From positions 1,438,218 to 1,502,217 of the forward strand of contig NZ_BMRJ01000001.1 of assembly GCF_014648575.1 (NCBI RefSeq): a stretch of DNA of 64,000 nucleotides, written 5' to 3'. Shown one piece after another: positions 1-64,000 of the stretch (the stretch's first letter is position 1; every line of letters starts with the position of its first letter). This DNA is from Agromyces mediolanus. GTDB taxonomy: Bacteria; Actinomycetota; Actinomycetes; Actinomycetales; Microbacteriaceae. The position numbers and the translations under genes are program-made. Below the pieces are notes generated by a model. The model was not told the DNA's origin and searched no databases. It saw only the letters and a list, made by a program, of their open reading frames with translations.

Positions 1-1
1 G

Positions 2-580
2 CACGGCCGCCTCGACGTGCTCGTCGCGAACGCGGGCGGCCACGGCTTCGCCGCCGTCGGCGACACCGACGACGCTGCCTGGGAGGCCGCGATGCGCGCG
101 AACCTCACGACCGCCTTCGTGATGGCCAGGGAGAGCCTGCCCGCCCTCATCGAGTCGAAGGGGCAGATCGTCGTGATCTCCTCCCTCGCCGGGCTCTTCG
201 CCGGACCCTCCGTCGCCGGCTACACCGTCGGCAAGCACGCCCTCATCGGCCTCACCCGCACGCTCGCGCGCGACTACGGCCGCCACGGCGTGCGGGTGAA
301 CGCGGTCTGCCCCGGTTGGGTGCAGACGCCCATGGCCGACGAGGAGATGGACGAGTTCGCCAAGCACGCGGGCTTCGACGGCGGGCGCGAGGCCGGCTAC
401 GCGGCCGTGACCGCCGACGTGCCGCTGCGCCGCGCCGCGGCCCCCGCGGAGATCGCCTCGATCGTGCGCTTCCTCGGCTCGGGGGAGTCCTCCTACATGA
501 CCGGCTCCGTGATCGTCGCCGACGGCGGCGCGCACGTGGTCGACCTGCCGACGATCGCCTTCGAGCACGCCGGCATGTGA
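2..580 (+). CDS. SDR family oxidoreductase, 5'-truncated by window edge
   Basis: NAD(P)-dependent short-chain dehydrogenase/reductase; substrate not readable. The open frame runs in from the window edge, so the glycine-rich cofactor loop and true start are missing. Visible are the NAG motif (VANAGG), the catalytic Ser in VISSLAG, and YTVGK supplying the Tyr and Lys of the YxxxK catalytic pair, followed by the usual PG(W)xxTPM segment and a C-terminal VADGGAHV close to the common (V)DGG ending. It converges on the liv-type operon and ends at a strong hairpin. Confidence 0.9.
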   Translation, partial: HGRLDVLVANAGGHGFAAVGDTDDAAWEAAMRANLTTAFVMARESLPALIESKGQIVVISSLAGLFAGPSVAGYTVGKHALIGLTRTLARDYGRHGVRVNAVCPGWVQTPMADEEMDEFAKHAGFDGGREAGYAAVTADVPLRRAAAPAEIASIVRFLGSGESSYMTGSVIVADGGAHVVDLPTIAFEHAGM

Positions 581-585
581 CGAAC

Positions 586-625
586 CCCGAGTCGCCCGGC
601 TTCCTTGGAAGTCGGGCGACTCGGG
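586..625. terminator. bidirectional hairpin terminator
   Basis: Nineteen-base arms (586-604 and 607-625) pair with one G-T wobble around a 2-nt tip, between the convergent SDR and livF genes. There is no long T-tract, which is usual in high-GC actinobacteria. Confidence 0.8.
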
Positions 626-632
626 TGTTCGC

Positions 633-1334
633 TCAGGCGGCGGCGCCGCCGAGGTAGGCGCGATGCAGCAGGCTCGCGTCCTCGCGGAGCGTCGCGGCCG
701 GGCCTTGGAAGCTCACCTGGCCGCTCGCGACGACGAGCGCCTCCTCGGCGAGGCCGAGCGCGAGGTGCGTGAACTGCTCGACGAGGAGCACCCCGACGCC
801 CTGCTCGGCGATCTCCGAGACGATCGGCAGCAGCCGCATGAACACGACGGGTGCGAGGCCGAGCGACATCTCGTCAATGAGCAGGAAGCGGGGCCGCGCG
901 GCGAACGCGCGGGCGAGCACCACCATCTGCTGCTCCCCGCCGGAGAGCAGCGCGGTCGGCGCGTCGATGCGCTTCTCGAGTTCCGGGAAGCGGGCAAGCG
1001 CGGCGTCAATCTCCGCCGGCGTGCGGGCGGTGAGCGAGAGGTTCTCCCGCACCGTCAGGGAGGGGAACACCGCCCGCCCCTGCTCGATGTGCACGATGCC
1101 CTGCTTCGCCCGGGCGACCCGGGAGAGCTTCTCGATCGGCGTCCCGTCGATGCGGATCGTGCCCGCCGAGATCGGCGCGACTCCCGAGATGCCGTCGAGC
1201 AGGCTCGTCTTGCCAGCGCCGTTGGGGCCCACGAGCGCGGTCACCCGGCCCTGCTCGAGCCTGAAGGACACGCCCTGGATGACGGGCCCCGCGCCGCGGC
1301 TCACCGCGATGTCGTCGATGATCAACGCACTCAC
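633..1334 (-). CDS. livF: Branched-chain amino-acid-type ABC transporter ATPase (LivF)
   Basis: Second ATPase of a LivFGHMK-type importer; it hydrolyses ATP at the inner face of the membrane to drive uptake of amino acids or other small carboxylates. The 233-residue length is normal. Walker A GPNGAGKTS lies near residue 37, the signature is LLSGGEQQM, and Walker B is FLLIDEMSLGLAP, the LivF-like form. The GTG start overlaps the end of the upstream fused permease/ATPase gene by 4 bp, so translation is probably coupled. It is the last gene of the minus-strand operon and reads into the hairpin at 586-625. Substrate is not determined by sequence. Confidence 0.93.
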   Translation of the reverse strand: MSALIIDDIAVSRGAGPVIQGVSFRLEQGRVTALVGPNGAGKTSLLDGISGVAPISAGTIRIDGTPIEKLSRVARAKQGIVHIEQGRAVFPSLTVRENLSLTARTPAEIDAALARFPELEKRIDAPTALLSGGEQQMVVLARAFAARPRFLLIDEMSLGLAPVVFMRLLPIVSEIAEQGVGVLLVEQFTHLALGLAEEALVVASGQVSFQGPAATLREDASLLHRAYLGGAAA

Positions 1335-3124
1335 AGCATCTCCGTCTCACCCATGTACGCCTTGATGACCGCGGGGTCCGCGAGCACCTCGTCCTGCGGG
1401 CCGCTCGCGAGCACCCGGCCGAAGTCGAGCACGGTGAGCGTCGAGCACACCGTGCGCACGAGGTCGAGATCGTGCTCGATGAGCACGATCGCCATGCCGT
1501 AGCGGGCGGGCACCTCACGCAGGCGCGCCCCGAGCTCGAGGTGCTCCTCGTGCGACAGGCCCGCAGCGGGCTCGTCGAGCAGCAGCACGCGCGGCTTCGC
1601 GAGCACGTTGGCTGCGACCTCGACGAGGCGTCGCGTGCCGACGTCGACCCCGGCGAGCCGGGTGCGGGCGGGCGGGCAGCCGAAGAAGTCGAGCACCTCG
1701 GCGACCTCCTCCGCGGTGACCCGGCGGCGGGCGACGAAGCGCACGTACGCGTCGACGGTGAGGGCGGGCGGCACGCGGTCCTGCTGGAAGGTGCGGCGGA
1801 GCCCGAGGCGGGCGCGCTTCGTCGGCGACATCCGGCCGAGCGCCGTGCCGCCGAGCCGCACCGTGCCGCTCGCGTGCGGCAGGAAGCCCGAGATCGCGTC
1901 GACGAACGTCGACTTGCCCGCGCCGTTCGGGCCGATGAGGCCCATCACGCTGCCGGCCGGCACCTCGAGGCTCACCTCGTCGAGCGCCTTGAGCGCGCCG
2001 AACTGCACGGTGAGCCCCGTGACGGAGAGCGCGGGCTCGTCGCTCGCGGACGCAGCAGGAGGGGCGGGCGGCGCGGATGCCTCGGCCGGCGGCTCGACCG
2101 CGGCCCGATCCGCCGCGGCATCCGCCTTGGCCGCCTCGCGCGCGGCCGCGGCGCGGCGGTCCGCGCGCTTCCACCAGAGATTCCGGATGCCCTGGCCGAG
2201 GTTCGTGCCGCTCGTGAGCGCCTGCACGCCGAGGGCGCCGAAGATCACGAAGCCCCAGTCCTGCGGCACGCCCCAGCGCTTGAGCAGCTCGGGCACGAGC
2301 ACCCAGAGGATGCCGCCGAAGATCGCCATGTCGATGAGGTACGCGCCGCTCATCACCGCGAGCACGTACAGCGCGAGCGACTGCAGCGGGGTGAAGCTCG
2401 ACGCGAAGGGCAGCTGCACCTGACCGGCGAGGAGGCCGCCCGAGATGCCGCCGAGCGCCGCGGAGACCGCGAAGGCGGTGAGCTTCGCCTGCTGCACGCT
2501 CTGGCCGACCGAGGCGGTGCCGCGCTCGCTGAACGCGACGGCCTTCCAGCTCGAGCCCCAGCGGCCGCGCTGCAGCCAGAACACCACGAGCCCGCAGACC
2601 GCGAGCACGATGATGCTGAAGAAGAAGTAGCCGCGGTCGGTCGAGAAGCCCTCGGGCCGCAGCACGGGGATGCCGTCCTTCGAGCCGGGGAACTGGATCT
2701 GCAGCAGCGTCACGTCGAACGCCGCGGCGAAGCCGAGCGTCACGACGGCGAGGTTGACGCCCCGCAGCCGCAGCGCGGGCAGACCCACGAGGATGCCGAC
2801 GACGCCCGCGGCGAGCCCGCCGGCGATCAGCCAGACGACGAAGCCGCCGGGCACCTCGAGCACGTTGAACAGCGAAACCACCCAGGCGCCCACCGCGGCG
2901 AAGGTGAGCTGGCAGAGCGCGATCATGCCGGCCGAGCCGGTCACGATGCCGAGACCGAGGATCGCGATGGCCGCGGTCACGGCCGAGACCGCGAGGAAGA
3001 CGAAGTAGCCCGAGAGCCCGACGCTCAGCAGGTAGCCGGCGACGACGCCGACGACGGCGACGGCGAGCGGCCAGAGGAAGCGCAGGGCGCGCGAGCGGGC
3101 GAGGCCGGAGTCAGCGTGCGGCAT
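1331..3124 (-). CDS. livMG: Fused LivM permease - LivG ATPase
   Basis: One 597-residue protein carries two functions normally made by separate genes. Residues about 15-320 form a LivM-type permease with repeated hydrophobic helices. A charged/Ala-rich and Pro-rich linker follows (about 320-365). Residues about 366-597 form a LivG-type ATPase with Walker A GPNGAGKST, a signature region degenerate at VGTRRLVEVA (no canonical LSGGQ), and Walker B VLLLDEPAAGLSHEE. The gene overlaps livH upstream by 14 bp and livF downstream by 4 bp. I see no frameshift; the linker reads as designed, so this is a natural fusion. The weak signature motif deserves notice but is common in LivG, where the loop is often divergent. 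Confidence 0.9.
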   Translation of the reverse strand: MPHADSGLARSRALRFLWPLAVAVVGVVAGYLLSVGLSGYFVFLAVSAVTAAIAILGLGIVTGSAGMIALCQLTFAAVGAWVVSLFNVLEVPGGFVVWLIAGGLAAGVVGILVGLPALRLRGVNLAVVTLGFAAAFDVTLLQIQFPGSKDGIPVLRPEGFSTDRGYFFFSIIVLAVCGLVVFWLQRGRWGSSWKAVAFSERGTASVGQSVQQAKLTAFAVSAALGGISGGLLAGQVQLPFASSFTPLQSLALYVLAVMSGAYLIDMAIFGGILWVLVPELLKRWGVPQDWGFVIFGALGVQALTSGTNLGQGIRNLWWKRADRRAAAAREAAKADAAADRAAVEPPAEASAPPAPPAASASDEPALSVTGLTVQFGALKALDEVSLEVPAGSVMGLIGPNGAGKSTFVDAISGFLPHASGTVRLGGTALGRMSPTKRARLGLRRTFQQDRVPPALTVDAYVRFVARRRVTAEEVAEVLDFFGCPPARTRLAGVDVGTRRLVEVAANVLAKPRVLLLDEPAAGLSHEEHLELGARLREVPARYGMAIVLIEHDLDLVRTVCSTLTVLDFGRVLASGPQDEVLADPAVIKAYMGETEML

Positions 3125-3971
3125 CCCACACCTCCTTGCGCTGCGTCCAGAGCAGCAGCACGACGATGAACAGGAACGGCAGGAAGTTGCGGATGAGCGA
3201 GACCTCGTCGATCTGCGCGACGAGCCCCGAGAGCACGCCGAGCACGAGGCCGCCGACGACGGCGAGGTCCAGCCGCTTGAAGCCGCCGAGCAGGGCCGCC
3301 GCCGCGGCGGGCACGATCAGCATCGCGAGGCTGATCGCGTCGTTCGACTGGGTCGGGGCGACGACGACGATCGCGATGGCGCTGATCACCCCGGTCACGA
3401 CCCAGACCGCGATCGAGAGGGGCTTCGAGGGGATGCCGAGCAGCTCCGCCGTCGTCGGTCGCTCCGAGAGCGCGCGGAGCCGCGTGCCGATCGCCGTCCG
3501 GGTGAGCAGGATGCGCACCGCCACGGCGACGACGATCGCGAGCGACACGGTGACGAGCGTCACCTGGCTGATCACCACCCCGCCGACGGTGAACGCCGGC
3601 CCCGAGATGATCGAGGCGAAGGGCTGCGGCTTGTTGCCGAACAGGATGAACGAGAGCGAGATGAGCAGCAGCAGCGGACCGACGGTCATCGCCGAGCGGG
3701 TGGTCGTGTCCGCCTCGGACAGCCAGGTCGCCGCGATCCAGCCGATGACGCCGGACAGGACGCCGGCCAGCAGCACCCCGAGCACCGAGCCGAGCCAGAT
3801 CGGCAGACCGGTCTCGGTGACGAGCCACACGGCCACGAAACCGCCGAACATGCCGGTCGCGGCCTGCGAGAAGTTGACGACGCGCACGAGGCGCGACATG
3901 AGGGTGAGGCACACGGCGAGCACCGCGTACAGTCCGCCGGCGGCGAGTCCGGCGAGCGCGCCCTGCAGCAT
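3111..3971 (-). CDS. livH: Branched-chain amino-acid-type ABC permease (LivH)
   Basis: Inner-membrane permease of the same importer, 286 residues, mostly hydrophobic, with about eight membrane segments. The N-terminus has the LivH hallmark GGLYAVLAVCLTL followed by VRVVNFSQ (usually VNFAHG). The ATG is supported by the purine-rich AAGGAAGGAG about six bases upstream. It overlaps the start of the LivM-LivG fusion by 14 bp. A strong hairpin at 4017-4054 separates it from the binding-protein gene upstream, which could reduce transcription of the membrane genes relative to the binding protein. Confidence 0.92.
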   Translation of the reverse strand: MLQGALAGLAAGGLYAVLAVCLTLMSRLVRVVNFSQAATGMFGGFVAVWLVTETGLPIWLGSVLGVLLAGVLSGVIGWIAATWLSEADTTTRSAMTVGPLLLLISLSFILFGNKPQPFASIISGPAFTVGGVVISQVTLVTVSLAIVVAVAVRILLTRTAIGTRLRALSERPTTAELLGIPSKPLSIAVWVVTGVISAIAIVVVAPTQSNDAISLAMLIVPAAAAALLGGFKRLDLAVVGGLVLGVLSGLVAQIDEVSLIRNFLPFLFIVVLLLWTQRKEVWDAAR

Positions 3972-4016
3972 GGCGTGCTCCTTCCTTGCGGGGTTCAGGG
4001 AGGGGTCGGGGAGCGA

Positions 4017-4054
4017 ACGGCGGGACCGGCCGGGGGGATGGCCGGTCCCGCCGT
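4017..4054 (-). terminator. intercistronic hairpin, probable attenuator
   Basis: Perfect 15-bp arms (4017-4031, 4040-4054) around an 8-nt loop, located between the binding-protein stop codon and livH. In an ABC importer operon such a hairpin commonly lets the binding protein accumulate above the permease by partial termination or mRNA 3'-end protection. The position is seen; the role is inferred. Confidence 0.75.
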
Positions 4055-4059
4055 CCGGC

Positions 4060-5247
4060 TCACTCCGGGATCACGATCCAGTCGTCCCCGTTGGACTCCC
4101 ACGCGTTGGTGCCGCTCAGGAGCTTGATCGGCCAGCCGGCGGTGTTGTCGTGGTGCGCGTCGGCGGTGCCGAAGACCCAGGGCGTGCCGACCATGGGGTT
4201 CTCGATCGGCTTCATGTCGTGCAGCGCCTTCGTCACCGACTCACGGGTGATGTCGCCGTCCATGCCCTCGAGCACCTCGATGAAGTACTTCGCGGCGAGG
4301 AAGCCGCCCTGGCTGAAGGAGGTGAGCGGGATGTCGTTCGCCTCCATGAGCTCGCGCCACTCCTTGTTGACGTCGCTCTCGGCGTCGGTGAAGGGGTAGA
4401 ACTCGGCGGGCACGTACACGCCGGCGCCGACGTCGGAGACGGCCTTGGCGAAGTTCTCGCTGTAGACGCTCGTGAGGTAGAGCCAGGTCACGTCGTCCCA
4501 GCCCTGGGCGGCGGCGGCCTTGACCTGGCCGATGGCGTCGGGCTCGACGGGGTTCACGGCGACGGCCTTGCAGCCGGCGTCCTTGGCCTTCACGATGTAC
4601 GGCGTGTAGTCCGAGGCGCCGTAGGGCACGGTGTCGTCGACGTAGATCGGCTCCTTGCCGGTGACCTCGGTCCAGCGGTCGATCGCGGCCTGGTAGGTCG
4701 GTCGGGTGGAGCCGGCGATCTCGAGCAGCACGCAGATGTCGTCGAGGCCGAGCACCTCGGAGCCGTAGTACAGCGTCAGCGTCATGTCGTTGAAGGGGCC
4801 GACGTTCGCGGGGGCGATGTTCGGGGTCGAGAAGCAGCCGGTGTCGACGCCGATGCCGGGGATCGAGAGGATCTGCTCCTGCTCGTAGTACTGCGCGTTG
4901 ATCTCGCACTCGATGAGGCTCGCCGAGCCGACCATGGCGACGGCCTCGTCGCTGCCGACGATCTCGCGGGCGGCCGCGGAGGCGCTCGCCGGGTCGCCCT
5001 TGTCGTCGAGGGACTTGTACTCGATCTTCCGGCCGTCGAGGCCGCCCGCCTCGTTGAAGGCGTCGAAGACGGCGGCCGCGGCGAGGCTCGCCTCGGGGAA
5101 GGTCGCGGGGCCGCTCTTCGTGTTGACGGAGCCGACGACGATGGGCGAGCCGCCGTCGCCGCCGCCGGAGTCGCCGCCGGCGCAGCCGGCGAGCACGAGC
5201 GCTGTCGCGGCGGCGAGGGCCGTCGCGCCGAGGAGGTGATGCTTCAT
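4060..5247 (-). CDS. ABC transporter substrate-binding lipoprotein (LivK-type)
   Basis: Extracellular ligand-binding protein of the liv-type importer, Periplasmic_binding_6-like, 395 residues. I chose the ATG at 5247 because it begins MKHHLLGATALAAATALVLAGC, a lipoprotein signal with lipobox LAGC and cysteine at residue 22, with AGGCAGGA upstream; an in-frame extension of 43 residues is Arg-rich and unlikely. After the signal, PIVVGSVNTKSGPATFP is the typical first strand of this family. It is first of the transporter genes, followed by a hairpin and then livH. The ligand cannot be named; neighbouring SnoaL- and MoaF-like genes suggest a catabolic substrate rather than an amino acid. Confidence 0.88.
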   Translation of the reverse strand: MKHHLLGATALAAATALVLAGCAGGDSGGGDGGSPIVVGSVNTKSGPATFPEASLAAAAVFDAFNEAGGLDGRKIEYKSLDDKGDPASASAAAREIVGSDEAVAMVGSASLIECEINAQYYEQEQILSIPGIGVDTGCFSTPNIAPANVGPFNDMTLTLYYGSEVLGLDDICVLLEIAGSTRPTYQAAIDRWTEVTGKEPIYVDDTVPYGASDYTPYIVKAKDAGCKAVAVNPVEPDAIGQVKAAAAQGWDDVTWLYLTSVYSENFAKAVSDVGAGVYVPAEFYPFTDAESDVNKEWRELMEANDIPLTSFSQGGFLAAKYFIEVLEGMDGDITRESVTKALHDMKPIENPMVGTPWVFGTADAHHDNTAGWPIKLLSGTNAWESNGDDWIVIPE

Positions 5248-5413
5248 TGGATCCTGCCTCTCGATGGCCGCGGGGTCGACCGCGGCATCCGTCGTCGATC
5301 CGGGCACGGAACGACGTTGGTGCGTGGCATGCAGTCTCCAGCGGCGCCGTGCGCCCTGGAATGCCGTGCAGCGCACGACGCTTGCCTGAGCGGGAAGACG
5401 CGCGCGCCGGGTC

Positions 5414-5449
5414 CCGGCCCGCCCGCTCCGGAGGGGGCGGGCGGGCCGG
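5414..5449 (-). terminator. hairpin terminator downstream of the SnoaL-like gene
   Basis: GC-rich stem of about 16 bp (5414-5429 with 5433-5449, one wobble) just after the stop of the SnoaL-like gene. It separates the MoaF/SnoaL transcript from the transporter operon, which then has its own start region in 5248-5413. Confidence 0.7.
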
Positions 5450-5467
5450 CGACGGGTGCTGGCCGGT

Positions 5468-5860
5468 TCAGGCGGGGCGGATGGCCCGGTTCACCAGCTC
5501 GGTGTCCGTGAACTGCTCGAAGCCGGTGACCCGGCCCTCCGCGAGCCGCCAGACGTGCGCGACGCGGGCGGCGAAGAAGCGGCCGGTCTCGCGGTAGGTG
5601 CCCGAGTAGGTGCCGATGCCGACGACCGTGTCCCCGCCGTCGACGACCTCGTCGATCGTGAGCGTGTAGTCGTCCCACTCGGCCTGGATGCGCTCGAAGA
5701 CGTGCTCGGCGACCGCCTGCGGGCCGACGTACGTCCCGGCGTACGGGAAGCCCGCCGCCTCGGTCCAGCGCACCGAGTCCGCGAGCGGTGCGAGCATGCC
5801 CGCGAGGTCGCCGGCGTCGGAGGCGGCGTAGTGCGCCCGGATGATCTCCGCGTTGCTCAT
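5468..5860 (-). CDS. SnoaL-like / NTF2-fold polyketide-cyclase family protein
   Basis: Small 130-residue NTF2-like protein. The N-terminus NAEIIRAHYAASDAGDLAGMLAPLADSVRWTEAAGFPYAGTY and the later VVGIGTYSGTYRETGR with HVWRLAEGRV are typical of the SnoaL-like cluster, a fold used for cyclases, isomerases and dehydratases acting on small hydrophobic compounds. Start chosen at ATG 5860, five bases after the stop of the MoaF-like gene, so the two form an operon. A much longer in-frame extension exists upstream but overlaps that gene in another frame and is Arg-rich. Exact reaction unknown. Confidence 0.8.
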   Translation of the reverse strand: MSNAEIIRAHYAASDAGDLAGMLAPLADSVRWTEAAGFPYAGTYVGPQAVAEHVFERIQAEWDDYTLTIDEVVDGGDTVVGIGTYSGTYRETGRFFAARVAHVWRLAEGRVTGFEQFTDTELVNRAIRPA

Positions 5861-5865
5861 CCCGG

Positions 5866-6675
5866 TCACACCGGCTGCGCGTCGGGGTACGCGACCGAGC
5901 CGAGCGGGTAGACGTGCCCGCCGGCCTTGGAGTGCTCGCTGCGGCCGTCGCCCGTGAGGCCGAGGAAGTTCCCCGTCGTCATGAGCTGGTAGCCGAGGTC
6001 GTGCAGCCACACGCTCGCCACGGCGATCCGGAACTCGCGGAAGCAGAACAGGTACAGCCCGTCGTCGAGCCTCCACACGGTCGAGAGGTCCATGTCGCCG
6101 TGCCCGCGCTGCACGCCCTCGAGGCACTGCCACGCGTAGCGCAGGCTCGAGACGTAGACGTGCTCGTAGAGGTGCTCGGGGCTGTAGCGGTACACGTTGC
6201 GCTTGCCGATGAGGTCGCGGCTCGGGCCGGGGGCCTCGCCGCTCGGCTCGACGCCGTCGATCGTCGCGGCCCAGAAGGTCTGGCCGACCCGGGGCACGTC
6301 GTCGGGCGTCTCGTCGTCGGCGATGCGGCTGAGCACGACGATCGCGCGGCCCGTCGGCGCGGAGAGCACGACCGTGATCGACTCGCGCTCGCGGCTCTCG
6401 AGGGGGAGGGTCACGAAGTGCACGCCCTCGCGCACCTCGACCGCGTCGTACGGGTCGACGGCGGGCGCCTGCTGGGCGAGGGCGCCGCCGCCCGTCCAGC
6501 GCACGGTGCCCTCGTCGAAGGCGAGCTCGAGCCGTTCGCCGTCGTCGAGCGAGAGCCCGACCCGGCGGCCGGCGAGCGAGCCGCTCGGCAGGCGGTACGT
6601 GTCGATCCCCGCCGCGAACTCGTCGTAGGTGTGCCAGTCCTCTTCGCCCTTCACCGGGGCGGTGGTGTCGGTCAT
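5866..6675 (-). CDS. MoaF-like protein
   Basis: 269-residue protein resembling the MoaF family: an N-terminal segment with SLAGRRVGLSLDDGERLELAFDEGTVRW, a middle with the pattern VREGVHFVTLP and ESITVVLS, and a C-terminal half with LFCFREFRIAVASVWLHDL and GNFLGL followed by YPLG. MoaF was named from a molybdenum-cofactor operon but its biochemistry is poorly defined and the fold is probably lipocalin-like, so the name should not be read as a cofactor function here. GGAAGGA lies six bases before the ATG. It begins a two-gene unit with the SnoaL-like gene, between an AraC regulator and the liv-type importer. Confidence 0.7.
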   Translation of the reverse strand: MTDTTAPVKGEEDWHTYDEFAAGIDTYRLPSGSLAGRRVGLSLDDGERLELAFDEGTVRWTGGGALAQQAPAVDPYDAVEVREGVHFVTLPLESRERESITVVLSAPTGRAIVVLSRIADDETPDDVPRVGQTFWAATIDGVEPSGEAPGPSRDLIGKRNVYRYSPEHLYEHVYVSSLRYAWQCLEGVQRGHGDMDLSTVWRLDDGLYLFCFREFRIAVASVWLHDLGYQLMTTGNFLGLTGDGRSEHSKAGGHVYPLGSVAYPDAQPV

Positions 6676-6800
6676 GCTGCGTCCTTCCGGTCGGTGTTCG
6701 AGCCATGCTCGGCCCGGGCCGGAGTCCGCCTCAAGGGCGGCGGCATGATCGTGCGGGGCTGGTCAATCCGCGTGCCGCGCTCGGCAAGCGGGCATCGCGC

Positions 6801-7760
6801 TCAGCGGGCGCGGAGCTCGCTCGGCGCGTGCCCGTAGGCGGCCTTGAACGCGCGGCTGAAGTGCGCGGCGTCGACGAAGCCCCAGCGCGCCGCGATCGCC
6901 GCGACGGGGCGGTCGGCGTAGAGCGGGTTCATCAGGTCGCGGCGGCAGCGCTCGAGCCGCCGGGTGCGGATCCACGTCGACACGGTGGTGCCCTGCGACT
7001 GGAAGAGCCCGTGCAGATGCCGGGTGGAGATGTAGTGCGCGGCCGCGATGGAGGCGGGCCCGAGCTCGGTCGAGGCGAGGTTCTCGTCGATGTGGGCGCG
7101 GATGCGCTGCATGAGCGCCTGGTGCGGGTCGCCGCCCTCGCGGTCGAGGTCGAGCTCGCGGGCGAACACGGTCGTCACGAGGTCGAGGGCGCTGTGCGTG
7201 AGGCGGACGCCGGCGGAGCCGTGCAGCTGTTCGAGGTTGCCGGCGAGCTGGGTGAGGTACGGCACGACGAGCGCGCCGAGCCCCTCGTCGCCCGCCATGC
7301 GGACGGCGGTCAGCTGTCCCACCACCTCGGAGGGGAGGTCGATGAGGTGCTTCGGGAACATCACGACCATGGTGCGGAACTCGGCGTCGAAGACGAGCGA
7401 GTAGGGGCGGTTGGTGTCGTAGACCGCGAGGTCGCCGGGGCGCAGCACCGCCTCGCGGTTGTCCTGGATCAGGATGCCGGAGCCGGCGAGCATGAGGCTG
7501 AGCTTGAACGAGCCGCGGTCGCCGCGGGCGATGAGCTCCGGGGTGCGCTCGACGATGTGGTCGGTGGCCCGCACCTCGCTCACGTGCACCTCGTCGACGT
7601 TCGCCGCACGGATGAGGCCGCGGAACGGGTCGGGATGCTCGCTCGTCACCTGCAGCGGCACGAAGGCGTCGCTCACGGCGGTGCGGAAGGCGGAGAAATC
7701 ACGCGCGAGGATGGTCGAGACGGGGCCTTGCTCGGGACGAGCGGCGGGGGAGCTGTGCAC
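6801..7760 (-). CDS. AraC family transcriptional regulator
   Basis: 319-residue activator-type regulator. Residues about 20-200 form a sensory domain of the AraC-binding-like type (FKLSLMLAGSG, RPGDLAVYDTNRPYSL). The C-terminal 100 residues hold the two helix-turn-helix units, with GPASIAAAHYISTRHLHGLFQSQG and the family signature ending in RWGFVDAAHFSRAFKAAYGHAPSELR. Start is a GTG at 7760 with GAGGTGA just upstream. It lies upstream of, and in the same direction as, the MoaF/SnoaL/importer genes, so it is the likely regulator of that catabolic cluster. Confidence 0.92.
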   Translation of the reverse strand: MHSSPAARPEQGPVSTILARDFSAFRTAVSDAFVPLQVTSEHPDPFRGLIRAANVDEVHVSEVRATDHIVERTPELIARGDRGSFKLSLMLAGSGILIQDNREAVLRPGDLAVYDTNRPYSLVFDAEFRTMVVMFPKHLIDLPSEVVGQLTAVRMAGDEGLGALVVPYLTQLAGNLEQLHGSAGVRLTHSALDLVTTVFARELDLDREGGDPHQALMQRIRAHIDENLASTELGPASIAAAHYISTRHLHGLFQSQGTTVSTWIRTRRLERCRRDLMNPLYADRPVAAIAARWGFVDAAHFSRAFKAAYGHAPSELRAR

Positions 7761-7795
7761 GGGTTCACCTCGATGTGCTCGGAACGCGACTGCGT

Positions 7796-7801
7796 TGTAT
7801 A
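7796..7801 (-). promoter_or_regulatory. possible -10 (TATACA) of the AraC gene
   Basis: On the minus strand TATACA lies about 36 nt before the GTG start, inside a GTATAC palindrome, one of few AT-rich words in this region. No convincing -35 element was seen. Confidence 0.35.
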
Positions 7802-7934
7802 CGATCCGTAGCGGCGAGCTTAGCAGGCTCCCGCGGGCACGGCACCCGCCCCGGAACGGGGCACGCCGGGCGTCGGTGCGCTCGCGGTCAAGGCCGCTGC
7901 GCCCGCGTCACTGCGGTGCGCACCCCGCGCTCGC

Positions 7935-7940
7935 TAGCGT
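7935..7940 (+). promoter_or_regulatory. leaderless-type -10 TAGCGT
   Basis: TAGCGT ends 7 nt before the GTG start of the membrane protein at 7948, the spacing expected when the start codon is the first transcribed base. Confidence 0.55.
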
Positions 7941-7947
7941 CGGGAGC

Positions 7948-8493
7948 GTGCTCGCCCCCGTCCTCACCGCCGCCGCCCTCGGGCTCACCGCGGCGTCCGG
8001 CGCCTGCGCGGGCCTCGCCGTCGTGCGCCGCGCTGCGCCGAAGCGGGTCGTGCCCGCGGCGATCGCGATGGCGGTCTCCGCGGTGGACATGCTGCTCCCC
8101 GGCACCCTGCTCGCGCCGGTCGCGTGGGGCGCGCTGCTCCTCCTGCTCGCACTCGGCCTCCTCCTCGGTCGCACTGCGGCCACGGCGCGCGCCGAGCTCG
8201 CCTGGCACGCCGGCTCGACGCTCGTGATGGCGGCGATGTGGTTCGGGATGGCGATGCCCGCGGCGGCCGCCGTCACGGAGCCCGCCGTCACGGCGCCCGG
8301 CGGTGCAGCGCACGGCGGGCACGGCGGCCCGGTGCTCGGGGTGCTGCTCCTCGTCGCGGCCCTCGCGCTCGCCGTGGCGGCGTTCCGGCACCTGCCGCGG
8401 GCCCGCCGTCAGGAGCCGGGCATCGCCGCGTGGCGGCATCCGCTGATGGCCGTCGCGATGCTCGCCATGCTCGCCGCCATGCCCGCCTGGTGA
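7948..8493 (+). CDS. Small integral membrane protein, Met/His-rich segments
   Basis: 181 residues with about five hydrophobic segments, beginning at GTG 7948, supported by a -10 hexamer seven bases upstream. A helix with the order H-AGSTLVMAAMWFGMAM is rich in Met and is followed by a His-rich loop (AHGGHGG); the C-terminal helix also carries Met (HPLMAVAMLAMLAAM). This resembles the actinobacterial DUF5134-like membrane proteins, which have similar Met/His helices, but I am not certain of the family. A copper-related role is conceivable from Met/His content only. Monocistronic; the next gene has its own promoter. Confidence 0.6.
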   Translation: MLAPVLTAAALGLTAASGACAGLAVVRRAAPKRVVPAAIAMAVSAVDMLLPGTLLAPVAWGALLLLLALGLLLGRTAATARAELAWHAGSTLVMAAMWFGMAMPAAAAVTEPAVTAPGGAAHGGHGGPVLGVLLLVAALALAVAAFRHLPRARRQEPGIAAWRHPLMAVAMLAMLAAMPAW

Positions 8494-8610
8494 CCGCCGG
8501 CGAGCGGGCGGCTCCCGCGCGCGGCGCGAACTGAGCGACGCTCGACGCACGGTACACTGATGGCGGGCCGAGGTGCCGCCGCGTCCAGTCCTTCCCACTC
8601 CGCGGGTCCG

Positions 8611-8616
8611 TACAAT
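8611..8616 (+). promoter_or_regulatory. candidate -10 TACAAT upstream of gap
   Basis: TACAAT, near the sigma-70 consensus, lies 71 nt before the gap start; a second candidate, TACACT, is at 8553-8558. This would give a short leader containing the GAGAAGGA ribosome site used by gap. Confidence 0.45.
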
Positions 8617-8687
8617 CCCAGACACCCCCGTATTCGAGTGCGGTCGACGCTGCCCACCTGCGCGCGCGAGGCCGAGAAGGACGCAAC

Positions 8688-10184
<1,497 letters not shown>

Positions 10185-10198
10185 GCGGGGCCGCGACG

Positions 10199-10204
10199 TA
10201 GGCT
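10199..10204 (+). promoter_or_regulatory. leaderless-type -10 TAGGCT
   Basis: TAGGCT ends 6 nt before the ATG of the thiolase gene, implying transcription starts at the A of ATG. Confidence 0.65.
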
Positions 10205-10210
10205 GAGGGC

Positions 10211-11392
10211 ATGAGCACCGAAGCCGTCATCGTCGACGTCGTGCGCACTCCGGTCGGGCGGGGCAAGCCCGGCGGGATGCTCTCGGCCGTGCATCCCGTG
10301 GACCTGCTCGCCGGAGTCCTCGACGCGATCGTGGGGCGCAACGACCTCGATCCCGCGCTCGTCGAGGACGTCATCGCCGGCTGCGTCAGCCAGGTCGGCG
10401 AGCAGTCCATGAACCTCGCCCGCAGCGCCGTGCTCGCGGCGGGATTCCCCGAGACGGTGCCGGCGACGACGATCGACCGGCAGTGCGGTTCGAGCCAGCA
10501 GGCCGTGGCGTTCGCCGCGCAGGCGGTGCTCGCCGGACAGGCCGAGATCGTGATCGCCTGCGGCGTGGAGTCGATGAGCCGGGTGCCGCTCGGCTCCTCG
10601 CTGCAGGGGGCCGACCCGCAGGGCGAGCGCTTGCGTGCCCGGTACCCGGAGGGCCTCGTCAACCAGGGCGTCGCCGCCGAGCTCATCGCGGCGCGCTGGG
10701 GCCTCGACCGGGAGCGGCTCGACGCCTACGCCGCGCGCTCGCACGAGCTCGCGGCCGCGGCGGCCGAGTCGGGCGCCTTCGCCACGGAGCTCGTGCCGGT
10801 GCCGGGCATCGATCGCCTGAGCGACGAGACCGTCCGGCCGGGCACGACCGTCGAAGGCCTCGCCGGGCTCCCGGCGGCATTCCGCACCGACGAGCTCGCC
10901 GACCGCTTCCCCGAGCTCGACTGGCGCATCACTGCCGGCAGCTCCTCACCGCTCAGCGACGGCGCCTCGGCCGCGCTCATCATGAGCCGGGCCGCCGCCG
11001 AACGCCTGGGGCTCCCGCCCCGAGCCCGCTTCCACGCCTCCGTCGTCGTCGGCAGCGACCCGATGACGATGCTCACCGGGGTCATCCCGGCGACGGCCCG
11101 CGTGCTCGAGCGAGCGGGCCTCGATCACGACGACATCGACGCCTACGAGGTCAACGAGGCCTTCGCCTCCGTCCCGCTCGCTTGGCTCGCCGACACCGGC
11201 GCCGACCCCACGAAGCTCAACCCGCGCGGCGGAGCGATCGCGCTCGGGCATGCGCTCGGCTCCTCGGGCACGCGCCTGCTCACCACGCTCGTGAACCAGC
11301 TCGAGGCGAGCGGCGGACGCTTCGGGCTGCAGACGATGTGCGAGGGCGGCGGGATGGCGAACGCGATGATCATCGAGCGGACGACGTCCTGA
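10211..11392 (+). CDS. Thiolase family protein (acetyl-CoA C-acyltransferase)
   Basis: 393 residues, the usual thiolase length. The nucleophilic Cys lies in [10 protein letters not shown] (about residue 93); the His is in [17 protein letters not shown] and the second Cys in MCEGGGMAN. It cleaves 3-ketoacyl-CoA with CoA, or condenses acyl-CoAs. The short-chain dehydrogenase gene 67 bp downstream looks like a 3-hydroxyacyl-CoA dehydrogenase, so the pair could supply the last two steps of a beta-oxidation-type pathway. ATG start is supported by the -10 at 10199. Chain-length preference is not readable. Confidence 0.93.
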
Positions 11393-11459
11393 GCGCTCGC
11401 CGCTCCGGGCGACGAGCCTGCGCCGCCCGATCCGAACACGACGAAGGGACCACCCAGGA

Positions 11460-12248
11460 ATGGAACTGACCGGCACTTCAGCGATCGTCACCGGCGGAGC
11501 CTCCGGCCTCGGCCGGGCCACCGCGCGCGCCCTCGTCGACGGCGGGGCGTCCGTCGTGCTCGTCGACCTGCCGGGGCCCCGTGGCGAGGAGGCCGTCGCC
11601 GAACTCGGCGGCACCGCCCGCTTCGTCGCCGCCGACGTCGCCGACGAGGCGCAGGTGCGCGCCGCGGTCGCGGCCGCGAGCGCACTCGCCCCGCTCCGCG
11701 TGGCCGTGAACTGCGCGGGCATCGCCACCGGCAACCGCACGGTCGGCCGGGAGGGGCCCGCCCCGCTCGACGTGTTCGAGCGGACCATCCGGGTGAACCT
11801 CATCGGCACGTTCAACGTGACCCGGCTCGCCGCCGCCGCGATGGCGGAGACCGAGCCGGTCTCCGCGGGCGTCGCGGGCGGACCGGCCACCGCCGAACGC
11901 GGCGTCATCGTGAACACGGCGTCCGTCGCGGCCTTCGACGGGCAGATCGGGCAGGCCGCCTACTCCGCCTCGAAGGGCGGGGTCGCGGCGATGACGCTGC
12001 CGCTCGCGCGCGACCTCTCGAAGCTGCTCATCCGCGTCGTCACGATCGCGCCCGGGATCTTCGAGACGCCGATGATGGCGGGCATGCCGCAGGAGGTGCA
12101 GGACTCACTCGCCGCCCAGGTGCCGCACCCCTCGCGGCTCGGCTCACCGGCCGAGTACGCCGATCTCGTGCGCGCGATCGTGCGCAACCCGATGCTGAAC
12201 GGCGAGACGATCCGCCTCGATGGCGCCATCCGCATGCAGCCGAAGTAG
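11460..12248 (+). CDS. SDR, 3-hydroxyacyl-CoA dehydrogenase type II-like
   Basis: 262-residue short-chain dehydrogenase with cofactor loop [15 protein letters not shown], catalytic Ser in [14 protein letters not shown] and YSASKGG for the Tyr/Lys pair. The run [14 protein letters not shown] and the later [13 protein letters not shown] with [15 protein letters not shown] match the HSD10/HADH2 subgroup, which oxidises 3-hydroxyacyl-CoA with NAD. GAAGGGACC lies about ten bases before the ATG. Placed directly after the thiolase gene, consistent with sequential beta-oxidation steps. It ends seven bases from the convergent membrane-protein gene. Confidence 0.88.
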
Positions 12249-12255
12249 CCGCTGC

Positions 12256-13233
12256 TCAGGCGGCGGTGCGGCGCTCCCGGCTCGCCCGCCAGGTCTTCAC
12301 CACGCCGTCGACGACATCGGCGATCGCCACGCCGACGACGGTCACGACCGCGACGGCCACGACGATCGGCCCGGCGTCGCCCCAGGGCCAGCCCATCGCC
12401 GCGAGCGCGTCCGGGTTGAACAGGCGGCCCTCGAGGAGGAGCCAGAGGGCGGGCACTGTGAACGCGAGGTTCAGCAGCACGTTGACGCCGGCGAGCCACC
12501 ACGTCCAGCCGATCGCGTAGACGGCGACGGCGAAGAGGATCTCGAGCCCGATGATGGCGATGAAGTAGGGCAGCCAGAAGCTCCAGAGCGCGGGGTCGAG
12601 CAGCGGCACCGACTCGAGCTGCGGAACCCACGGGATGCCGAACTGCTGCCACACGATGGCGACGGCGAACACCACGAGGAAGAACACCGCGGCGATGAGA
12701 TCCGCGAGTCGCGAGGTGCGCACGGGCTCCACGGTCGCGGGCAGCTGATCGAGCGTCCACAGCGCGTCGAGGCCGCGCTTGCCCTCGGGGGCGGGCGAGC
12801 GCTCGAGCACGGCGAAGACCAGTGTCGTCCAGAACCCGATATGCACGACGACCGAGAGCGACACGACGACCGCCGAGCCGATCACGTCGCCGATCGGGGC
12901 GCCCGAGATCGCCTTGCCGAGGGCGACCCCGACGGCGGAGATCGGCACCACGATGGCGAGCAGCAGCTTCAGCAGCCGCCACCAGGTGAGGTAGTAGCGC
13001 GGCCCGATGAGCTGGAGCGGTCGGTCGACGTAGCCGGCGGCCAGGGCGACCGGATCGCCGAGCTCGGTGAGCACCGCGCGCTCGGCCTCCTCGGGGGAGG
13101 AGCCCTGATCGAGCAGGGCGTCGGTCTCGTCGCCGATGCGCTCGCGCAGCTCCCGCTCGAGCTCGCGGCGCTGGGCCTCGGGCACACTGCGGGCGGCCGC
13201 CCAGACGTAGCGGTCGGTCAGCGTGGCGGTCAT
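12256..13233 (-). CDS. Multi-pass membrane protein with N-terminal soluble domain, PadR-coupled
   Basis: 325 residues. The first 75 form a helical soluble part with AQRRELERELRERIGDE and ERAVLTELGDPVALAAGYV, the pattern of the permease-prefix domain seen in proteins encoded with PadR regulators. About seven membrane helices follow. Its ATG at 13233 overlaps the stop of the padR gene in an ATGA. The pair therefore forms one leaderless transcript. Function unknown; such pairs are often envelope-stress or drug-responsive modules. Confidence 0.72.
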   Translation of the reverse strand: MTATLTDRYVWAAARSVPEAQRRELERELRERIGDETDALLDQGSSPEEAERAVLTELGDPVALAAGYVDRPLQLIGPRYYLTWWRLLKLLLAIVVPISAVGVALGKAISGAPIGDVIGSAVVVSLSVVVHIGFWTTLVFAVLERSPAPEGKRGLDALWTLDQLPATVEPVRTSRLADLIAAVFFLVVFAVAIVWQQFGIPWVPQLESVPLLDPALWSFWLPYFIAIIGLEILFAVAVYAIGWTWWLAGVNVLLNLAFTVPALWLLLEGRLFNPDALAAMGWPWGDAGPIVVAVAVVTVVGVAIADVVDGVVKTWRASRERRTAA

Positions 13234-13568
13234 GAGTCGTCTCCCGTCAGGCGCGAGAGCGCCGCGTCGATGAGTTTCCAGTCGCCGGTGAGCGTCTCGG
13301 CGAGACGTTCGCCGGCAGGGCTCGTGCGGTAGAACTTGCGGGGCCTCGCCTCGTCGGTGTTCCATTCGCTCGTGAGCAGCCCCTGCTTCTCGAGCCGGCG
13401 CAGCAAGGGGTAGAGGGTGTTCGCGTCGACCGTGATGCCGAGCGCGTTCAGCGACTCGAGCAGGGCGTAGCCGTAGTCGGCGGTGCGCAGGCGGATGAGG
13501 CAGGCGAGCACGACGGTGCCGCGGCGCAGCTCCTGGAGGTGGCCGGCGGTGAGATCGTCTGTGCTCAT
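13230..13568 (-). CDS. PadR family transcriptional regulator
   Basis: 112 residues, short PadR type: winged helix from about residue 15, with VLACLIRLRTADYGYALLESL, the turn VDANTLYPLLRRLEKQGLL and wing SEWNTDEARPRKFYRTSPAG. It probably represses its own operon, which includes the membrane protein overlapping by 4 bp. The promoter at 13576-13604 contains a dyad placed between -35 and -10, consistent with autorepression. Confidence 0.9.
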   Translation of the reverse strand: MSTDDLTAGHLQELRRGTVVLACLIRLRTADYGYALLESLNALGITVDANTLYPLLRRLEKQGLLTSEWNTDEARPRKFYRTSPAGERLAETLTGDWKLIDAALSRLTGDDS

Positions 13569-13575
13569 GACTCAC

Positions 13576-13604
13576 ACGATACTGTGCATCACACACTATT
13601 GCAA
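13576..13604 (-). promoter_or_regulatory. leaderless promoter with embedded operator for padR
   Basis: Minus strand: -35 TTGCAA (13604-13599), exactly 17 bp, then -10 TATCGT (13581-13576), ending 7 nt before the ATG. Between them lies a dyad, arms ATACTGTG and CACACTAT (13579-13599 on the plus strand, one mismatch, 5-nt spacer). A PadR dimer bound there would cover the RNA polymerase site. Confidence 0.7.
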
Positions 13605-13683
13605 GACGCACGATGACGTGCGGATATTCGGGCGCGCGCGGGTGCGGGCCCGCGAGCTCCGCTCTCTGCCGCGTGGGATCCGC

Positions 13684-14901
13684 TCAGGCCGAGCGGAGCT
13701 CCGCCTCGATCGCGGGGGAGAGGTCGCCCCGACCCGCGACCGCGACCTCGTCGAGTCCCTGCCAGGCGGCGGCGCGTCGCAGCACCGGCACGAGCCTCGC
13801 CGCCGTCTCCTCGGGCGCACCCGGTTCGACCCAGGCGGACTGCACGCGCAGCACGCCGGCCTGTCGATCGCTCTTCAGGTCGACCCGGCCGACGATGCGG
13901 TCGTCGAGCAGCAGCGGCAGGCTGTAGTACCCGAACACCCGTTGCGGCTCGGGCGTGTAGATCTCGATGCGGTAGTGGAAGTCGAACATGCGCTCGGTGC
14001 GCGGCCGGAACCACACCACCGGGTCGAAGGGGGACAGCAGCGCGGTGGACTCGATTCGGCGCGGACGGCGGGCGTCGCGGTGCAGCCAGCTCGGCGTCGC
14101 CTTGGAGCCGGTGCGCCAGCCCGGCACCTCGACGGGCAGGAGCACGCCCGCCTCCTCGAGCTCGGAGATCGCGCGCCGGACCGGCGCGCGCTTCATGCGC
14201 CAGTAGTCGGCGAGGTCGGCCTCGGTGCCGATGCCGAGGGCGGATGCCGCGAGCTCGACGAGCTCGCGGACAGCATCGGGCTCGGGCGGCGCCGAGTCGA
14301 TCAGCTCGGCGGGCAGCGCCTGCTCGGGCAGCGCGTAGACGCGCTCGAAGCGCCGCCGCTCGACGCAGACCACGTCACCGGTGCGGAACATCATCTCGAG
14401 GGTGCGCTTGACATCGGACCAGCCCCACCAGGGCCCGCGCCGCTCGTTCGCGTCGTGCTCGATCTCGCTCGCGCGCAGCGGGCCCTTCGCCGCGAGCTCG
14501 GACCGCAGCCACCCCGCGAGGCCGCGGTCGTCGGCGACCCAGCCGCCCCAATCCTCGCCGCGGTCGCGGTACTCGGCTCGGCGGAACTCGAAGAGCGGCC
14601 AGAGCCGCCGCGGGATGAAGGCCGCCTGATGCGCCCAGTATTCGACCGTGCGGCCGCGCCGGCCGTAGGTGAGCCGGTCGAGCGCCCCGCGGTCGTAGTG
14701 GCCGAGGCGGCTGAAGGCGGGGAGGTAGTGACTGCGCTCGAACACGTTCACCGAGTCGATCTGCAGCAGGCCGAGCCGGTCGACCACGCCGCCGATCGCT
14801 CGCGGGCCGGCGGCCTCGCCCGGCTCGAAGACCGGCTTGCCGATGCCCTGCGCGGCGAGCGCGATGCGGCGGGCGAGCGCGGGGCTGACGGTGTCGACCA
14901 T
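13684..14901 (-). CDS. Winged-helix DNA glycosylase, YcaQ/AlkX subfamily
   Basis: 405 residues of the AlkZ/YcaQ (HTH_42) superfamily, enzymes that excise bulky alkyl adducts and unhook interstrand cross-links. Conserved stretches visible are LLQIDSVNVFERSHYLPAFSRLG near residue 45, YWAHQAAFIP, and LLSPFDPVVWFRPRTERMF with YRIEIYTP and VFGYYSLPLLL in the C-terminal half. The catalytic motif reads Q47-I-D49, the QxD form described for YcaQ/AlkX, rather than QxQ of AlkZ. Leaderless start. Divergent from the AI-2E family gene across a short tandem repeat. Confidence 0.85.
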   Translation of the reverse strand: MVDTVSPALARRIALAAQGIGKPVFEPGEAAGPRAIGGVVDRLGLLQIDSVNVFERSHYLPAFSRLGHYDRGALDRLTYGRRGRTVEYWAHQAAFIPRRLWPLFEFRRAEYRDRGEDWGGWVADDRGLAGWLRSELAAKGPLRASEIEHDANERRGPWWGWSDVKRTLEMMFRTGDVVCVERRRFERVYALPEQALPAELIDSAPPEPDAVRELVELAASALGIGTEADLADYWRMKRAPVRRAISELEEAGVLLPVEVPGWRTGSKATPSWLHRDARRPRRIESTALLSPFDPVVWFRPRTERMFDFHYRIEIYTPEPQRVFGYYSLPLLLDDRIVGRVDLKSDRQAGVLRVQSAWVEPGAPEETAARLVPVLRRAAAWQGLDEVAVAGRGDLSPAIEAELRSA

Positions 14902-14907
14902 GTCGGG

Positions 14908-14913
14908 AGGCTA
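14908..14913 (-). promoter_or_regulatory. leaderless-type -10 TAGCCT
   Basis: Minus-strand TAGCCT ends 6 nt before the ATG of the glycosylase gene. Confidence 0.6.
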
Positions 14914-14951
14914 CCGGGCGCCGCCGACATCCGCCGAGTCGCGTCGCGTTC

Positions 14952-15001
14952 GCCCAGGCCAGCCCAGGCCGGGCCAGGCCAGGCCCGGCCCGGCCGGGCC
15001 C
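14952..15001. repeat. five tandem 10-bp units, GC only except A
   Basis: Consecutive units read gcccaggcca, gcccaggccg, ggccaggcca, ggcccggccc and ggccgggccc; no T occurs on this strand. The repeat fills most of the gap between divergent glycosylase and permease genes. Exactly 10-bp periodicity is close to one DNA turn. Origin by slippage is likely; a regulatory role is not shown. Confidence 0.8.
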
Positions 15002-15029
15002 GCATGCCGGTGCCGGAATAGGCCGCATT

Positions 15030-15035
15030 TAGACT
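15030..15035 (+). promoter_or_regulatory. leaderless-type -10 TAGACT
   Basis: TAGACT ends 6 nt before the ATG at 15042; the intervening GGAGCG could alternatively act as a ribosome site if transcription starts upstream. Confidence 0.55.
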
Positions 15036-15041
15036 GGAGCG

Positions 15042-16280
15042 ATGGAGGACTCGAAGGGGCGGGCTCGAGGCAGGTTCCTGCGACGGTCGCGAGCGGCCGA
15101 CGCGGAGGCGACGAAGCACGAGGCTCCCGACGAACGGGACGCCCGCGAGGGCGTGCCCTACGGCATGCGGCTCGCCGCGGCCTGGTCCTGGCGGCTGCTG
15201 CTCGTCGGCGGCGTCGTCGCGGTCGTGATCTTCCTCGTCATCCAGCTCCGGCTCATCGTGATCCCGCTGCTCGTGGCCGTGCTGCTCTCGGCGCTGCTCG
15301 TGCCGTTCAGCCAGTTCCTGCAGCGGCACCGCTGGCCCAAGTGGCTCTCCGTCACGACGGCGATGCTGGCGATGCTCGCCGTCGTCGGCGGGCTGCTGAC
15401 GCTCGGCATCTGGCAGATCGCGCGCGGTTCCGACGAACTCGCCGCGCAGTCGCTCACCGCCTGGGAGGACCTCAAGGTCTGGCTCCTCGAGGGGCCGTTC
15501 CACATCACCGAGGCGCAGCTGAACGACTGGGTCGGCCAGGCCGTCACCGCGATCCAACAGGACTCGGGCGTGCTGTGGAGCGGGGCGCTCTCGGTCGGCT
15601 CGAGCTTCGGGCACTTCCTCGCGGGCATGCTGCTCGCCCTGTTCGCGACGCTGTTCATCCTCATCGACGGCCGCGGCATCTGGCGCTGGCTCGTCGGCAT
15701 CTTCCCGCGTCGCGGCCGCGCGGCCATCGACGGCGCCGGACGCGCGGGCTGGACCACGCTGCAGAACTTCGTGAAGGTGCAGATCCTCGTCGCGACGATC
15801 GACGCGGTCGGCATCGGCCTCGGCGCGCTCCTGCTCGGCGTGCCGCTCGCCATCCCGATCGCGGTGCTCGTCTTCCTCGGCTCCTTCATCCCCATCGTCG
15901 GCGCCGTGGCGACGGGCGCGCTCGCCGTCTTCGTCGCGCTCGTGTACAACGGCTGGGTCATCGCGCTCATCATGCTCGGCGTGGTGCTCCTCGTGCAGCA
16001 GGTCGAGGGGCACGTGCTCCAGCCGCTGATCATGGGCACCGCCGTCAAGGTGCACCCGCTCGGCGTCGTGATCGCCGTCGCGACGGGATCGCTGCTCGCC
16101 GGCATCCCAGGCGCCCTCTTCGCCGTGCCGATCGCCGCCGTCGCGAACGTCATGATCGCGTACATCGCGAAGGGCGACTGGAAGCGCGGCAGCCCGCCCG
16201 CCGACTCCGACGCGACCTCCCCGCTCTGGCGCACCGTCCCGCAGCGTCCCGGCTTCCAACGAGGAGAACCCACCCCGTGA
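15042..16280 (+). CDS. AI-2E family transporter (PerM/TqsA-like)
   Basis: 412-residue membrane protein with about eight helices in the AI-2E permease arrangement: helices at the N-terminus (LRLIVIPLLVAVLLSALLVPF), a central amphipathic region, and the family core GALLLGVPLAIPIAVLVFLGSFIPIVGA followed by GHVLQPLIMG and VHPLGVVIAVATGSLLAGIPGA. Members export autoinducer-2 or, in other cases, act as Na+/H+ antiporters, so the cargo is open. Both termini are charged and cytoplasmic. The stop codon overlaps the ilvA start in GTGA, so both genes are one transcript. Confidence 0.88.
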   Translation: MEDSKGRARGRFLRRSRAADAEATKHEAPDERDAREGVPYGMRLAAAWSWRLLLVGGVVAVVIFLVIQLRLIVIPLLVAVLLSALLVPFSQFLQRHRWPKWLSVTTAMLAMLAVVGGLLTLGIWQIARGSDELAAQSLTAWEDLKVWLLEGPFHITEAQLNDWVGQAVTAIQQDSGVLWSGALSVGSSFGHFLAGMLLALFATLFILIDGRGIWRWLVGIFPRRGRAAIDGAGRAGWTTLQNFVKVQILVATIDAVGIGLGALLLGVPLAIPIAVLVFLGSFIPIVGAVATGALAVFVALVYNGWVIALIMLGVVLLVQQVEGHVLQPLIMGTAVKVHPLGVVIAVATGSLLAGIPGALFAVPIAAVANVMIAYIAKGDWKRGSPPADSDATSPLWRTVPQRPGFQRGEPTP

Positions 16281-17515
16281 CCATCACCTTCCCCGGCCCC
16301 GGGCTCGCCGACTTCGAGCGTGCCCGCGGGATCGTCTCCCGCGTCGCCCGCGAGACGCCCATGGAGTCCTCCCGCTACCTCGCCCGCGTCGTCGGCGCCC
16401 CCGTGCATCTGAAGTGCGAGAACCTGCAGCGCACCGGCTCCTACAAGCTCCGCGGCGCCTACCACCGCATGTCGAGCCTGAGCCCGGAGGAGCGCGAGCG
16501 CGGCGTCGTGGCCTCCTCGGCGGGCAACCACGCGCAGGGCGTCGCCTTCGCCGCCCGCGAGCTCGGCATCAAGGCGACCATCTTCATGCCCGTCGGCGTC
16601 GCCCTGCCGAAGCTCGAGGCGACCCGCGCGTACGGCGCGGACGTCATGCTCGCCGGCGCCTCCTTCGGCGAAACTCAGCAGGCCTCGATCGAGTACGCCG
16701 AGCGCACCGGGGCCGTCCTCATCCCGCCCTTCGACCACCCCGACGTCGTCGCCGGCCAGGGCACCCTCGGCCTCGAGATCCTCGACCAGGTGCCCGACGC
16801 CGCGACCATCGTCGTGCCGATCGGCGGCGGCGGGCTCGCCGCGGGCATCGCGAGCGCCGCGAAGCAGAAGGCCGCCGCCGAGGGGCGCACGATCCGCGTG
16901 ATCGGCGTGCAGGCGGCGAACGCCGCCCCGTACCCCGTGTCGATCGACGCGGGGGAGCCGGTGCAGGTGCCCGTGCTGCCCACGATCGCCGACGGCATCG
17001 CGGTGTACCGGCCGGGCGAGCTGAACTTCCGCATCATCCGCGAGGCGGTCGACGAGGTCGTCACCGTCGGCGAGGACGACATCGCCCGCGCCCTGCTGGT
17101 GCTGCTCGAGCGCGCGAAGCTCGTGGTCGAGCCGGCCGGCGCGGTGTCGGTGGCGGCGCTCCTCACCGGTGCGGTGCAGTCCGAGGGGCCCGTCGTGGCG
17201 ATGCTCTCGGGCGGCAACATCGACCCGCTCCTCATGCAGCGCGTCATCTCGCACGGCCTCGCCGCCTCGGGCCGGTACCTGACGGTGCGCGTCGGCCTGC
17301 CCGATCGGCCGGGGCAGCTCCTGCGCATCGCGGAGCTCCTCGCCGGCTCGCACGCGAACGTGGTGGAGGTGCTGCACACGAGGCACGGCCGCGGTCTGCA
17401 GATCTCCGAGGTCGAGATCGACATCTCGGTCGAGACGCGCGGCCCCGAGCATCGCACGCAGGTCGTCGAAGTGCTCCGCAGCGCGGGCTACGCGCCCGTC
17501 GTCCTCGACGACTGA
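16277..17515 (+). CDS. ilvA: Threonine ammonia-lyase
   Basis: PLP enzyme converting threonine to 2-oxobutyrate, first step towards isoleucine, or degrading threonine. 412 residues: the PLP lysine lies in TGSYKLRGAY near residue 55, the phosphate-binding loop is PIGGGGLAAG, and a single ACT-like domain occupies the last 85 residues (YLTVRVGLPDRPGQLLRIAELL). One short ACT domain fits the actinobacterial IlvA/TdcB-type enzymes rather than the two-ACT E. coli IlvA. GTG start overlaps the upstream stop; GAGGAG lies 11 bases before it. Followed by a strong hairpin. Confidence 0.92.
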   Translation: MTITFPGPGLADFERARGIVSRVARETPMESSRYLARVVGAPVHLKCENLQRTGSYKLRGAYHRMSSLSPEERERGVVASSAGNHAQGVAFAARELGIKATIFMPVGVALPKLEATRAYGADVMLAGASFGETQQASIEYAERTGAVLIPPFDHPDVVAGQGTLGLEILDQVPDAATIVVPIGGGGLAAGIASAAKQKAAAEGRTIRVIGVQAANAAPYPVSIDAGEPVQVPVLPTIADGIAVYRPGELNFRIIREAVDEVVTVGEDDIARALLVLLERAKLVVEPAGAVSVAALLTGAVQSEGPVVAMLSGGNIDPLLMQRVISHGLAASGRYLTVRVGLPDRPGQLLRIAELLAGSHANVVEVLHTRHGRGLQISEVEIDISVETRGPEHRTQVVEVLRSAGYAPVVLDD

Positions 17516-17550
17516 CGACCGGCTCGCGACGCGCGAGCGCCGCAGACGCA

Positions 17551-17581
17551 GGATGCCCCGGGCGATTCGCCCGGGGCATCC
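17551..17581. terminator. bidirectional hairpin terminator
   Basis: Perfect stem of at least 14 bp (GGATGCCCCGGGCG with its complement) and 3-nt loop between convergent ilvA and greA. Confidence 0.9.
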
Positions 17582-17603
17582 GTTCGTCCGTGGACCGGGT
17601 CGG

Positions 17604-18095
17604 CTACTCGCCGCCCCAGGTCTCGACGCGCACGATCTCGACCGCGATCTCGCGGCCGTTCGGCGCCTCGTAGCTCGTCTTCTCGCCGACCTTCAGGCCG
17701 AGGATGGCGGCGCCGAGCGGGGACTGCTCGCTGAACACGTCGAGCTCGGAGTCGCCCGCGATCTCGCGGCTGCCGATGAGGAAGGTCTCCTCGTCGCCGG
17801 CGATGACGGCCGTGATGACGGTGCCGGACTCCACGATGCCCTTCGACGCGGGCGCCTCGCCCACCTCGGCGTGCTTCAGGAGCTCGGCGAGCTGACGGAT
17901 GCGCGCCTCCTGCTTGCCCTGCTCGTCCTTGGCGGCGTGGTAGCCGCCGTTCTCCTTGAGGTCGCCCTCTTCACGAGCGGCCTCGATGCGCTTGGCGATC
18001 TCCTCGCGACCGTGCGTGGAGAGGTGCTCGAGCTCGGCGGCGAGCCGGTCGTAGGCCTCCTGGGTCAGCCAGGTGACGGTGGCGTCCTGCGCCAT
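17604..18095 (-). CDS. greA: Transcription elongation factor GreA
   Basis: Rescues backtracked RNA polymerase by stimulating transcript cleavage. 163 residues: N-terminal coiled coil with TQEAYDRLAAELEHL and the acidic tip EEGDLKENGGYHAAKDEQG, then the FKBP-like C-terminal domain ending SYEAPNGREIAVEIVRVE. I start at ATG 18095, where AGGAG sits eight bases upstream; a GTG three codons earlier is less well placed. First gene of a block conserved in actinobacteria, with DUF4307 upstream on the same strand. Confidence 0.96.
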   Translation of the reverse strand: MAQDATVTWLTQEAYDRLAAELEHLSTHGREEIAKRIEAAREEGDLKENGGYHAAKDEQGKQEARIRQLAELLKHAEVGEAPASKGIVESGTVITAVIAGDEETFLIGSREIAGDSELDVFSEQSPLGAAILGLKVGEKTSYEAPNGREIAVEIVRVETWGGE

Positions 18096-18170
18096 GGTGC
18101 ACACTCCTGTTCGGAACTGCGTCCGGAATAGACGTGTCGCCCCGGCGGATGCCGGAGCGAATCTCCAATG

Positions 18171-18644
18171 TTAGGTGAGCCAGCACCGGTTGATCAAACC
18201 GGTGTTCGCCTCCTGCGCGGTGCGCACCGTCTCCGTGAACTCGCGGATCGGCTTGTCGGAGGCGGGGATCTCGACGACCTTCCAGCCGACGACCGTGAAG
18301 TCCTCGTTGAACGCCTGCACGATGCACGCGGTCTCGTTGCCCGCGGGCACCGAGAGCTGCCAGGTCACCTCGACGGCGCGCTCGTCGGGCTGGAGCACGT
18401 GGCCGAGGTCGGTCGCCTGGATCTGCGGCTTGCTGCCGTCGAGTCCGGCCCACACGACCCAGGCGACGAGCACGATCGCGACGGCGGCGCCGCCGAGCAC
18501 GAGCAGCAGCCGGTCGCGCGATCGGTTGCGCTTCGTGCGACCGTAGCGGGCCTCGATCGCCTCGGAGGGCGCCGCGGGGGTGTCGGCATCGGCGGGCGAC
18601 CGTTCGTCGCTCGGGGCGGATGCCGCGGCGTCGGCAGGGCTCAC
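18171..18644 (-). CDS. DUF4307 membrane-anchored protein
   Basis: 157 residues: a Pro/Ala/acidic N-terminus, the motif EARYGR followed by basic KRNRSRDR, one membrane helix (about residues 46-66), then an outside domain with VTWQLSVPAGNETACIVQAFNEDFTVVGWKVVEIP and a terminal C near the end. This matches DUF4307, which lies next to greA across actinobacteria. Function unknown. It is divergent from the small membrane protein gene, the two sharing a compact overlapping promoter region. Confidence 0.85.
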   Translation of the reverse strand: MSPADAAASAPSDERSPADADTPAAPSEAIEARYGRTKRNRSRDRLLLVLGGAAVAIVLVAWVVWAGLDGSKPQIQATDLGHVLQPDERAVEVTWQLSVPAGNETACIVQAFNEDFTVVGWKVVEIPASDKPIREFTETVRTAQEANTGLINRCWLT

Positions 18645-18669
18645 TCGGGCTCCTTCGAGGTGGATCGAC

Positions 18670-18687
18670 TAGGCTGCATCCAGCCTA
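18670..18687. promoter_or_regulatory. overlapping divergent -10 elements
   Basis: A perfect dyad TAGGCTG-CATC-CAGCCTA gives one TAGGCT hexamer per strand; each lies about 37 nt before the start codon of the gene it faces (18712 plus, 18644 minus). The two polymerase sites overlap and cannot both be filled. Confidence 0.6.
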
Positions 18688-18711
18688 ACGCCGCCCCCTG
18701 AAGGGATCCCG

Positions 18712-19038
18712 ATGTTCCTGTCCTCCGCCGTTCCCGCGCTCTCCGCCGTCGTCGTCGCGGCAGAGAAGGAGGAGTTCGACCCGAACACGGTGACGCCCGG
18801 CGTCATGGGCTTCGTCGTCACCTTCCTCGTGGCCGTCGCGGTGCTGCTGCTCATCCTCGACATGACCCGCCGCATCCGCCGCACGAACTACCGTGCGCAG
18901 GTGCAGGAGCAGCTCGACGCCGAGGAGCGCGCCGAGGCCGAGGGCGCCGCGGAGTCGAGCGACGCGGGCGAGCCCGCGGCCGCCGGCGCGGATGCCTCGG
19001 ACGCTCCCGCCGAGCCCGGCGCCGCGAAGCGCGACTGA
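18712..19038 (+). CDS. Small single-pass membrane protein of the greA-uppS block
   Basis: 108 residues: a short hydrophobic N-terminus, the conserved FDPNTVTPGVMGFVVTFLVAVAVLLLILD helix, then RRIRRTNYRAQVQEQLDAEE and an acidic/Ala tail. It is the family that in Mycobacterium tuberculosis lies between mca and a DUF255 gene (Rv1083 position). Function unknown. Here it is directly divergent from DUF4307 because mca is absent. Confidence 0.82.
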   Translation: MFLSSAVPALSAVVVAAEKEEFDPNTVTPGVMGFVVTFLVAVAVLLLILDMTRRIRRTNYRAQVQEQLDAEERAEAEGAAESSDAGEPAAAGADASDAPAEPGAAKRD

Positions 19039-19054
19039 CCGCGCGACCGGCGGG

Positions 19055-19861
19055 TCAGCCCGCGTTGTAGGAGGGCGCGAGCGCGATCAGCAGCGTGGCG
19101 GTCCAGTGGCACATGAAGGCGAGCACCGTGCACACGTGGAAGATCTCGTGGAAGCCGAAGTGCCCGGGCCACGGGTTCGGTCGTTTCACGCCGTAGACGA
19201 CCGCGCCGATCGTGTAGAGCACGCCGCCCACGATCACGAGCACCATCATCGCGACGTTCGCGGCGAGCAGATCGCCGAGGTACATGACCGCGGCCCAGCC
19301 GAGCAGCAGATAGAGCGGCACGTAGAGCCAGCGCGGCGCCGTGATCCAGAAGACGCGGAAGCCGATGCCGAGCAGCGCGCCGGCCCAGACGATCGCGAGC
19401 AGCACGAAGCCCTTCTCAGGCGGCAGCGCCAGCACGGCCAGCGGGGTGTAGGTGCCCGCGATGAGCAGGAAGATGTTCGCGTGGTCGATGCGCTTCAGGA
19501 TGACCTTGGTGCGCGGCTTCCAGTTGAAGCGGTGGTAGAGCGCCGAGTTGCCGAAGAGCAGCATCGAGGTGAGCATGAAGACCGCCGAGGCCCACTTCGC
19601 CGGGGCGCCGTGGGCGAGGGTGATGAGCACGATGCCCGCGGCGATGGTGACCGGGAAGGTGCCCGCGTGGATCCAGCCGCGCCAGCTCGGCTTCAGCTCG
19701 GCCGGATTGGCGAGCGAGGCGTCGAGGAGCGGGATGTTCGGCAGCTCGGGGCCGCGTCCCTCGTCGCGGGCGACCGCGGCGTCGGAGGCGTCGAGCTCGG
19801 CGAGCGGGTGCTCGAGCCGCTCGGCGACGTCTTCGGGCTCGCGCGCGTCGGTGGGGGTCAT
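19055..19861 (-). CDS. Hemolysin III family (PAQR-like) membrane protein
   Basis: 268 residues, seven hydrophobic helices after a 55-residue acidic N-terminus. Family features are KPSWRGWIHAGTFPV near the first helix, NSALYHRFNWKP with the conserved Ser and His, a central Asp in LKRIDHANIFLLIAGTYTP, and the C-terminal FGFHEIFHVCTVLAFMCH, supplying the His pair. The S-H-D-HxxxH set is the metal-site pattern of PAQR/CREST hydrolases. The family name from early haemolysis assays does not mean toxin here. Leaderless start. Confidence 0.92.
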   Translation of the reverse strand: MTPTDAREPEDVAERLEHPLAELDASDAAVARDEGRGPELPNIPLLDASLANPAELKPSWRGWIHAGTFPVTIAAGIVLITLAHGAPAKWASAVFMLTSMLLFGNSALYHRFNWKPRTKVILKRIDHANIFLLIAGTYTPLAVLALPPEKGFVLLAIVWAGALLGIGFRVFWITAPRWLYVPLYLLLGWAAVMYLGDLLAANVAMMVLVIVGGVLYTIGAVVYGVKRPNPWPGHFGFHEIFHVCTVLAFMCHWTATLLIALAPSYNAG

Positions 19862-19867
19862 GCACCA

Positions 19868-19873
19868 AGCGTA
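19868..19873 (-). promoter_or_regulatory. leaderless-type -10 TACGCT
   Basis: Minus-strand TACGCT ends 6 nt before the ATG of the hemolysin III gene. Confidence 0.6.
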
Positions 19874-19921
19874 GGGCGTCGGCCATCACGATCCGCTGTG
19901 AGTGTCGGCCCCGGGTGGGGG

Positions 19922-19927
19922 TAGCGT
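19922..19927 (+). promoter_or_regulatory. leaderless-type -10 TAGCGT
   Basis: TAGCGT ends 6 nt before the GTG of uppS. With the opposing TACGCT at 19868, the two divergent genes both appear leaderless within 72 bp. Confidence 0.6.
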
Positions 19928-19933
19928 AGTCGG

Positions 19934-20719
19934 GTGCAGAACAGCGATCGGTCCCTTGGTCGCGGTCTCCTCTACCGGATGTATCAACGGCGCCTGCAGC
20001 GGGGCCTCGGTCCCGGGTCGGTGCCGCGGCACGTCGCGATGATCATCGACGGCAACCGGCGCTGGGCGAAGCAGCTCGGCTACGACACCGCGGCCCACGG
20101 GCATCGGGCCGGCGCGGCGAAGATGCGCGAGTTCCTGGAGTGGTGCGACGACCTCGGCATCCGCGTGGTCACGCTCTACCTGCTGTCGAGCGACAACCTC
20201 AGCAACCGCGCCCCCGACGAGCTGGCCGACCTCATCGAGATCATCGCCGAGCTCGCCGAGGAACTCAGCCACTACCGCGACTGGCGCGTGCAGCACGTCG
20301 GCAGCGACGCCGGCCTGCCCGAGCCGCTCGTGGCCGCGCTCGACGCCGCCGAGCACCGCACCGCCGACAAGCGAGGCCTGCACGTGAACCTCGCCGTGGG
20401 CTACGGCGGGCGCACCGAGATCACCGATGCGATGCGGGCGATCGTCGCCGCGCACCACGCCGAGGGCCGCAGTCTGGAAGACCTGGCCGAGCGGCTCACG
20501 CCCGACCTCATCGGCGAGCACCTCTACACCGGCGGTCAGCCCGATCCCGACCTCGTGATCCGCACCTCGGGCGAGCAGCGGCTCAGCGACTTCATGCTGT
20601 GGCAGTCGGCGCACAGCGAGTTCTACTTCGTCGAGGCGCTCGGACCCGATCTGCGCAAGGTCGACTTCCTGCGCGCCCTCCGCGACTACGCCAAACGGCA
20701 CCGGCGCTTCGGCGGCTGA
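19934..20719 (+). CDS. uppS: cis-prenyl diphosphate synthase (isoprenyl transferase)
   Basis: Condenses isopentenyl diphosphate units in Z configuration, giving the lipid carrier for cell-wall synthesis or a shorter Z-prenyl diphosphate. 261 residues; catalytic Asp in MIIDGNRRWAKQ, then HRAGAAKMREFLEWC, SSDNLSNR, VGYGGRTEITDA, and the end motif PDLVIRTSGEQRLSDFMLWQ with SEFYFV. Position next to hemolysin III corresponds to Rv1086 of M. tuberculosis, a Z-farnesyl diphosphate synthase, so the product length here is uncertain. GTG start. Confidence 0.94.
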   Translation: MQNSDRSLGRGLLYRMYQRRLQRGLGPGSVPRHVAMIIDGNRRWAKQLGYDTAAHGHRAGAAKMREFLEWCDDLGIRVVTLYLLSSDNLSNRAPDELADLIEIIAELAEELSHYRDWRVQHVGSDAGLPEPLVAALDAAEHRTADKRGLHVNLAVGYGGRTEITDAMRAIVAAHHAEGRSLEDLAERLTPDLIGEHLYTGGQPDPDLVIRTSGEQRLSDFMLWQSAHSEFYFVEALGPDLRKVDFLRALRDYAKRHRRFGG

Positions 20720-20828
20720 GCCCGCTCGCGACTCCGCCGCACGTGCGGCCGAGCCGTCCGGGCGGTCGGTACGAGCGCTGTTCGCCCCGCGAGCGCTATC
20801 CTCAGTGCTGGACTTGCGGAAGGGGCCC

Positions 20829-21947
20829 ATGAGCATCGAGGAGTACGCCGCCGGCTTCACGGAGGAGCCGGGCTATCTCGACTACGGTCGAGTCGGTCCG
20901 ATCGCCTCCGTCGCGGCGGAGGAGACGCTGGCGCTCACGCAGGTGCTCGCCCGCGCCAGGCACGGCAGCCTCGACGTCATGCGGGAGCAGGACGCCCGGG
21001 TCCGCGACGCGGCATCCGCGCTCCTCGGGCTGCCGAGCGAGCAGATCGTGGCGCAGCCCAACACGACGCAGGGGCTCATGCACGCGATGTTCGGCCTCAC
21101 GGGCGGTGTGCTGCTCTCGGCGGGCGAGTTCCCGAGCCTGCCCATCGCGGCCGTGCGCGCCCGGGAGGCGCTGCACGCGATCACGCCGGTGTGGCTCGAG
21201 ACCGACCACGGCAAGGTCACCCCGGCGCGCATCCGCGAGCAGCTCGACCCGAGCGTGAAGGCCGTCGCGGTCAGCCTCGTCGACTCCCGTACCGGCTACC
21301 TGTGCGATCTCGAGGGCATCCGCCAGGTCATCGGCGACCGGCTCCTGATCGTCGACGCCATCCAGGGCTTCGGCGTGGTCGACGCGCCGTGGGCGCTCGC
21401 CGACGTCGTCGTGACCGGCGGGCAGAAGTGGTGCCGCGCCGGCTGGGGCACGGGCGTCCTCGCCCTCAGCGAGCGCGCGCTCGACCGGCTGACGCCCGTC
21501 TTCTCCGGCTTCACCGGCACGGAGGAGGACGAGCCCTGGGGCGAGGTGCCGCCGCCGGCCTCGTCGGCCCGGGCGTTCCGGGTGACGAACCCCGACCCGA
21601 TCGCGGAGGCCCGCTTCGCCGTCGTGCTCGAGCAGCTCGCCCGCGTCGGCGTGCCGCAGGTGAACGCCGCGGTCGCGGAGCGCGTGAGCCGGGTGATCGA
21701 GCTCGCCGACGAGTTCGCGATCGCCGTGGCCTCGTCCCGGGACGAGCACGAGCGCGCCGGCATCGTCGTGCTCGAACCGCTGGCCGAACAGGCGACGATC
21801 CTCTCCGCCTCCCTGCACAACCACGGCGTCACCGCCACGAGCCGGCAGGGCCGGGTGCGGCTGAGCGTGCACGCGGGCACCACCGAGGAGACCCTCGGCA
21901 TGCTCCGCGATGCGCTCGTCTCCTACTCGACCGCCGCCAGCTACTGA
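20829..21947 (+). CDS. Aminotransferase class V-fold PLP protein
   Basis: 372 residues of PLP fold type I. The PLP lysine is in VTGGQKWCRAGWGTGVLAL, preceded by the cofactor Asp in LLIVDAIQGFGVVD, and PNTTQGL provides the phosphate loop. It resembles the cysteine-desulfurase/isopenicillin-epimerase branch but I cannot name the substrate. I start at ATG 20829 with GGAAGGGG eight bases upstream; a GTG 24 bases earlier is also in frame but lies too close to the likely -10 TATCCT. Stands alone between uppS and phoH. Confidence 0.85.
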   Translation: MSIEEYAAGFTEEPGYLDYGRVGPIASVAAEETLALTQVLARARHGSLDVMREQDARVRDAASALLGLPSEQIVAQPNTTQGLMHAMFGLTGGVLLSAGEFPSLPIAAVRAREALHAITPVWLETDHGKVTPARIREQLDPSVKAVAVSLVDSRTGYLCDLEGIRQVIGDRLLIVDAIQGFGVVDAPWALADVVVTGGQKWCRAGWGTGVLALSERALDRLTPVFSGFTGTEEDEPWGEVPPPASSARAFRVTNPDPIAEARFAVVLEQLARVGVPQVNAAVAERVSRVIELADEFAIAVASSRDEHERAGIVVLEPLAEQATILSASLHNHGVTATSRQGRVRLSVHAGTTEETLGMLRDALVSYSTAASY

Positions 21948-22147
21948 CCGCCCGCCGCTCCGGCTCGACGCCGTGCGCCGTGCGCGGTGCGCGGGGGATG
22001 CAGGTGAACGCCCGATATCCGCCCGCGTGTCGCTTCCAGGGTTCCCGCGAAACGGTCGTAGCTTCGCCTCAACGGGTAAATCACCTGTTCGAGTCGGCTC
22101 GTGACCGCTCGTAGGAGGATCGCCGGCCGGCGCGTGATCCGAGCGAA

Positions 22148-23551
22148 ATGCTCGGGGCGGGAGCGGTTGTGGCGTCATCGGTTACTCCTGAATCGGTCGG
22201 TCGTTCCGCTGGGCGTGCGAAGGCGCGCGACACGGCGGCCGAGCACGAGAAGCTCGCACAGGCCGAGCGCACCTACGTCCTCGACACCTCGGTGCTGCTG
22301 AGCGATCCGCGCGCGCTGTTCAACTTCCACGAACACGCGGTGGTGCTGCCCGTCGTGGTCATCACCGAGCTCGAGGCGAAGCGCAACGACCCCGAGATCG
22401 GCTACTTCGCGCGGCAGTCGCTGCGACTGCTGGACGAGCTGCGGATCGAGCACGAGCGGCTCGACTTCCCCATCCCGGTCGGCGAGGGCGGCTCGCTGCG
22501 CGTCGAGCTCAACCACTCGAACCCCTCGGTGCTGCCGAGCGGACTCCAGCTCGGCGACAACGACTCCCGCATCCTCGCCTGCGCCGCGAACCTGCAGGCC
22601 GACGGGGTGCCGGTGACGGTCGTCTCCAAGGACCTGCCCCTCCGCGTGAAGGCCGCCTCGATCGGCCTCGATGCGCAGGAGTACCGGCACGAGCTCGCCA
22701 TCGACTCCGGCTGGACCGGCATGGCCGAGATCACGCTCGGCTCGAACGACATGGCGCGGCTCTACGAGCGCGAGACGCTCACGACGAGCACGGTGGAGGG
22801 GATGCCGATCAACACCGGGCTCGTGCTGCACTCGGACCGCGGCTCGGCGCTCGGCCGGGTCGTGGGGGAGCGCGAGGTGCGGCTCGTGCGCGGGGACCGC
22901 GAGGTGTTCGGCGTGCACGGCCGTTCGGCGGAGCAGCGGCTCGCGATCGACCTGCTGCTCGACTCGGAGGTCGGCATCCTCTCGCTCGGCGGCCGAGCGG
23001 GCACCGGCAAGTCGGCGCTCGCGCTGTGCGCCGGGCTCGAGGCGGTGCTGGAGCGCCAGCAGCACAAGAAGATCATGGTGTTCCGCCCGCTCTACGCGGT
23101 CGGCGGCCAGGAGCTCGGCTACCTGCCCGGCGACCAGGGCGAGAAGATGAACCCCTGGGGGCAGGCGGTGTTCGACACCCTCGGCGCGCTCGTCTCGCAG
23201 AACGTGCTCGACGAGGTCGTCGAGCGGGGCATCCTCGAGGTGCTGCCCCTGACCCACATCCGCGGGCGCTCGCTGCACGACGCCTTCGTGATCGTCGACG
23301 AGGCGCAGTCGCTCGAACGGAACGTGCTGCTCACGGTACTGAGCCGGATCGGCCAGAACTCGCGGGTCGTGATGACGCACGACGTCGCCCAGCGGGACAA
23401 TCTGCGGGTGGGCCGGCACGACGGCGTCGCCTCGGTGATCGAGACGCTGAAGGGGCATCCGCTGTTCGGCCACATCACGCTCACCCGCAGCGAGCGCAGC
23501 GCGATCGCGGCGCTCGTCTCGGAGATGCTCGACGGCAACGAGCTCGCGTAG
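22148..23551 (+). CDS. PhoH family protein with N-terminal PIN domain (PhoH2 type)
   Basis: 467 residues. Residues about 40-175 are a PIN ribonuclease domain ([51 protein letters not shown]). After a linker, the PhoH ATPase has Walker [31 protein letters not shown], Walker [12 protein letters not shown] and HDVAQRDN. PhoH2 proteins are RNA helicase/ribonucleases, often linked with toxin-antitoxin control. The start is uncertain: ATG 22148 has no ribosome site, whereas GTG 22169 has GGGAG five bases upstream. The 200 bp in front (21948-22147) contain no gene I can support. Confidence 0.93.
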
Positions 23552-23561
23552 CCGGTGCGAG

Positions 23562-23589
23562 GCGGCCCGGGGCTCCGGCTCCGGGCCGC
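23562..23589. terminator. bidirectional hairpin terminator
   Basis: Twelve-base arms with one mismatch and loop TCCG between convergent phoH and the PPOX-type flavoprotein gene. Confidence 0.8.
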
Positions 23590-23611
23590 TTCGCGTGTCG
23601 GGCAGGCCGGG

Positions 23612-24235
23612 TCAGTACATCCGTTCGGCGTAGCTCGGGCCGTAGTACTCCTCGAGCGCCGCGACGGACTCGCCCGGCCGTTCGAGCGCCTGGGCGATGA
23701 CGGCGCGCCGGGGCGCGGCGTCGGGGGTCCAGCTGGCGGCGTCCCAGGTCTTCGAGCGCAGGAACGCCTTCGAGCAGTGGAAGAACACCTGCTCCACGGC
23801 GACCTCGAGCACGAGCTGGGGCACATGTCCGCGCACGGCCATCCGCTCCGCGTACGGGACATCACGGAGCACGCGCGCCCGGCCGTTCACCCGCAGCGTG
23901 TCGCCGCGGCCGGGGATGACGAAGACGAGGCCGACGTTCGGGTTCTCGAGCACGTTGTGGAAGCCGTCGGCGCGCCGGTTGCCCGGGCGCTCCGGGATCG
24001 CGATCGTCGCGTCGTCGAGGACGAGCGCGAAGCCCGCCGGGTCGCCTTTCGGGGAGACGTCCGCGGCGCCCGAGGCATCCGCCGTCGCGATGAAGCAGAG
24101 CGGGGATGCCGCGAGGAACGCCCGGTCGAGCGCGTGCAGCCTCGTGCGCTCCTTCGCCTTCGCGGCGGGCAGCGGCGTGCCGATCAGGGCCTCGAGCTCG
24201 GCGCGGTCGGTGACTGGCGTGCCTCCGTGATCCAT
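23612..24235 (-). CDS. PPOX-type FMN-dependent flavoprotein (DR_2398/MSMEG_1061-like)
   Basis: 207 residues of the split-barrel pyridoxamine-phosphate-oxidase-like fold. Typical are FIATADASGAADVSPKGDP, the flavin-binding IPERPGNRRADGFHNVLENPNVGLVFVIPG and TLRVNGRARVL, followed by HCSKAFLRSKTWD. The RPGNRR and NP-VGL motifs place it with the DR_2398-type group, probably reductases using FMN or F420; substrate unknown. Leaderless start at ATG 24235. Confidence 0.87.
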   Translation of the reverse strand: MDHGGTPVTDRAELEALIGTPLPAAKAKERTRLHALDRAFLAASPLCFIATADASGAADVSPKGDPAGFALVLDDATIAIPERPGNRRADGFHNVLENPNVGLVFVIPGRGDTLRVNGRARVLRDVPYAERMAVRGHVPQLVLEVAVEQVFFHCSKAFLRSKTWDAASWTPDAAPRRAVIAQALERPGESVAALEEYYGPSYAERMY

Positions 24236-24241
24236 GCTGCA

Positions 24242-24247
24242 ACGCTA
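24242..24247 (-). promoter_or_regulatory. leaderless-type -10 TAGCGT
   Basis: Minus-strand TAGCGT ends 6 nt before the ATG of the flavoprotein gene. Confidence 0.6.
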
Positions 24248-24299
24248 CTCCGCCGCAGCACAGCGCGCCGGAGGGTCCGGGTTTCCGTGGCATTGCGGC

Positions 24300-24321
24300 G
24301 CTATCTCGATATAGCTAGAGT
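24300..24321 (+). promoter_or_regulatory. leaderless promoter with dyad for second padR
   Basis: Perfect arms GCTAT (24300-24304) and ATAGC (24311-24315) abut the -10 TAGAGT (24316-24321), which ends 6 nt before the ATG. The AT-rich dyad in a very GC-rich setting is a plausible PadR operator for autorepression. Confidence 0.6.
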
Positions 24322-24327
24322 TTGGGG

Positions 24328-24663
24328 ATGGCCGCCATCCGGATCACCGACGCCACCGCCGACGTGCTCGAATCACTGCTCGCCGCCGACGAAGCCACCT
24401 GGGGCCTTGCCGTCGTGAAGGGCACCGGCCGGCCGGCCGGCACCGTCTACCCGCTCCTGGAACGGCTCGAACGGGTGGGCTGGCTTGACTCCGAGTGGGA
24501 GGCCGATACGGAGCGGCCTGGGCCGCGACGTCGGCTCTACCGCCTCACCGGCGAGGGACGCGCCGCCGCGGCGCGGGCGATCGCGCACCGCATCGCCCGG
24601 CGGGCGGCCACCACGGCCATCCGCCCGGCGAGCGGCGTCGCGCACGCCGGGGCCGGCGCGTGA
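24328..24663 (+). CDS. PadR family transcriptional regulator
   Basis: 111-residue winged-helix protein: ITDATADVLESLLAADEATWGLAVVKGTGRPAGTVYPLLERLERVGWLDSEWE, then RRRLYRLTGEGRAAAARAIA. The GTVYPLLERLE helix is the PadR recognition-helix region. ATG chosen at 24328 because of the leaderless -10; a TTG two codons earlier lies inside the spacer. Its stop overlaps the start of a membrane-protein gene in GTGA, the same layout as the padR pair at 13233-13568. Confidence 0.87.
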   Translation: MAAIRITDATADVLESLLAADEATWGLAVVKGTGRPAGTVYPLLERLERVGWLDSEWEADTERPGPRRRLYRLTGEGRAAAARAIAHRIARRAATTAIRPASGVAHAGAGA

Positions 24664-25763
24664 GCGCCGAGGGCTGGCTGCGCGGGGCCCTGCTGCTGCT
24701 TCCGGACGGGCTGCGGCCGCGCTACCGCGAGGAGTGGCTCGGCTCACTGCGCGACGCCCACGAGCTCGACGTCCCTCGCGCCGCGATCGTTCGAGGCGCG
24801 TACCTCACGGCCCTCGGCACGCCGCGCTCGCCCGCCGCGTTCGGGCTCACCCCTGGCGAACTCGGATTCCGCCGCCTGCGCTGGGCGGCGGCGTGGTTCG
24901 CGGCGGCGCTGGTGCTGCTGAACGGCGGATGGCTCGTCCCGGGTGAGGCACTGCCGGCGCCGCTCGCGAGCCTCGTCTCGACCGGTCTCGCCGGGCTCGC
25001 CATCGTCGCGGCCGGGTCCGGCGCGGTCGCAGCCACGATCGGACTGCGGACGCTGCTGCCCGTGCGGCGGCCGTGGCTCGGCTGGTTCCTCGCCGCCGGC
25101 ATCGCGCTCGCCGGCGCCGCGGTCGTGCTCGCCCTGCTCGGCGTGTTCGCCCTCGCCTTCGCGCTGCTGCTCGGCTATGTCGCGGGACTCGGCCTCGTCG
25201 TGATCGCGATGGCCTGGCCCATCGCCCGCGAGCCCGCGCTGCGCCGCACCGTTCCCGGCATCCCCGCGCGGCTCGGCGTTCGGCGCTCGGCCCTGCTGGC
25301 GGCGGCGACGCTGCTCGCCGCCCTCGTCGTCGCCGTGCTGCACCTGCTCGTGTGGAACCCGATGGCGAAGGTTCCCGGCCTCGGTCTCGCCGAGATCTAC
25401 GCCGAGCTCGCCGCTCGCGGCGAGCATCCGTCGCTCGGCATCGGCTTCGTGATGGCCTGGGCGGCGATGTGGCTGCCGCTCGTGCTGCTGTTCCTCGCGG
25501 TGGCGGTGATCGGCCCGCGGGGACCGCTGCGGAACCTCGACGAGCGCCGAGTGGCGCGCTCCGCGCTCGCGGGGCTCGCCGGGATCGGCTTCGGCGTGTT
25601 CATCGCCGGCTTCAACCTCGGCATGTCGCTCGCCGACGCCTTCATGACCTCCGGCGGGGACGCCGCGTTCAGCGGTGCGCTGCTCACCGCCGCCGCCACC
25701 GTCGCGGGGGTCGCGGCCTGCCTCCGGATCATCCCGCACACCACGGCGCCGGCCGCCGGCTGA
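24660..25763 (+). CDS. Multi-pass membrane protein, PadR-coupled
   Basis: 367 residues: a short amphipathic N-terminus (GLRPRYREEWLGSLRDAHEL, resembling the start of many actinobacterial sensor-less membrane proteins) and about eight membrane helices. GTG start overlaps the padR stop by 4 bp. No catalytic motif seen. It may be the effector controlled by the PadR protein, as in the other pair at 12256-13568, although the two membrane proteins do not look homologous outside general composition. Confidence 0.7.
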   Translation: MSAEGWLRGALLLLPDGLRPRYREEWLGSLRDAHELDVPRAAIVRGAYLTALGTPRSPAAFGLTPGELGFRRLRWAAAWFAAALVLLNGGWLVPGEALPAPLASLVSTGLAGLAIVAAGSGAVAATIGLRTLLPVRRPWLGWFLAAGIALAGAAVVLALLGVFALAFALLLGYVAGLGLVVIAMAWPIAREPALRRTVPGIPARLGVRRSALLAAATLLAALVVAVLHLLVWNPMAKVPGLGLAEIYAELAARGEHPSLGIGFVMAWAAMWLPLVLLFLAVAVIGPRGPLRNLDERRVARSALAGLAGIGFGVFIAGFNLGMSLADAFMTSGGDAAFSGALLTAAATVAGVAACLRIIPHTTAPAAG

Positions 25764-25787
25764 GTCGGCGAAGCCGAGCCGGAACGA

Positions 25788-25824
25788 CGGATGCCCCGCG
25801 CCGACGAGCGGCACGGGGCATCCG
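25788..25824. terminator. bidirectional hairpin terminator
   Basis: Eleven-base perfect arms CGGATGCCCCG and CGGGGCATCCG with a 15-nt loop that can fold further, between convergent membrane-protein gene and fumC. The arm sequence resembles that of the 17551 terminator. Confidence 0.8.
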
Positions 25825-25835
25825 AGTGCTGAGCG

Positions 25836-27251
25836 CTACAACGCCTGCGGCGGGCGCGTCATGGAAAGCAGGTCGAGCGCCTCGTCGAGCTGGGCCTCGC
25901 TCAGCTCGCCGCGCTCTACGTAGCCGAGGTCGATGACGGCCTCGCGCACCGTGATGCCCTTGGCCACCGAGTGCTTCGCGATCTTCGCCGCCGCCTCGTA
26001 GCCGATGAGCTTGTTCAGCGGGGTCACGATCGACGGCGACATGCCGGCGAGGGCGGTCGCGCGCTCGGTGTTCGCCTGCAGCCCGTCGACGGTCTTGTCG
26101 GCGAGCACGCGCACCGAGTTCGAGAGCAGCCGGATCGACTCGAGCAGTGCGGTGCCCATGACCGGGATCTGCACGTTCAGCTCGAACGAGCCCGAGGCGC
26201 CGCCCCAGGCGACGGTCGCGTCGTTGCCGATGACCCGTGCGCAGACCATGAGCACGGCCTCCGGCACGACGGGGTTCACCTTGCCCGGCATGATCGAGGA
26301 GCCCGGCTGCAGGTCGGGGATGTGCAGCTCGCCGAGGCCGGTGTTCGGGCCGGAGCCCATCCAGCGCAGGTCGTTGCAGATCTTGGTGAGGCTCACCGCG
26401 ATGGTGCGCAGCGCGCCCGAGGCGTCGACGAGGCCGTCGCGGTTCGCCTGCGCCTCGAAGTGGTCGGCGGCCTCCGTGATCGGCAGCTCGGTCTCCTGCT
26501 GGAGGAGCTCGATGACGAGCTGCGGGAAGCCGGCCGGCGTGTTGATGCCGGTGCCGACGGCGGTGCCGCCGAGCGGGACCTCCGCGACGCGGGGGAGCGC
26601 GGTGCGCACCCGCTCGATGCCGAGGCGGATCTGGCGGGCGTAGCCGCCGAACTCCTGGCCGAGGGTGACCGGGGTGGCGTCCATCAGGTGCGTGCGGCCG
26701 GCCTTCACGACCCCGGCCCACTCGGCGGCCTTCGCCTCGAGGGACACGGCGAGGTGGTCGAGCGAGGGGATGAGCTCGTCGATGAGCGCGGCCGTGACGG
26801 CGATGTGCACCGAGGTCGGGAACACGTCGTTCGAGGACTGCGAGGCGTTGATGTGGTCGTTCGGGTGCACCGGGCGGCCGAGCTTCTCGGTCGCGAGCGT
26901 GGCGAGCACCTCGTTCATGTTCATGTTCGAGCTCGTGCCCGAGCCGGTCTGGTAGACGTCGACCGGGAAGTGCTCGACGAAGCCGTGACGGCCCGCGATG
27001 ACCTCGTCGGCCGCGGCGACGATCGCCTCGGCGAGGTCCTGCTCGAGCACGCCGAGTTTCGCGTTGGCCTGGGCGGCCGACTTCTTGATGCGGGCGAGCG
27101 CGGCGATCTGCGCGGGCTCGAGGCCGCTGCCGGAGATCGGGAAGTTCTCGACGGCGCGCTGCGTCTGGGCGCGGTAGAGGGCCTTCGCGGGAACCCTCAC
27201 CTCACCCATCGTGTCGTGCTCGATGCGGTAGTCGGCGGCGTTGTCCACCAC
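25836..27251 (-). CDS. fumC: Fumarate hydratase class II
   Basis: TCA-cycle enzyme interconverting fumarate and malate; iron-independent, homotetrameric class II. 471 residues. Landmarks: the N-terminal [48 protein letters not shown], the fumarate-lyase signature [12 protein letters not shown] with the catalytic Ser, and [12 protein letters not shown]. Start is one of two adjacent GTG codons (27251 or 27248). Upstream on the same strand are carbonic anhydrase, DUF4245 and xseBA; the 70-bp gap suggests possible cotranscription. Confidence 0.97.
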
Positions 27252-27321
27252 GATGTGTTTCCCTTTCGATCGGCGATGCCGGACGCTCCGGCGGGGCCCG
27301 GCTGGCGGCTGGCGTCGGCGG

Positions 27322-28011
27322 TCAGACCGCGCCGACGACGATGTCGGTCTCGACCCGGCCCTCGAGGAGCCGGTAGTTCGCGCCGACGATAGCCAGCGTA
27401 CCCGCTGCGATCGCGTCGCTGATCATCTCGGAGGACTCGACGAGCCCGGTCACGGTGTTGCGCAGGTGCTCGCGACCGACGTAGCCGGCGTCGATCCGCG
27501 CGGGCTCGACCGGGGCATCGCTCGGCACCCCGGCGACCTTGCGCACGGCCGGCACGATCTTCTCGACGAGCCCGCCGATGTAGGAGGGCAGCGGCGCCGC
27601 GTCGGCGGCCTGCGAGTCGATGGCGGCGCGCACCGCGCCGCACTCGTCGTGGGCGAGCACGAGCACGAGCGGCACGTTCAGCACGCCCACCGCGTACTCG
27701 AGCGAGCCGAGGGCCGAGTCGGAGACGACCTGACCGGCGTTCCGCACGACGAAGGCGTCGCCGAGCCCGACGTCGAAGATGATCTCCGCCGCGAGGCGCG
27801 AGTCGCTGCAGCCGAAGATCGCGACGAGCGGGCGCTGGGCGTGCGCGAGCGAGGCGCGGCGCTCGACGTCCTGACGGGGATGCATCGGGGCGCCGGACAC
27901 GAAGCGGGCGTTGCCGTCGCGGAGCTCCCGCCAGGTGTCGGCGGGCGTCTTCGGGGTGGAGCTCTTCACGGAGGGATCCTCTCGTTCGGCGGCGGTCGCC
28001 GGCTCGGTCAC
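27322..28011 (-). CDS. Beta-class carbonic anhydrase
   Basis: Zinc enzyme hydrating CO2. 229 residues with zinc ligands in FGCSDSR (Cys, plus the Asp-Arg dyad) and HDECGAVR (His and Cys), about 55 residues apart; [19 protein letters not shown] is the active-site stretch. GTG start at 28011 overlaps the DUF4245 stop by 4 bp; an alternative GTG at 27969, with AGAGGA upstream, would remove 14 residues of low-complexity N-terminus and may be the true start. Confidence 0.94.
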
Positions 28012-28664
28012 TCGGAACCGGCCGAGCCGTGGGCCGTGATGGTCGGCGCGAGCGCCGTGGCCAGCTCGGCGAACTCCTCGGGCGAGGCGGTGCCGATCAG
28101 GATGATGGTCTGCTCGCCGGCCTCGGCGACGAGCCCGTAGCGGGCGTTGCCGACGTCGGCGTCGCTCGTGCGGTTGTCGTACACGGTCCAGTCGACGCCG
28201 GCGATCTCGGTCGTGCCGACGGGGAGGGTGCGGGCGAGCTGCGTCGACACCCAGCTCGGGTTCGCGCCGACCGCCTGCGACATGCCGATGTACTCGTCGC
28301 CCGGGGTGAGGTAGCCGACGTACCAGGCGGTGACCTGGTCGGCCTTGCTGGTGCGGATCTCGGCGGCGTTCGCGCGCCAGCCCTCGGGCAGCACGGGCAC
28401 GGCGAGGTCGTTCGAGAACGCGGGCTGCACCTGCTCGGCGACCGCGGGCACGTCGACGTCGCGCTCGATGGCGGTGTTGCTGCGCGGCACGATGAGCACG
28501 ATGAAGAGCATCAGGCCGAGGCTCGCGACGAGTGCGAGCACGAGGTTGCGCAGCGTCTGGCGCTGGCGGTGCTTGCGGGAGTTCTCGGCCTTGCGGGCGG
28601 CGGTCTCTTCCGGCGTCTCCGGGCGGCCGAGCTCGGCGACGACCCGCGGGGCGCGCTCGGCCAT
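28008..28664 (-). CDS. DUF4245 membrane-anchored protein
   Basis: 218 residues: basic cytoplasmic N-terminus (KAENSRKHRQRQT), one membrane helix (about residues 30-52), then an outside domain with VLPEGWRANAAEIR, WYVGYLTPGDEYIGMSQ and VDWTVYDN, as in DUF4245, which is found in actinobacteria beside xseAB. Function unknown. ATG at 28664 shares one base with the xseB stop (TGATG), and the gene overlaps the carbonic-anhydrase start by 4 bp. Confidence 0.85.
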   Translation of the reverse strand: MAERAPRVVAELGRPETPEETAARKAENSRKHRQRQTLRNLVLALVASLGLMLFIVLIVPRSNTAIERDVDVPAVAEQVQPAFSNDLAVPVLPEGWRANAAEIRTSKADQVTAWYVGYLTPGDEYIGMSQAVGANPSWVSTQLARTLPVGTTEIAGVDWTVYDNRTSDADVGNARYGLVAEAGEQTIILIGTASPEEFAELATALAPTITAHGSAGSE

Positions 28665-28921
28665 CAGGCCTCGCCCTCCGCGTCGGACGGGCTGGATGCC
28701 TCGGCGCCGACGCCGGCGCGGGCGGCGTCGAGCCGGGCCTTCGCGCCGATCAGCCACTCCTCGCAGCGCGCCGCGAGGGCCTCGCCGCGCTCCCACAGCG
28801 CGAGCGACTGCTCGAGCGTCGCGGAACCCTGCTCGAGTTCGGCGACGACGCGCACGAGCTCGTCGCGCGCCTGCTCGTAGCTGAGCTCGGCGAGGTCGGG
28901 GGAGGAGGGCATGTCCGTCAT
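28664..28921 (-). CDS. xseB: Exodeoxyribonuclease VII small subunit
   Basis: 85 residues with the family core [45 protein letters not shown], a two-helix hairpin that binds several copies to one XseA. ATG 28921 lies one base after the xseA stop (TAGAATG); an in-frame GTG/CTG extension upstream would overlap xseA. Tail is acidic and Ala/Ser-rich. Confidence 0.93.
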
Positions 28922-28922
28922 T

Positions 28923-30158
28923 CTATTCGCCGCGGCCGGCGGCATCCGGCGCGGGCCCCTCGGAGACCGCGGCGACCGTGCCCTCGGCGAGGGTGAGCGT
29001 GAGCCGGGCGCCCGGGGGCGCCGCGGCGGGGGCGCGTACGACGTGCCCGTCGTCGCCCTGCACGATCGCGTAGCCGCGGTCGAGCGTCGCCTGGGGGGAG
29101 AGGGCGCGGAGGTGCCCGCGCAGTTCGCCGAGGCGGTGCTCCTGCCGCTCGACGAGCCGGTCGACGAGCTCGGTGCCGCGGGCGACCCAGCGGGTGAGCT
29201 CCTCGGCGCGGCGGTCGACGATCCAGCCGCCGTCCGCGAGCGAGGGCCGCGAGCGCAGGTGCCCGATGCGGTCGATCTCGTGGGCGAGGAAGCCCTGCAG
29301 GCGCATCGTCAGCCGGGAGCGCGCCTGCCCCACCCGGGCGAGCTCCTCGGCGACGTCGGGCACGACGCGCTTCGCGGCATCCGTCGGCGTCGAGGCGCGC
29401 AGGTCGGCGACCTCGTCGAGGAGCGGCCGGTCGGCCTCGTGGCCGATCGCGCTCACGATCGGGGTCGTGGCCGCCGCGGCGGCGCGGACGACGCGTTCGT
29501 CGCTGAACGGCAGCAGGTTCTGGAAGTCGCCGCCGCCGCGGGCGACGATGATGACCTCGACCTCGGGGTCGGCGTCGAGCCGCTCGATCGCGCGGGTCAC
29601 CTCGCCCACGGCGCGGTCGCCCTGCACGGCGGCGTGCACCACGCGGAAGTCGACCGCGGGCCAGCGCAGCCGGGCGTTGCGCAGCACGTCCTTCTCGGCG
29701 TCGGAGTCCTTGCCGGTCACGAGCCCGACGACACCCGGCAGGAACGGCAGCCGGCGCTTGCGCTCGAGCGCGAACAGCCCCTCGGCGGCGAGCTGGGCGC
29801 GCAGGCGTTCGAGGCGCTCGAGCAGGTCGCCGAGGCCGACGTGCTTCAGCTCGAAGACCTGGAAGGTGAGGCTGCCGCCCTTCACCCACCAGTTCGGCTT
29901 CACGAGCGCGACGACCCGGTCGCCCTGCTTGAAGTCCTCCGGCAGCCGCGCCCGCACGCTCGACCACAGCGTGAACGACACCGTGGCCGCCTGATCGAGG
30001 TCCTTCAGCTTGCCGTAGACGTTGCCCGCGGAGACGCCCCACTGGGTGATCTCGCCCTCGACCCAGACCGTGCCGAGCCGGTCGATCCACTCCTTGACCT
30101 TCGTCGAGAGCAGGGCGACGGGCCAGGGCTCGTCGCGCGTCGCCGGCGCCTGCGTCAC
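28923..30158 (-). CDS. xseA: Exodeoxyribonuclease VII large subunit
   Basis: Catalytic subunit of the ATP-independent single-strand DNA exonuclease. 411 residues from GTG 30158: OB-fold with [10 protein letters not shown] and [14 protein letters not shown], then the nuclease core with [41 protein letters not shown] and [27 protein letters not shown], and a coiled-coil region ending DRGYAIV. I prefer 30158 because GGGAGG lies 4-5 bases upstream and the protein then starts like its relatives; a GTG at 30191 would add 11 residues. Operon with xseB and DUF4245. Confidence 0.94.
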
Positions 30159-30192
30159 TCTGCCTCCCGGGAGCTCGTCAGCCTGGGCCACG

Positions 30193-30198
30193 TAGGAT
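30193..30198 (+). promoter_or_regulatory. leaderless-type -10 TAGGAT of ispH
   Basis: TAGGAT ends 7 nt before GTG 30206. It contains the ATG at 30197 that might otherwise be taken as the start, so this element decides the start. Confidence 0.65.
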
Positions 30199-30205
30199 GG
30201 ACATC

Positions 30206-31285
30206 GTGACGAGCTCGATTGATGCCCCGCGGGTCGGCCTCGGCATGCCGAGGATTCCGAGCGTGCGAGGCCGGCTCAAGGATATCCCCGCCGGCCGACC
30301 CAAGCGCGTGCTGCTCGCCGCGCCCCGCGGCTACTGCGCCGGCGTCGACCGCGCCGTGATCGCCGTCGAGAAGGCGCTCGAGCACTACGGCGCCCCCGTG
30401 TACGTGCGCAAGCAGATCGTGCACAACATCCACGTCGTGACCGAGCTCGAGAAGCAGGGCGCGATCTTCGTCGACGAGGTCGACGAGGTGCCGGAGGGCG
30501 CGCACATCGTGTTCAGCGCGCACGGCGTCTCACCCGCGGTGGTCAACGCTGCAGCCGACCGCGGCCTGCACGCGATCGACGCGACCTGCCCGCTCGTGAC
30601 GAAGGTGCACCGCGAGGCCGTGCGCTTCGCCCGCGACGACTTCGAGATCCTGCTCATCGGCCACGAGGGCCACGAGGAGGTCGAGGGCACGGCCGGCGAG
30701 GCGCCCGACCACGTCACGCTCGTGAACAGCCCCGACGACGTGCCCGACATCGAGGTGCGCGACCCCGACAAGGTCGTCTGGCTCTCGCAGACGACGCTCT
30801 CGGTCGACGAGACGATGGAGACCGTGCGCCGGCTGCGCGAGCGCTTCCCGAACCTGCAGGACCCGCCGTCCGACGACATCTGCTACGCCACGCAGAACCG
30901 CCAGGTCGCGATCAAGAAGGTCGCCGCCGAGGCGGAGCTCGTGATCGTGGTGGGCTCGGCCAACTCGTCCAACAGCGTGCGCCTCGTCGAGGTCGCGCTC
31001 GAGAACGGCGCCAAGGCCGCCTACCGGGTCGACTACTCGAGCGAGATCCGTCAGGAGTGGCTCGACGGCGTCGCCACGGTCGGCGTCACGAGCGGCGCCT
31101 CGGTGCCGGAGGGGCTCGTCAAGGAGGTGCTCCTCGAGCTCGCCGACGCGGGCTACGGCGAGGTCGCCGAGGTGAAGACGGCCGAGGAGGACCTGATGTT
31201 CTCGCTGCCGAAGGAACTCCGCAAGGATCTCGCGGGCAACCGCGACGCGCGCGCCCTCGGCGGACGCACGCGCGCGAACGGCTGA
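30206..31285 (+). CDS. ispH: 4-hydroxy-3-methylbut-2-enyl diphosphate reductase
   Basis: Last enzyme of the MEP isoprenoid pathway; a 4Fe-4S protein making IPP and DMAPP. 359 residues with the three cluster cysteines in [24 protein letters not shown] and [11 protein letters not shown], and conserved [12 protein letters not shown] and [10 protein letters not shown]. Start taken as GTG 30206 following the -10. Divergent from xseA, an arrangement seen widely in actinobacteria. Together with uppS it shows that the organism makes its isoprenoids by the MEP route. Confidence 0.96.
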
Positions 31286-31345
31286 GCGCCCCGCCCCGTC
31301 GGGCGGACGGACCCCCTGATCGGCATTCGCCTCGGGCGAACACGA

Positions 31346-31374
31346 TTGGAGTGAGCGCTCACTCAGCGTAGGCT
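31346..31374 (+). promoter_or_regulatory. TetR-controlled leaderless promoter
   Basis: -35 TTGGAG (31346-31351), 17 bp, -10 TAGGCT (31369-31374), then 7 nt to the GTG. A perfect 16-bp palindrome GAGTGAGCGCTCACTC (31349-31364) sits in the spacer, where bound repressor would block polymerase. The core GTGAGCGCTCAC is typical of TetR-family operators. Confidence 0.8.
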
Positions 31375-31381
31375 CCCGCTC

Positions 31382-32035
31382 GTGAGCACGACGAGCGAGA
31401 CCCGCAGAGGGCGGGCGAAGCCGATGTCCGTCGACGAGCGCCGCGAGGCGATCGCCCGGGCGACCCTGCCGCTGCTCATGGCCCACGGGCGCGACGTCAC
31501 CACCCGGCAGATCGCCGAGGCGGCGGGGGTCGCCGAAGGCACGCTCTTCCGCGTCTACGAGAACAAGGACGCGATCGTGGATGCCGCGGTCGCGGCCTAC
31601 CTCGAGCCGGGCCCCTTCCGCGCGGAGCTCCGGCGCATCGATCCCGGGCTGCCCTTGGAGCTCAAGGTGCGGATGATCATCGACCGCTTCCACGACCGCT
31701 TCGCCGGGATCTTCGGCGTCTTCGCCGCGCTCGGCACCCACCCGCGGCCCCCGGTCGACGTGAACGTCGACGCGATCGTGGCGATCTTCGCCGAGCTGCT
31801 CGAGCCGGAGCTCGAGCGCCTCCGGGTGCCGCCGGCCACCGTCTTCGCCTTCGTCCGGGTCGTCGCGTTCGCCTCGGCCCTGCCGCACTTCAGCTCCACG
31901 ATCTCGCTCGATTCCGCCGAGCTCGCGAGCCTCGTCTGCCGGGGCATCGCGCACGATCCGCCGCCCGCGGCGGCCGAGCCATCCGCCATCCCCACCGACC
32001 TTCCCACCACCGAGAGGAGCGAGCCGTGCTCGTAA
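31382..32035 (+). CDS. TetR family repressor of the ABC exporter operon
   Basis: 217 residues. The N-terminal helix-turn-helix is RREAIARATLPLLMAHGRDVTTRQIAEAAGVAEGTLFRVYENKDAIVDAAVAAYL; the remaining helices form the ligand domain with a Pro-rich tail. It starts at GTG 31382 and its last 10 bases overlap the first ABC gene, so repressor and exporter are one transcript, probably autoregulated through the palindrome at 31349-31364. Inducer unknown. Confidence 0.92.
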   Translation: MSTTSETRRGRAKPMSVDERREAIARATLPLLMAHGRDVTTRQIAEAAGVAEGTLFRVYENKDAIVDAAVAAYLEPGPFRAELRRIDPGLPLELKVRMIIDRFHDRFAGIFGVFAALGTHPRPPVDVNVDAIVAIFAELLEPELERLRVPPATVFAFVRVVAFASALPHFSSTISLDSAELASLVCRGIAHDPPPAAAEPSAIPTDLPTTERSEPCS

Positions 32036-33759
32036 CCCTGCTTCGGCGATATCTGCGGCCGTACTGGCCGCTCCTCGTCGCCGTCGTCGTCTTCCAGCTC
32101 GCGCAGTCGATCGCCTCGCTCTACCTGCCGAGCCTCAACGCCGACATCATCGACGACGGCGTCGCGACCGGCGACACCGGCACCATCTTCCGCCTCGGCG
32201 GGATCATGCTCGCGATCACCCTCGTGCAGGTCGCCTGCGCGATCGCCGCCGTCTACTTCGGCGCCCGCGCCGCGATGGCCCTCGGCCGCGACCTCCGCCG
32301 CGCCGTGTTCCGCCGCGTCTCCGACTTCTCGGAGCAGGAGGTGTCCCGCTTCGGCGCGCCGAGCCTCATCACCCGCTCGACGAACGACGTGCAGCAGGTG
32401 CAGATGCTCGTGCTGATGAGCTGCACGATCCTCGTGTCCGCGCCGATCCTCGCGATCGGCGGCGTCATCATGGCGCTCCGAGAGGACCTGCAGCTCTCCT
32501 GGATCATGGTCGTCGCCGTGCCCGTGCTGCTCGTCTCGGTGGGGCTCATCATCAGCCGCATGGTGCCGCTGTTCCAGTCGATGCAGCGCAAGATCGACAA
32601 CGTCAACCGGGTGCTGCGCGAGCAGCTCACCGGCATCCGCGTCATCCGCGCCTTCGTCCGCGAGGGCGTCGAGAGCGAGCGCTTCGACGAGGCCAACGAC
32701 CAGCTCACCGACACCGCGCTCAAGGCGGGCCGGCTGTTCGCGCTCGTGTTCCCGATCGTCATGCTCGTGCTGAACCTCTCGAGCATCGCCGTGCTCTGGT
32801 TCGGCGCGTTCCGGGTCGAGGACGGCTCCATGCAGATCGGCTCGCTCACCGCCTTCCTCAGCTACCTCATCCAGATCCTCATGGCCGTGATGATGGCGAC
32901 GATGATCGCGTTCCTGCTGCCGCGCGCGGCGGTGTCGGCGGGACGCATCGGCGAGGTCCTCGAGACCGAGCCGAGCGTCGTCGAGCCGACCGCCCCCGTG
33001 AGCGAGCTCAGCGAGCCCGGCACCGTCGAGTTCCGCGACGTCACCTTCGCGTACCCCGGCGCCGACGAACCCGTGCTGCGCAAGGTGAGCTTCACCGCCC
33101 GTCCCGGCGAGGTGACCGCGATCATCGGCAGCACCGGCGCGGGCAAGACGACGATCGTGAACCTCGCCGCGCGGCTCTTCGACGCGACCTCCGGCAGCGT
33201 GCGCGTCGGCGGCGTCGACGTGCGCGAGCTCGACCCCGAGGTGCTGAACGCGCAGTTCGGCCTCGTGCCGCAGAAGCCGTACCTCTTCGCCGGCACCGTC
33301 GCCTCGACGCTGCGCTACGGCAACCCGGACGCGAGCGACGCAGAGCTCTGGGCCGCGCTCGAGACCGCGCAGGCCCGCGACTTCGTCGAGGCGATGCCGG
33401 AGCAGCTCGAGGCGCCGATCGCGCAGGGCGGCACGAACGTGTCCGGCGGGCAGCGGCAGCGGCTCTCCATCGCCCGTGCGCTCGTCAAACGGCCGTCGGT
33501 GTTCCTCTTCGACGACTCGTTCTCCGCGCTCGACACCGCGACCGACGCGCGCCTGCGGGCCGCGCTCGAACGCACCGTCGGCGACGCCACGATGATCGTC
33601 GTCGCCCAGCGCGTCGCCACGATCACGGGCGCCGACCAGATCCTCGTGATCGAGGACGGCCGCATCGTCGACCGGGGCACCCACACCGAACTGCTCGAAC
33701 GCTCGCAGCCGTACCGCGAGATCGTCGAGAGCCAGCTGAGCGTCGAGGAGGCGGCATGA
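32026..33759 (+). CDS. ABC exporter half-transporter with degenerate ATPase site
   Basis: 577 residues: six-helix membrane domain (about 1-320), then ATPase with Walker A GSTGAGKTT, signature VSGGQRQRLSIARAL and Walker B VFLFDDSFSALD. The catalytic Glu after Walker B is Asp and the switch His is Gln (VVAQRVATI). This is the degenerate half known from heterodimeric exporters such as TM287/288 and BmrCD, so it should pair with the next gene product, which overlaps by 4 bp. Multidrug or lipid export is likely; the substrate is not readable. Confidence 0.93.
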   Translation: MLVTLLRRYLRPYWPLLVAVVVFQLAQSIASLYLPSLNADIIDDGVATGDTGTIFRLGGIMLAITLVQVACAIAAVYFGARAAMALGRDLRRAVFRRVSDFSEQEVSRFGAPSLITRSTNDVQQVQMLVLMSCTILVSAPILAIGGVIMALREDLQLSWIMVVAVPVLLVSVGLIISRMVPLFQSMQRKIDNVNRVLREQLTGIRVIRAFVREGVESERFDEANDQLTDTALKAGRLFALVFPIVMLVLNLSSIAVLWFGAFRVEDGSMQIGSLTAFLSYLIQILMAVMMATMIAFLLPRAAVSAGRIGEVLETEPSVVEPTAPVSELSEPGTVEFRDVTFAYPGADEPVLRKVSFTARPGEVTAIIGSTGAGKTTIVNLAARLFDATSGSVRVGGVDVRELDPEVLNAQFGLVPQKPYLFAGTVASTLRYGNPDASDAELWAALETAQARDFVEAMPEQLEAPIAQGGTNVSGGQRQRLSIARALVKRPSVFLFDDSFSALDTATDARLRAALERTVGDATMIVVAQRVATITGADQILVIEDGRIVDRGTHTELLERSQPYREIVESQLSVEEAA

Positions 33760-35738
33760 GCGAGACGAGGACCCCGCGTCCCCCGGTGCGCCGGGGCCCC
33801 ATGGGCGGCGGGCCGATGGGCGGCATGGGCATGCCCGCCGAGAAGTCGATGAACTTCGGCCCCTCGGCGAAGCGCCTCGTCGGGCGGCTCGCACCCGAGC
33901 GCGGCCCCGTCGTGTTCGTCATCCTGCTGGGCGTCGTGAGCGTCGTGTTCTCGGTGCTCGGCCCGAAGATCCTCGGCCAGGCCACGAACCTCATCTTCGA
34001 GGGCTTCTTCTCGGCGCAGCTGCCGGCGGGCGCCACCAAGGAGCAGATCGTCGAGGGGCTGCGCGCGCAGGGACAGGACCAGCAGGCCGATCTGCTGTCC
34101 TCGCTGAACCTCACGCCGGGGCAGGGCATCGACTTCGGCGCGGTCGCGACCGTGCTGCTCTGGGTGCTCGCGCTGTACGTGCTGTCCTCGCTGTTCGGCT
34201 GGGCGCAGGCGTACGTGCTGAACGGCGTCACGCAGCGCACCGTGTACCGGCTGCGCCGCGAGGTCGAGGAGAAGATCCACCGGCTGCCCCTGTCGTACTT
34301 CGACAAGATGCAGCGCGGCGAGCTGCTCTCCCGCGTCACGAACGACATCGACAACATCTCCCAGACGCTGCAGCAGACGATGAGCCAGCTGCTCACCTCG
34401 CTGCTCACCGTCATCGGCGTGCTCGTGATGATGTTCGTCATCTCGCCGTGGCTCGCGCTCATCGCGCTCGTCACGATCCCGGCGACGCTGCTCATCACGA
34501 CCGTCATCGCCAAGCGCTCGCAGAAGCAGTTCGTGGCGCAGTGGACCCACACGGGCGTGCTGAACGCGCGCATCGAGGAGGCCTACTCGGGCCACTCGCT
34601 CGTGCGCGTCTTCGGCCGCAGGAAGGAGGTCGAGCAGTCCTTCGACGAGAAGAACGAGGAGCTGTACCAGGCCAGCTTCGGCGCCCAGTTCGTGAGCGGC
34701 ATCATCATGCCCGCCATGATGTTCGTCGGGAACCTGGTCTACGTCGTCATCGCGGTCGTCGGCGGCCTCATGGTCTCGGGCGGCTCGATCTCGCTCGGCG
34801 ACGTGCAGGCGTTCATCCAGTACTCCCGGCAGTTCACCCAGCCGCTCAGCCAGCTGGGCGCGATGGCGAACCTGCTGCAGTCCGGCGTCGCGAGCGCCGA
34901 GCGCGTGTTCGAGCTGCTGGACGCCGAGGAGCAGGTGCCCGACCCCGTCGAGCCGGAGGCGCCCGCCGAGGAGTCCGGCCGACTCGTCTTCGAGGACGTC
35001 TCGTTCTCCTACGACCCCGAGACTCCCCTCATCGAGGACCTCTCGCTCGTCGCGGAGCCCGGCCAGTCGATCGCGATCGTCGGCCCGACCGGGGCCGGCA
35101 AGACGACACTCGTGAACCTGATCATGCGTTTCTACGAGCTCGACGGCGGCCGGATCACCCTCGACGGCGTCGACGTCACGAAGATGACCCGCGACGAGCT
35201 GCGCGGCCGCATGGGCATGGTGCTGCAGGACACCTGGCTGTTCGCCGGCACCATCCGCGAGAACATCGCCTACGGCCGGCCGGATGCCACGGAGGAGGAG
35301 ATCCTGGACGCCGCCCGGGCGACGTACGTCGATCGCTTCGTGCGCTCGCTGCCCGACGGCTACGACACCGTGCTGGACGACGAGGCGTCGAACCTCTCGG
35401 CGGGCGAGCGGCAGCTCGTGACCATCGCGCGGGCGTTCCTCGCGCAGCCCTCGGTGCTCATCCTCGACGAGGCGACGAGCTCCGTGGACACCCGCACCGA
35501 GCTGCTCCTGCAGCACGCGATGAACGCCCTGCGGGCCGACCGCACGAGCTTCGTCATCGCGCACCGGCTGTCGACGATCCGTGACGCCGACCTCATCCTC
35601 GTGATGGAGGCGGGGCACATCGTCGAGCAGGGCACGCACGGCGAGCTGCTCGCAGCGGGCGGCGCGTACGCCCGCCTCTACGAGGCGCAGTTCGCCGCCC
35701 CCATCGAGGACGACGCGGAGGACGCGGTCGCCTCCTGA
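33756..35738 (+). CDS. ABC exporter half-transporter, catalytic partner
   Basis: 660 residues. An N-terminal extension rich in Pro, Gly and Met (residues 1-30) precedes six membrane helices, with an unusually long insertion after the first helix (about residues 80-125). ATPase: Walker A GPTGAGKTT, Walker B VLILDEATSSVD with catalytic Glu, and His switch VIAHRLSTI; the signature is LSAGERQ instead of LSGGQ. Together with the upstream protein this gives one canonical and one non-hydrolysing site: the odd signature faces the degenerate site of the partner. Ends at a hairpin. Confidence 0.93.
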   Translation: MSETRTPRPPVRRGPMGGGPMGGMGMPAEKSMNFGPSAKRLVGRLAPERGPVVFVILLGVVSVVFSVLGPKILGQATNLIFEGFFSAQLPAGATKEQIVEGLRAQGQDQQADLLSSLNLTPGQGIDFGAVATVLLWVLALYVLSSLFGWAQAYVLNGVTQRTVYRLRREVEEKIHRLPLSYFDKMQRGELLSRVTNDIDNISQTLQQTMSQLLTSLLTVIGVLVMMFVISPWLALIALVTIPATLLITTVIAKRSQKQFVAQWTHTGVLNARIEEAYSGHSLVRVFGRRKEVEQSFDEKNEELYQASFGAQFVSGIIMPAMMFVGNLVYVVIAVVGGLMVSGGSISLGDVQAFIQYSRQFTQPLSQLGAMANLLQSGVASAERVFELLDAEEQVPDPVEPEAPAEESGRLVFEDVSFSYDPETPLIEDLSLVAEPGQSIAIVGPTGAGKTTLVNLIMRFYELDGGRITLDGVDVTKMTRDELRGRMGMVLQDTWLFAGTIRENIAYGRPDATEEEILDAARATYVDRFVRSLPDGYDTVLDDEASNLSAGERQLVTIARAFLAQPSVLILDEATSSVDTRTELLLQHAMNALRADRTSFVIAHRLSTIRDADLILVMEAGHIVEQGTHGELLAAGGAYARLYEAQFAAPIEDDAEDAVAS

Positions 35739-35759
35739 CGGGCCGCCGCCGGTGAGACG

Positions 35760-35796
35760 AGCGCGGGGTCCGGATGCGTCATCCGGACGCCGCGCT
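35760..35796. terminator. bidirectional hairpin terminator
   Basis: Seventeen-base arms with one mismatch and a 3-nt loop (CGT), between the ABC exporter gene and the convergent DUF6264-like gene. Confidence 0.88.
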
Positions 35797-35814
35797 CAGC
35801 CGGTGCTCTGCGGG

Positions 35815-36438
35815 CTACGGCGTCGGGCTCGGCGTCGGCGTGGTGACGCCGGTGACGAAGTCGACGTACGTGGGGTCGTTCAGCATCACGATCGACAGCA
35901 GCACGAGCGTCACGACGAAGGAGGCCGCACCGCCCGCGAGCGGGATCCAGAAGGCGAGGCGCCCCGCGCGCAGACGGAGGACCGAGAGGCCGAGCACGAC
36001 GGCGTAGAGGGCGAGCTGGATGATCGTGCCGACGAGCACGAGCGTGGGCAGCCACTCGGGCGGCGTGAACGTGCCGACGCCCATCAGGTCGTAGCTGAGC
36101 TGCATCTGCCGGGGGATCTCCTGCAGCGACGCCGCGGAGTTCCAGGCGCCGAACGCGCCGAACGCGAGCAGGCCGATGGTGAGGATGCGGTCCCAGCCGG
36201 GGGCGCGACGGGCCGGCTTCGCCGGGGCATCCGACGGCGTCGGCTGCTGCGGGGCCGGGACGGGCTCGGGGCGCGCCGGCTGGGCGGGCGTGCTCGACTC
36301 GGCCGACTCCGGCGGCTGCCAGCTCCAGCCGGGCGGCGCGTACTCGCCGTAGCGAGGACGAGGCCGCTCGTCCGCGGACGGGGGAGCGGGGGTGCCCGGC
36401 TCCGGCGTCTCGGGACGGGCGGCCTCGTCGTTCGTCAT
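35815..36438 (-). CDS. DUF6264-like Pro-rich membrane protein
   Basis: 207 residues. The first 75 are rich in Pro, Glu and Ala and contain RPRPRYGEYAPPGW, a motif I associate with the Microbacteriaceae DUF6264 family; then about three to four membrane helices and a terminal TPTPSPTP. Function unknown. It follows fbaA on the same strand with only seven bases between. Confidence 0.7.
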   Translation of the reverse strand: MTNDEAARPETPEPGTPAPPSADERPRPRYGEYAPPGWSWQPPESAESSTPAQPARPEPVPAPQQPTPSDAPAKPARRAPGWDRILTIGLLAFGAFGAWNSAASLQEIPRQMQLSYDLMGVGTFTPPEWLPTLVLVGTIIQLALYAVVLGLSVLRLRAGRLAFWIPLAGGAASFVVTLVLLSIVMLNDPTYVDFVTGVTTPTPSPTP

Positions 36439-36445
36439 CTCGGCC

Positions 36446-37477
<1,032 letters not shown>

Positions 37478-37571
37478 GGAGGCTCCTTCGTGACGACAGC
37501 GGGATCGGCACGAGTCTACCGAGTTCGCGCGCCGCGCCCAGGGGTGCACCGGGGTCGGCCAGGATGATGGC

Positions 37572-38618
37572 GTGATCGTTTCGCTCGATGTCGTTGATCT
37601 GACGGACCCCCTGCGCTCGGCGGTCGCCGCTGCGGCGGCCGGATGCCTGCCGCTCGTCGGCGGGGGCGATGGCGACGCGCTCGACGGGGCGGCGGTCGCG
37701 GCCATGCGAGGGGCGCTCGCCTCGGTGCCGGTCGAGGGACGTGTCGTCGTCGGCGAGGGCGAGAAGGACGGGGCCCCGATGCTGAGCCCGGGCGAGCGCT
37801 TCGGCCGGGGCGGCGTCGCCGTCGACCTCGCGGTCGATCCCGTGGACGGCACCCGGCTCGCGGCGGCCGGCCGGCCGGGCGCGATGGCCGTGGCCGCGGC
37901 GACGGCCCGGGGCGGCTTCTTCGACATCGGGCCGGCGCACTACCTCGACAAGCTCGTCACCTGGGTGCCGGGCCTCGGAGCGACGGATGCCCCGGACGGC
38001 GAGCTCCTCGCGGCGGTTCCCGCGCTCGTGGCGCGGGCGGCCGAACTGCGCGGCGTCCGCGCCGCCGAGGTGCGCATCGCCGTGCAGGAGCGCCCGCGCA
38101 ATCGTGCTCACGCCGCGGCGGTGCGGGCGAGCGGGGCCGAGCTCGTCGCCTTCGAGCACGGAGAGGTGGAGCGCAGTCTGCGTGCGCTGCACCGGGGAGC
38201 GCGCGACGCGGCGACGCGCGCCGGGGCGTCCTGGGCGTCCGAGGCATCCGACCTCGGATCGCTCGGCGACGGGCCCCTCGATGCCGTCCTCGGCATCGGC
38301 GGCGCGCCGGAGGGGATCATCGTGGCCGGGGCGGCCCTCGCACTCGGCGGATCGATGCTCGCCCGCTTCGCCCCGCAGTCCCGGCGCGAGGACGAGCGGG
38401 TCCGCAGCGCCCTCGGAGCGGACGTCGTCGACCCGCGGCGGGTGATTCCTCTCGACGTGCTCTGCGCTGGGCCGGCCGAGCTCGTCGTCGCCGCCGTCAC
38501 CCCGTGCGAGATCGGCGTCGAGCTCCCGGGCGCCGAGGATCGTGCCGGCGGGGTGCGGGTGGCGTGGTGGTCGGCCGCCTCGGGACGGCACGGGCGGATG
38601 GACTTGCCGCGCGGTTAA
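37572..38618 (+). CDS. Divergent GlpX-like class II fructose bisphosphatase paralogue
   Basis: 348 residues, homologous along its length to the next gene. It keeps GEGEKD-APML, AVDPVDGTRL with the metal Asp pair, and GIGGAPEGI, but differs at GEGEKDGAPML where the usual Glu of DEAP is Gly, and has many Ala/Gly/Arg replacements and insertions. Active phosphatase on FBP, another sugar bisphosphate or inositol phosphate are all possible. GTG start, preceded by CAGGAT at leaderless spacing. It may derive from tandem duplication followed by divergence. Confidence 0.85.
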   Translation: MIVSLDVVDLTDPLRSAVAAAAAGCLPLVGGGDGDALDGAAVAAMRGALASVPVEGRVVVGEGEKDGAPMLSPGERFGRGGVAVDLAVDPVDGTRLAAAGRPGAMAVAAATARGGFFDIGPAHYLDKLVTWVPGLGATDAPDGELLAAVPALVARAAELRGVRAAEVRIAVQERPRNRAHAAAVRASGAELVAFEHGEVERSLRALHRGARDAATRAGASWASEASDLGSLGDGPLDAVLGIGGAPEGIIVAGAALALGGSMLARFAPQSRREDERVRSALGADVVDPRRVIPLDVLCAGPAELVVAAVTPCEIGVELPGAEDRAGGVRVAWWSAASGRHGRMDLPRG

Positions 38619-38631
38619 GAACGGGCGAAAT

Positions 38632-38685
38632 TGCACGGCCGTGCACGCCGAAACCGCGTCGGGTTTCGTGGCGGCTCGTTAGGCT
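38632..38685 (+). promoter_or_regulatory. promoter region of glpX with two dyads
   Basis: Perfect 14-bp palindrome TGCACGGCCGTGCA (38632-38645), then 7-bp arms CGAAACC and GGTTTCG (38649-38668), then a -10-like TAGGCT (38680-38685). The dyads are placed where an upstream regulator could act. Confidence 0.5.
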
Positions 38686-38761
38686 CGTGGTGGCGGGAAC
38701 ACCGCCGATCGGCGCGCCGCGAGACGATCCGCGGCGCAGATGCGTCCTGGAGGACCCCCTC

Positions 38762-39751
38762 ATGAGCAACGAAGCCAGCCTGTTCCACCACCCCGACCGC
38801 AACCTCGCGCTGGAGCTCGTGCGTGCGACCGAGGCGGCGGCGATCCGGGCGGTTCCGTGGATCGGCAAGGGCGACAAGAACGCGGCCGACGGCGCCGCGG
38901 TCGACGCCATGCGGGCTTTCCTCGCGACGGTCGACTTCGACGGCGTCATCGTCATCGGCGAGGGTGAGAAGGACGAAGCCCCGATGCTCTTCAACGGGGA
39001 GCGCGTCGGCTCGGGCAACGGCCCGGCCTGCGACATCGCGGTCGACCCGATCGACGGCACCTCGCTCACCGCGGCGGGCCGTTCGCACGCGCTCTCGGTG
39101 CTGGCGGTCTCCGACCGGGGCACGATGCTCGACGCCTCCAGCGTCTTCTACATGGACAAGATCGTCACCGGCCCGGCGGGCCGTGGCGTCGTCGACATCC
39201 GCAAGCCGATCGGCGAGAACATCCGCGCGTATGCGGCCGCGATCGGCAAGGACGTCGCCGATGTGCGCGTCGCCGTGCTCGACCGTCCGCGACACGAGCA
39301 GTTGATCGCCGACATCCGCGCCGCGGGCGCCGGCACCCGGCTCATCCTCGACGGCGACGTCGCGGGCGGCATCAACGCGGCCCGGCACGACTCGCGCATC
39401 GACATGTGCGTCGGCATCGGCGGCAGCCCCGAGGGCATCACGACCGCGTGCGCCGTGAAGGCGCTCGGCGGCTTCATGCAGGGCCGCCTCGCGCCGAAGG
39501 ACGACGAGGAGCGCGCCCGCGGTGCCGCGGCGGGGCTCGATGTCGACGCGGTGCTCGAACTCGAGGACATGGTGCGCGGCGACAACACCTTCTTCGTCGC
39601 GACCGGCGTGACCGACGGCGCGCTCGTCGCGGGCGTGAAGCGCGAGGGCGACTACATCACGACGGAATCGGTCGTGCTGCGCTCGAAGTCGGGCACGCTG
39701 CGCCGCGTGCAGGCGGAGCACCTCGCCTCGAAGTGGCTCGACGAGGACTGA
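38762..39751 (+). CDS. glpX: Class II fructose-1,6-bisphosphatase
   Basis: Hydrolyses FBP to fructose-6-phosphate in gluconeogenesis; the usual sole FBPase of actinobacteria. 329 residues: AAIRAVPWIGKGDKNAADGAAVDAMR, GEGEKDEAPML, DIAVDPIDGTSLTA and CVGIGGSPEGI contain the metal-binding acids. ATG 38762 has GGAGG nine bases upstream. Divergent fbaA and the gap gene elsewhere in the window belong to the same pathway. Confidence 0.97.
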   Translation: MSNEASLFHHPDRNLALELVRATEAAAIRAVPWIGKGDKNAADGAAVDAMRAFLATVDFDGVIVIGEGEKDEAPMLFNGERVGSGNGPACDIAVDPIDGTSLTAAGRSHALSVLAVSDRGTMLDASSVFYMDKIVTGPAGRGVVDIRKPIGENIRAYAAAIGKDVADVRVAVLDRPRHEQLIADIRAAGAGTRLILDGDVAGGINAARHDSRIDMCVGIGGSPEGITTACAVKALGGFMQGRLAPKDDEERARGAAAGLDVDAVLELEDMVRGDNTFFVATGVTDGALVAGVKREGDYITTESVVLRSKSGTLRRVQAEHLASKWLDED

Positions 39752-39818
39752 GTCCAGCCCCTCGACGCGATCCTGCTCGCGTGCCAGGCTGTGCCCTGGA
39801 CCGATCGAGGAGGGTGCC

Positions 39819-40208
39819 ATGATCGAGATTCGCGATGCGTTCCCCGGCTTCGCCGTGCGGGAGGTCGAGGCGGCGCTCGCGTTCTATCGCGACGTGCTGG
39901 GGCTCGAGGTGGGCGAGGCGATGGGCGGTTTCCGCTTCGCGCTGCCGTCGGGCCAGTCGGTGTTCGTCTACGGCAAGCCGGACCACAGTCCGGCGCCGTT
40001 CACGATCCTGAACTTCGAGGTCGACGACCTCGACGCCGCCGTCGACGCGCTGAACGCGGCGGGCGTGGTGACGAAGATCTACTCGGGCGAGCAGGACTAC
40101 GGCACCGACGAGCGCGGGATCGCGCACGGCCGGGAGTCAGGCATGAGCCCGGACATCTGCTGGTTCCGCGACCCCTCCGACAACGTGCTCAGCGTGCTGC
40201 GCAGCTGA
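39819..40208 (+). CDS. VOC (glyoxalase/bleomycin-resistance fold) protein
   Basis: 129 residues, two beta-alpha-beta-beta-beta units: AVREVEAALAFYRDVLGLEVGE, FTILNFEVDDLDAAVDALNAAGVV and CWFRDPSDNVLSVL. Metal ligands in family positions are not complete (no N-terminal His), so catalytic activity is uncertain. GAGGAGGG six bases before the ATG. Confidence 0.85.
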   Translation: MIEIRDAFPGFAVREVEAALAFYRDVLGLEVGEAMGGFRFALPSGQSVFVYGKPDHSPAPFTILNFEVDDLDAAVDALNAAGVVTKIYSGEQDYGTDERGIAHGRESGMSPDICWFRDPSDNVLSVLRS

Positions 40209-40275
40209 GCTTCTGGACGTCGCTGCGCGGCTCACTCCGGCTGCCGGCGGCTGAGCGCGGCGGGCGTCGCCGGAC

Positions 40276-41760
40276 TCAGTCGTCGTCGCCGAGCCGAGCC
40301 CGGATGCCCGCATCGATGTCGGCGAAGACGTCGAGTTCGTCGGCCGCTGCGCCTGAGGGCTCCGCGGGCGACTCGAGCACCTCGGCGTCGGCGACGTCGC
40401 CTGCGGCCTCGACAGCGTCGCGCTCGGCGGGGATGGCCGTGGTGAACTCGTACGCGGTCAGCTCGCGCGGGCTCTCTTCGATGCCTTCGAGGGTGGCGAG
40501 CACCTTCGTCTCGTCGAGCGCCTTGAGCTTGCGGGCGGTCGGCAGCACACGCGACTCGAGCGAGCCGACGAAGGTGTTGTAGTCCTTCACGGTGCGTTCG
40601 ATGGTGCGGCCGAGCTTCTCGATCTGCCCGGCGGTGGTGGCGAGACGGCCGTAGAGCTCGCGGCTGAGGTCGAAGAGCGTCTTCGCCTCCTTCGTGAGCA
40701 CGTCCTGCTGCCAGCTGAACGCGACGGTCTTCAGCACCGACCAGAGCGTGACGGGCGAGGCGAGGGCGACCCGCTTCGAGAAGGCGAACTCGAGCAGCGA
40801 GGGATCGGCCTCGAGCGCGCTCGAGATGAGGGACTCGCTCGGGATGAACGCGATGACCATCTCGGGGGAGGCGCCGAGCCCCTCCCAGTACGTCTTGCCG
40901 CCGAGCGCCGTGATGTGGTCGCGCACGGCCTTCACGTGGTTCTTCATCAGGCTCTCGCGGCGGCCGGCGTCGGCGCCGGTCGCGGTCGCCGGGATCTGGC
41001 TCGCCTCGAGGTAGGCGTTGAACGGCACCTTGGCGTCGACGGCGATGTGCTTGCCGCCCGGCAGGTGGATGACCATGTCGGGGCGGCCGGCGCCGGCGTC
41101 GGTGGTGACCGAGTGCTGCGTGTCGAAGTCCACGCGCTCGATGAGCCCCGCGGCCTCGACCACGCTGCGCAGCTGGGTCTCGCCCCAGACGCCACGGGTG
41201 CTGTTGGACCGCAGGGCCGAGGCGAGCGACTCGGCCGTGGAGCGGAGCCGCTCCTCGTTCTCGGCGGCGATCTTCAGCTGCTGGCTGAGCTCGCCGTGCT
41301 GCTGATGCCGCTGCGTCTCGAGCGCGGTGACCTTGCTCTGCATCTCGGTGAGGGTCTGCTTGACGGGCGCGAGCGCCTGGAGCACCTTGCTGTCGGCGGC
41401 CTCGCGCTGCTCGCGCTCGCGCCGCTCGAGCTCGTGGCGCTCGACGATCTCGCGGTACTGCTGCCTGGCGCTGAGGATCTGCTCGCGCAGCCCCTCGGCG
41501 GTCGCCTCGATCGCGGAGAGCTCGGCGCGGAGCTCGGCCTGCGCACGCTGCTCGTCGGCGAGCAGTCGGGAGCGCTCGGCCGCGTGCTCGGCCTGCAGGG
41601 CGGCCAGCTGCGCCTCGTGGCGGGCCGCGACGAGCGCCGGGTCTTCGGTCGGTGCGGCGTCGGGGATGCCGGCGGCCCGGCGCGACGCCAGCACCCAGGT
41701 GGCGAGCCCCCCGAGGGCGGCGCCGACGAGGAGGCCGATGATGAGCAGCAGGATCTCCAT
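40276..41760 (-). CDS. rmuC: DNA recombination protein RmuC
   Basis: 494 residues: one N-terminal membrane helix, a long coiled coil (about residues 40-170) rich in Glu/Gln/Arg, then the RmuC nuclease-like domain with TRGVWGETQLRSVVEAAGL, DMVIHLPGGKHIAVDAKVPFNAY, YWEGLGASPEMVIAFIPSE and SPVTLWSVLKTVAFSWQQ. RmuC limits DNA inversions and acts in DNA-end processing. An acidic C-terminal tail follows. Confidence 0.93.
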   Translation of the reverse strand: MEILLLIIGLLVGAALGGLATWVLASRRAAGIPDAAPTEDPALVAARHEAQLAALQAEHAAERSRLLADEQRAQAELRAELSAIEATAEGLREQILSARQQYREIVERHELERREREQREAADSKVLQALAPVKQTLTEMQSKVTALETQRHQQHGELSQQLKIAAENEERLRSTAESLASALRSNSTRGVWGETQLRSVVEAAGLIERVDFDTQHSVTTDAGAGRPDMVIHLPGGKHIAVDAKVPFNAYLEASQIPATATGADAGRRESLMKNHVKAVRDHITALGGKTYWEGLGASPEMVIAFIPSESLISSALEADPSLLEFAFSKRVALASPVTLWSVLKTVAFSWQQDVLTKEAKTLFDLSRELYGRLATTAGQIEKLGRTIERTVKDYNTFVGSLESRVLPTARKLKALDETKVLATLEGIEESPRELTAYEFTTAIPAERDAVEAAGDVADAEVLESPAEPSGAAADELDVFADIDAGIRARLGDDD

Positions 41761-41838
41761 GCCGACAGTGTCGCAGCCGCCTCCGACATCGGCGCCGAGG
41801 CGCCCGGCGAGCCGGGACCGCGCACCGGCCGAGTACGC

Positions 41839-42456
41839 CTACTGCAGGGCCATCGGCCCGTGCGCGGCCTCGCGGGCCTTGACGGCGCGGGCGCCGAGCG
41901 CACCGACGCGCACGCCCGTGACGTGGGCGAGTCGCTCGAGGTCGTCGGCCTCGTGGCGCTTGGCGGAGTGCGCGACGATCGCGGCGCACGCCTCGGCGTC
42001 GTCGAGCGCGTTGTGGTGCGAGAAGTCCTCGAAGCCCGCCGCCATCGCGGCGACCGGGAGCCGGTACGAGTCGAGGTGGTAGGTCTTGCGCGCCACCTGC
42101 AGGCTGCACAGGTAGCGGTGGTCTGGAACGGGCAGTTCGAGCACCGCGCAGCTCTTCTCGATCACGCCCATGTCGAAGCCCGCGTTGTGCGCGACGAGCC
42201 AGTCGCCGCCGGCGAACTCGCGGAACTCGGCGAGTCGATCGCCCCAGCCGGGGGCTTCGGCGACCATCTCGGGCGTGATGCCGTGGATGCGCACGTTCCA
42301 CTCCATGAACTCGTCGTGCGGGAACGGCGGGCGCAGCAGCCAGTACTCGCGCTCGACGACGCGGCCGTCGCGCACCTTCACCATGCCGATCGAACAGGCG
42401 GAGGCTCCAGAGGAGTTCGCGGTCTCGAAGTCGATGGCGGTGAAGTCCACTGGCAT
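41839..42456 (-). CDS. DnaQ-like 3'-5' exonuclease
   Basis: 205 residues with the DEDDh exonuclease set: FTAIDFETANSS (D, E), VAHNAGFDMGV (D) and HNALDDAEACA (H, D). The lack of other domains suggests a stand-alone exonuclease of the DnaQ/oligoribonuclease type acting on DNA or RNA ends. Start at ATG 42456. Confidence 0.92.
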   Translation of the reverse strand: MPVDFTAIDFETANSSGASACSIGMVKVRDGRVVEREYWLLRPPFPHDEFMEWNVRIHGITPEMVAEAPGWGDRLAEFREFAGGDWLVAHNAGFDMGVIEKSCAVLELPVPDHRYLCSLQVARKTYHLDSYRLPVAAMAAGFEDFSHHNALDDAEACAAIVAHSAKRHEADDLERLAHVTGVRVGALGARAVKAREAAHGPMALQ

Positions 42457-42522
42457 GCGGGCATCGTCGCACGCGCCTCCGACGGTTGACGGATGCCTCG
42501 CCGCGGGCGTGGAATGGGAGGC

Positions 42523-43272
42523 ATGAATCCGGGGGATGCCGAGACGCAGCGGCACGCGAGGTCGTTCGGCGACGCGGCATCCGTCTATCAGGCCGCCCGT
42601 CCCGGCTACCCGGCCGAGGCGGTCGCCTGGCTGATCGGCGACGCCGCCCGGGTGCTCGACCTCGGCGCCGGCACCGGCAAGCTCACCCAGGCGCTCGTCG
42701 CGCTCGACCGCGAGGTGATCGCGGTCGACCCGGTCGAGGAGATGCTCGAAGAACTGGAGGTCGCGGTGCCCGGCGTGCCGCGCATCCTCGGTACGGCCGA
42801 GGACATCCCGCTCGAAGACGGCTCGGTCGACGCGGTCGTCGCCGGTCAGGCGTGGCACTGGTTCATCCCGTCCCGCGCGGTGCCGGAGATCGCGCGCGTG
42901 CTGCGGCCGGGCGGCGTGCTGGGCCTCGTCTGGAACAGCCGCGACACGAGCGTGGGCTGGCTCAAGGAGGCCGGCGAGATCATGCACGAGCGGCACGACG
43001 CGAGCGCGAGCTTCGAGCAGTACGTGCAGATCGGCCCGCCCTTCGGCCCGATCGATGAGCACACCGTGGAGTGGACCGCCCGGATGAGCCGCGCCGGATT
43101 CCTCGACCTCGTGCGCTCCCGCTCCTACTTCATCACCTCGAGCCCCGGCGCCCAGCGCGACACGATCGCCCAGCTGGAGCGGCTGTTCGCGCGGCATCCC
43201 GACCTCGCCGGCCACGACGAGCTCGACGTGCCGTACCGCACCCGCTGCTTCCGCGCCCGCCTCGACGGCTGA
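42523..43272 (+). CDS. Class I SAM-dependent methyltransferase
   Basis: 249 residues, Methyltransferase_11-like: VLDLGAGTGKLTQAL (motif I), VIAVDPVEEML, GTAEDIPLEDGSVDAVVAGQAWHWF and EIARVLRPGGVLGLVW. The AGQAWHWF segment is common in this group, whose targets are small molecules. Start taken at ATG 42523; two earlier in-frame ATGs (42493, 42514) give an Arg/Gly-rich extension. Confidence 0.88.
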   Translation: MNPGDAETQRHARSFGDAASVYQAARPGYPAEAVAWLIGDAARVLDLGAGTGKLTQALVALDREVIAVDPVEEMLEELEVAVPGVPRILGTAEDIPLEDGSVDAVVAGQAWHWFIPSRAVPEIARVLRPGGVLGLVWNSRDTSVGWLKEAGEIMHERHDASASFEQYVQIGPPFGPIDEHTVEWTARMSRAGFLDLVRSRSYFITSSPGAQRDTIAQLERLFARHPDLAGHDELDVPYRTRCFRARLDG

Positions 43273-43279
43273 GCCCCAC

Positions 43280-43300
43280 GCCGGGCCGGCGAAGCCCGGC
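43280..43300 (+). terminator. hairpin terminator after methyltransferase gene
   Basis: Perfect 7-bp arms GCCGGGC and GCCCGGC with a 7-nt loop, eight bases after the stop codon and upstream of the ychF promoter. Confidence 0.55.
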
Positions 43301-43323
43301 CGGGCGGAACCGCGCGGCACCGG

Positions 43324-43329
43324 TACGAT
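43324..43329 (+). promoter_or_regulatory. -10 TACGAT of ychF
   Basis: TACGAT ends 8 nt before the GTG start, at or close to leaderless spacing. Confidence 0.5.
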
Positions 43330-43337
43330 AGAGCCCC

Positions 43338-44408
43338 GTGGCTCTCACTATCGGCATCGTCGGCCTGCCCAACGTCGGCAAGTCCACCCTCTTCAACGCC
43401 CTCACCAAGAACCAGGTGCTCGCGGCGAACTACCCGTTCGCGACGATCGAGCCGAACGTGGGCGTCGTGAACCTGCCCGACCCGCGGCTCGAGACGCTCG
43501 CCGGCATCTTCGGCTCGGAGCGCATCCTGCCCGCCGCGGTGTCCTTCGTCGACATCGCCGGCATCGTGCGCGGGGCGAGCGAGGGCGAGGGCCTCGGCAA
43601 CAAGTTCCTCGCCAACATCCGCGAGGCCGACGCGATCGCGCAGGTCGTCCGGGGCTTCACCGACGGCGACGTCGTGCACGTCGACGGCAAGGTCGACCCC
43701 AAGTCCGACATGGAGACGATCAACACCGAGCTGATCCTCGCCGACCTCGAGACCCTCGAGCGGGCCATCACCCGCTACGAGAAGGAGGTCAAGGGCAAGA
43801 AGCTCGACCCCTCCGTGCTCGCGGCGGCCAAGGAGGCCCAGGAGGCCCTGCAGGCCGGCACCCCGCTCTCGGCGACGAAGATCGACCTCGAGCCCGTCAA
43901 GGAGCTCGGGCTGCTCACCGCGAAGCCCTTCATCTACGTCTTCAACGTCGACGAGGGCGTGCTGACGGATGCCGCGCGCAAGGCCGAGCTCGCCGCGCTC
44001 GTCGCGCCGGCGGAGGCGGTCTTCCTCGACGCGAAGATCGAGTCCGAGCTCATCGACCTCGACCCCGAGGACGCGGCGGAGCTGCTCGCCTCGACCGGGC
44101 AGGAGGAGTCGGGGCTCGACCAGCTCGCCCGCGTCGGCTTCGACACCCTCGGCCTGCAGACCTACCTCACGGCGGGCCCCAAGGAGTCGCGCGCCTGGAC
44201 CATCCACAAGGGCTGGAAGGCGCCGCAGGCAGCCGGCGTCATCCACACCGACTTCGAGCGCGGCTTCATCAAGGCCGAGGTGATCTCCTTCGCCGACCTC
44301 GTCGAGACCGGCTCGGTCGCCGAGGCCCGCGCCAAGGGCAAGGCGCGCATGGAGGGCAAGGACTACGTCATGCAGGACGGCGACGTCGTGGAGTTCCGTC
44401 ACAGTTAG
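43338..44408 (+). CDS. ychF: YchF/Obg-family ATPase with island-derived C-terminus
   Basis: Universally conserved ribosome-associated P-loop ATPase, 356 residues. G1 is [18 protein letters not shown]; the G2/G3 region has [15 protein letters not shown] and [21 protein letters not shown]; the TGS domain near the C-terminus has [39 protein letters not shown]. Normal YchF proteins finish with GDVV/MxFRFNV; here the last codons read GDVVEFRHS and stop, because an island entered at the 3' end. The missing end, FRFNV and stop, is found 5.6 kb downstream at 49978-50005. Essential function is probably kept. Confidence 0.97.
44384..44398 (+). repeat. left attachment repeat (attL) in ychF
   Basis: CGTCGTGGAGTTCCG, identical to 49978-49992, in the codons for VVEFR of ychF. 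It marks the left border of the island. Confidence 0.82.
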
Positions 44409-44442
44409 CGGTGTTGCGACAGGGTGTGTGTCAGGCCTCCGC

Positions 44443-44448
44443 TACGCT
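44443..44448 (+). promoter_or_regulatory. leaderless-type -10 TACGCT
   Basis: TACGCT ends 6 nt before ATG 44455, just inside the left island border; it supports this start over the GTG at 44428. Confidence 0.55.
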
Positions 44449-44454
44449 CGCGCT

Positions 44455-44778
44455 ATGGATGACGAGTGGCAGGTTGTTGAGGGAACTGGCTGGATTGCTA
44501 TGCCGGGATTCGGTCGAATCGCACCTCGACGTGACAACGTGGCGGGCGGACGCCAGTATTTCACGGCGCACGTGGACGGTGATGAATACGCGACTGCGTC
44601 AGGCGCAGAAGTCACTGGCGGCCCGGAGACCTACTACTTCGAGTTCGATCAGCCGTTCCTGCTGGCAGACCGCACTCGGGAACAGTGCGTCGAGGCGACG
44701 ATCTCGCTGTTGGTCGGAGGGCGCTACGCAGTGAAGTATCGCAAGGGACAGTGGCCGAGCGGCGGCGGTGCTTGGTGA
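44455..44778 (+). CDS. Unknown 107-residue protein of the island
   Basis: Unrecognised. 107 residues, mixed composition rich in aromatic and Gly residues (GTGWIAMPGFGRI, RQYFTAHVDG, TYYFEFDQPFLLADRT), no signal peptide or membrane segment, predicted mostly beta. It begins 47 bp after the ychF stop and has its own leaderless -10. Position ahead of the endonuclease gene would suit a controller or accessory protein, but no helix-turn-helix is visible. Confidence 0.6.
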   Translation: MDDEWQVVEGTGWIAMPGFGRIAPRRDNVAGGRQYFTAHVDGDEYATASGAEVTGGPETYYFEFDQPFLLADRTREQCVEATISLLVGGRYAVKYRKGQWPSGGGAW

Positions 44779-44964
44779 ATCGGGCCCTCGCAGCCCACGA
44801 GCGCCAGACTGACGAGCCGATCATCAACGGTGGTAGGCAACAGAATCAGGACGGCTCTGGATGACGAATTCAAGCCGATCCGTGTGCGGCTTCCGAGTTT
44901 GAGCTCAACACCCGTTCTTGGATACGTTCATCGCACGGCTCCATGCCGCCGTCGGGAGTGAAGG

Positions 44965-45891
44965 ATGCAGAACGCAGTCAGCCAGGCAATCAGTCAGGGC
45001 ATTCATGTACGCCGTGAGATCCTGGGAAGCCTGACGTACGAACAGCGCGTCTTCCTCCTTGAGGATCTCTTTGTTGACTTGTTCGGCCACCAGCACGTGA
45101 TGCTCCAACGATGGGCAGCCCTAACTGGGCAGTCTGCACAGGTAGACACCGGCTACATCGCCCAGTTCGTCGCTTCCATCGTGCTGGGCGAGCCTGGGCA
45201 GGGCTTCCGAGGAAAGGGCGACGACCTGGCCGACGGGAGCGAGGTCAAGAGCGCCGCAAACATTTCGGGTGTTGATCGGCCGAGATGGAATCACAATTTG
45301 GGGTCCCTGGACGACGACGAGCACCGCCGCTCGCGCGGGCTGCCAACTGCCGGCGAAGAATACCTGGGCGTGCCCTACATGTTCTATCTGCTGGTAGACC
45401 GCCCACACGGCGTCTCAGACCCGGCCCCAATCCGCATCCGGGCTTGGTGCATCGATGCCCAGGAGGACGGAGACTGGCGCGATCTCTTCGAGACCTTCCT
45501 TACTTCGCGCAGGGGGCGGACCTACAACTTTCAGCTCCACCCCCCGGTCGGCTATGACGACGACGTGGTTGTGAACACACTCGGGAATCTTGACTTCTCG
45601 AACGTGCTCGTTTTCGACGCTCGATTGAGCCTTGCGGACAGGGACCGCCCCGAGATCGACTGGCATGTTCCGCTGCCGACTCAGGTAATTCCAGTCACCG
45701 GTCGAACCCGAGCGCTCCGGTACGGGGGGAGGGGTGCACGCCCCACGCGCCTGACCAATACTGCCGACATTGTCCTCGGGACCAACGATCTCGGCGCTCT
45801 CTTCCCTGGCGTCCTCGCTCCGCGGGACAGCTACGACCTCGCGACCGTCTCAGAGATCGAGACGGAAGCGGAGGTGGAGGAATACAGCTGA
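44965..45891 (+). CDS. MamI-like type II restriction endonuclease
   Basis: 308 residues. The N-terminal half has VRREILGSLTYEQRVFLLEDLFVDLF, TGQSAQVDTGYIAQFVASIVLGEPGQGFRGKGDDLADGSEVKSAANISGVDRPRWNH; the D-(x)n-E-V-K arrangement in DLADGSEVKSA is the PD-(D/E)xK-type catalytic motif, and the segment agrees with my memory of the MamI family (MamI, from a Microbacterium, cuts GATNNNNATC). Recognition here is inferred only. ATG 44965 has GGGAG upstream. It converges on the methyltransferase gene with one base between the stops. Confidence 0.78.
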   Translation: MQNAVSQAISQGIHVRREILGSLTYEQRVFLLEDLFVDLFGHQHVMLQRWAALTGQSAQVDTGYIAQFVASIVLGEPGQGFRGKGDDLADGSEVKSAANISGVDRPRWNHNLGSLDDDEHRRSRGLPTAGEEYLGVPYMFYLLVDRPHGVSDPAPIRIRAWCIDAQEDGDWRDLFETFLTSRRGRTYNFQLHPPVGYDDDVVVNTLGNLDFSNVLVFDARLSLADRDRPEIDWHVPLPTQVIPVTGRTRALRYGGRGARPTRLTNTADIVLGTNDLGALFPGVLAPRDSYDLATVSEIETEAEVEEYS

Positions 45892-45892
45892 A

Positions 45893-47959
45893 TCAGCCGG
45901 GCTGGTGGAGCGCTGCGAGCCGTAGCCGGGAAGACTCGATGTTTCGAACTTCGCGGCGGGCCTGCTCGCCGATTTCGGCTAGCTCGGACGGCGTCTTGAA
46001 CGGCACGATGAGAGCGAGCACGTCCTCCGGCCCAATTCGACGTCGTGAGCTCGATGTGCCACTGCCAAGGGGTCGAAGCTGCGCTTGGACGCGGGGGTCG
46101 TAAAGCAGTGCAAGGAGCGCATAGGGGTCTACCAAAGCCTTAAACACGCCGAACTCCCCGCTGCACATCACCGTGGGATAGTCCTCTGCGATCACCGCCG
46201 CCCGCAGCTTGGAAGGGTTGAGCAGCGAGACGATCAAATCACCCGATGACGCCCACTGGCCTGGAGTAGTGGGGTTGTATTGGAGTGTTTCGTTCCAACT
46301 GACGGTGCCGAGCTGATCCACGTGAAGAACGGAGACGAAGGGCTCGTCTGTGCGCTTCCCCTTCCTTGACCTAGGAGCAGTGCGAAGCAGCTCACCGAGC
46401 TCGATTCCGCCCGTCGCGAGAAGCTCATGGCGGGACTTCACTGCTTCCGGGTCTAGGCGGTTCGGGTCCACGCTGGTGAGCCCGTCCGACGGGACAGATG
46501 CCACGAGCGGACGAGAGGACACCGTCTCGATCTCGTCCGACGCGGGATTGGACTTGAGTGTATTGAGCAGCGCGGCAGTTACAGCGGGAATATCGCTTCC
46601 CTCGGGATCGGCGACTGCTCGCCCAGCCTGCTTAATGAAGCCGACGTGATCAACTCGAGCGAGAGTAGTCCGTTCCCCCCGTGGAACCCGTCGAATGAAT
46701 ACCGCGCTGGTCTTCGCCACAGTGCCGCTGAGGGCGAAGGTGACAGTGGGGAGGCTTACTGAAGCGACGACGTGAAAGTCCGGATTGGACAGGATGTCCT
46801 GGAACTGTCGCCCGTTCACAATGCCTTCCGGAAGAACTATCCCAAGGACTCCCCCGGGTCGCAGAAGTTCGAGAGACAGCGCGAGTCCAGCAATCGCGGG
46901 GTCCATGGGTCGATTCGGACGGACACTGGGGAACAGCTCGCGGGTCCGGTCGATGCCCAGGGCGTCGTCGTACTTACCGCCCCCAAACGGCGGATTCGTA
47001 AGTACGGCAGCAAGAGTTCCTCTTAGCCGGTCCAGCCCGGGATCTGTCATCGAGTCGGCGACTGCGTAAACCTCTGGTTGTTGCGCACCGTAAAGGAGCA
47101 GGTTCAGACCCGACTTCGCAATTGCGGTCGTAGATTGATCGGCCCCCACCAGACCTCCATCGAGGAGACCCGCCAAGTCCACGTTCTCATGTCGCTCTTC
47201 CGCGGCGTCGAATGCGGCCACGAGAAATCGACCAGTTCCGCAGAAGGGGTCCGCGATGATGGGTGCCCTCACGTCAGCTAGGGCGTCGCTCGAGAGGAGA
47301 TCGAGGACCACCTCAGCCATCATGCGAGCGACGGAACTTGGCGTGAGGTAAGTGCCGAGGCCACCGGAATGGTCATACCGGCCGCTAAGGAAGGCGTCGA
47401 AAGCCGTGCCTAGCGGGTCCGCGACTCGGGTTCCGCCGCCGAGAATCTCGTTCACCAGTGCAAGTGCGCTCTGGAGCACCGTCGGTTCCGCTAGGCGGAA
47501 CGGTTCGTCGTAGGGCCAGAGCGGACGGCTGCTGCCATCCACCGCACGCAAAGACATGCGATCGACCGTAAGAACTTGTGTGAAGGCTTTCTTTGTCACC
47601 TCCACTACCGACTCGTCCGGAACTGCTCCGTCGAACAGTGCTCGAAGGCCTACTCCATCGACTGAGGCCTCGTCGTCCCGGCTCAGCCACAGGCGAAGCA
47701 GTAGCAGCTTGCCGACCTCCTCAATGGCTGCGTTGGTCGGTCGTACGCCTCCGCGCGTGTACAACAGCTGGTGAAGCCCATCGAACCGGGCCGCGAGCGC
47801 GAGTTCGTCGACAGTCGCGTTTCCCGCCGAACCCAAGAGCGGAGCATGAAGATCCTCTGGGAACAGGGTCAGATCGGTTTCGAGGGTCACAGTGGAAGAT
47901 CCTACGGCGTGCCTCAGAGGCCTCATCGTGCGCCGCGCCACGGCTGGCATTCGGCTCAC
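45893..47959 (-). CDS. N6-adenine DNA methyltransferase (HsdM-like, with C-terminal recognition region)
   Basis: 688 residues. An N-terminal helical domain (about 1-195) precedes LGTYLTPSSVARMM, SAM motif I DPFCGTGRF (237-245) and catalytic TNPPF (321-325), the gamma-class order. The last 170 residues, with VSVLHVDQLGTVSWNETLQYNPTTPGQWASSGDLIVSLLNP and a terminal helix, look like a specificity (S-like) region fused to the M part, so the protein can act alone. It presumably protects sites of the neighbouring endonuclease. Its GTG start overlaps the stop of the small upstream gene by 4 bp. Confidence 0.85.
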   Translation of the reverse strand: MSRMPAVARRTMRPLRHAVGSSTVTLETDLTLFPEDLHAPLLGSAGNATVDELALAARFDGLHQLLYTRGGVRPTNAAIEEVGKLLLLRLWLSRDDEASVDGVGLRALFDGAVPDESVVEVTKKAFTQVLTVDRMSLRAVDGSSRPLWPYDEPFRLAEPTVLQSALALVNEILGGGTRVADPLGTAFDAFLSGRYDHSGGLGTYLTPSSVARMMAEVVLDLLSSDALADVRAPIIADPFCGTGRFLVAAFDAAEERHENVDLAGLLDGGLVGADQSTTAIAKSGLNLLLYGAQQPEVYAVADSMTDPGLDRLRGTLAAVLTNPPFGGGKYDDALGIDRTRELFPSVRPNRPMDPAIAGLALSLELLRPGGVLGIVLPEGIVNGRQFQDILSNPDFHVVASVSLPTVTFALSGTVAKTSAVFIRRVPRGERTTLARVDHVGFIKQAGRAVADPEGSDIPAVTAALLNTLKSNPASDEIETVSSRPLVASVPSDGLTSVDPNRLDPEAVKSRHELLATGGIELGELLRTAPRSRKGKRTDEPFVSVLHVDQLGTVSWNETLQYNPTTPGQWASSGDLIVSLLNPSKLRAAVIAEDYPTVMCSGEFGVFKALVDPYALLALLYDPRVQAQLRPLGSGTSSSRRRIGPEDVLALIVPFKTPSELAEIGEQARREVRNIESSRLRLAALHQPG

Positions 47960-48312
47960 GCAGCCACCTTCTTGACCGGAGCCTTCCGTGCCGGTGCCTT
48001 GGCAGCAACCCTGGCCTGGGCCGGGCTCCGCTTCGCGGCAGACTTGGACGCAGCCTCAAGCTCCCAGCCGGAAGGCAGCTCGTCCACGTTGGCACTGGCC
48101 CGCTCGACCAGCGCGTCGAACTCGCCGGCCTCGATGGCCTCGACGAACGCCTGCCAAGCGATCGCTCGCATGGCCTTGTAGCGGTTCTTCTGCACGTTGA
48201 TGTCGTGGGCCTCGATTACACGCATGATGCCCTCGTTGACGATCTGCAGGGGCGGGAGCTCGACAGTCTCGGTGGTCTCGACGGCTGCCTTGGTGGTGGT
48301 CTTGGTGGCCAT
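47956..48312 (-). CDS. Small protein with histone-like basic tail, coupled to the methyltransferase
   Basis: 118 residues from ATG 48312, which has AAGGAG eight bases upstream. A Thr/Lys-rich start is followed by a helical middle (LQIVNEGIMRVIEAHDIN, YKAMRAIAWQAFVEAIEAGEFDALVERA) and a tail of Lys, Ala and Pro (KRSPAQARVAAKAPARKAPVKKVAA) like those of mycobacterial HupB or eukaryotic H1. No named family recognised. The tail predicts nucleic-acid binding. Its stop overlaps the methyltransferase start in GTGA, and a LexA box lies 29 bp upstream of its start. Confidence 0.75.
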   Translation of the reverse strand: MATKTTTKAAVETTETVELPPLQIVNEGIMRVIEAHDINVQKNRYKAMRAIAWQAFVEAIEAGEFDALVERASANVDELPSGWELEAASKSAAKRSPAQARVAAKAPARKAPVKKVAA

Positions 48313-48340
48313 GGTGGTGTTCTCCTTGAGTGTATGAACA

Positions 48341-48356
48341 TCGAACATGTGTTCGA
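48341..48356 (-). promoter_or_regulatory. LexA (SOS) box
   Basis: TCGAACATGTGTTCGA matches exactly the mycobacterial SOS consensus TCGAAC-N4-GTTCGA and also the Bacillus form CGAAC-N4-GTTCG. On the minus strand it overlaps a weak -35 (TTCGAA) placed 17 bp before a -10-like TACACT, and lies 29 bp before the start of the small-protein/methyltransferase operon. The nearest gene on the plus strand is far away, so this operon is the evident target. Confidence 0.85.
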
Positions 48357-48502
48357 ACAAAAGCATTTTGCCTGACTTCGATCAGGGCGCGCAAACCTGC
48401 TGACGGGCGTGGTTCCATGGCAAGGCACAGGCGTAGCCGGAGGTTTCTGCCTGAACTAGCGGCGGCCATCTCGCCTTGCTACCTAGGGTGTGTCTGTTGC
48501 AC

Positions 48503-49738
48503 TCATGGGGCCAGGTCTGTGACTTCGGACGCAGAACGGACACCGTCACGGTCGAGCGCTTCGACCAGGTCGGGCAGGTGGGTGTAGACGTTCGGCCGTT
48601 CATCGCGACGCGCCAAAAGTTGCGTCAACTGGCGACCAGTCGACCGTTCGGCCGCCACGTAGTCGCAGTACGCAGCAGCGCAGGTCAGGAACATGATGTC
48701 GTTGAGATCATTGGGTAACCATCGTCGGTTCGGATCTCGATGTCGCTCGGCCATGACGGCGGTGTAGAGACCGCCAAAACGGGTGTCGCTTACCGCGCTA
48801 GCCACATCCTGCGGTCCGAGACGGCTGACCAGCGTCGAGGGTGCTTCGATAAGAGACAGCGCAGACGACATCAGGCCTTCGTTGTCCCGAATCGCCGCCA
48901 ACGTGGTTGCCGATGATCGCTGTTCCCTCGTCAGCGAAGCCACCCACTTTGCGATGTCGCCGTTGCTGTCGGCCCATCGTGTGGGAGGAACCCCGGCGAT
49001 GGACTCAGGGTCGATCAGCATGGAGACAAGCACTGAAGGCCAGGTCAAGGCATCCATGAACTTGCGCATGCTTTCGCTCAGGTCGTCGTCCGCCGCAGAC
49101 TCGACGCGGTCGCCGAACACGCTTCTTGGCTCGAGCGTGACAGCGTCCGTCTCAGGAACAGCGGCATTCATGGAGAGGCGCTCGGCGAACCACGCGGCGA
49201 ACTCCCGGCGACGAAGTTCGAGCGGGTCGCGGAGTTGCCAACCCCCACTGAGTGATGCAATCGTGATGCCGACCTCGTAGCGTCTACCCCCGAACAGGGC
49301 GGCTGTTTCTTGCATCGTCGCTGACGAGAGGGGGAGCCTGATACCACCATCGTGACCGAGCTTCATGATTCGTCGTGCGGCGGTGCGGTCCTCTTCAGAC
49401 ACGGCCTCCGGCTTCACGACGGTCTTTGCAATCGTGCTCCAGCGGTTTTGGTCGAGATACACGGACGGCCGACCCTTTACAGGATCACCAACCGGGCTCC
49501 ACACTTCGGCGAACACGAGATGGCCTCTTTCGGTCTCAGTGGTCAGCCACCAGCGGTCCCAATCGAAGAACGTTCGCGCGATTTCATCGCTAGGTCGGCG
49601 CATATCCGAGTCCATGGGAGCGACGTGCTCTTCACCTGATTGCATGACGATGCGAATCTGGTGCGCTTTCCAGTCAAGGACCCACATGCTGTAGTCGTCT
49701 GCTGACAGGGTCAGCGTGCGCCCGCCTCGCTTCGTCAT
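48503..49738 (-). CDS. PIN-like domain protein of unknown function
   Basis: 411 residues, no close family recalled. Three acidic blocks are spaced as in PIN-like nucleases: RPSVYLDQNRWSTIAK (about residue 94), RLPLSSATMQETAALF (about 135) and, near the C-terminus, WLPNDLNDIMFLTCAAAYCDYVAAERSTGRQL (about 345-376). The first 85 residues form a separate beta-rich domain. Lower GC than the backbone. It lies upstream of the SOS-controlled operon on the same strand, 190 bp away, and is the last intact gene before the right island border. A role in defence as a ribonuclease is inferred. Confidence 0.55.
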   Translation of the reverse strand: MTKRGGRTLTLSADDYSMWVLDWKAHQIRIVMQSGEEHVAPMDSDMRRPSDEIARTFFDWDRWWLTTETERGHLVFAEVWSPVGDPVKGRPSVYLDQNRWSTIAKTVVKPEAVSEEDRTAARRIMKLGHDGGIRLPLSSATMQETAALFGGRRYEVGITIASLSGGWQLRDPLELRRREFAAWFAERLSMNAAVPETDAVTLEPRSVFGDRVESAADDDLSESMRKFMDALTWPSVLVSMLIDPESIAGVPPTRWADSNGDIAKWVASLTREQRSSATTLAAIRDNEGLMSSALSLIEAPSTLVSRLGPQDVASAVSDTRFGGLYTAVMAERHRDPNRRWLPNDLNDIMFLTCAAAYCDYVAAERSTGRQLTQLLARRDERPNVYTHLPDLVEALDRDGVRSASEVTDLAP

Positions 49739-49798
49739 ATCGAAATGGTCTCAGCGTGCGCCGACATCTGATCATCGCCGGCACATCCGATTGGACGC

Positions 49799-49924
49799 TC
49801 AAGTCCTCGTGGCAGACGCGTAGGCGCGGCGCACAGTGGACTCCTGCCACTGGGGCAGGCCGGTCGGCGACAGCACGCCTTCGGTCGTGAGGGTGACAGG
49901 AGTCAAGGGCCAGTCAAGCAGGAT
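49799..49924 (-). pseudogene. possible serine-recombinase remnant
   Basis: A 41-codon open stretch without start, closed by stops on both sides, reads in part LTTEGVLSPTGLPQWQESTV followed by RRAY. The order EGxxSPxGxxxWxxSTVRR recalls the Recombinase domain of large serine recombinases. It lies 54 bp inside the right repeat, where the island's integrase would be expected. Short and weak; it may be chance. Confidence 0.3.
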
Positions 49925-49977
49925 CTACTCCATGGATTTGCGGGACTAGGACCTTCTGAGGTTGTTCGGCTGCGTGG

Positions 49978-49992
49978 CGTCGTGGAGTTCCG
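49978..49992 (+). repeat. right attachment repeat (attR)
   Basis: CGTCGTGGAGTTCCG, identical to 44384-44398. Bases to its right continue the original ychF frame; bases to its left do not match ychF. Confidence 0.82.
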
Positions 49993-50005
49993 CTTCAACG
50001 TCTGA
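49978..50005 (+). pseudogene. displaced 3' end of ychF
   Basis: In frame this reads VVEFRFNV and stop (TGA 50003-50005), the canonical C-terminus of YchF, 5.6 kb away from the gene. Before insertion ychF would have ended here, 12 bp before the pentapeptide-protein ATG. Confidence 0.85.
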
Positions 50006-50017
50006 TCAACTGAGGAG

Positions 50018-50644
50018 ATGCAGTCGACGAAGCGCCAGTTGCGAGCGCGGTGGACGCCCGAGCTCACGAGCGCGTTCGAGCGTGAGCTCGTCCTCGCCTC
50101 GCAGCGACCCGGGGCCGCGTTTCCGGCGTCCCCGTTCGGAACGACCGCCGCGGGTCGCGTCGATCTGCGCGGAGCGCGGCTGACGACGCCGATCCGGCAG
50201 CTCGGGGCAACGGGCGTCGACCTGTCGGATGTCGTCTTCGCGGACGGGGCGTCGGTGATCGAGTCGGAGCTGGAGGACTGCGTCCTCGACCGGATCGACA
50301 TGCGGCGCGTGTTCGTCAGACGACGCTTCGTGGACTGCAGCTTCGTGGGGGCGAAGCTCAGCGGCGCACGCCTCGGCGGCGTGTTCGAGGGCTGCGACTT
50401 CTCCGACGCAACCCTGTCGCGCTCCGTCGCGTCGGGCGTGCGGTTCGAACGCTGCAGCTTCACCGGCGCGAGCGTGCGGGACGTGATGTGGACGACGCGC
50501 TGCGTCTTCGACCACTGCGAGTTCGAGGGCGTCGCCGCCTTCACCGGCTCCGTCGCCGGCAGTGTGTTCATCGGCCCGACGCCGCCCGACCTCGGCGGAT
50601 GCATCGTCGACCACGTGCAGTACGAAGGCGGATTCCCAGTCTGA
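50018..50644 (+). CDS. Pentapeptide-repeat protein
   Basis: 208 residues. From about residue 45 a right-handed quadrilateral helix is predicted from repeats A(D/N)LxX: VDLRGARL, VDLSDVVF, SELEDCVL, RRFVDCSFVGAKLSGARLGGVFEGCDFSDATL, RFERCSFTGASV. Such proteins can mimic DNA (some protect gyrase) but most have no known role. AGGAG just before the ATG. It was the immediate neighbour of ychF before island insertion and has backbone GC. Confidence 0.85.
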   Translation: MQSTKRQLRARWTPELTSAFERELVLASQRPGAAFPASPFGTTAAGRVDLRGARLTTPIRQLGATGVDLSDVVFADGASVIESELEDCVLDRIDMRRVFVRRRFVDCSFVGAKLSGARLGGVFEGCDFSDATLSRSVASGVRFERCSFTGASVRDVMWTTRCVFDHCEFEGVAAFTGSVAGSVFIGPTPPDLGGCIVDHVQYEGGFPV

Positions 50645-50844
50645 GCTGCTCGCTCGGTCGCCTCGATTCGCGTTCGGGATTCCATCGGCGAGCGGCTTCC
50701 CGGTCATGCGTGCGCAGTTCGCCGCCAGGCTTCATCGGAGAGTTCGCCGAAGGAGTCGGCCATCGCGGGCTCGGTCTCTCTGGCATCTGGACTACTCTGG
50801 ATACCAAGAATCCTCTCCGTCCCCGGCAGAAAGGCCCCCGTTCC

Positions 50845-51399
50845 ATGCGCAGAACCGCACTCCTCGCCCCCGCTTGCCTCGCAGCGCTGGTCCTCGCCGG
50901 CTGCTCCAGTGCGCCGACCGAGGCGAGCATCGGGGAGCAGCTCGAGGTGGGCGTGCGCCAGGCGGAGGTCGACGCCACCGCAGCGGTCACCGTCACCGAG
51001 GTGTCCTCGATGTCGGTCGCCGAGGCGAAGGGTGAATTGCAGCTCCCCGACGCGTATGACGACGGCACGGTCTTCCTGGTCCGGTTCGAGGCGGTTCTCC
51101 TGGAGGGCGAGTACCCGGAGGACAGCGTCTACGGCTTCGGGATCGAGAACTGGGCGGCCGCGGGCAAGGATGACGTCGACGTCGTCACGATCAACGCTCG
51201 ACCGGACGTGAACGTCGACGGCTGTGCGGTGTTCTCCAGGGATGACGCGAAGGAATTCGCTTCCGGGGCGGAAGTTTCCTCCTGCGCGCTTTTCGCCAGC
51301 GAGCGCGCGGACGCGGCGATCGAGTCGGTCGTCTACGGCCAGAAGTCCGTCAGTCGGCGCGGCTCCGGCGACGGCTGGGCTTGGACCGTCAACGGCTGA
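50845..51399 (+). CDS. Putative lipoprotein
   Basis: 184 residues. Signal peptide MRRTALLAPACLAALVLAGC with lipobox LAGC and Cys20, then a domain with two further cysteines (DGCAVFSRDD, VSSCALFASE) that may pair. No family recognised. The 200 bp upstream hold only a possible promoter (TACTCT near 50794). Followed by an imperfect hairpin. Confidence 0.72.
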   Translation: MRRTALLAPACLAALVLAGCSSAPTEASIGEQLEVGVRQAEVDATAAVTVTEVSSMSVAEAKGELQLPDAYDDGTVFLVRFEAVLLEGEYPEDSVYGFGIENWAAAGKDDVDVVTINARPDVNVDGCAVFSRDDAKEFASGAEVSSCALFASERADAAIESVVYGQKSVSRRGSGDGWAWTVNG

Positions 51400-51407
51400 A
51401 ACGCACT

Positions 51408-51438
51408 GAGTCCGGAGCGAAGCCGGTCGCTCGGAGTC
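51408..51438. terminator. imperfect hairpin between convergent genes
   Basis: Arms of about 12 bp (51408-51420 and 51427-51438) with one mismatch and one bulge around a 6-nt loop. Confidence 0.5.
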
Positions 51439-51467
51439 CGGGCCGCATCTCGGGACGAGAGCGAGCC

Positions 51468-52010
51468 CTACCGCAGCACGCGGTAGCGCAGGTGCGTCTC
51501 GCTCGCGTAGGCGGAAGTCTCCAGTCGTTCGAGTTCGATCCGCTGCCCCAGCCCGGCGAACAGGGAGATGCCCTCGCCGAGGAGCACCGGTGCCACGTCG
51601 AGGTGGAGCTCGTCGACGAGTCCGAGCCGGAGGCACTGCCGCGAGATGCTGCCGCCGAGCAGGCTGACCCAGCGGTCTCCGGCGGCCGCCGAGGCGAGCG
51701 CGACCGCCTCGGCGATGTCGTCCACGACGAAGGTGTAGGTGGTGTCGTCGCGCTCGATCGGATCGTGGGGGCGGTGGGTCATCAGGTAGACGGGCACCTT
51801 CAACATGCCGCCGTAGGGGAGTTCGCCGTCCTCGATGGTCTGCGAGCGGTTCGCGCCGCCGACGACCGCGCCGATCCGGGCCATCACCCGTTCCACGACG
51901 GCATCGTCCTCGGGGGCGGAGGGGCGTCCGAACATCCAGTCGACGCCGCCGTCAGGGTCGGCCAGGAAACCGTCGAGGGTGATGGTGGCGTGGACGATCA
52001 CGGTGGCCAT
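51468..52010 (-). CDS. Dihydrofolate-reductase-like (RibD C-terminal) protein
   Basis: 180 residues of the RibD_C/DHFR-like fold: ATVIVHATITLDGFLADPDGGVDWMF, GAVVGGANRSQT, KVPVYLMTHRP, DRWVSLLGGSISRQCLRLGLVDELHLDVAPVLLGEGISLFA. These are NADPH-dependent reductases of unknown natural substrate, not true folate enzymes. ATG 52010 has AAGGAG seven bases upstream. Divergent from a TetR gene; the operators between them suggest that TetR controls it. Confidence 0.9.
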   Translation of the reverse strand: MATVIVHATITLDGFLADPDGGVDWMFGRPSAPEDDAVVERVMARIGAVVGGANRSQTIEDGELPYGGMLKVPVYLMTHRPHDPIERDDTTYTFVVDDIAEAVALASAAAGDRWVSLLGGSISRQCLRLGLVDELHLDVAPVLLGEGISLFAGLGQRIELERLETSAYASETHLRYRVLR

Positions 52011-52035
52011 GGTGCGCTCCTTCACGGATGCGGGT

Positions 52036-52106
52036 AGAGGTGAGTCGGTTGACTCACCTCTGCACCGTACGCGCATCCGAAGAGGTGAGTCAAGGCACTC
52101 GTCTCT
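52036..52106. promoter_or_regulatory. two 26-bp TetR-type operators
   Basis: Site 1 (52036-52061): perfect arms AGAGGTGAGTC and GACTCACCTCT around 4 nt. Site 2 (52081-52106): left half AGAGGTGAGT is identical, right half ACTCGTCTCT pairs with two mismatches. They lie 45 bp apart between the DHFR-like gene and tetR, site 1 near the first, site 2 directly before the tetR -10. Confidence 0.8.
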
Positions 52107-52108
52107 GC

Positions 52109-52114
52109 GATACT
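52109..52114 (+). promoter_or_regulatory. leaderless-type -10 GATACT
   Basis: GATACT ends 6 nt before ATG 52121 and follows operator site 2 by two bases. Confidence 0.5.
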
Positions 52115-52120
52115 GGCCGG

Positions 52121-52744
52121 ATGGCACGCGGAACCTCGTCCTACCATCGCGAGCTGGCGACGTCGAAGCGCGAGTCCGTGCTGGCCGCGGCGACCGAGCT
52201 CTTCCTGGAGGACGGCTACGATCGCACCTCGCTCGCGCGGATCGCCGAGCGAGCGGGCGTCTCCAAGGCGACGCTCTTCAAGCAGTTCCCGACCAAGGCG
52301 GCGCTGTTCGAGGCGACCGTGCTCGCCGCTGGCGGCACGGCCGTGCCGCAGCCCGTCGACGTCCCGCTCGCAGACTTCACGGCCGGCCTGGTGGCGCTCG
52401 GCCGCGCCTACGCCGAACTCGTGACGCGGCCCGAGATGACCGCGCTCATGCGCACCGTCATCGCCGAGTCGCCCAGGTTCCCCGAGTTGCGCGAGCGCAC
52501 CTTCGATTTCGGCACCCTGCCGGTGCTCGCGGCGCTGGGGCGCTACCTCCGCGATGCGCACGCGGCCGGGGTCGCCGAGATCGACGATCCCGACACGGCA
52601 TCCGCCCAGTTCCTCGGCATGATCGCGTCGTCGGTCTTCTGGCCCCGGCTCGTGCACGGCACCTGGTCGATCACCGACGAGGAGCAGGAGCAGGTCGTCG
52701 AGGCCGCGGCCCGCACGATCGCCGCCCGTTACGGCGCCTCCTGA
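52121..52744 (+). CDS. TetR/AcrR family regulator
   Basis: 207 residues. N-terminal helix-turn-helix KRESVLAAATELFLEDGYDRTSLARIAERAGVSKATLFKQFPTKAALFEATV; C-terminal all-helical domain of the TetR_C type ending in WSITDEEQEQVVEAAARTIAARYG. ATG 52121 is supported by the -10; a longer frame from 52028 would run through both operators. Likely represses itself and the divergent DHFR-like reductase. Confidence 0.92.
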   Translation: MARGTSSYHRELATSKRESVLAAATELFLEDGYDRTSLARIAERAGVSKATLFKQFPTKAALFEATVLAAGGTAVPQPVDVPLADFTAGLVALGRAYAELVTRPEMTALMRTVIAESPRFPELRERTFDFGTLPVLAALGRYLRDAHAAGVAEIDDPDTASAQFLGMIASSVFWPRLVHGTWSITDEEQEQVVEAAARTIAARYGAS

Positions 52745-52751
52745 GCAGACC

Positions 52752-53741
52752 TCAGTCGCCGAGGGCGCGATCGGCCTCGCTCGGCAGCTGTTCGACCGGC
52801 ACCACCACGACGTCCTGCACCTTCCAGTCGAGCCGGGCGATGCCTTCCGAGGCCGCGGAGAGCGTCTCCGTGCGCACCTTGACTCGGCGCGGCACGACGA
52901 ACGCCTCGACGTGGAAGACCTGCCCCTCATCGCGCAGCCGCACGCCGGCATCCAGCACCCAGGGCAGGCCTCGCAGGTACCGGGTGATCTCGCCCGCGAG
53001 CGGGTGCGGCTGCTTGTCGTCGTAGCTGCGCGCACGCTGGTCCATGAGGTCGATGACCGCGCCCTTGGTGTTGCGCACGCCGTCCCAGACGATGCCGATC
53101 GAGATGAAGAGCGCGGCGGCGCCGTCGAGCCACCAGATGCCGAGCCCGATGCCCAGCACACCGACGATGGACGCCGCGTTCGTCTGCCAGTCGGCTTTCG
53201 CCATGTCGGCGTCGGCGTAGAGCAGCTTGTTGTGCAGCACCGGCGCGAGCTTTGCCTTCGCCGGGCCGTAGATGAACACGGGACCGACGACGACGATCAC
53301 CATCACGGCGATCATGAGCCAGCCGAGCCAGATGGTCTGGCCGAACAGCTGAACGGTGCCGATCGTGGGATGCTCCGCGGCGATGAGGCCGGTCACGGCC
53401 TCGACGGCGAGGTTGAGGCCCACGGCGAGCAGGGCGATGCCGGCGACGAGGTGACCCACGCCCATCGCGCGGTGCAGGCCGTAGGGATGCTTCACCGTCG
53501 GCCGTCGCCGCACGAAGATGACCGCGGTGAGGAACGCGAGCTGGGGGAGGAGCGAGAGCATGTCCTCGATCCAGGCGGTGCGCATGGCCTGCGATCCGCC
53601 GACGACGAAGGCGACGACGGTGATCGTGATCGAGGTGTACACGATCGTGAACAGCTCCCAGCGGATCGCCTTCTTGAGCGCGATCCGCTGCGTCTCCGGC
53701 AGGTCGGTGCGGCCGAACTGCGCACTGCTCGGCCGGGTCAT
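52752..53741 (-). CDS. Cation diffusion facilitator (CDF) family transporter
   Basis: 329 residues, six membrane helices and a C-terminal cytoplasmic domain. The helix V site reads YADADMAKADWQTN, giving a D-x3-D metal site, and helix II has WIEDMLSLLPQLAFL in place of the usual H/D-D pair, an unusual combination. HPYGLHRAMGVGHLVAG matches the family KHPYG loop. Probably exports Zn, Fe, Mn or Co. It overlaps the upstream lipoprotein gene in ATGA, so both are translated together. Confidence 0.86.
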   Translation of the reverse strand: MTRPSSAQFGRTDLPETQRIALKKAIRWELFTIVYTSITITVVAFVVGGSQAMRTAWIEDMLSLLPQLAFLTAVIFVRRRPTVKHPYGLHRAMGVGHLVAGIALLAVGLNLAVEAVTGLIAAEHPTIGTVQLFGQTIWLGWLMIAVMVIVVVGPVFIYGPAKAKLAPVLHNKLLYADADMAKADWQTNAASIVGVLGIGLGIWWLDGAAALFISIGIVWDGVRNTKGAVIDLMDQRARSYDDKQPHPLAGEITRYLRGLPWVLDAGVRLRDEGQVFHVEAFVVPRRVKVRTETLSAASEGIARLDWKVQDVVVVPVEQLPSEADRALGD

Positions 53742-54250
53742 CCGCCGACCTCCTCGTCGAGATAGCGCTCCAATGCCGAGAGGAACGCGTTCTCGCCCAT
53801 CGGCACGAGCAGCACGAGGCTGCGTCCGCCAGCGTGCTCGATGTCCCGGTACCCCCGCGTGAGGCCCGCCCGCTCGATCCACGGGGTCTGGTCGGTGAAC
53901 CCGCCGATCACCAGGTCGAGCTCGCCGTCCTCCAGGGCGGTGACGAGCGTCTCCTCGCTGCCGACCCGCCACGTCACCCGTGCGTCGATGGTGTCGGCGA
54001 AGCCGCGGACGAGCTCGGGGAGCGGCCCCTCGGGGCTCGGTCCCTCGGTCTCGACGAGTCCCGGCTCCTCGACGGCGCCGACGCGGAGCTCGCCGCCGCC
54101 GACCCGGTCGAGCGTGCCGTCCGGGTCGCTCGGCACCTGCACGCCGCACGCGGCGAGGGAGAGGGCGGCGAGGCAGGCGACGACGCCCAGCAGGAGCCGT
54201 CTCGCCGTACGACCGCCGGGTGACTGCACACCGTTCACGGAGCTTCGCAC
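53738..54250 (-). CDS. Half-size solute-binding lipoprotein (SBP family 3-like)
   Basis: 170 residues. Signal peptide with lipobox SLAAC (Cys about residue 35), then GELRVGAVEEPGLVE, the opening strand of amino-acid-type binding proteins, PLPELVRGFADTIDARVTWRVGSEETLVTALEDGELDLVIGGFTD, and RSLVLLVPMGENAFLSALERYLDE. A full SBP has about 250 residues and a second lobe; here the two-lobed core looks shortened. Coupled to the CDF gene, so metal sensing or delivery at the membrane is possible. The exact start is uncertain. Confidence 0.65.
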   Translation of the reverse strand: MRSSVNGVQSPGGRTARRLLLGVVACLAALSLAACGVQVPSDPDGTLDRVGGGELRVGAVEEPGLVETEGPSPEGPLPELVRGFADTIDARVTWRVGSEETLVTALEDGELDLVIGGFTDQTPWIERAGLTRGYRDIEHAGGRSLVLLVPMGENAFLSALERYLDEEVGG

Positions 54251-54325
54251 CCGCCCATCATCGCCGAGCGGGGGTGCCGGCCGCAGCTGCTTGACGAGCC
54301 GGTGCGCGATCTGCCATGGGCGAGG

Positions 54326-54934
54326 TCAGGCCCGTGACGCCGCCTCGCGCCGGACTCGTTCGGCGTGGGCGCGCACACGGTTGCGATTGCCGCAATCGGC
54401 GGAGCTGCACCAGCGGCGGTTGTGCTGCCGGGAGGTATCGAGGAACACCCAGCCGCAGTGCCGGTCCTCGCAGCGGTGGAAGCCCGAGAGCGCGGGGGAG
54501 GCGAAGAGGCGGGCGAACTCGAGCGCGAGCAGGTGCCGCGGCGTGCCGAGCTCCAGCGTGCGCGGGTGCCGGGCCCAGGTGCCGTCCGCGCTGCGCTCGA
54601 GGCGGCTCGCCGCGTGCGCGAGTGGCAGCTCCCGCTCGAGCACGGCGGGCGAGCTCGCGTCGCCGGTGAGGGCGGCGTAGCTGTCGTCGCGGAGGGTCAG
54701 GATGCCGGTGTGCTCGGCGGCCGCGGCCGAGGGATCGGCGTCGGCGAGCCCGGCGAGGCGCTCGGCCGCAGCCGAGGTGAGCAGCTCGACGCGCTCGAGC
54801 CAGGCGAGCACGTGCGCGTAGCTTTGCAGGCGCTCGCCGCGGCGCTCGGGGTCGAGCCGCCAGTCCACGGTGTTGCAGAAGTCGAGCGCGACGTCGCCAC
54901 CGAGGCGGGAGACGGCGAGCTCCGGCATCCGCAT
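54326..54934 (-). CDS. ABATE/CGNR zinc-finger protein, putative regulator
   Basis: 202 residues. N-terminal ABATE domain (SRLGGDVALDFCNTVDWR) and C-terminal CGNR zinc finger with CEDRHCGWVFLDTSRQHNRRWCSSADCGNRNRVRAH; the cysteines C-x4-C...C-x4-CGNR are all present. Such proteins are presumed stress-responsive transcription regulators. Divergent from the MFS gene across 65 bp, so that gene is the likely target. Confidence 0.9.
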   Translation of the reverse strand: MRMPELAVSRLGGDVALDFCNTVDWRLDPERRGERLQSYAHVLAWLERVELLTSAAAERLAGLADADPSAAAAEHTGILTLRDDSYAALTGDASSPAVLERELPLAHAASRLERSADGTWARHPRTLELGTPRHLLALEFARLFASPALSGFHRCEDRHCGWVFLDTSRQHNRRWCSSADCGNRNRVRAHAERVRREAASRA

Positions 54935-54999
54935 CGCGCGCTCCTCCCGCTCTCTGCTACGTTCCCGCTAATGATCATAACGCTGATAGGGAGTTAGGG
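54935..54999. promoter_or_regulatory. AT-rich divergent control region with ATGATCAT palindrome
   Basis: The 8-bp palindrome ATGATCAT is centred near 54974 in an unusually AT-rich patch between the CGNR regulator and MFS genes; a candidate operator or shared promoter. Exact -10/-35 boxes are not clear. Confidence 0.4.
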
Positions 55000-56241
55000 A
55001 TGCCGAAGCGCTCCGGCTTCGCCGCCCTCTGGGCCTCGCAGGCGACGTCCAACACCGCCGACGGCATCCTCGCCGCGGCCGCGCCCCTGCTCGTGGCCTC
55101 GCTCACCCGTGACCCCGTGATCGTGGCGGGCATGACCGTCGTGCAGTTCCTGCCCTGGCTCGTGTTCACGCTGCCCGCCGGTGCCCTCACCGACCGGATG
55201 GACCGGCGCACGCTCCTCGTCGCCGGCAACCTCCTCCGAGCGCTCGGCTTCGCCCTGCTCGCCACCTCGGTCGCGGTCGGCTGGCAGAGCGTGTGGCTCC
55301 TCTATGCCGCCGTATTCGTAGCCGGCACCGCGGAGACGATCGTCGACAACGCCGCGCTGACGGTGCCGCCGCGGCTCGTGCCGCGGGCGCAGCTCGAACG
55401 CGCGAACGGGCGCCTCTTCGCGACCCAATCGGTCGTGAACACCTTCGTCGGGCCGCCGATCGGCTCGGTGCTCATGGCGGTGGCGGCGACGCTCGCGTTC
55501 TTCACGAGCGCCGGGCTCTTCGCCGTCGCGGCGGCGGCCGCGCTGCTGCTGCCGCAGCTCCGCCCGGCGGCACACGGGACGCCCGCCACCGACGCCGCGA
55601 CGGACGGTCCGCCGCCCAGGCCGAGCTCCATGGCCGCCGACATCGCGGCGGGTTGGGGGCACTTCTGGCGGCATCGGCTGCTGCGCCGGGTCGCACTCAT
55701 CTCGGCATCCTTCAACTTCTTCGGCACCGCGACCGGCGCGATCCTCGTGCTGCTCGCGACCGGGCCGCTCGGAGTGCCGGAGGCCTGGTACGGCCTGTTC
55801 ATCGCGGTTCCCGCGGCGGGCGCCATCCTCGGCTCGCTCGTCGCGGAGCGCGTCATCCCGCGGATCGGCGGCGGGCCCGTGATGTGGGCCGCCGCGCTCG
55901 TGCCGGCGGCGAGTTTCGCCGTGCTCGGCCTGAGCACGAACCTCGTGCTCGTGCTGGTCGGCATGTTCCTCGCGGCCGTCGCGACGGCGTGCAACCAGAT
56001 CGTCGTCTCGACCCTGCGCCAGGCGGCGGTGCCGGACGCGCTGCTCGGGCGGGTGACCGCCGCGTACCGGCTGATCGTGCTCGGCGCCGTCCCGTTCGGT
56101 GGTCTCGCCGGCGGAGTGCTCGCGTCCGCGTTCGGGCTGCAGCCGACCTTCGTGATCGCGGCCGTCGGACTCGCGCTCGCCGCCGTGCTGCTCATGCCCG
56201 GCGTGACGAGCGAGGCGCTCCGCCGGGCTGAGCTCGGCTGA
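55000..56241 (+). CDS. MFS transporter, enterobactin-exporter-like
   Basis: 413 residues, about twelve helices. LPAGALTDRMDRRTLLVAGNLLRALGF is the loop 2-3 motif (D-R-x-x-R-R) and a second copy, VAERVIPRIGGGP, follows in the C-half. The pattern of TSNTADGILAAAAPLLVASLT and PPRLVPRAQLERANGRLFATQSVVNTFVGPPIG fits the MFS_3/EntS group, exporters of siderophores and drugs. ATG 55000 has GGGAG about ten bases upstream. Confidence 0.9.
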   Translation: MPKRSGFAALWASQATSNTADGILAAAAPLLVASLTRDPVIVAGMTVVQFLPWLVFTLPAGALTDRMDRRTLLVAGNLLRALGFALLATSVAVGWQSVWLLYAAVFVAGTAETIVDNAALTVPPRLVPRAQLERANGRLFATQSVVNTFVGPPIGSVLMAVAATLAFFTSAGLFAVAAAAALLLPQLRPAAHGTPATDAATDGPPPRPSSMAADIAAGWGHFWRHRLLRRVALISASFNFFGTATGAILVLLATGPLGVPEAWYGLFIAVPAAGAILGSLVAERVIPRIGGGPVMWAAALVPAASFAVLGLSTNLVLVLVGMFLAAVATACNQIVVSTLRQAAVPDALLGRVTAAYRLIVLGAVPFGGLAGGVLASAFGLQPTFVIAAVGLALAAVLLMPGVTSEALRRAELG

Positions 56242-56244
56242 GGG

Positions 56245-56820
56245 TCAGCGCAGCGCGAGCTCTTCGCGGAGCCGCGGCTCGACGCGCTGCTCGGGGCGGA
56301 GCCCCGCCTTGTCGGCGTAGAACGCGCGGATGCGGTCCATGTCGGCGCCGAGATCGTCGCCGAGCGCGAAGGTCGGCCCGAGGCCCGTGGTCATGGTGGT
56401 GCGGTCGACGAAGCCGAGGGTCACCGGCATCCCCGTCGCCTTGGCGATGCGGGCGAAGCCGGACTTCCAGTACTCGTGCGGCCCGCGGGTGCCGTCGGGC
56501 GTTACGACGAGGCCGAACACCTTGCCCGCCCGGACCTCGGCGACGACCTCGTCGACGACGCGGGCGGGATCGGCGCGGTCCACCGGGATGCCGCCGAGGC
56601 GCCGCATGATCGGGCCGCGCCAGCCGCTGAAGAGACTCTTCTTGCCGAGCCAGCGCACGTCGATGCCGAGCCGCCAGGCGATGGCGAGCATGAGCACGAA
56701 GTCCCAGTTCGAGGTGTGCGGGGCACCGATCAGCACGGTCGGCTGCGCTGGCGCGGGCGACCCGGTGAGCGTCCACCGGCTGCAGGCCCAGTAGACGCGG
56801 GAGACGAGTCGTCGAAGCAT
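56245..56820 (-). CDS. 1-acyl-sn-glycerol-3-phosphate acyltransferase-like (PlsC family)
   Basis: 191 residues with the acyltransferase HX4D motif in APHTSNWDF and the later FGLVVTPDGTRG (the usual FPEGTR variant). WLGKKSLFSGWRGPIMRRLGGIPVDR is the substrate region. Transfers acyl groups to lysophosphatidate-like acceptors at the membrane. ATG 56820 is chosen because TACCGT lies 6 nt upstream; an ATG at 56859 would add 13 residues and erase this promoter. Confidence 0.87.
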   Translation of the reverse strand: MLRRLVSRVYWACSRWTLTGSPAPAQPTVLIGAPHTSNWDFVLMLAIAWRLGIDVRWLGKKSLFSGWRGPIMRRLGGIPVDRADPARVVDEVVAEVRAGKVFGLVVTPDGTRGPHEYWKSGFARIAKATGMPVTLGFVDRTTMTTGLGPTFALGDDLGADMDRIRAFYADKAGLRPEQRVEPRLREELALR

Positions 56821-56826
56821 CCACCA

Positions 56827-56861
56827 ACGGTACGCGGACCGGTATGCCCGTCCGTGCATAC
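56827..56861 (-). promoter_or_regulatory. leaderless -10 with upstream dyad
   Basis: -10 TACCGT (minus strand, 56832-56827) ends 6 nt before ATG 56820. Arms GTATGC and GCATAC (56842-56861, 8-nt spacer) lie over the expected -35 region. Confidence 0.5.
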
Positions 56862-56886
56862 GGCCGCCCGTTCCGCCGGTCCCGCG

Positions 56887-57402
56887 CTACGCCTCGGGGG
56901 AGACCGCGAGCTCCGGGAAGAGCGCGCGAACAAGCGGATGTCTCGGGCCGCCCGGTTCGGCCAGCTCGGTGAGCAGCGCCTCGAAGTCGTCGGCGACGAC
57001 GCTCGTCTCCTCGAACTCCGGCTCGCCGCCGTGCACGATCCGGCCGTCCGAGCGGATGGCGAGGTACTCGTAGTCCCCGCCCACGGAGAGGAGCACCGGG
57101 AGATGCCCGGCCCAGAACGCGGCGACGGCGGCGGTCTGCTCAGGGTCGACGGCGGCGTCGAGGCTGAGCTTCTCGAACTCGTTCCAGGCGAACGCGGCGT
57201 CGGCGGTGCCGCGGTAGTCCTCGACCGAGAGGAACCAGACGGTGTCCTCCGCGTTCGCGAGCCGGCTGAACGCGACCGTCCAGGCGCCGAAGGCGGCGGG
57301 AAAGGCGAGGAGCGAGCGGGGGACGGGGCGCTGTTCGTCGAGGGGCGGCTCGAAGGCCCACCCGGCTCGGCGCAGGGCGGAGATCGTCGTGGTGAAGTCC
57401 AT
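56887..57402 (-). CDS. SMI1/KNR4 (SUKH) family protein
   Basis: 171 residues. Features of the SUKH superfamily: a middle with TVWFLSVEDYRGTADAAFAWNEFEKLSLD, then FWAGHLPVLLSVGGDYEYLAIRSDGRIVHGGEPEFEETSVVADDFEALLTEL, the typical GD-x-x-x-aromatic plus end-helix pattern. SUKH proteins often act as immunity proteins against contact-dependent toxins but no toxin gene is adjacent, so this one is an orphan. Confidence 0.72.
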   Translation of the reverse strand: MDFTTTISALRRAGWAFEPPLDEQRPVPRSLLAFPAAFGAWTVAFSRLANAEDTVWFLSVEDYRGTADAAFAWNEFEKLSLDAAVDPEQTAAVAAFWAGHLPVLLSVGGDYEYLAIRSDGRIVHGGEPEFEETSVVADDFEALLTELAEPGGPRHPLVRALFPELAVSPEA

Positions 57403-57542
57403 CGCCGTCGACGATACCGCCGCGGCCCCGCCGCAGTCCGCCGCGAATCCGCGATGTCGTGCAAGACTCTCGCCGGAGGCGACACAGACAGGGCGTGAAG
57501 CGTGTGAGCACCGACGAGATCGCCCCGGACGAAGGGGAGCCC

Positions 57543-58094
57543 ATGCCCGAGGACTCGGAGCGCCGCGCCGAGCACGACGCCTCGGCGCCTGCGCCCGAAC
57601 CGTTCGACGAGCGCGGCTGGTTCGAGGGCGTCGTCCGCGAGCACGCCGGAGCCCTCGTCCGCTACTTCGCCCGCCGCGGTCCCCGCCAGGATGCGGAGGA
57701 CCTCGCGGCCGAGGTGTTCGCGACCGCCTGGCGTCGACGGGCCGACATCCCCCGCGAGGCCGTGCTGCCGTGGCTGTATCGCACGGCGGGCTTCACGCTC
57801 GCGAACCACCGGCGCAAGCTCGTCGACCTTCCGGTCGAGACCGTGCCGGAGCGGGGGACCAGCGCGGTCGCCGAGGATCCGGAGCTGAGCCTGCTCTTCG
57901 ACGCCGAACTCCGCGGCGCGCTCGAGAGCGTCGGCGAGCGCGATCGGCGCATCCTCCTGCTCCACGCCTGGGAAGGGCTCGACGGGGCGGAGCTGGCGGC
58001 GGTGCTCGGCATCAGCCGTTCCGGCGCGGACGCCGCGCTTTCCCGCGCCCGGGCGCGGCTCCGCGAGGCCTGGGGCGAGCGGCTGGCGTTCTGA
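57543..58094 (+). CDS. RNA polymerase sigma factor, ECF-like
   Basis: 183 residues. Sigma region 2: FEGVVREHAGALVRYFARRGPRQDAEDLAAEVFATAWRR, then VLPWLYRTAGFTLANHRRK; region 4: ALESVGERDRRILLLHAWEGLDGAELAAVLGISRSGADAALSRARARLREAW. No region 3. Start taken at ATG 57543 with AAGGGGAG five bases upstream; a GTG at 57504 is possible. The next gene makes a membrane protein whose N-terminus could hold an anti-sigma element. Confidence 0.9.
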   Translation: MPEDSERRAEHDASAPAPEPFDERGWFEGVVREHAGALVRYFARRGPRQDAEDLAAEVFATAWRRRADIPREAVLPWLYRTAGFTLANHRRKLVDLPVETVPERGTSAVAEDPELSLLFDAELRGALESVGERDRRILLLHAWEGLDGAELAAVLGISRSGADAALSRARARLREAWGERLAF

Positions 58095-58233
58095 CCCCCT
58101 CGCTGCCGGCCCCGGGTGCCCGCGCCGGCGGGCCAAGCCGGGAGCCGGCACATCCCGAGCGCTGCAAGCTCAGGCGCCCCCACGACATATCCCAGATGAC
58201 GGCGGCCCCGGCCCCGCGAGGAGAGGCGAAGAC

Positions 58234-59532
58234 ATGAACGACGAGACGCACGACGAACAGGACCCGATGGCGCGGCTGCGTGGCGCAGACCCGGCCGCCG
58301 GGCTCGAGCCGCGAGCCGGCTTCGCCGAGGAGACCGTCGCGCAGGCGATGGCCGAGACGACCGCCCCGGTCGCCGAACTCGGCAGCGCGCGGGCGAAGCG
58401 GCGGCCGCGCTGGTTGCCGATCGCCGCGGTCGCCGCGTCGATGCTCGTGCTCGGCGGCGGCGCCGGCTACGCGGTGGCCGCGCTCGGCGGCGACCACGGC
58501 AGCACGCTCGCAGGGGCGCCCCCGATCTCGCTCCCGAACGGTCAGGGCGGGGCGCAGAACGGTGCACCGCTCCAGCCCGGCGCCGGTCAGCCCGAGATGG
58601 CGCAGGACAAGGCGATGGCGGGATCCGGGGCGAGCGACCTCATGATGCCGTGGGGCTGGGGACGCAACCACTTCACGTCCTCCGGGTTGTCGACGGAGGC
58701 GGGTCGCGCAGCGGGCTACGGCTACGACCCCGGCGCGGCCGCAGACCCCGCGACGATCGGCGCGCTCGCTGCCTCGCTCGGGATCGACGGCGAACCGGTG
58801 CTGAAGGACGGCTCCTGGACGGTCGGAGCGCAGGACGGCACGGCCCCCTCGCTCTGGGTCAATCTGGACGGGACGCTGAGCTTCTGGTACTCCGACCCGG
58901 CGATCTCGCCGTGGAACTGCCCGGCCGACGCCGCGTGCGAGCCGAGCGGCGCGCTGCCGAGCGAGGGCGCCGCGATCGACGCACTCCGCTCGATCATCAC
59001 CGCCAGCGGGCGGGACGCGTCGTCGTTCGCCTTCGGCTCGGAGACCTGGGAAGGCGCGGTCACCCGGACAGCGCAGGCCTGGCCGATCGTCGACGGGCAG
59101 CGGCTCGACCAGGCCTGGACGCTCGAGCTGGCCGAAGACGGGATCGTCTCGGTGTCGGGCGGTCTCGCCCCGATCATCGGGCTCGGCGAGTACCCGGTGG
59201 TGAGCGCGGACGAGGCGTTCGGCCGCCTCTCCGACCCGCGCTTCGGCGCCCAGCGCACCGGCGCCGTCGACGTGCTGCGAGCCGACGCGGCCACGGAGAG
59301 CGAGACCTGGGTGCCGCCGACCGCTCCGCCCGCGACGCCCGCGCAGGGCGCCGCGGTCGCCTGGCCGGTCACCGAGGTGCGCATCGTCGACGCCCGCCTC
59401 GGGCTCGCGAGCCAGTGGCAGCCGGACGGCAGCGTGGTCGTCGTCCCCGCCTACGAGTTCACCGACGCCGACGGCGGCACCTGGTCGGTCATCGCCGTCG
59501 CCGAGGAGTCGCTCGACTTCGGCGCGGAGTGA
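58234..59532 (+). CDS. Single-pass membrane protein with extracytoplasmic domain, sigma-associated
   Basis: 432 residues: an N-terminal cytoplasmic part of about 60 residues (LRGADPAAGLEPRAGFAEETVAQAMAE), a membrane helix (about 65-88), a Gly/Gln/Pro-rich linker, then a large outside domain without recognised motifs, containing a Cys pair in WNCPADAACEPSG. The cytoplasmic segment is short for a canonical zinc anti-sigma domain and has no HxxxCxxC. GAGGAGAGG upstream. It follows the sigma gene by 139 bp and is a candidate regulator or target of it. Confidence 0.7.
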   Translation: MNDETHDEQDPMARLRGADPAAGLEPRAGFAEETVAQAMAETTAPVAELGSARAKRRPRWLPIAAVAASMLVLGGGAGYAVAALGGDHGSTLAGAPPISLPNGQGGAQNGAPLQPGAGQPEMAQDKAMAGSGASDLMMPWGWGRNHFTSSGLSTEAGRAAGYGYDPGAAADPATIGALAASLGIDGEPVLKDGSWTVGAQDGTAPSLWVNLDGTLSFWYSDPAISPWNCPADAACEPSGALPSEGAAIDALRSIITASGRDASSFAFGSETWEGAVTRTAQAWPIVDGQRLDQAWTLELAEDGIVSVSGGLAPIIGLGEYPVVSADEAFGRLSDPRFGAQRTGAVDVLRADAATESETWVPPTAPPATPAQGAAVAWPVTEVRIVDARLGLASQWQPDGSVVVVPAYEFTDADGGTWSVIAVAEESLDFGAE

Positions 59533-59587
59533 CCCGGTGGGCCACCCCTCGCGTGACGCCGTCGGCGGGACGTGAGAGGGTGGCCCC

Positions 59588-60427
59588 ATGCCGGAGTCGC
59601 CAGAGGTGCAGGCGCTCGTCGAGGAGCTCGGCGAGCGCATCGTCGGCCGCGTCGTCCGCGAGGTCGACGTGCTCGAGTTCCGGGTCGTGAAGACCCGCCC
59701 CAGGCCGCCGGGCGAGCTCCTCGGCGCGCGACTCGCCGCCGTCGCCCGACATGGCAAGCACGTCGATCTCCGCTTCGACGACGGCCGGCATCTCGTCGTC
59801 TCGCTCGGCCGGCACGGCTGGGCGCGCTGGGGCGGGGCGGATGCCGCGACCGACGCGCCCCCGGTCCTGCTCACGATCGGCTTCGACGAGGGGCCGGCGC
59901 TCGAACTCACCGACGCCGGCGGCTGGGTGTCGCTCGGCGTGTCGGTGGTCGACGATCCGGCGGAGGTCTCGGCGATCGCGAAGCTCGGGCCGGACCCGGC
60001 CGACCCCGGGTACTCGCGCGAGGACTTCGATCGGGCGTTCGCCGGCCGGCGCAAGCAGACGAAGGCCGTGCTCCAGGAGCAGGAGTCGATCGCGGGCATC
60101 GGCAACGCCTACTCCGACGAGATCCTCTTCCGGGCGAGGCGCTCGCCCGTGGCGCACGCGGCGAGCCTGTCCGGCGCGGAGCTCGACGGCCTGTTCGAGG
60201 CGACGGTGGGCGAGATCACCGAGGCCATCGCGGCGCGGCGGGGCATCCCGATCGGCGGGCTCAAGGCCGCCAAGGTCGCCGAGATGCGGGTCCACGGCCG
60301 AACCTGGCAGCCGTGCCCGGAGTGCGGCGGCACCATCCGGGACTTCGCCTTCGCGAGCACCGTCGGCCAGTACTGCCCGAGCTGTCAGACGGGCGGCGAG
60401 CTGCTGCCGGAGCCGTCCCAGCGCTGA
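59588..60427 (+). CDS. Fpg/Nei family DNA glycosylase, paralogue 1
   Basis: Base-excision repair glycosylase/AP lyase, 279 residues. N-terminal PE (PESPEVQAL) provides the catalytic Pro2 and Glu3; RHGKHVDL has the conserved Lys; the H2TH region is IAGIGNAYSDEILFRA; a zinc finger follows, CPECG and CPSCQTGG. The finger position that holds Arg in E. coli Fpg reads Thr or Ser here, which sets these actinobacterial enzymes apart. A second paralogue lies 1.2 kb away. Confidence 0.92.
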   Translation: MPESPEVQALVEELGERIVGRVVREVDVLEFRVVKTRPRPPGELLGARLAAVARHGKHVDLRFDDGRHLVVSLGRHGWARWGGADAATDAPPVLLTIGFDEGPALELTDAGGWVSLGVSVVDDPAEVSAIAKLGPDPADPGYSREDFDRAFAGRRKQTKAVLQEQESIAGIGNAYSDEILFRARRSPVAHAASLSGAELDGLFEATVGEITEAIAARRGIPIGGLKAAKVAEMRVHGRTWQPCPECGGTIRDFAFASTVGQYCPSCQTGGELLPEPSQR

Positions 60428-60481
60428 GGCGCTGCGCCGACCGGTTTGCCTCGGCGGCCCGCGATCGCCGAGCATGGCGGG

Positions 60482-61270
60482 ATGGACGAACGCGCCGAAC
60501 TGCTCCTGGCCTATGACGACGAGCTCCGCACGGAGGCCGAGGTCCGCGAGGCGCAGGCGGTCGATCGTCTCGGTCCGCTCTTCGTCGCCCGCTTCGCCGG
60601 AGGCCGTGGCTTCGTCAGCTACCGCGACCTCGGCGGCGCCACGGCCGAACGCCTCGGCGAACTCGTCGCCGAGGTCCCACGGCGCTTCGCCGCGGATGAG
60701 CGGGTCGTCGAGGCGGAGTGGAAGACGCGCGGCCACGATGCCGCGCCCGGGCTCCACGAGGCGCTGCTCGCGCACGGCTTCGTGCCCGAGGAGCCCGAGT
60801 CGATCATGATCGGCGCGGCGACGAAGCTCGCCGTCGACGTCGAGCTGCCGCCCGGGGTGGTGATCCGTCGTGTCGTCGAGGAGCGCGAGGTGCGCGCGGC
60901 GAGTGCGATGCAGGACGAGGTGTTCGGCGGCCCCGTCTCAGAGGCCCGGGCGGACGAGCTCCTCCGCAAGCTCGCCCGAGGGGACGGCGTCGAGGAGTGG
61001 GTCGCGGAGGTCGACGGCCGCTTCGTCAGCGCCGGCCGGATCGAGCCCGTGCCCGGCACGCGGTTCGCCGGCATCTGGGGCGGGGCGACCCGCGAGGAGT
61101 GGCGCGGGCGCGGCATCTACCGGGCGCTCACCTCGGCGCGGGCGCGCTCGGCGCTCGCGCAGGGCAAGACGCACATCACCAGCGACTCGACCGAGTTCTC
61201 ACGGCCGATCCTGGAGCGTTCGGGCTTCGTCAAGGTGTCGACGACGACCCCGTACGTCTGGCGGCGCTGA
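60482..61270 (+). CDS. GNAT family N-acetyltransferase
   Basis: 262 residues. Acetyl-CoA-binding motif A in FAGIWGGATREEWRGRGIYRALTSARARSALAQG (R-G-x-G-x-Y/R-x-x-L). The first 125 residues form a separate N-terminal domain. Its acceptor is unknown. ATG 60482 follows a GAGCAT hexamer at leaderless spacing. The last 14 bases of the gene, including the stop, are duplicated immediately downstream. Confidence 0.85.
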   Translation: MDERAELLLAYDDELRTEAEVREAQAVDRLGPLFVARFAGGRGFVSYRDLGGATAERLGELVAEVPRRFAADERVVEAEWKTRGHDAAPGLHEALLAHGFVPEEPESIMIGAATKLAVDVELPPGVVIRRVVEEREVRAASAMQDEVFGGPVSEARADELLRKLARGDGVEEWVAEVDGRFVSAGRIEPVPGTRFAGIWGGATREEWRGRGIYRALTSARARSALAQGKTHITSDSTEFSRPILERSGFVKVSTTTPYVWRR

Positions 61271-61287
61271 ATCTCTGGCGGCGCTGA
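61257..61287 (+). repeat. 14-bp direct duplication spanning a stop codon
   Basis: TCTGGCGGCGCTGA occurs at 61257-61270 (the end of the GNAT gene with its stop) and again at 61274-61287 after three bases. Confidence 0.85.
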
Positions 61288-61312
61288 GCGCACGCCGGAC
61301 GCGTGCGCTCAG
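61284..61312. terminator. bidirectional hairpin terminator
   Basis: Perfect 12-bp arms CTGAGCGCACGC and GCGTGCGCTCAG with a 5-nt loop; it overlaps the stop codon of the convergent 72-residue gene. Confidence 0.85.
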
Positions 61313-61527
61313 GCCGCGGCGTGGGAGAGCGGGGCGACGAGGACGCGGACGGTGGCTTCGGGCGCGGCCGTGAACCGACCGGCCGCGCCGTCGACGGTCG
61401 TGTACTCGACGCGGATGCCTCGCCCGATGCGTCGGACGCTGGTGATCTCGTAGTGGCGGCCCGTGGTGTTCACGAGCGTGTCGCCGACCCGCAATTCGCG
61501 GGTCTGCCGGAGCTCGATCTCGTTCAT
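61309..61527 (-). CDS. Small conserved-looking protein, 72 residues
   Basis: 72 residues, mostly beta: LRVGDTLVNTTGRHYEITSVRRIGRGIRVEYTTVDGAAGRFTAAPEATVRVLV. The LRVGD start and alternating pattern suggest a small SH3-like or Hint-like barrel; no family recognised. ATG 61527; a perfect 7-bp dyad (61528-61544) directly precedes it. Confidence 0.65.
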   Translation of the reverse strand: MNEIELRQTRELRVGDTLVNTTGRHYEITSVRRIGRGIRVEYTTVDGAAGRFTAAPEATVRVLVAPLSHAAA

Positions 61528-61624
61528 GCTGAGAGTGTCTCAGCACCCACCGACATTCGCCTCGGCATCCGCTCGCCAGGCCTGAGCGCTTCCGGATGTC
61601 GGCGGCGGATGGCAGCATCGAGGC

Positions 61625-62485
61625 ATGCCGGAGCTCCCCGAGGTGCAGGCGCTGACGGCGTTCCTCGACGAACGCGCGGTCGGTCACGCCTTCGCGTCGC
61701 TGCGGGTCGCCGCCATCGCCGCGTTGAAGACGTTCGACCCGCCGTTGTCGGCGCTCGAGGGGCGCGCCATCGAACGGGTCGCGAGACACGGCAAGTTCAT
61801 CGACCTCGACGCGGGTGGGGTGCACCTCGTGTTCCATCTGGCCCGCGCCGGGTGGCTGCGCTGGTACGACGAGCTGCCCGCCACCCCCGTGAAGCCGGGC
61901 AAATCGCCGCTCGCGCTGCGGGTACGGCTCGACGACGGCTCAGGCTTCGACCTCACCGAGGCCGGCACGAAGAAGTCGCTCGCCGTCTCCGTCGTCCGCG
62001 ATCCCGCCGAGGTGCCCGGCATCGCGAGACTCGGCCCCGACCCGACGGCCGACGAGTTCACTCTGGCCGACTTCGCCGCCGTGCTCGACGGGCGGCGCAC
62101 GCAGATCAAGGGCCTGCTGCGCGACCAATCCGTGTTCGCCGGCATCGGCAACGCCTACTCCGACGAGATCCTGCACGCCGCCCGCATGTCGCCGTACGCC
62201 CTCGCCGCGAAGCTCACGCCGCAGCAGGTCGAGCAGCTCTACACCGCGATGCGCGAGACGCTCGCCGAGGCGGTGGCCGAGGCCTCCGGAAAGCCGCCGG
62301 CCGAGCTGAAGGACGCGAAGCGGCGCGCGCTGCGCGTCCACGGCCGCACGGGGCAGAGCTGCCCGGTGTGCGGCTCCACCATCCGCCAGGTCATCTTCGC
62401 CGACTCGACCTTCCAGTACTGCCCCGGCTGCCAGACCGGGGGCAAGGTGCTCGCAGACCGGGTGCTGTCCCGCCTCGTCAAGTAG
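61625..62485 (+). CDS. Fpg/Nei family DNA glycosylase, paralogue 2
   Basis: 286 residues. Catalytic N-terminus PELPEVQAL (Pro2, Glu3), Lys in RHGKFIDL, H2TH motif FAGIGNAYSDEILHAA and zinc finger CPVCG with CPGCQTGG. The Arg of the E. coli finger is Ser here. It acts on oxidised bases in DNA. Homologous to the gene at 59588 over its whole length (the YSDEIL and QTGG motifs are nearly identical), so they are ancient duplicates. Followed by a GNAT gene. Confidence 0.93.
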   Translation: MPELPEVQALTAFLDERAVGHAFASLRVAAIAALKTFDPPLSALEGRAIERVARHGKFIDLDAGGVHLVFHLARAGWLRWYDELPATPVKPGKSPLALRVRLDDGSGFDLTEAGTKKSLAVSVVRDPAEVPGIARLGPDPTADEFTLADFAAVLDGRRTQIKGLLRDQSVFAGIGNAYSDEILHAARMSPYALAAKLTPQQVEQLYTAMRETLAEAVAEASGKPPAELKDAKRRALRVHGRTGQSCPVCGSTIRQVIFADSTFQYCPGCQTGGKVLADRVLSRLVK

Positions 62486-62540
62486 CTGCGGCGGCCCGCG
62501 CGGCTGCGGCCGGTCGGGGTCGCTGGCAGACTGGGAGGCG

Positions 62541-63116
62541 ATGACGACTGCGAACGTGTCCTGGCCCCGTCCCGCCGGCCGCCTCGAACTGCGGCTGCCG
62601 ACCGCCGAACTCCTCGACCGTGTCCTGGAGTGGCGCAACCGTCCGGAGGTCACCCGCTGGCTGCTGCACACCACCGTCGAGCCCGAGGCGTTCCGCACCG
62701 CGTGGCTCGACAGCATCGCCGACCCGACAGACCACTCCGCCATCGCACTGCTCGACGGCGAGGTCGTCGGCACCGGCTCGCTCTCGCTGAGCGACGCGAT
62801 GGGGCAGAGTCACGTGCCCGACGGCCCGTGGCGCGGCGCCGAGGCCGACCTCGGCTATCTCATCGATCCAGCGCACGCCGGCGCCGGACACGCGACCGAG
62901 ATCGCTCGCGCACTGCTCAGCCTCGCCTTCGACGAGCTCGGAGTGCGCCGCGTGACCGCGGGCTGCTTCGCCGACAACACCGGCTCCTGGCGGGTGATGG
63001 AGAAACTCGGGATGCGGCGCGAGCAGCACGGCGTGCGCGACTCCTGGCACGCCGAACTCGGCTGGATCGACGGCTTCACCTACGCCATGCTCGCCGAGGA
63101 GTGGCGGGCGGGCTGA
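62541..63116 (+). CDS. GNAT family N-acetyltransferase, RimJ-like
   Basis: 191 residues of the Acetyltransf_3 type: LRLPTAELLDRVLEWRNRPEVTRWLLH at the start, ADLGYLIDPAHAGAGHATEIARALLSLAFDELGVRRVTAGCFADNTGSWRVMEKLGMRREQHGVRDSWHAELGWIDGFTYAML. Acetylates an amine of a protein N-terminus or small molecule. GGGAGG about two bases before the ATG. Confidence 0.92.
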   Translation: MTTANVSWPRPAGRLELRLPTAELLDRVLEWRNRPEVTRWLLHTTVEPEAFRTAWLDSIADPTDHSAIALLDGEVVGTGSLSLSDAMGQSHVPDGPWRGAEADLGYLIDPAHAGAGHATEIARALLSLAFDELGVRRVTAGCFADNTGSWRVMEKLGMRREQHGVRDSWHAELGWIDGFTYAMLAEEWRAG

Positions 63117-63117
63117 G

Positions 63118-63717
63118 TCACCCGAGCTCGAGCTCCAGGCGGTCGAGGAGCCGACGGAGCGGCTCGGGCGTGGTCGAGGCATCCAGCCGCTCGGCGAGCT
63201 GCGCCGCGAGGGCGCGCTTGCGCCCCGCGCCGCTGCCGGCGAAGCGGTGCAGCTGATCGGCCCGCGCCCGGTCGCGCCACTCCGGCTGGCGCTGGAATCT
63301 CGCGAACCGGCCGGCGTCGCCGATCTGCCGCAGCGCGTCCTCGACCGCATCGGTGCCGAGGGCTCGGATGAGCTCGTCCTCGAGGTCGCGAACGCAGACG
63401 AAGAAGCCGCGTGCGGCGAGACCGTCGCGATCCAGCATCGCCCCGCCTTCGGCGAGCGCGGCCGCCACGAAGCGCTCCTCGGGGGCGTCGGCGAGTCCGA
63501 GCAACGCCGTCTGCGGATGGGCGGTCCGGAGTTCGGCGACCACGTGGCGGATGTTCGTGACGCCGTGCATCGGCACGAGTGCGGCTCCGCCCGCCCCGCC
63601 GTGGAAGCGGATGCCTCGCGAGGCCGCCAACCGTTCGACGACGACGGCGTCGCTGTCGCCCTCGACGAGCACGGCCGTCCGCGGCGCCGTGCGGCCGGCG
63701 AGTTCGAAGACGCGCAT
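63118..63717 (-). CDS. TOPRIM-domain protein, OLD-like
   Basis: 199 residues. TOPRIM motif TAVLVEGDSDAVVVERLAASRG (catalytic Glu, then D-x-D type spacing) and the later FVCVRDLEDELIRALG, a pattern known from actinobacterial TOPRIM nucleotidyl-transferase/hydrolase proteins of about this size related to OLD nucleases but without the ATPase. It probably cuts or modifies nucleic acid; its role is unknown. ATG 63717 chosen as the first residue of the conserved region; it ends one base from the GNAT stop. Confidence 0.8.
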   Translation of the reverse strand: MRVFELAGRTAPRTAVLVEGDSDAVVVERLAASRGIRFHGGAGGAALVPMHGVTNIRHVVAELRTAHPQTALLGLADAPEERFVAAALAEGGAMLDRDGLAARGFFVCVRDLEDELIRALGTDAVEDALRQIGDAGRFARFQRQPEWRDRARADQLHRFAGSGAGRKRALAAQLAERLDASTTPEPLRRLLDRLELELG

Positions 63718-63820
63718 GATGAGCCCAGCCTGGCAGCGGGGGAGCAGATCCGCCAGCGCTCGACGACGCGCAGTACGGGCTGGACGGGTCGCGCAGGGCG
63801 GGCGGGAGGATGATGGGGGC

Positions 63821-64000
63821 GTGACCACCCCGCCCGCCGTCCCGGATCTCGCCGCGCTCGCCGCGCGGCTCCGCGCCGCCGGCTGCGTGTACGCCGAGGA
63901 GGAGGCCGCGCTGCTGCTCGATGCGGTGGCGGCGTCGCGCCCGGCGGCTGCGAGCGAACTCGAGCGGCTCGTCACCCGCCGCGAAGCGGGGGAGCCGCTG
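63821..64000 (+). CDS. PrmC/HemK-like protein N5-glutamine methyltransferase, 3'-truncated
   Basis: Sixty codons at the window edge: PDLAALAARLRAAGCVYAEEEAALLLDAVA and ASELERLVTRREAGEPL. This is the helical N-terminus of a release-factor glutamine methyltransferase paralogue, where RRxxGEPL is characteristic. GTG start at 63821. The SAM domain lies beyond the window. Confidence 0.75.
   Translation, partial: MTTPPAVPDLAALAARLRAAGCVYAEEEAALLLDAVAASRPAAASELERLVTRREAGEPL

Follow-up and report, generated by a model that had tools for sequence, protein, structure and literature searches.

The window analyzed here, a stretch of 64,000 nucleotides from Agromyces mediolanus, carries ychF (43338–44408, forward strand), which encodes the YchF ATPase/GTPase (Pfam YchF-GTPase_C, 6.5e-38) and reads ...VVEFRHS-stop at its end. 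The 15-mer CGTCGTGGAGTTCCG was found by exact matching exactly twice in the window, on the same strand, once within these last codons (44384–44398) and once at 49978–49992; a single further place matched it with two mismatches. The segment bracketed by the copies (44384–49992) measures 5.6 kb, and its GC content between them was about 0.62, compared with about 0.70 outside. The insert starts with TCACAGTTAG (44399–44408, forward strand), which gives ychF its His-Ser-stop and has a near copy, TCACAGTCAG, after a core copy in genome G063. The right copy is followed by CTTCAACGTCTGA (49993–50005, forward strand), that is, F-N-V-stop, and then by a pentapeptide-repeat gene (50018–50644, forward strand; Pfam, 2e-12). 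Among 38 relatives with a readable ychF, counted once per genome, 36 ended in FRFNV, one in FRFNL (G028) and one in FRFSN (G036); hence FRHS is the odd end, and the FNV codons now beyond the right copy are those with which ychF natively ends. The sequence-only reading of this DNA had proposed the two repeat copies, the FRHS end with FRFNV past the right copy, the lower GC and the presence of restriction-modification genes, all of which were borne out, and its concern that all relatives might end in FRHS was dispelled by these C-termini.

Between the copies, a type II restriction endonuclease gene of the MamI family (308 aa; 44965–45891, forward strand) was recognized by PF09567 (1.1e-22) and PADLOC REase_II (3.1e-222), next to an N6-adenine DNA methyltransferase gene (688 aa; 45893–47959, reverse strand; PF02384, 5.4e-16; PADLOC MTase_II, 2.8e-239). 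Both Pfam matches were above the cut-offs, and the two genes were adjacent in four other loci. The C-terminal part of the methyltransferase also matched PADLOC Control_protein (1.8e-61) and, weakly, Specificity_I (5.4e-5). A search of solved structures matched the methyltransferase to type I M subunits and returned no relative of the endonuclease, a homologue of which, 85% identical, is present in Microbacterium hydrothermale. The remaining genes encode a small ORF of 107 aa from its ATG, with no match in Pfam, PADLOC, PHROGs or NCBIfam (44455–44778, forward strand); a small protein of 136 aa, or 120 aa from an inner start, of the phage family phrog_4077, whose function is unknown (47956–48366, reverse strand; PHROGs, 1.2e-39); and a protein of 411 aa without a family in Pfam, PADLOC or PHROGs (48503–49738, reverse strand), which had two distant relatives in the 249 family genomes sampled, one 28% identical and the other, a partial match, 27%. 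The cargo is a MamI-type restriction-modification pair, which may cleave at the MamI sequence, together with three genes that are small or unknown. No recombinase was detected between the repeats with Pfam, PADLOC and PHROGs, a point absent from the sequence-only reading, and the insert thus showed no integrase gene of the kind that an autonomous prophage, satellite or ICE would carry.

The boundaries of the insert were defined by comparison with a sister genome, G030. Its ychF was 97.5% identical to that of the window up to the last base of the 15-bp core, where the identity stopped. An insert of 1.4 kb followed, in place of the 5.6 kb of the window, with no BLAST match between the two. Past the insert the right flank matched the window again, at 92.4% DNA identity over 645 bp starting with the right core, pentapeptide-repeat gene included, so the swap fell exactly at the repeat. 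A search for an uninterrupted site in relatives had been suggested as a check: G030 was found to have the same flanks with another insert between them, and no genome with exactly this site empty was found.

A 28-nt ychF-end pattern with at most four mismatches was scanned over 0.9 Mb downstream of ychF in 53 ychF neighborhoods. Seventeen extra ychF-end copies in the orientation of ychF were obtained in 12 of the 53 loci, the window locus included, and a second copy was absent from the other 41 at this threshold. The three controls (the reverse strand, and the pattern backwards on either strand) gave no copies in the same neighborhoods. Chance copies had been named by the sequence-only reading as a danger, and an origin by chance, or by homologous recombination between short ychF-like repeats with segmental duplication, is now very improbable. 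In its favor, G020 has post-ychF sequence repeated on both sides of its insert, and in G007 a fragment of ychF, some 55 codons long, lies displaced; nevertheless, the empty controls, the different cargo between identical boundaries in the window and G030, and an arm at the right ends that is not derived from ychF (see below) argue against it. Site-specific insertion into the 3′ end of ychF, with the native end pushed downstream as first proposed, is supported by the swap in G030, by the FRFNV ends of the relatives and by this oriented and modular pattern in many genomes. The insert does not, however, look like a self-mobile island: the searches revealed no recombinase within it, and it is one of a family of small cassettes that often lie in tandem.

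In a wider set, partly picked for having two copies, 54 extra ychF-end sites were found in 34 of 79 stretches, corresponding to 34 of 75 genomes, with one on the reverse strand. The sites were often in tandem, with a median spacing of 1.3 kb and 37 of 52 spacings below 2 kb, and many of the intervals carried one intact gene. A 17.7-kb interval in G016 had transposase-like ORFs by eye, so some intervals are not simple cassettes. A strict cassette-end pattern was present in 12 of 299 family genomes, in ten of them downstream of ychF and in the same orientation, and in two without ychF in the stretch taken. Eleven of the 14 genomes with at least two matches showed an array; G395 lay outside the comparison, and two were discarded, G083 because its extra ychF copies lay near contig ends and G289 because one place was represented on two contigs. 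In a sample of the phylum the strict end appeared in 2 of 396: one, L147 (G519, from another family of the class), read VVEFRFNV-stop after a GTTGGTTGGCGGCGGAAC arm and looked real, with no ychF within the 3 kb retrieved, and the other, L148, fell in a coding frame and looked like chance. Copies located 3–15 kb downstream and continuing as ...AAGACxCG were also rejected, as they lay within a different, unrelated gene reading VDVVEFR..KTR, which we take to be mutM/fpg. Among plasmid and phage matches to the composite end, those other than Nocardia farcinica, Tsukamurella ychF and the satellite phage Mulchroom were taken as chance or unrelated; in the viral contig L132 the sequence around the cassette pattern was unrelated and showed no integrase in the vicinity, and the window-type arm had no match in the viral contigs searched. 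The literature searched contained no published description of ychF-end cassettes.

The right ends of the cassettes had in common an arm, gaGGTTgkT...CGGAAC-N8-GTTCCG, which is absent from native ychF. Complementarity of the left arm to GTTCCG of at least 5/6 was observed in 24 of 50 sites found without regard to the arm, compared with 3/6 for the native gene at 52 of 53 ychF loci, and with at least 5/6 in 11 of 2000 random upstream 6-mers. The arm at 5-of-6 was missing in 28 of 54 sites, and a loose set of GGTTGKY-like motifs was present in 18 of 54. The motif GAGGTTGKT at a set distance before the core was common but not universal, and the window has it as CTGAGGTTGTT at 49956. This motif opens the right-end arm of the window, CTGAGGTTGTTCGGCTGCGTGG (49956–49977, forward strand), which has GTTGTTCGGCTGCG in common with the cassette end of G313 in the same register; over its outer part, 14 of 14 nt coincided with this genome of another genus. 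In place of CGGAAC, which is likewise common without occurring in every member, the insert of the window has CGTGGC, 3/6 complementary, and is therefore a divergent member. When its right end was compared in register with 53 other ends, 12 were at least 12/23 identical to it, compared with 5 of 1060 shifted comparisons. The insert is bounded, like the other cassettes, by direct copies of the ychF-end core in the same orientation.

The modules between sites carried HigBA, Abi_2, RhuM-Fic, PIN, a zeta-like kinase, restriction-modification, VOC and hydrolase genes; beyond the window, the cargo falls into toxin-antitoxin, abortive-infection and metabolic functions. Cassettes were present in several genera of the family of the window, another family of the order and Nocardia. 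In seven genomes the distance between HigB and ychF was approximately 40, 40, 40, 46, 878, 3195 and 3917 bp. HigB was also present in the N. farcinica array, which has an AadA-domain gene as well; HigBA thus occupied differing array positions in different genera. The homologues of the restriction-modification pair of the window in four other genomes were not flanked by cassette ends within the stretches retrieved, and therefore this cargo also moves by other routes.

The search for a recombinase was extended to whole genomes. The PF00589 and PF00239 matches of the window genome lay far from the insert. In 17 genomes no PF00589 match lay closer than 40 kb to ychF on the same contig, and in 12 genomes no PF00239 match lay closer than 100 kb; of the 34 genomes with extra sites, the PF00589 searches took in 16, several of them in many contigs. 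An HMM of ychF-type integrases, run over all stretches retrieved, had no matches beyond G213, G254 and some stretches included on other grounds; it was built from few sequences and may miss distant integrases, for which the PF00589 searches compensate in the 17 genomes only. An SCC-like or prophage site was considered and set aside in favor of recombinase-less cassettes because neither serine recombinases nor integrases were found near ychF.

Integrase-bearing elements at ychF do exist. Mulchroom, of the Mulch/Flayer Streptomyces satellite phages (PMC10690885), carries 25 nt identical to the ychF end at a distance of about 80 bp from the gene annotated as its tyrosine integrase, and in this it resembles the cassettes; unlike them, it has integrase, terminase and capsid genes. 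A text search of that paper returned no ychF, attP or attB. IMG/VR contigs L096 and L097, which are alike, and L102 combine a ychF-end match with an integrase of about 250 aa, and L100 with one of 388 aa. Judging from these matches beside integrase genes, such actinophage satellites would use the 3′ end of ychF. In G213 an integrase lies 60 bp from ychF, next to genes that look phage-like by eye, and G254 has a broken one. Hence the cassettes could be decayed prophages, satellites or integrative elements whose ychF-specific tyrosine integrase was later lost. We consider this unlikely, as the cassette arrays yielded neither an intact nor a broken integrase, most spacings are below 2 kb and many hold one intact gene, and the same cassettes recur across different genera. 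Furthermore, the right ends of G213 and G254 are unlike cassette ends. These two integrase-bearing elements share a core that is shifted to the right (GTTCCGCTTCAACG) and is not the cassette core, which speaks against the cassette reading given below.

The enzyme could instead be the host XerC/XerD, which is reported to move the pdif (dif) modules lying between Xer sites on Acinetobacter plasmids. G434, assembled as one contig, holds three cassettes. The PF00589 proteins of this genome number only two and scored best as XerC-like and XerD-like, each below the respective curated cut-off; BLAST found similar proteins in other genomes, which is a hint only, as the reading frame was off for several. 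On the other hand, the CGGAAC-N8-GTTCCG core does not resemble the AT-rich dif sites, and G000 and others hold additional tyrosine recombinases, so this explanation also has a low probability. The ychF cassettes differ from pdif modules in being chromosomal and bounded by direct repeats of the ychF end.

Integron cassettes are small tandem modules in one orientation, with a site at the end of each module, the recombinase outside it and toxin-antitoxin cargo. The ychF cassettes are alike in being small, tandem and singly oriented, with an end site, no recombinase within and toxin-antitoxin genes, and the AadA-domain gene of N. farcinica and the motif RYYYAAC, found somewhere in 12 of 54 90-nt ends versus 2.3 expected in shuffles, point the same way. 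Nevertheless, GTTRRRY was missing from all 54 ends, both at the core and outside it, which refutes the strict form of this explanation, and RYYYAAC never accompanied it. The ends were not unusually stable when folded (means of −14.9 and −12.6 versus −15.0 in mononucleotide shuffles, with RNA parameters as a proxy), no intI was found adjoining ychF in the 17 genomes searched with PF00589, and G434 lacks a third tyrosine recombinase. Moreover, the ychF cassettes sit on a housekeeping gene, at its end, and provide its stop codon. A chromosomal integron with its integrase elsewhere is thus hardly credible.

Staphylococcal SCC elements lie in tandem at the 3′ end of rlmH, some of them without a recombinase, and the ychF arrays are similar in both respects, likewise adjoining the 3′ end of a gene for a conserved protein. 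They differ in that the modules are far smaller and no ccr-like serine recombinase lies near ychF, the PF00239 matches in the 12 genomes being distant. The sequence-only reading did not regard ychF as a well-known site. A pneumococcal prophage attB adjoining ychF has been reported (PMC6375853, PMC8637289), but it is a different place, a 14-bp site upstream of the gene, in the promoter region, with an integrase present, whereas the insertion in the window lies at the 3′ end and without an integrase.

Taken together, the 5.6-kb insert is probably a recombinase-less cassette joined to the 3′ end of ychF by site-specific recombination with the core of a circular cassette. The recombining partners would be a core within ychF, about GTGGTGGAGTTCCG, and an identical one carried by the circle. 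The left end of each cassette starts right after the core, usually with the codons closing ychF (FNV-stop, or HS-stop in the window), and its right end is the arm plus core. Each insertion would push away whatever had followed the core, and therefore cassettes stack downstream of ychF in one orientation. We infer the circular intermediate and an enzyme supplied in trans, probably a tyrosine recombinase, given that CGGAAC/GTTCCG inverted arms flank an 8-bp spacer and that the integrases beside ychF-end att sites are tyrosine integrases.

More tentatively, these arrays may represent a cassette system of the Actinomycetes apart from integrons. The 3′ end of ychF would be a common dock and the cassette-borne stop end a passport, with docking leaving ychF unbroken; the recombinase would come in trans from XerC/XerD or from passing phages and satellites using the same site. 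The order-crossing exchange of HigBA among the family of the window, another family of its order and Nocardia would then draw on a common pool of defense and stress genes. Integrons are rare in high-GC Gram-positive bacteria, and such a system, if real, would add a chromosomal gene-cassette platform in this group and explain how single genes for defense and toxins can spread with no mobile element in sight. It would also pose a testable question, namely what recombinase acts on DNA that apparently encodes none of its own. An additional ychF end located downstream of the gene would be a simple marker for finding new defense genes, and keeping ychF closed would be a constraint that shapes the cassette ends.

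The ychF gene of the window (43338-44408) ended in VVEFRHS-stop, and a 15-mer from its last codons (the core, 44384-44398) recurred at 49978-49992, directly followed by F-N-V-stop, with a pentapeptide-repeat gene starting 12 bp past this displaced end. Among 38 relatives with a readable ychF, 36 ended in FRFNV, the exceptions being genomes G028 (FRFNL) and G036 (FRFSN), and none in FRHS. The displaced ychF end and repeat described in the sequence-only reading were thus recovered, as were its lower GC (~0.62 between the copies vs. ~0.70 outside) and its restriction-modification genes. The insert encoded a 107-aa ORF, a MamI-family endonuclease, an N6-adenine methyltransferase, a 136-aa phrog_4077 protein and a 411-aa protein without family. 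The phrog_4077 protein (47956-48366) had a tail rich in alanine and lysine and weakly resembled the Rv3852 family (5.6e-3, under the cut-off). The insert contained no detected recombinase gene, and all PF00589 and PF00239 matches of this genome lay far from the insert.

Site-specific integration at the ychF 3' end, also proposed in that reading, was supported by the sister genome G030, which carried a different insert between the same boundaries. Its ychF was 97.5% identical to that of the window as far as the final base of the core, and from the second base of the right core onwards, on the pentapeptide gene side, the two matched again with 92.4% identity. Between the matching blocks, G030 had 1.4 kb of DNA and the window genome 5.6 kb, and no match between the two inserts was found by BLAST. 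Since the identity broke at the cores and the inserts were unlike, the repeats are the insertion boundaries. Beyond the pentapeptide gene, a further ~0.8 kb differed between both genomes. G024, almost as closely related as G030, had the same insert as G030 and lacked the right flank; exactly this site in an empty state was not found in any relative examined.

Furthermore, up to 20 kb 3' of ychF (shorter at contig ends) was scanned in 53 genomes, namely 51 of the 60 of the genus (those with coordinates) plus two genomes representing other families in the order. With at most 4/28 mismatches, 17 extra ychF ends in the orientation of ychF were found in 12 of the 53 loci, against none in three controls at the same threshold (the opposite strand, plus the reversed pattern on each strand), which argues against a chance origin of the 15-mer and FNV codons. 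At up to 6 mismatches, 22 extra ends were obtained vs. three on the reverse strand. G036 carried copies at +1421, +3101 and +3954, two of which were followed 23 nt on by another, partial core; copies were also found in G030 (+1402), G074 (+1179) and G072 (+1067). In G007 (stretch L033), a displaced copy of ychF codons ~301-355, much longer than the copies of other arrays, was located ~5.9-6.1 kb after ychF, near the gene of a 1195-aa protein; the ychF site here holds another type of insertion. In G020 (L068, 0-1.35 kb after ychF), the sequence following ychF recurred past a second core, as if an insert had brought a copy of its flank.

The exact ychF-end pattern was present in 165 of 398 family genomes, with at least two matches in 14; of the 13 fetched, 11 had a copy 3' of ychF and two did not. 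G146 and G434 each held four copies; in G434 they delimited three modules, one glyoxalase-like, one with HigA and a hydrolase, and one with a zeta-like kinase. GGAACNNGGTSGAGTTCCG, a strict pattern for cassette ends, occurred at 14 sites in 12 of 299 family genomes, and its backward control gave none in the same 299. The sites were 3' of ychF and in its orientation in 10 of the 12; the stretches of the other two, G338 and G147, contained no ychF. In the phylum sample the strict pattern was found in 2 of 396 genomes, one of which looks real; this one, L147 (G519, from another family of the class, outside the order), has a cassette-type end reading VVEFRFNV-stop. Additionally, in a Nocardia farcinica record (L134, NZ_LN868939.1 1762174-1780221) ychF ended in FRHS-stop, as in the window, and core copies followed 5.3, 6.1, 7.3 and 8.6 kb past ychF, the array carrying HigBA as one module and, in another, a gene with an AadA C-terminal domain (L134 ~6455-7708).

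The same cargo reappeared in other arrays; ten cargo proteins were subjected to a domain search, and one had no family. HigB started ~40 bp from ychF in G273, G151 and G302, at 46 bp in G001, and farther away in G313 (878 bp), G015 (3195) and G259 (3917). HigBA was also present in stretches of G451 and G147; in those of G434 and G049, HigA occurred with no HigB. The zeta-like kinase was shared by G434, G049 and G451, the VOC gene by G434, G016 and G262, the hydrolase by G434 and G036 (also in G262, 10.6 kb from ychF), RhuM-Fic by G072 and G069 (a fragment in G060), and an HSP90-like ATPase gene by G008 and G016. Copy-to-copy spacings (n = 52) had a median of 1.3 kb, 37 being below 2 kb. Since the same cargo occupied differing array positions in several genera, modules change place between arrays. 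Homologues of the endonuclease-methyltransferase pair of the window were found in Microbacterium hydrothermale (identities 85% and 65%), in a Nocardioides and in two assemblies of Acidimicrobiia, with no flanking ychF ends in the stretches examined; therefore, this pair also travels by other routes. Next to the M. hydrothermale pair (L125, 9137-12502), two genes gave, from their translation, the impression of a McrBC-type system, and at the Nocardioides locus (L126, 16906-18067) a tyrosine integrase match to the ychF-type HMM lay ~4 kb from the methyltransferase.

The cassette ends were surveyed in 79 stretches of 75 genomes, some picked for having two copies. This gave 54 extra sites in 34 of the 75 genomes, one on the reverse strand, including the integrase-bearing elements of G213 and G254. 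Conservation extended to the left past the ychF-like core (G at -7 in 46/54, A at -4 in 45/54, C at -3 in 42/54), and a weaker motif, gaGGTTgkTcnG, spanned -23 to -12. At 24 of 50 sites found independently of it, the 6-mer preceding an 8-nt spacer was complementary to GTTCCG at 5-6 positions; in the comparison sets, native ychF reached 3/6, and of 2000 upstream 6-mers taken at random, 11 qualified. Inverted 6-mers around an 8-nt spacer are the core site layout of a tyrosine recombinase. The right end in the window carried the outer motif, with 17/23 nt identical to the G313 and G151 ends, and its inner arm reached only 3/6. Left ends started after the core, most closing ychF with FNV-stop; other closures were HS (window and N. 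farcinica) and FSN (G036), the latter type also lying inside the arrays of G451 and G166.

An HMM of ychF-type integrases recovered no tyrosine integrase from the cassette stretches. On the contig carrying ychF, no PF00589 protein was found less than 40 kb from the gene in 17 genomes (16 among the 34 with extra sites), and no PF00239 protein less than 100 kb from it in 12; some of these genomes are split into many contigs. The one-contig genome G434, which has three modules, encoded only two PF00589 proteins, one XerC-like and one XerD-like, and neither reached the curated cut-off for its equivalog model. Tyrosine integrases adjoining a ychF-end match were found in the satellite phage Mulchroom, four IMG/VR sequences (L096, L097, L102, L100) and G213. 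In Mulchroom (L133, OQ784832.1) a 25-nt exact ychF-end match (7353-7377) lay beside the integrase gene; a text search of its paper (PMC10690885) found no mention of ychF. The L100 att carried GTTGTTCG at the same distance to the core as in the window. The two ends of G213 and G254 shared GTTCCGCTTCAACG, which differs from the GTGGAGTTCCG shared by cassettes; the cassettes may therefore rely on a different enzyme from the phages. Candidates for the cassette enzyme are host Xer, a transient integrase or something unseen. The G254 element (L118, 0-8.6 kb after ychF) carried a broken ychF-type integrase and 1357-aa and 694-aa proteins that could be an unstudied defence pair.

The pneumococcal att site at ychF lies upstream of the gene (PMC6375853, PMC8637289), and a further pneumococcal paper combines ychF, attB and integrase (PMC10383233). 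A full-text search for ychF as an integration or genomic-island site gave pneumococcus only, most subscription journals and bioRxiv being outside its coverage. The full-text literature searched gave nothing for ychF plus integrase in Streptomyces, "GTP-binding protein YchF" plus attachment site, or cassette arrays with integrase and toxin-antitoxin in Microbacterium; a search for integron-like cassettes of Actinobacteria or Nocardia with a tyrosine recombinase surfaced only recombinase-annotation work, and ychF was not among the matches listed for defense islands or hotspots. Provisionally, no prior description of ychF-end cassettes was found in the literature covered. Both the observation and the interpretation of the sequence-only reading stand, and the finding is larger than first described: the insert of the window is most likely a cassette that lacks its own recombinase and sits at a docking site in the ychF of actinomycetes, rather than an integron or an autonomous island.
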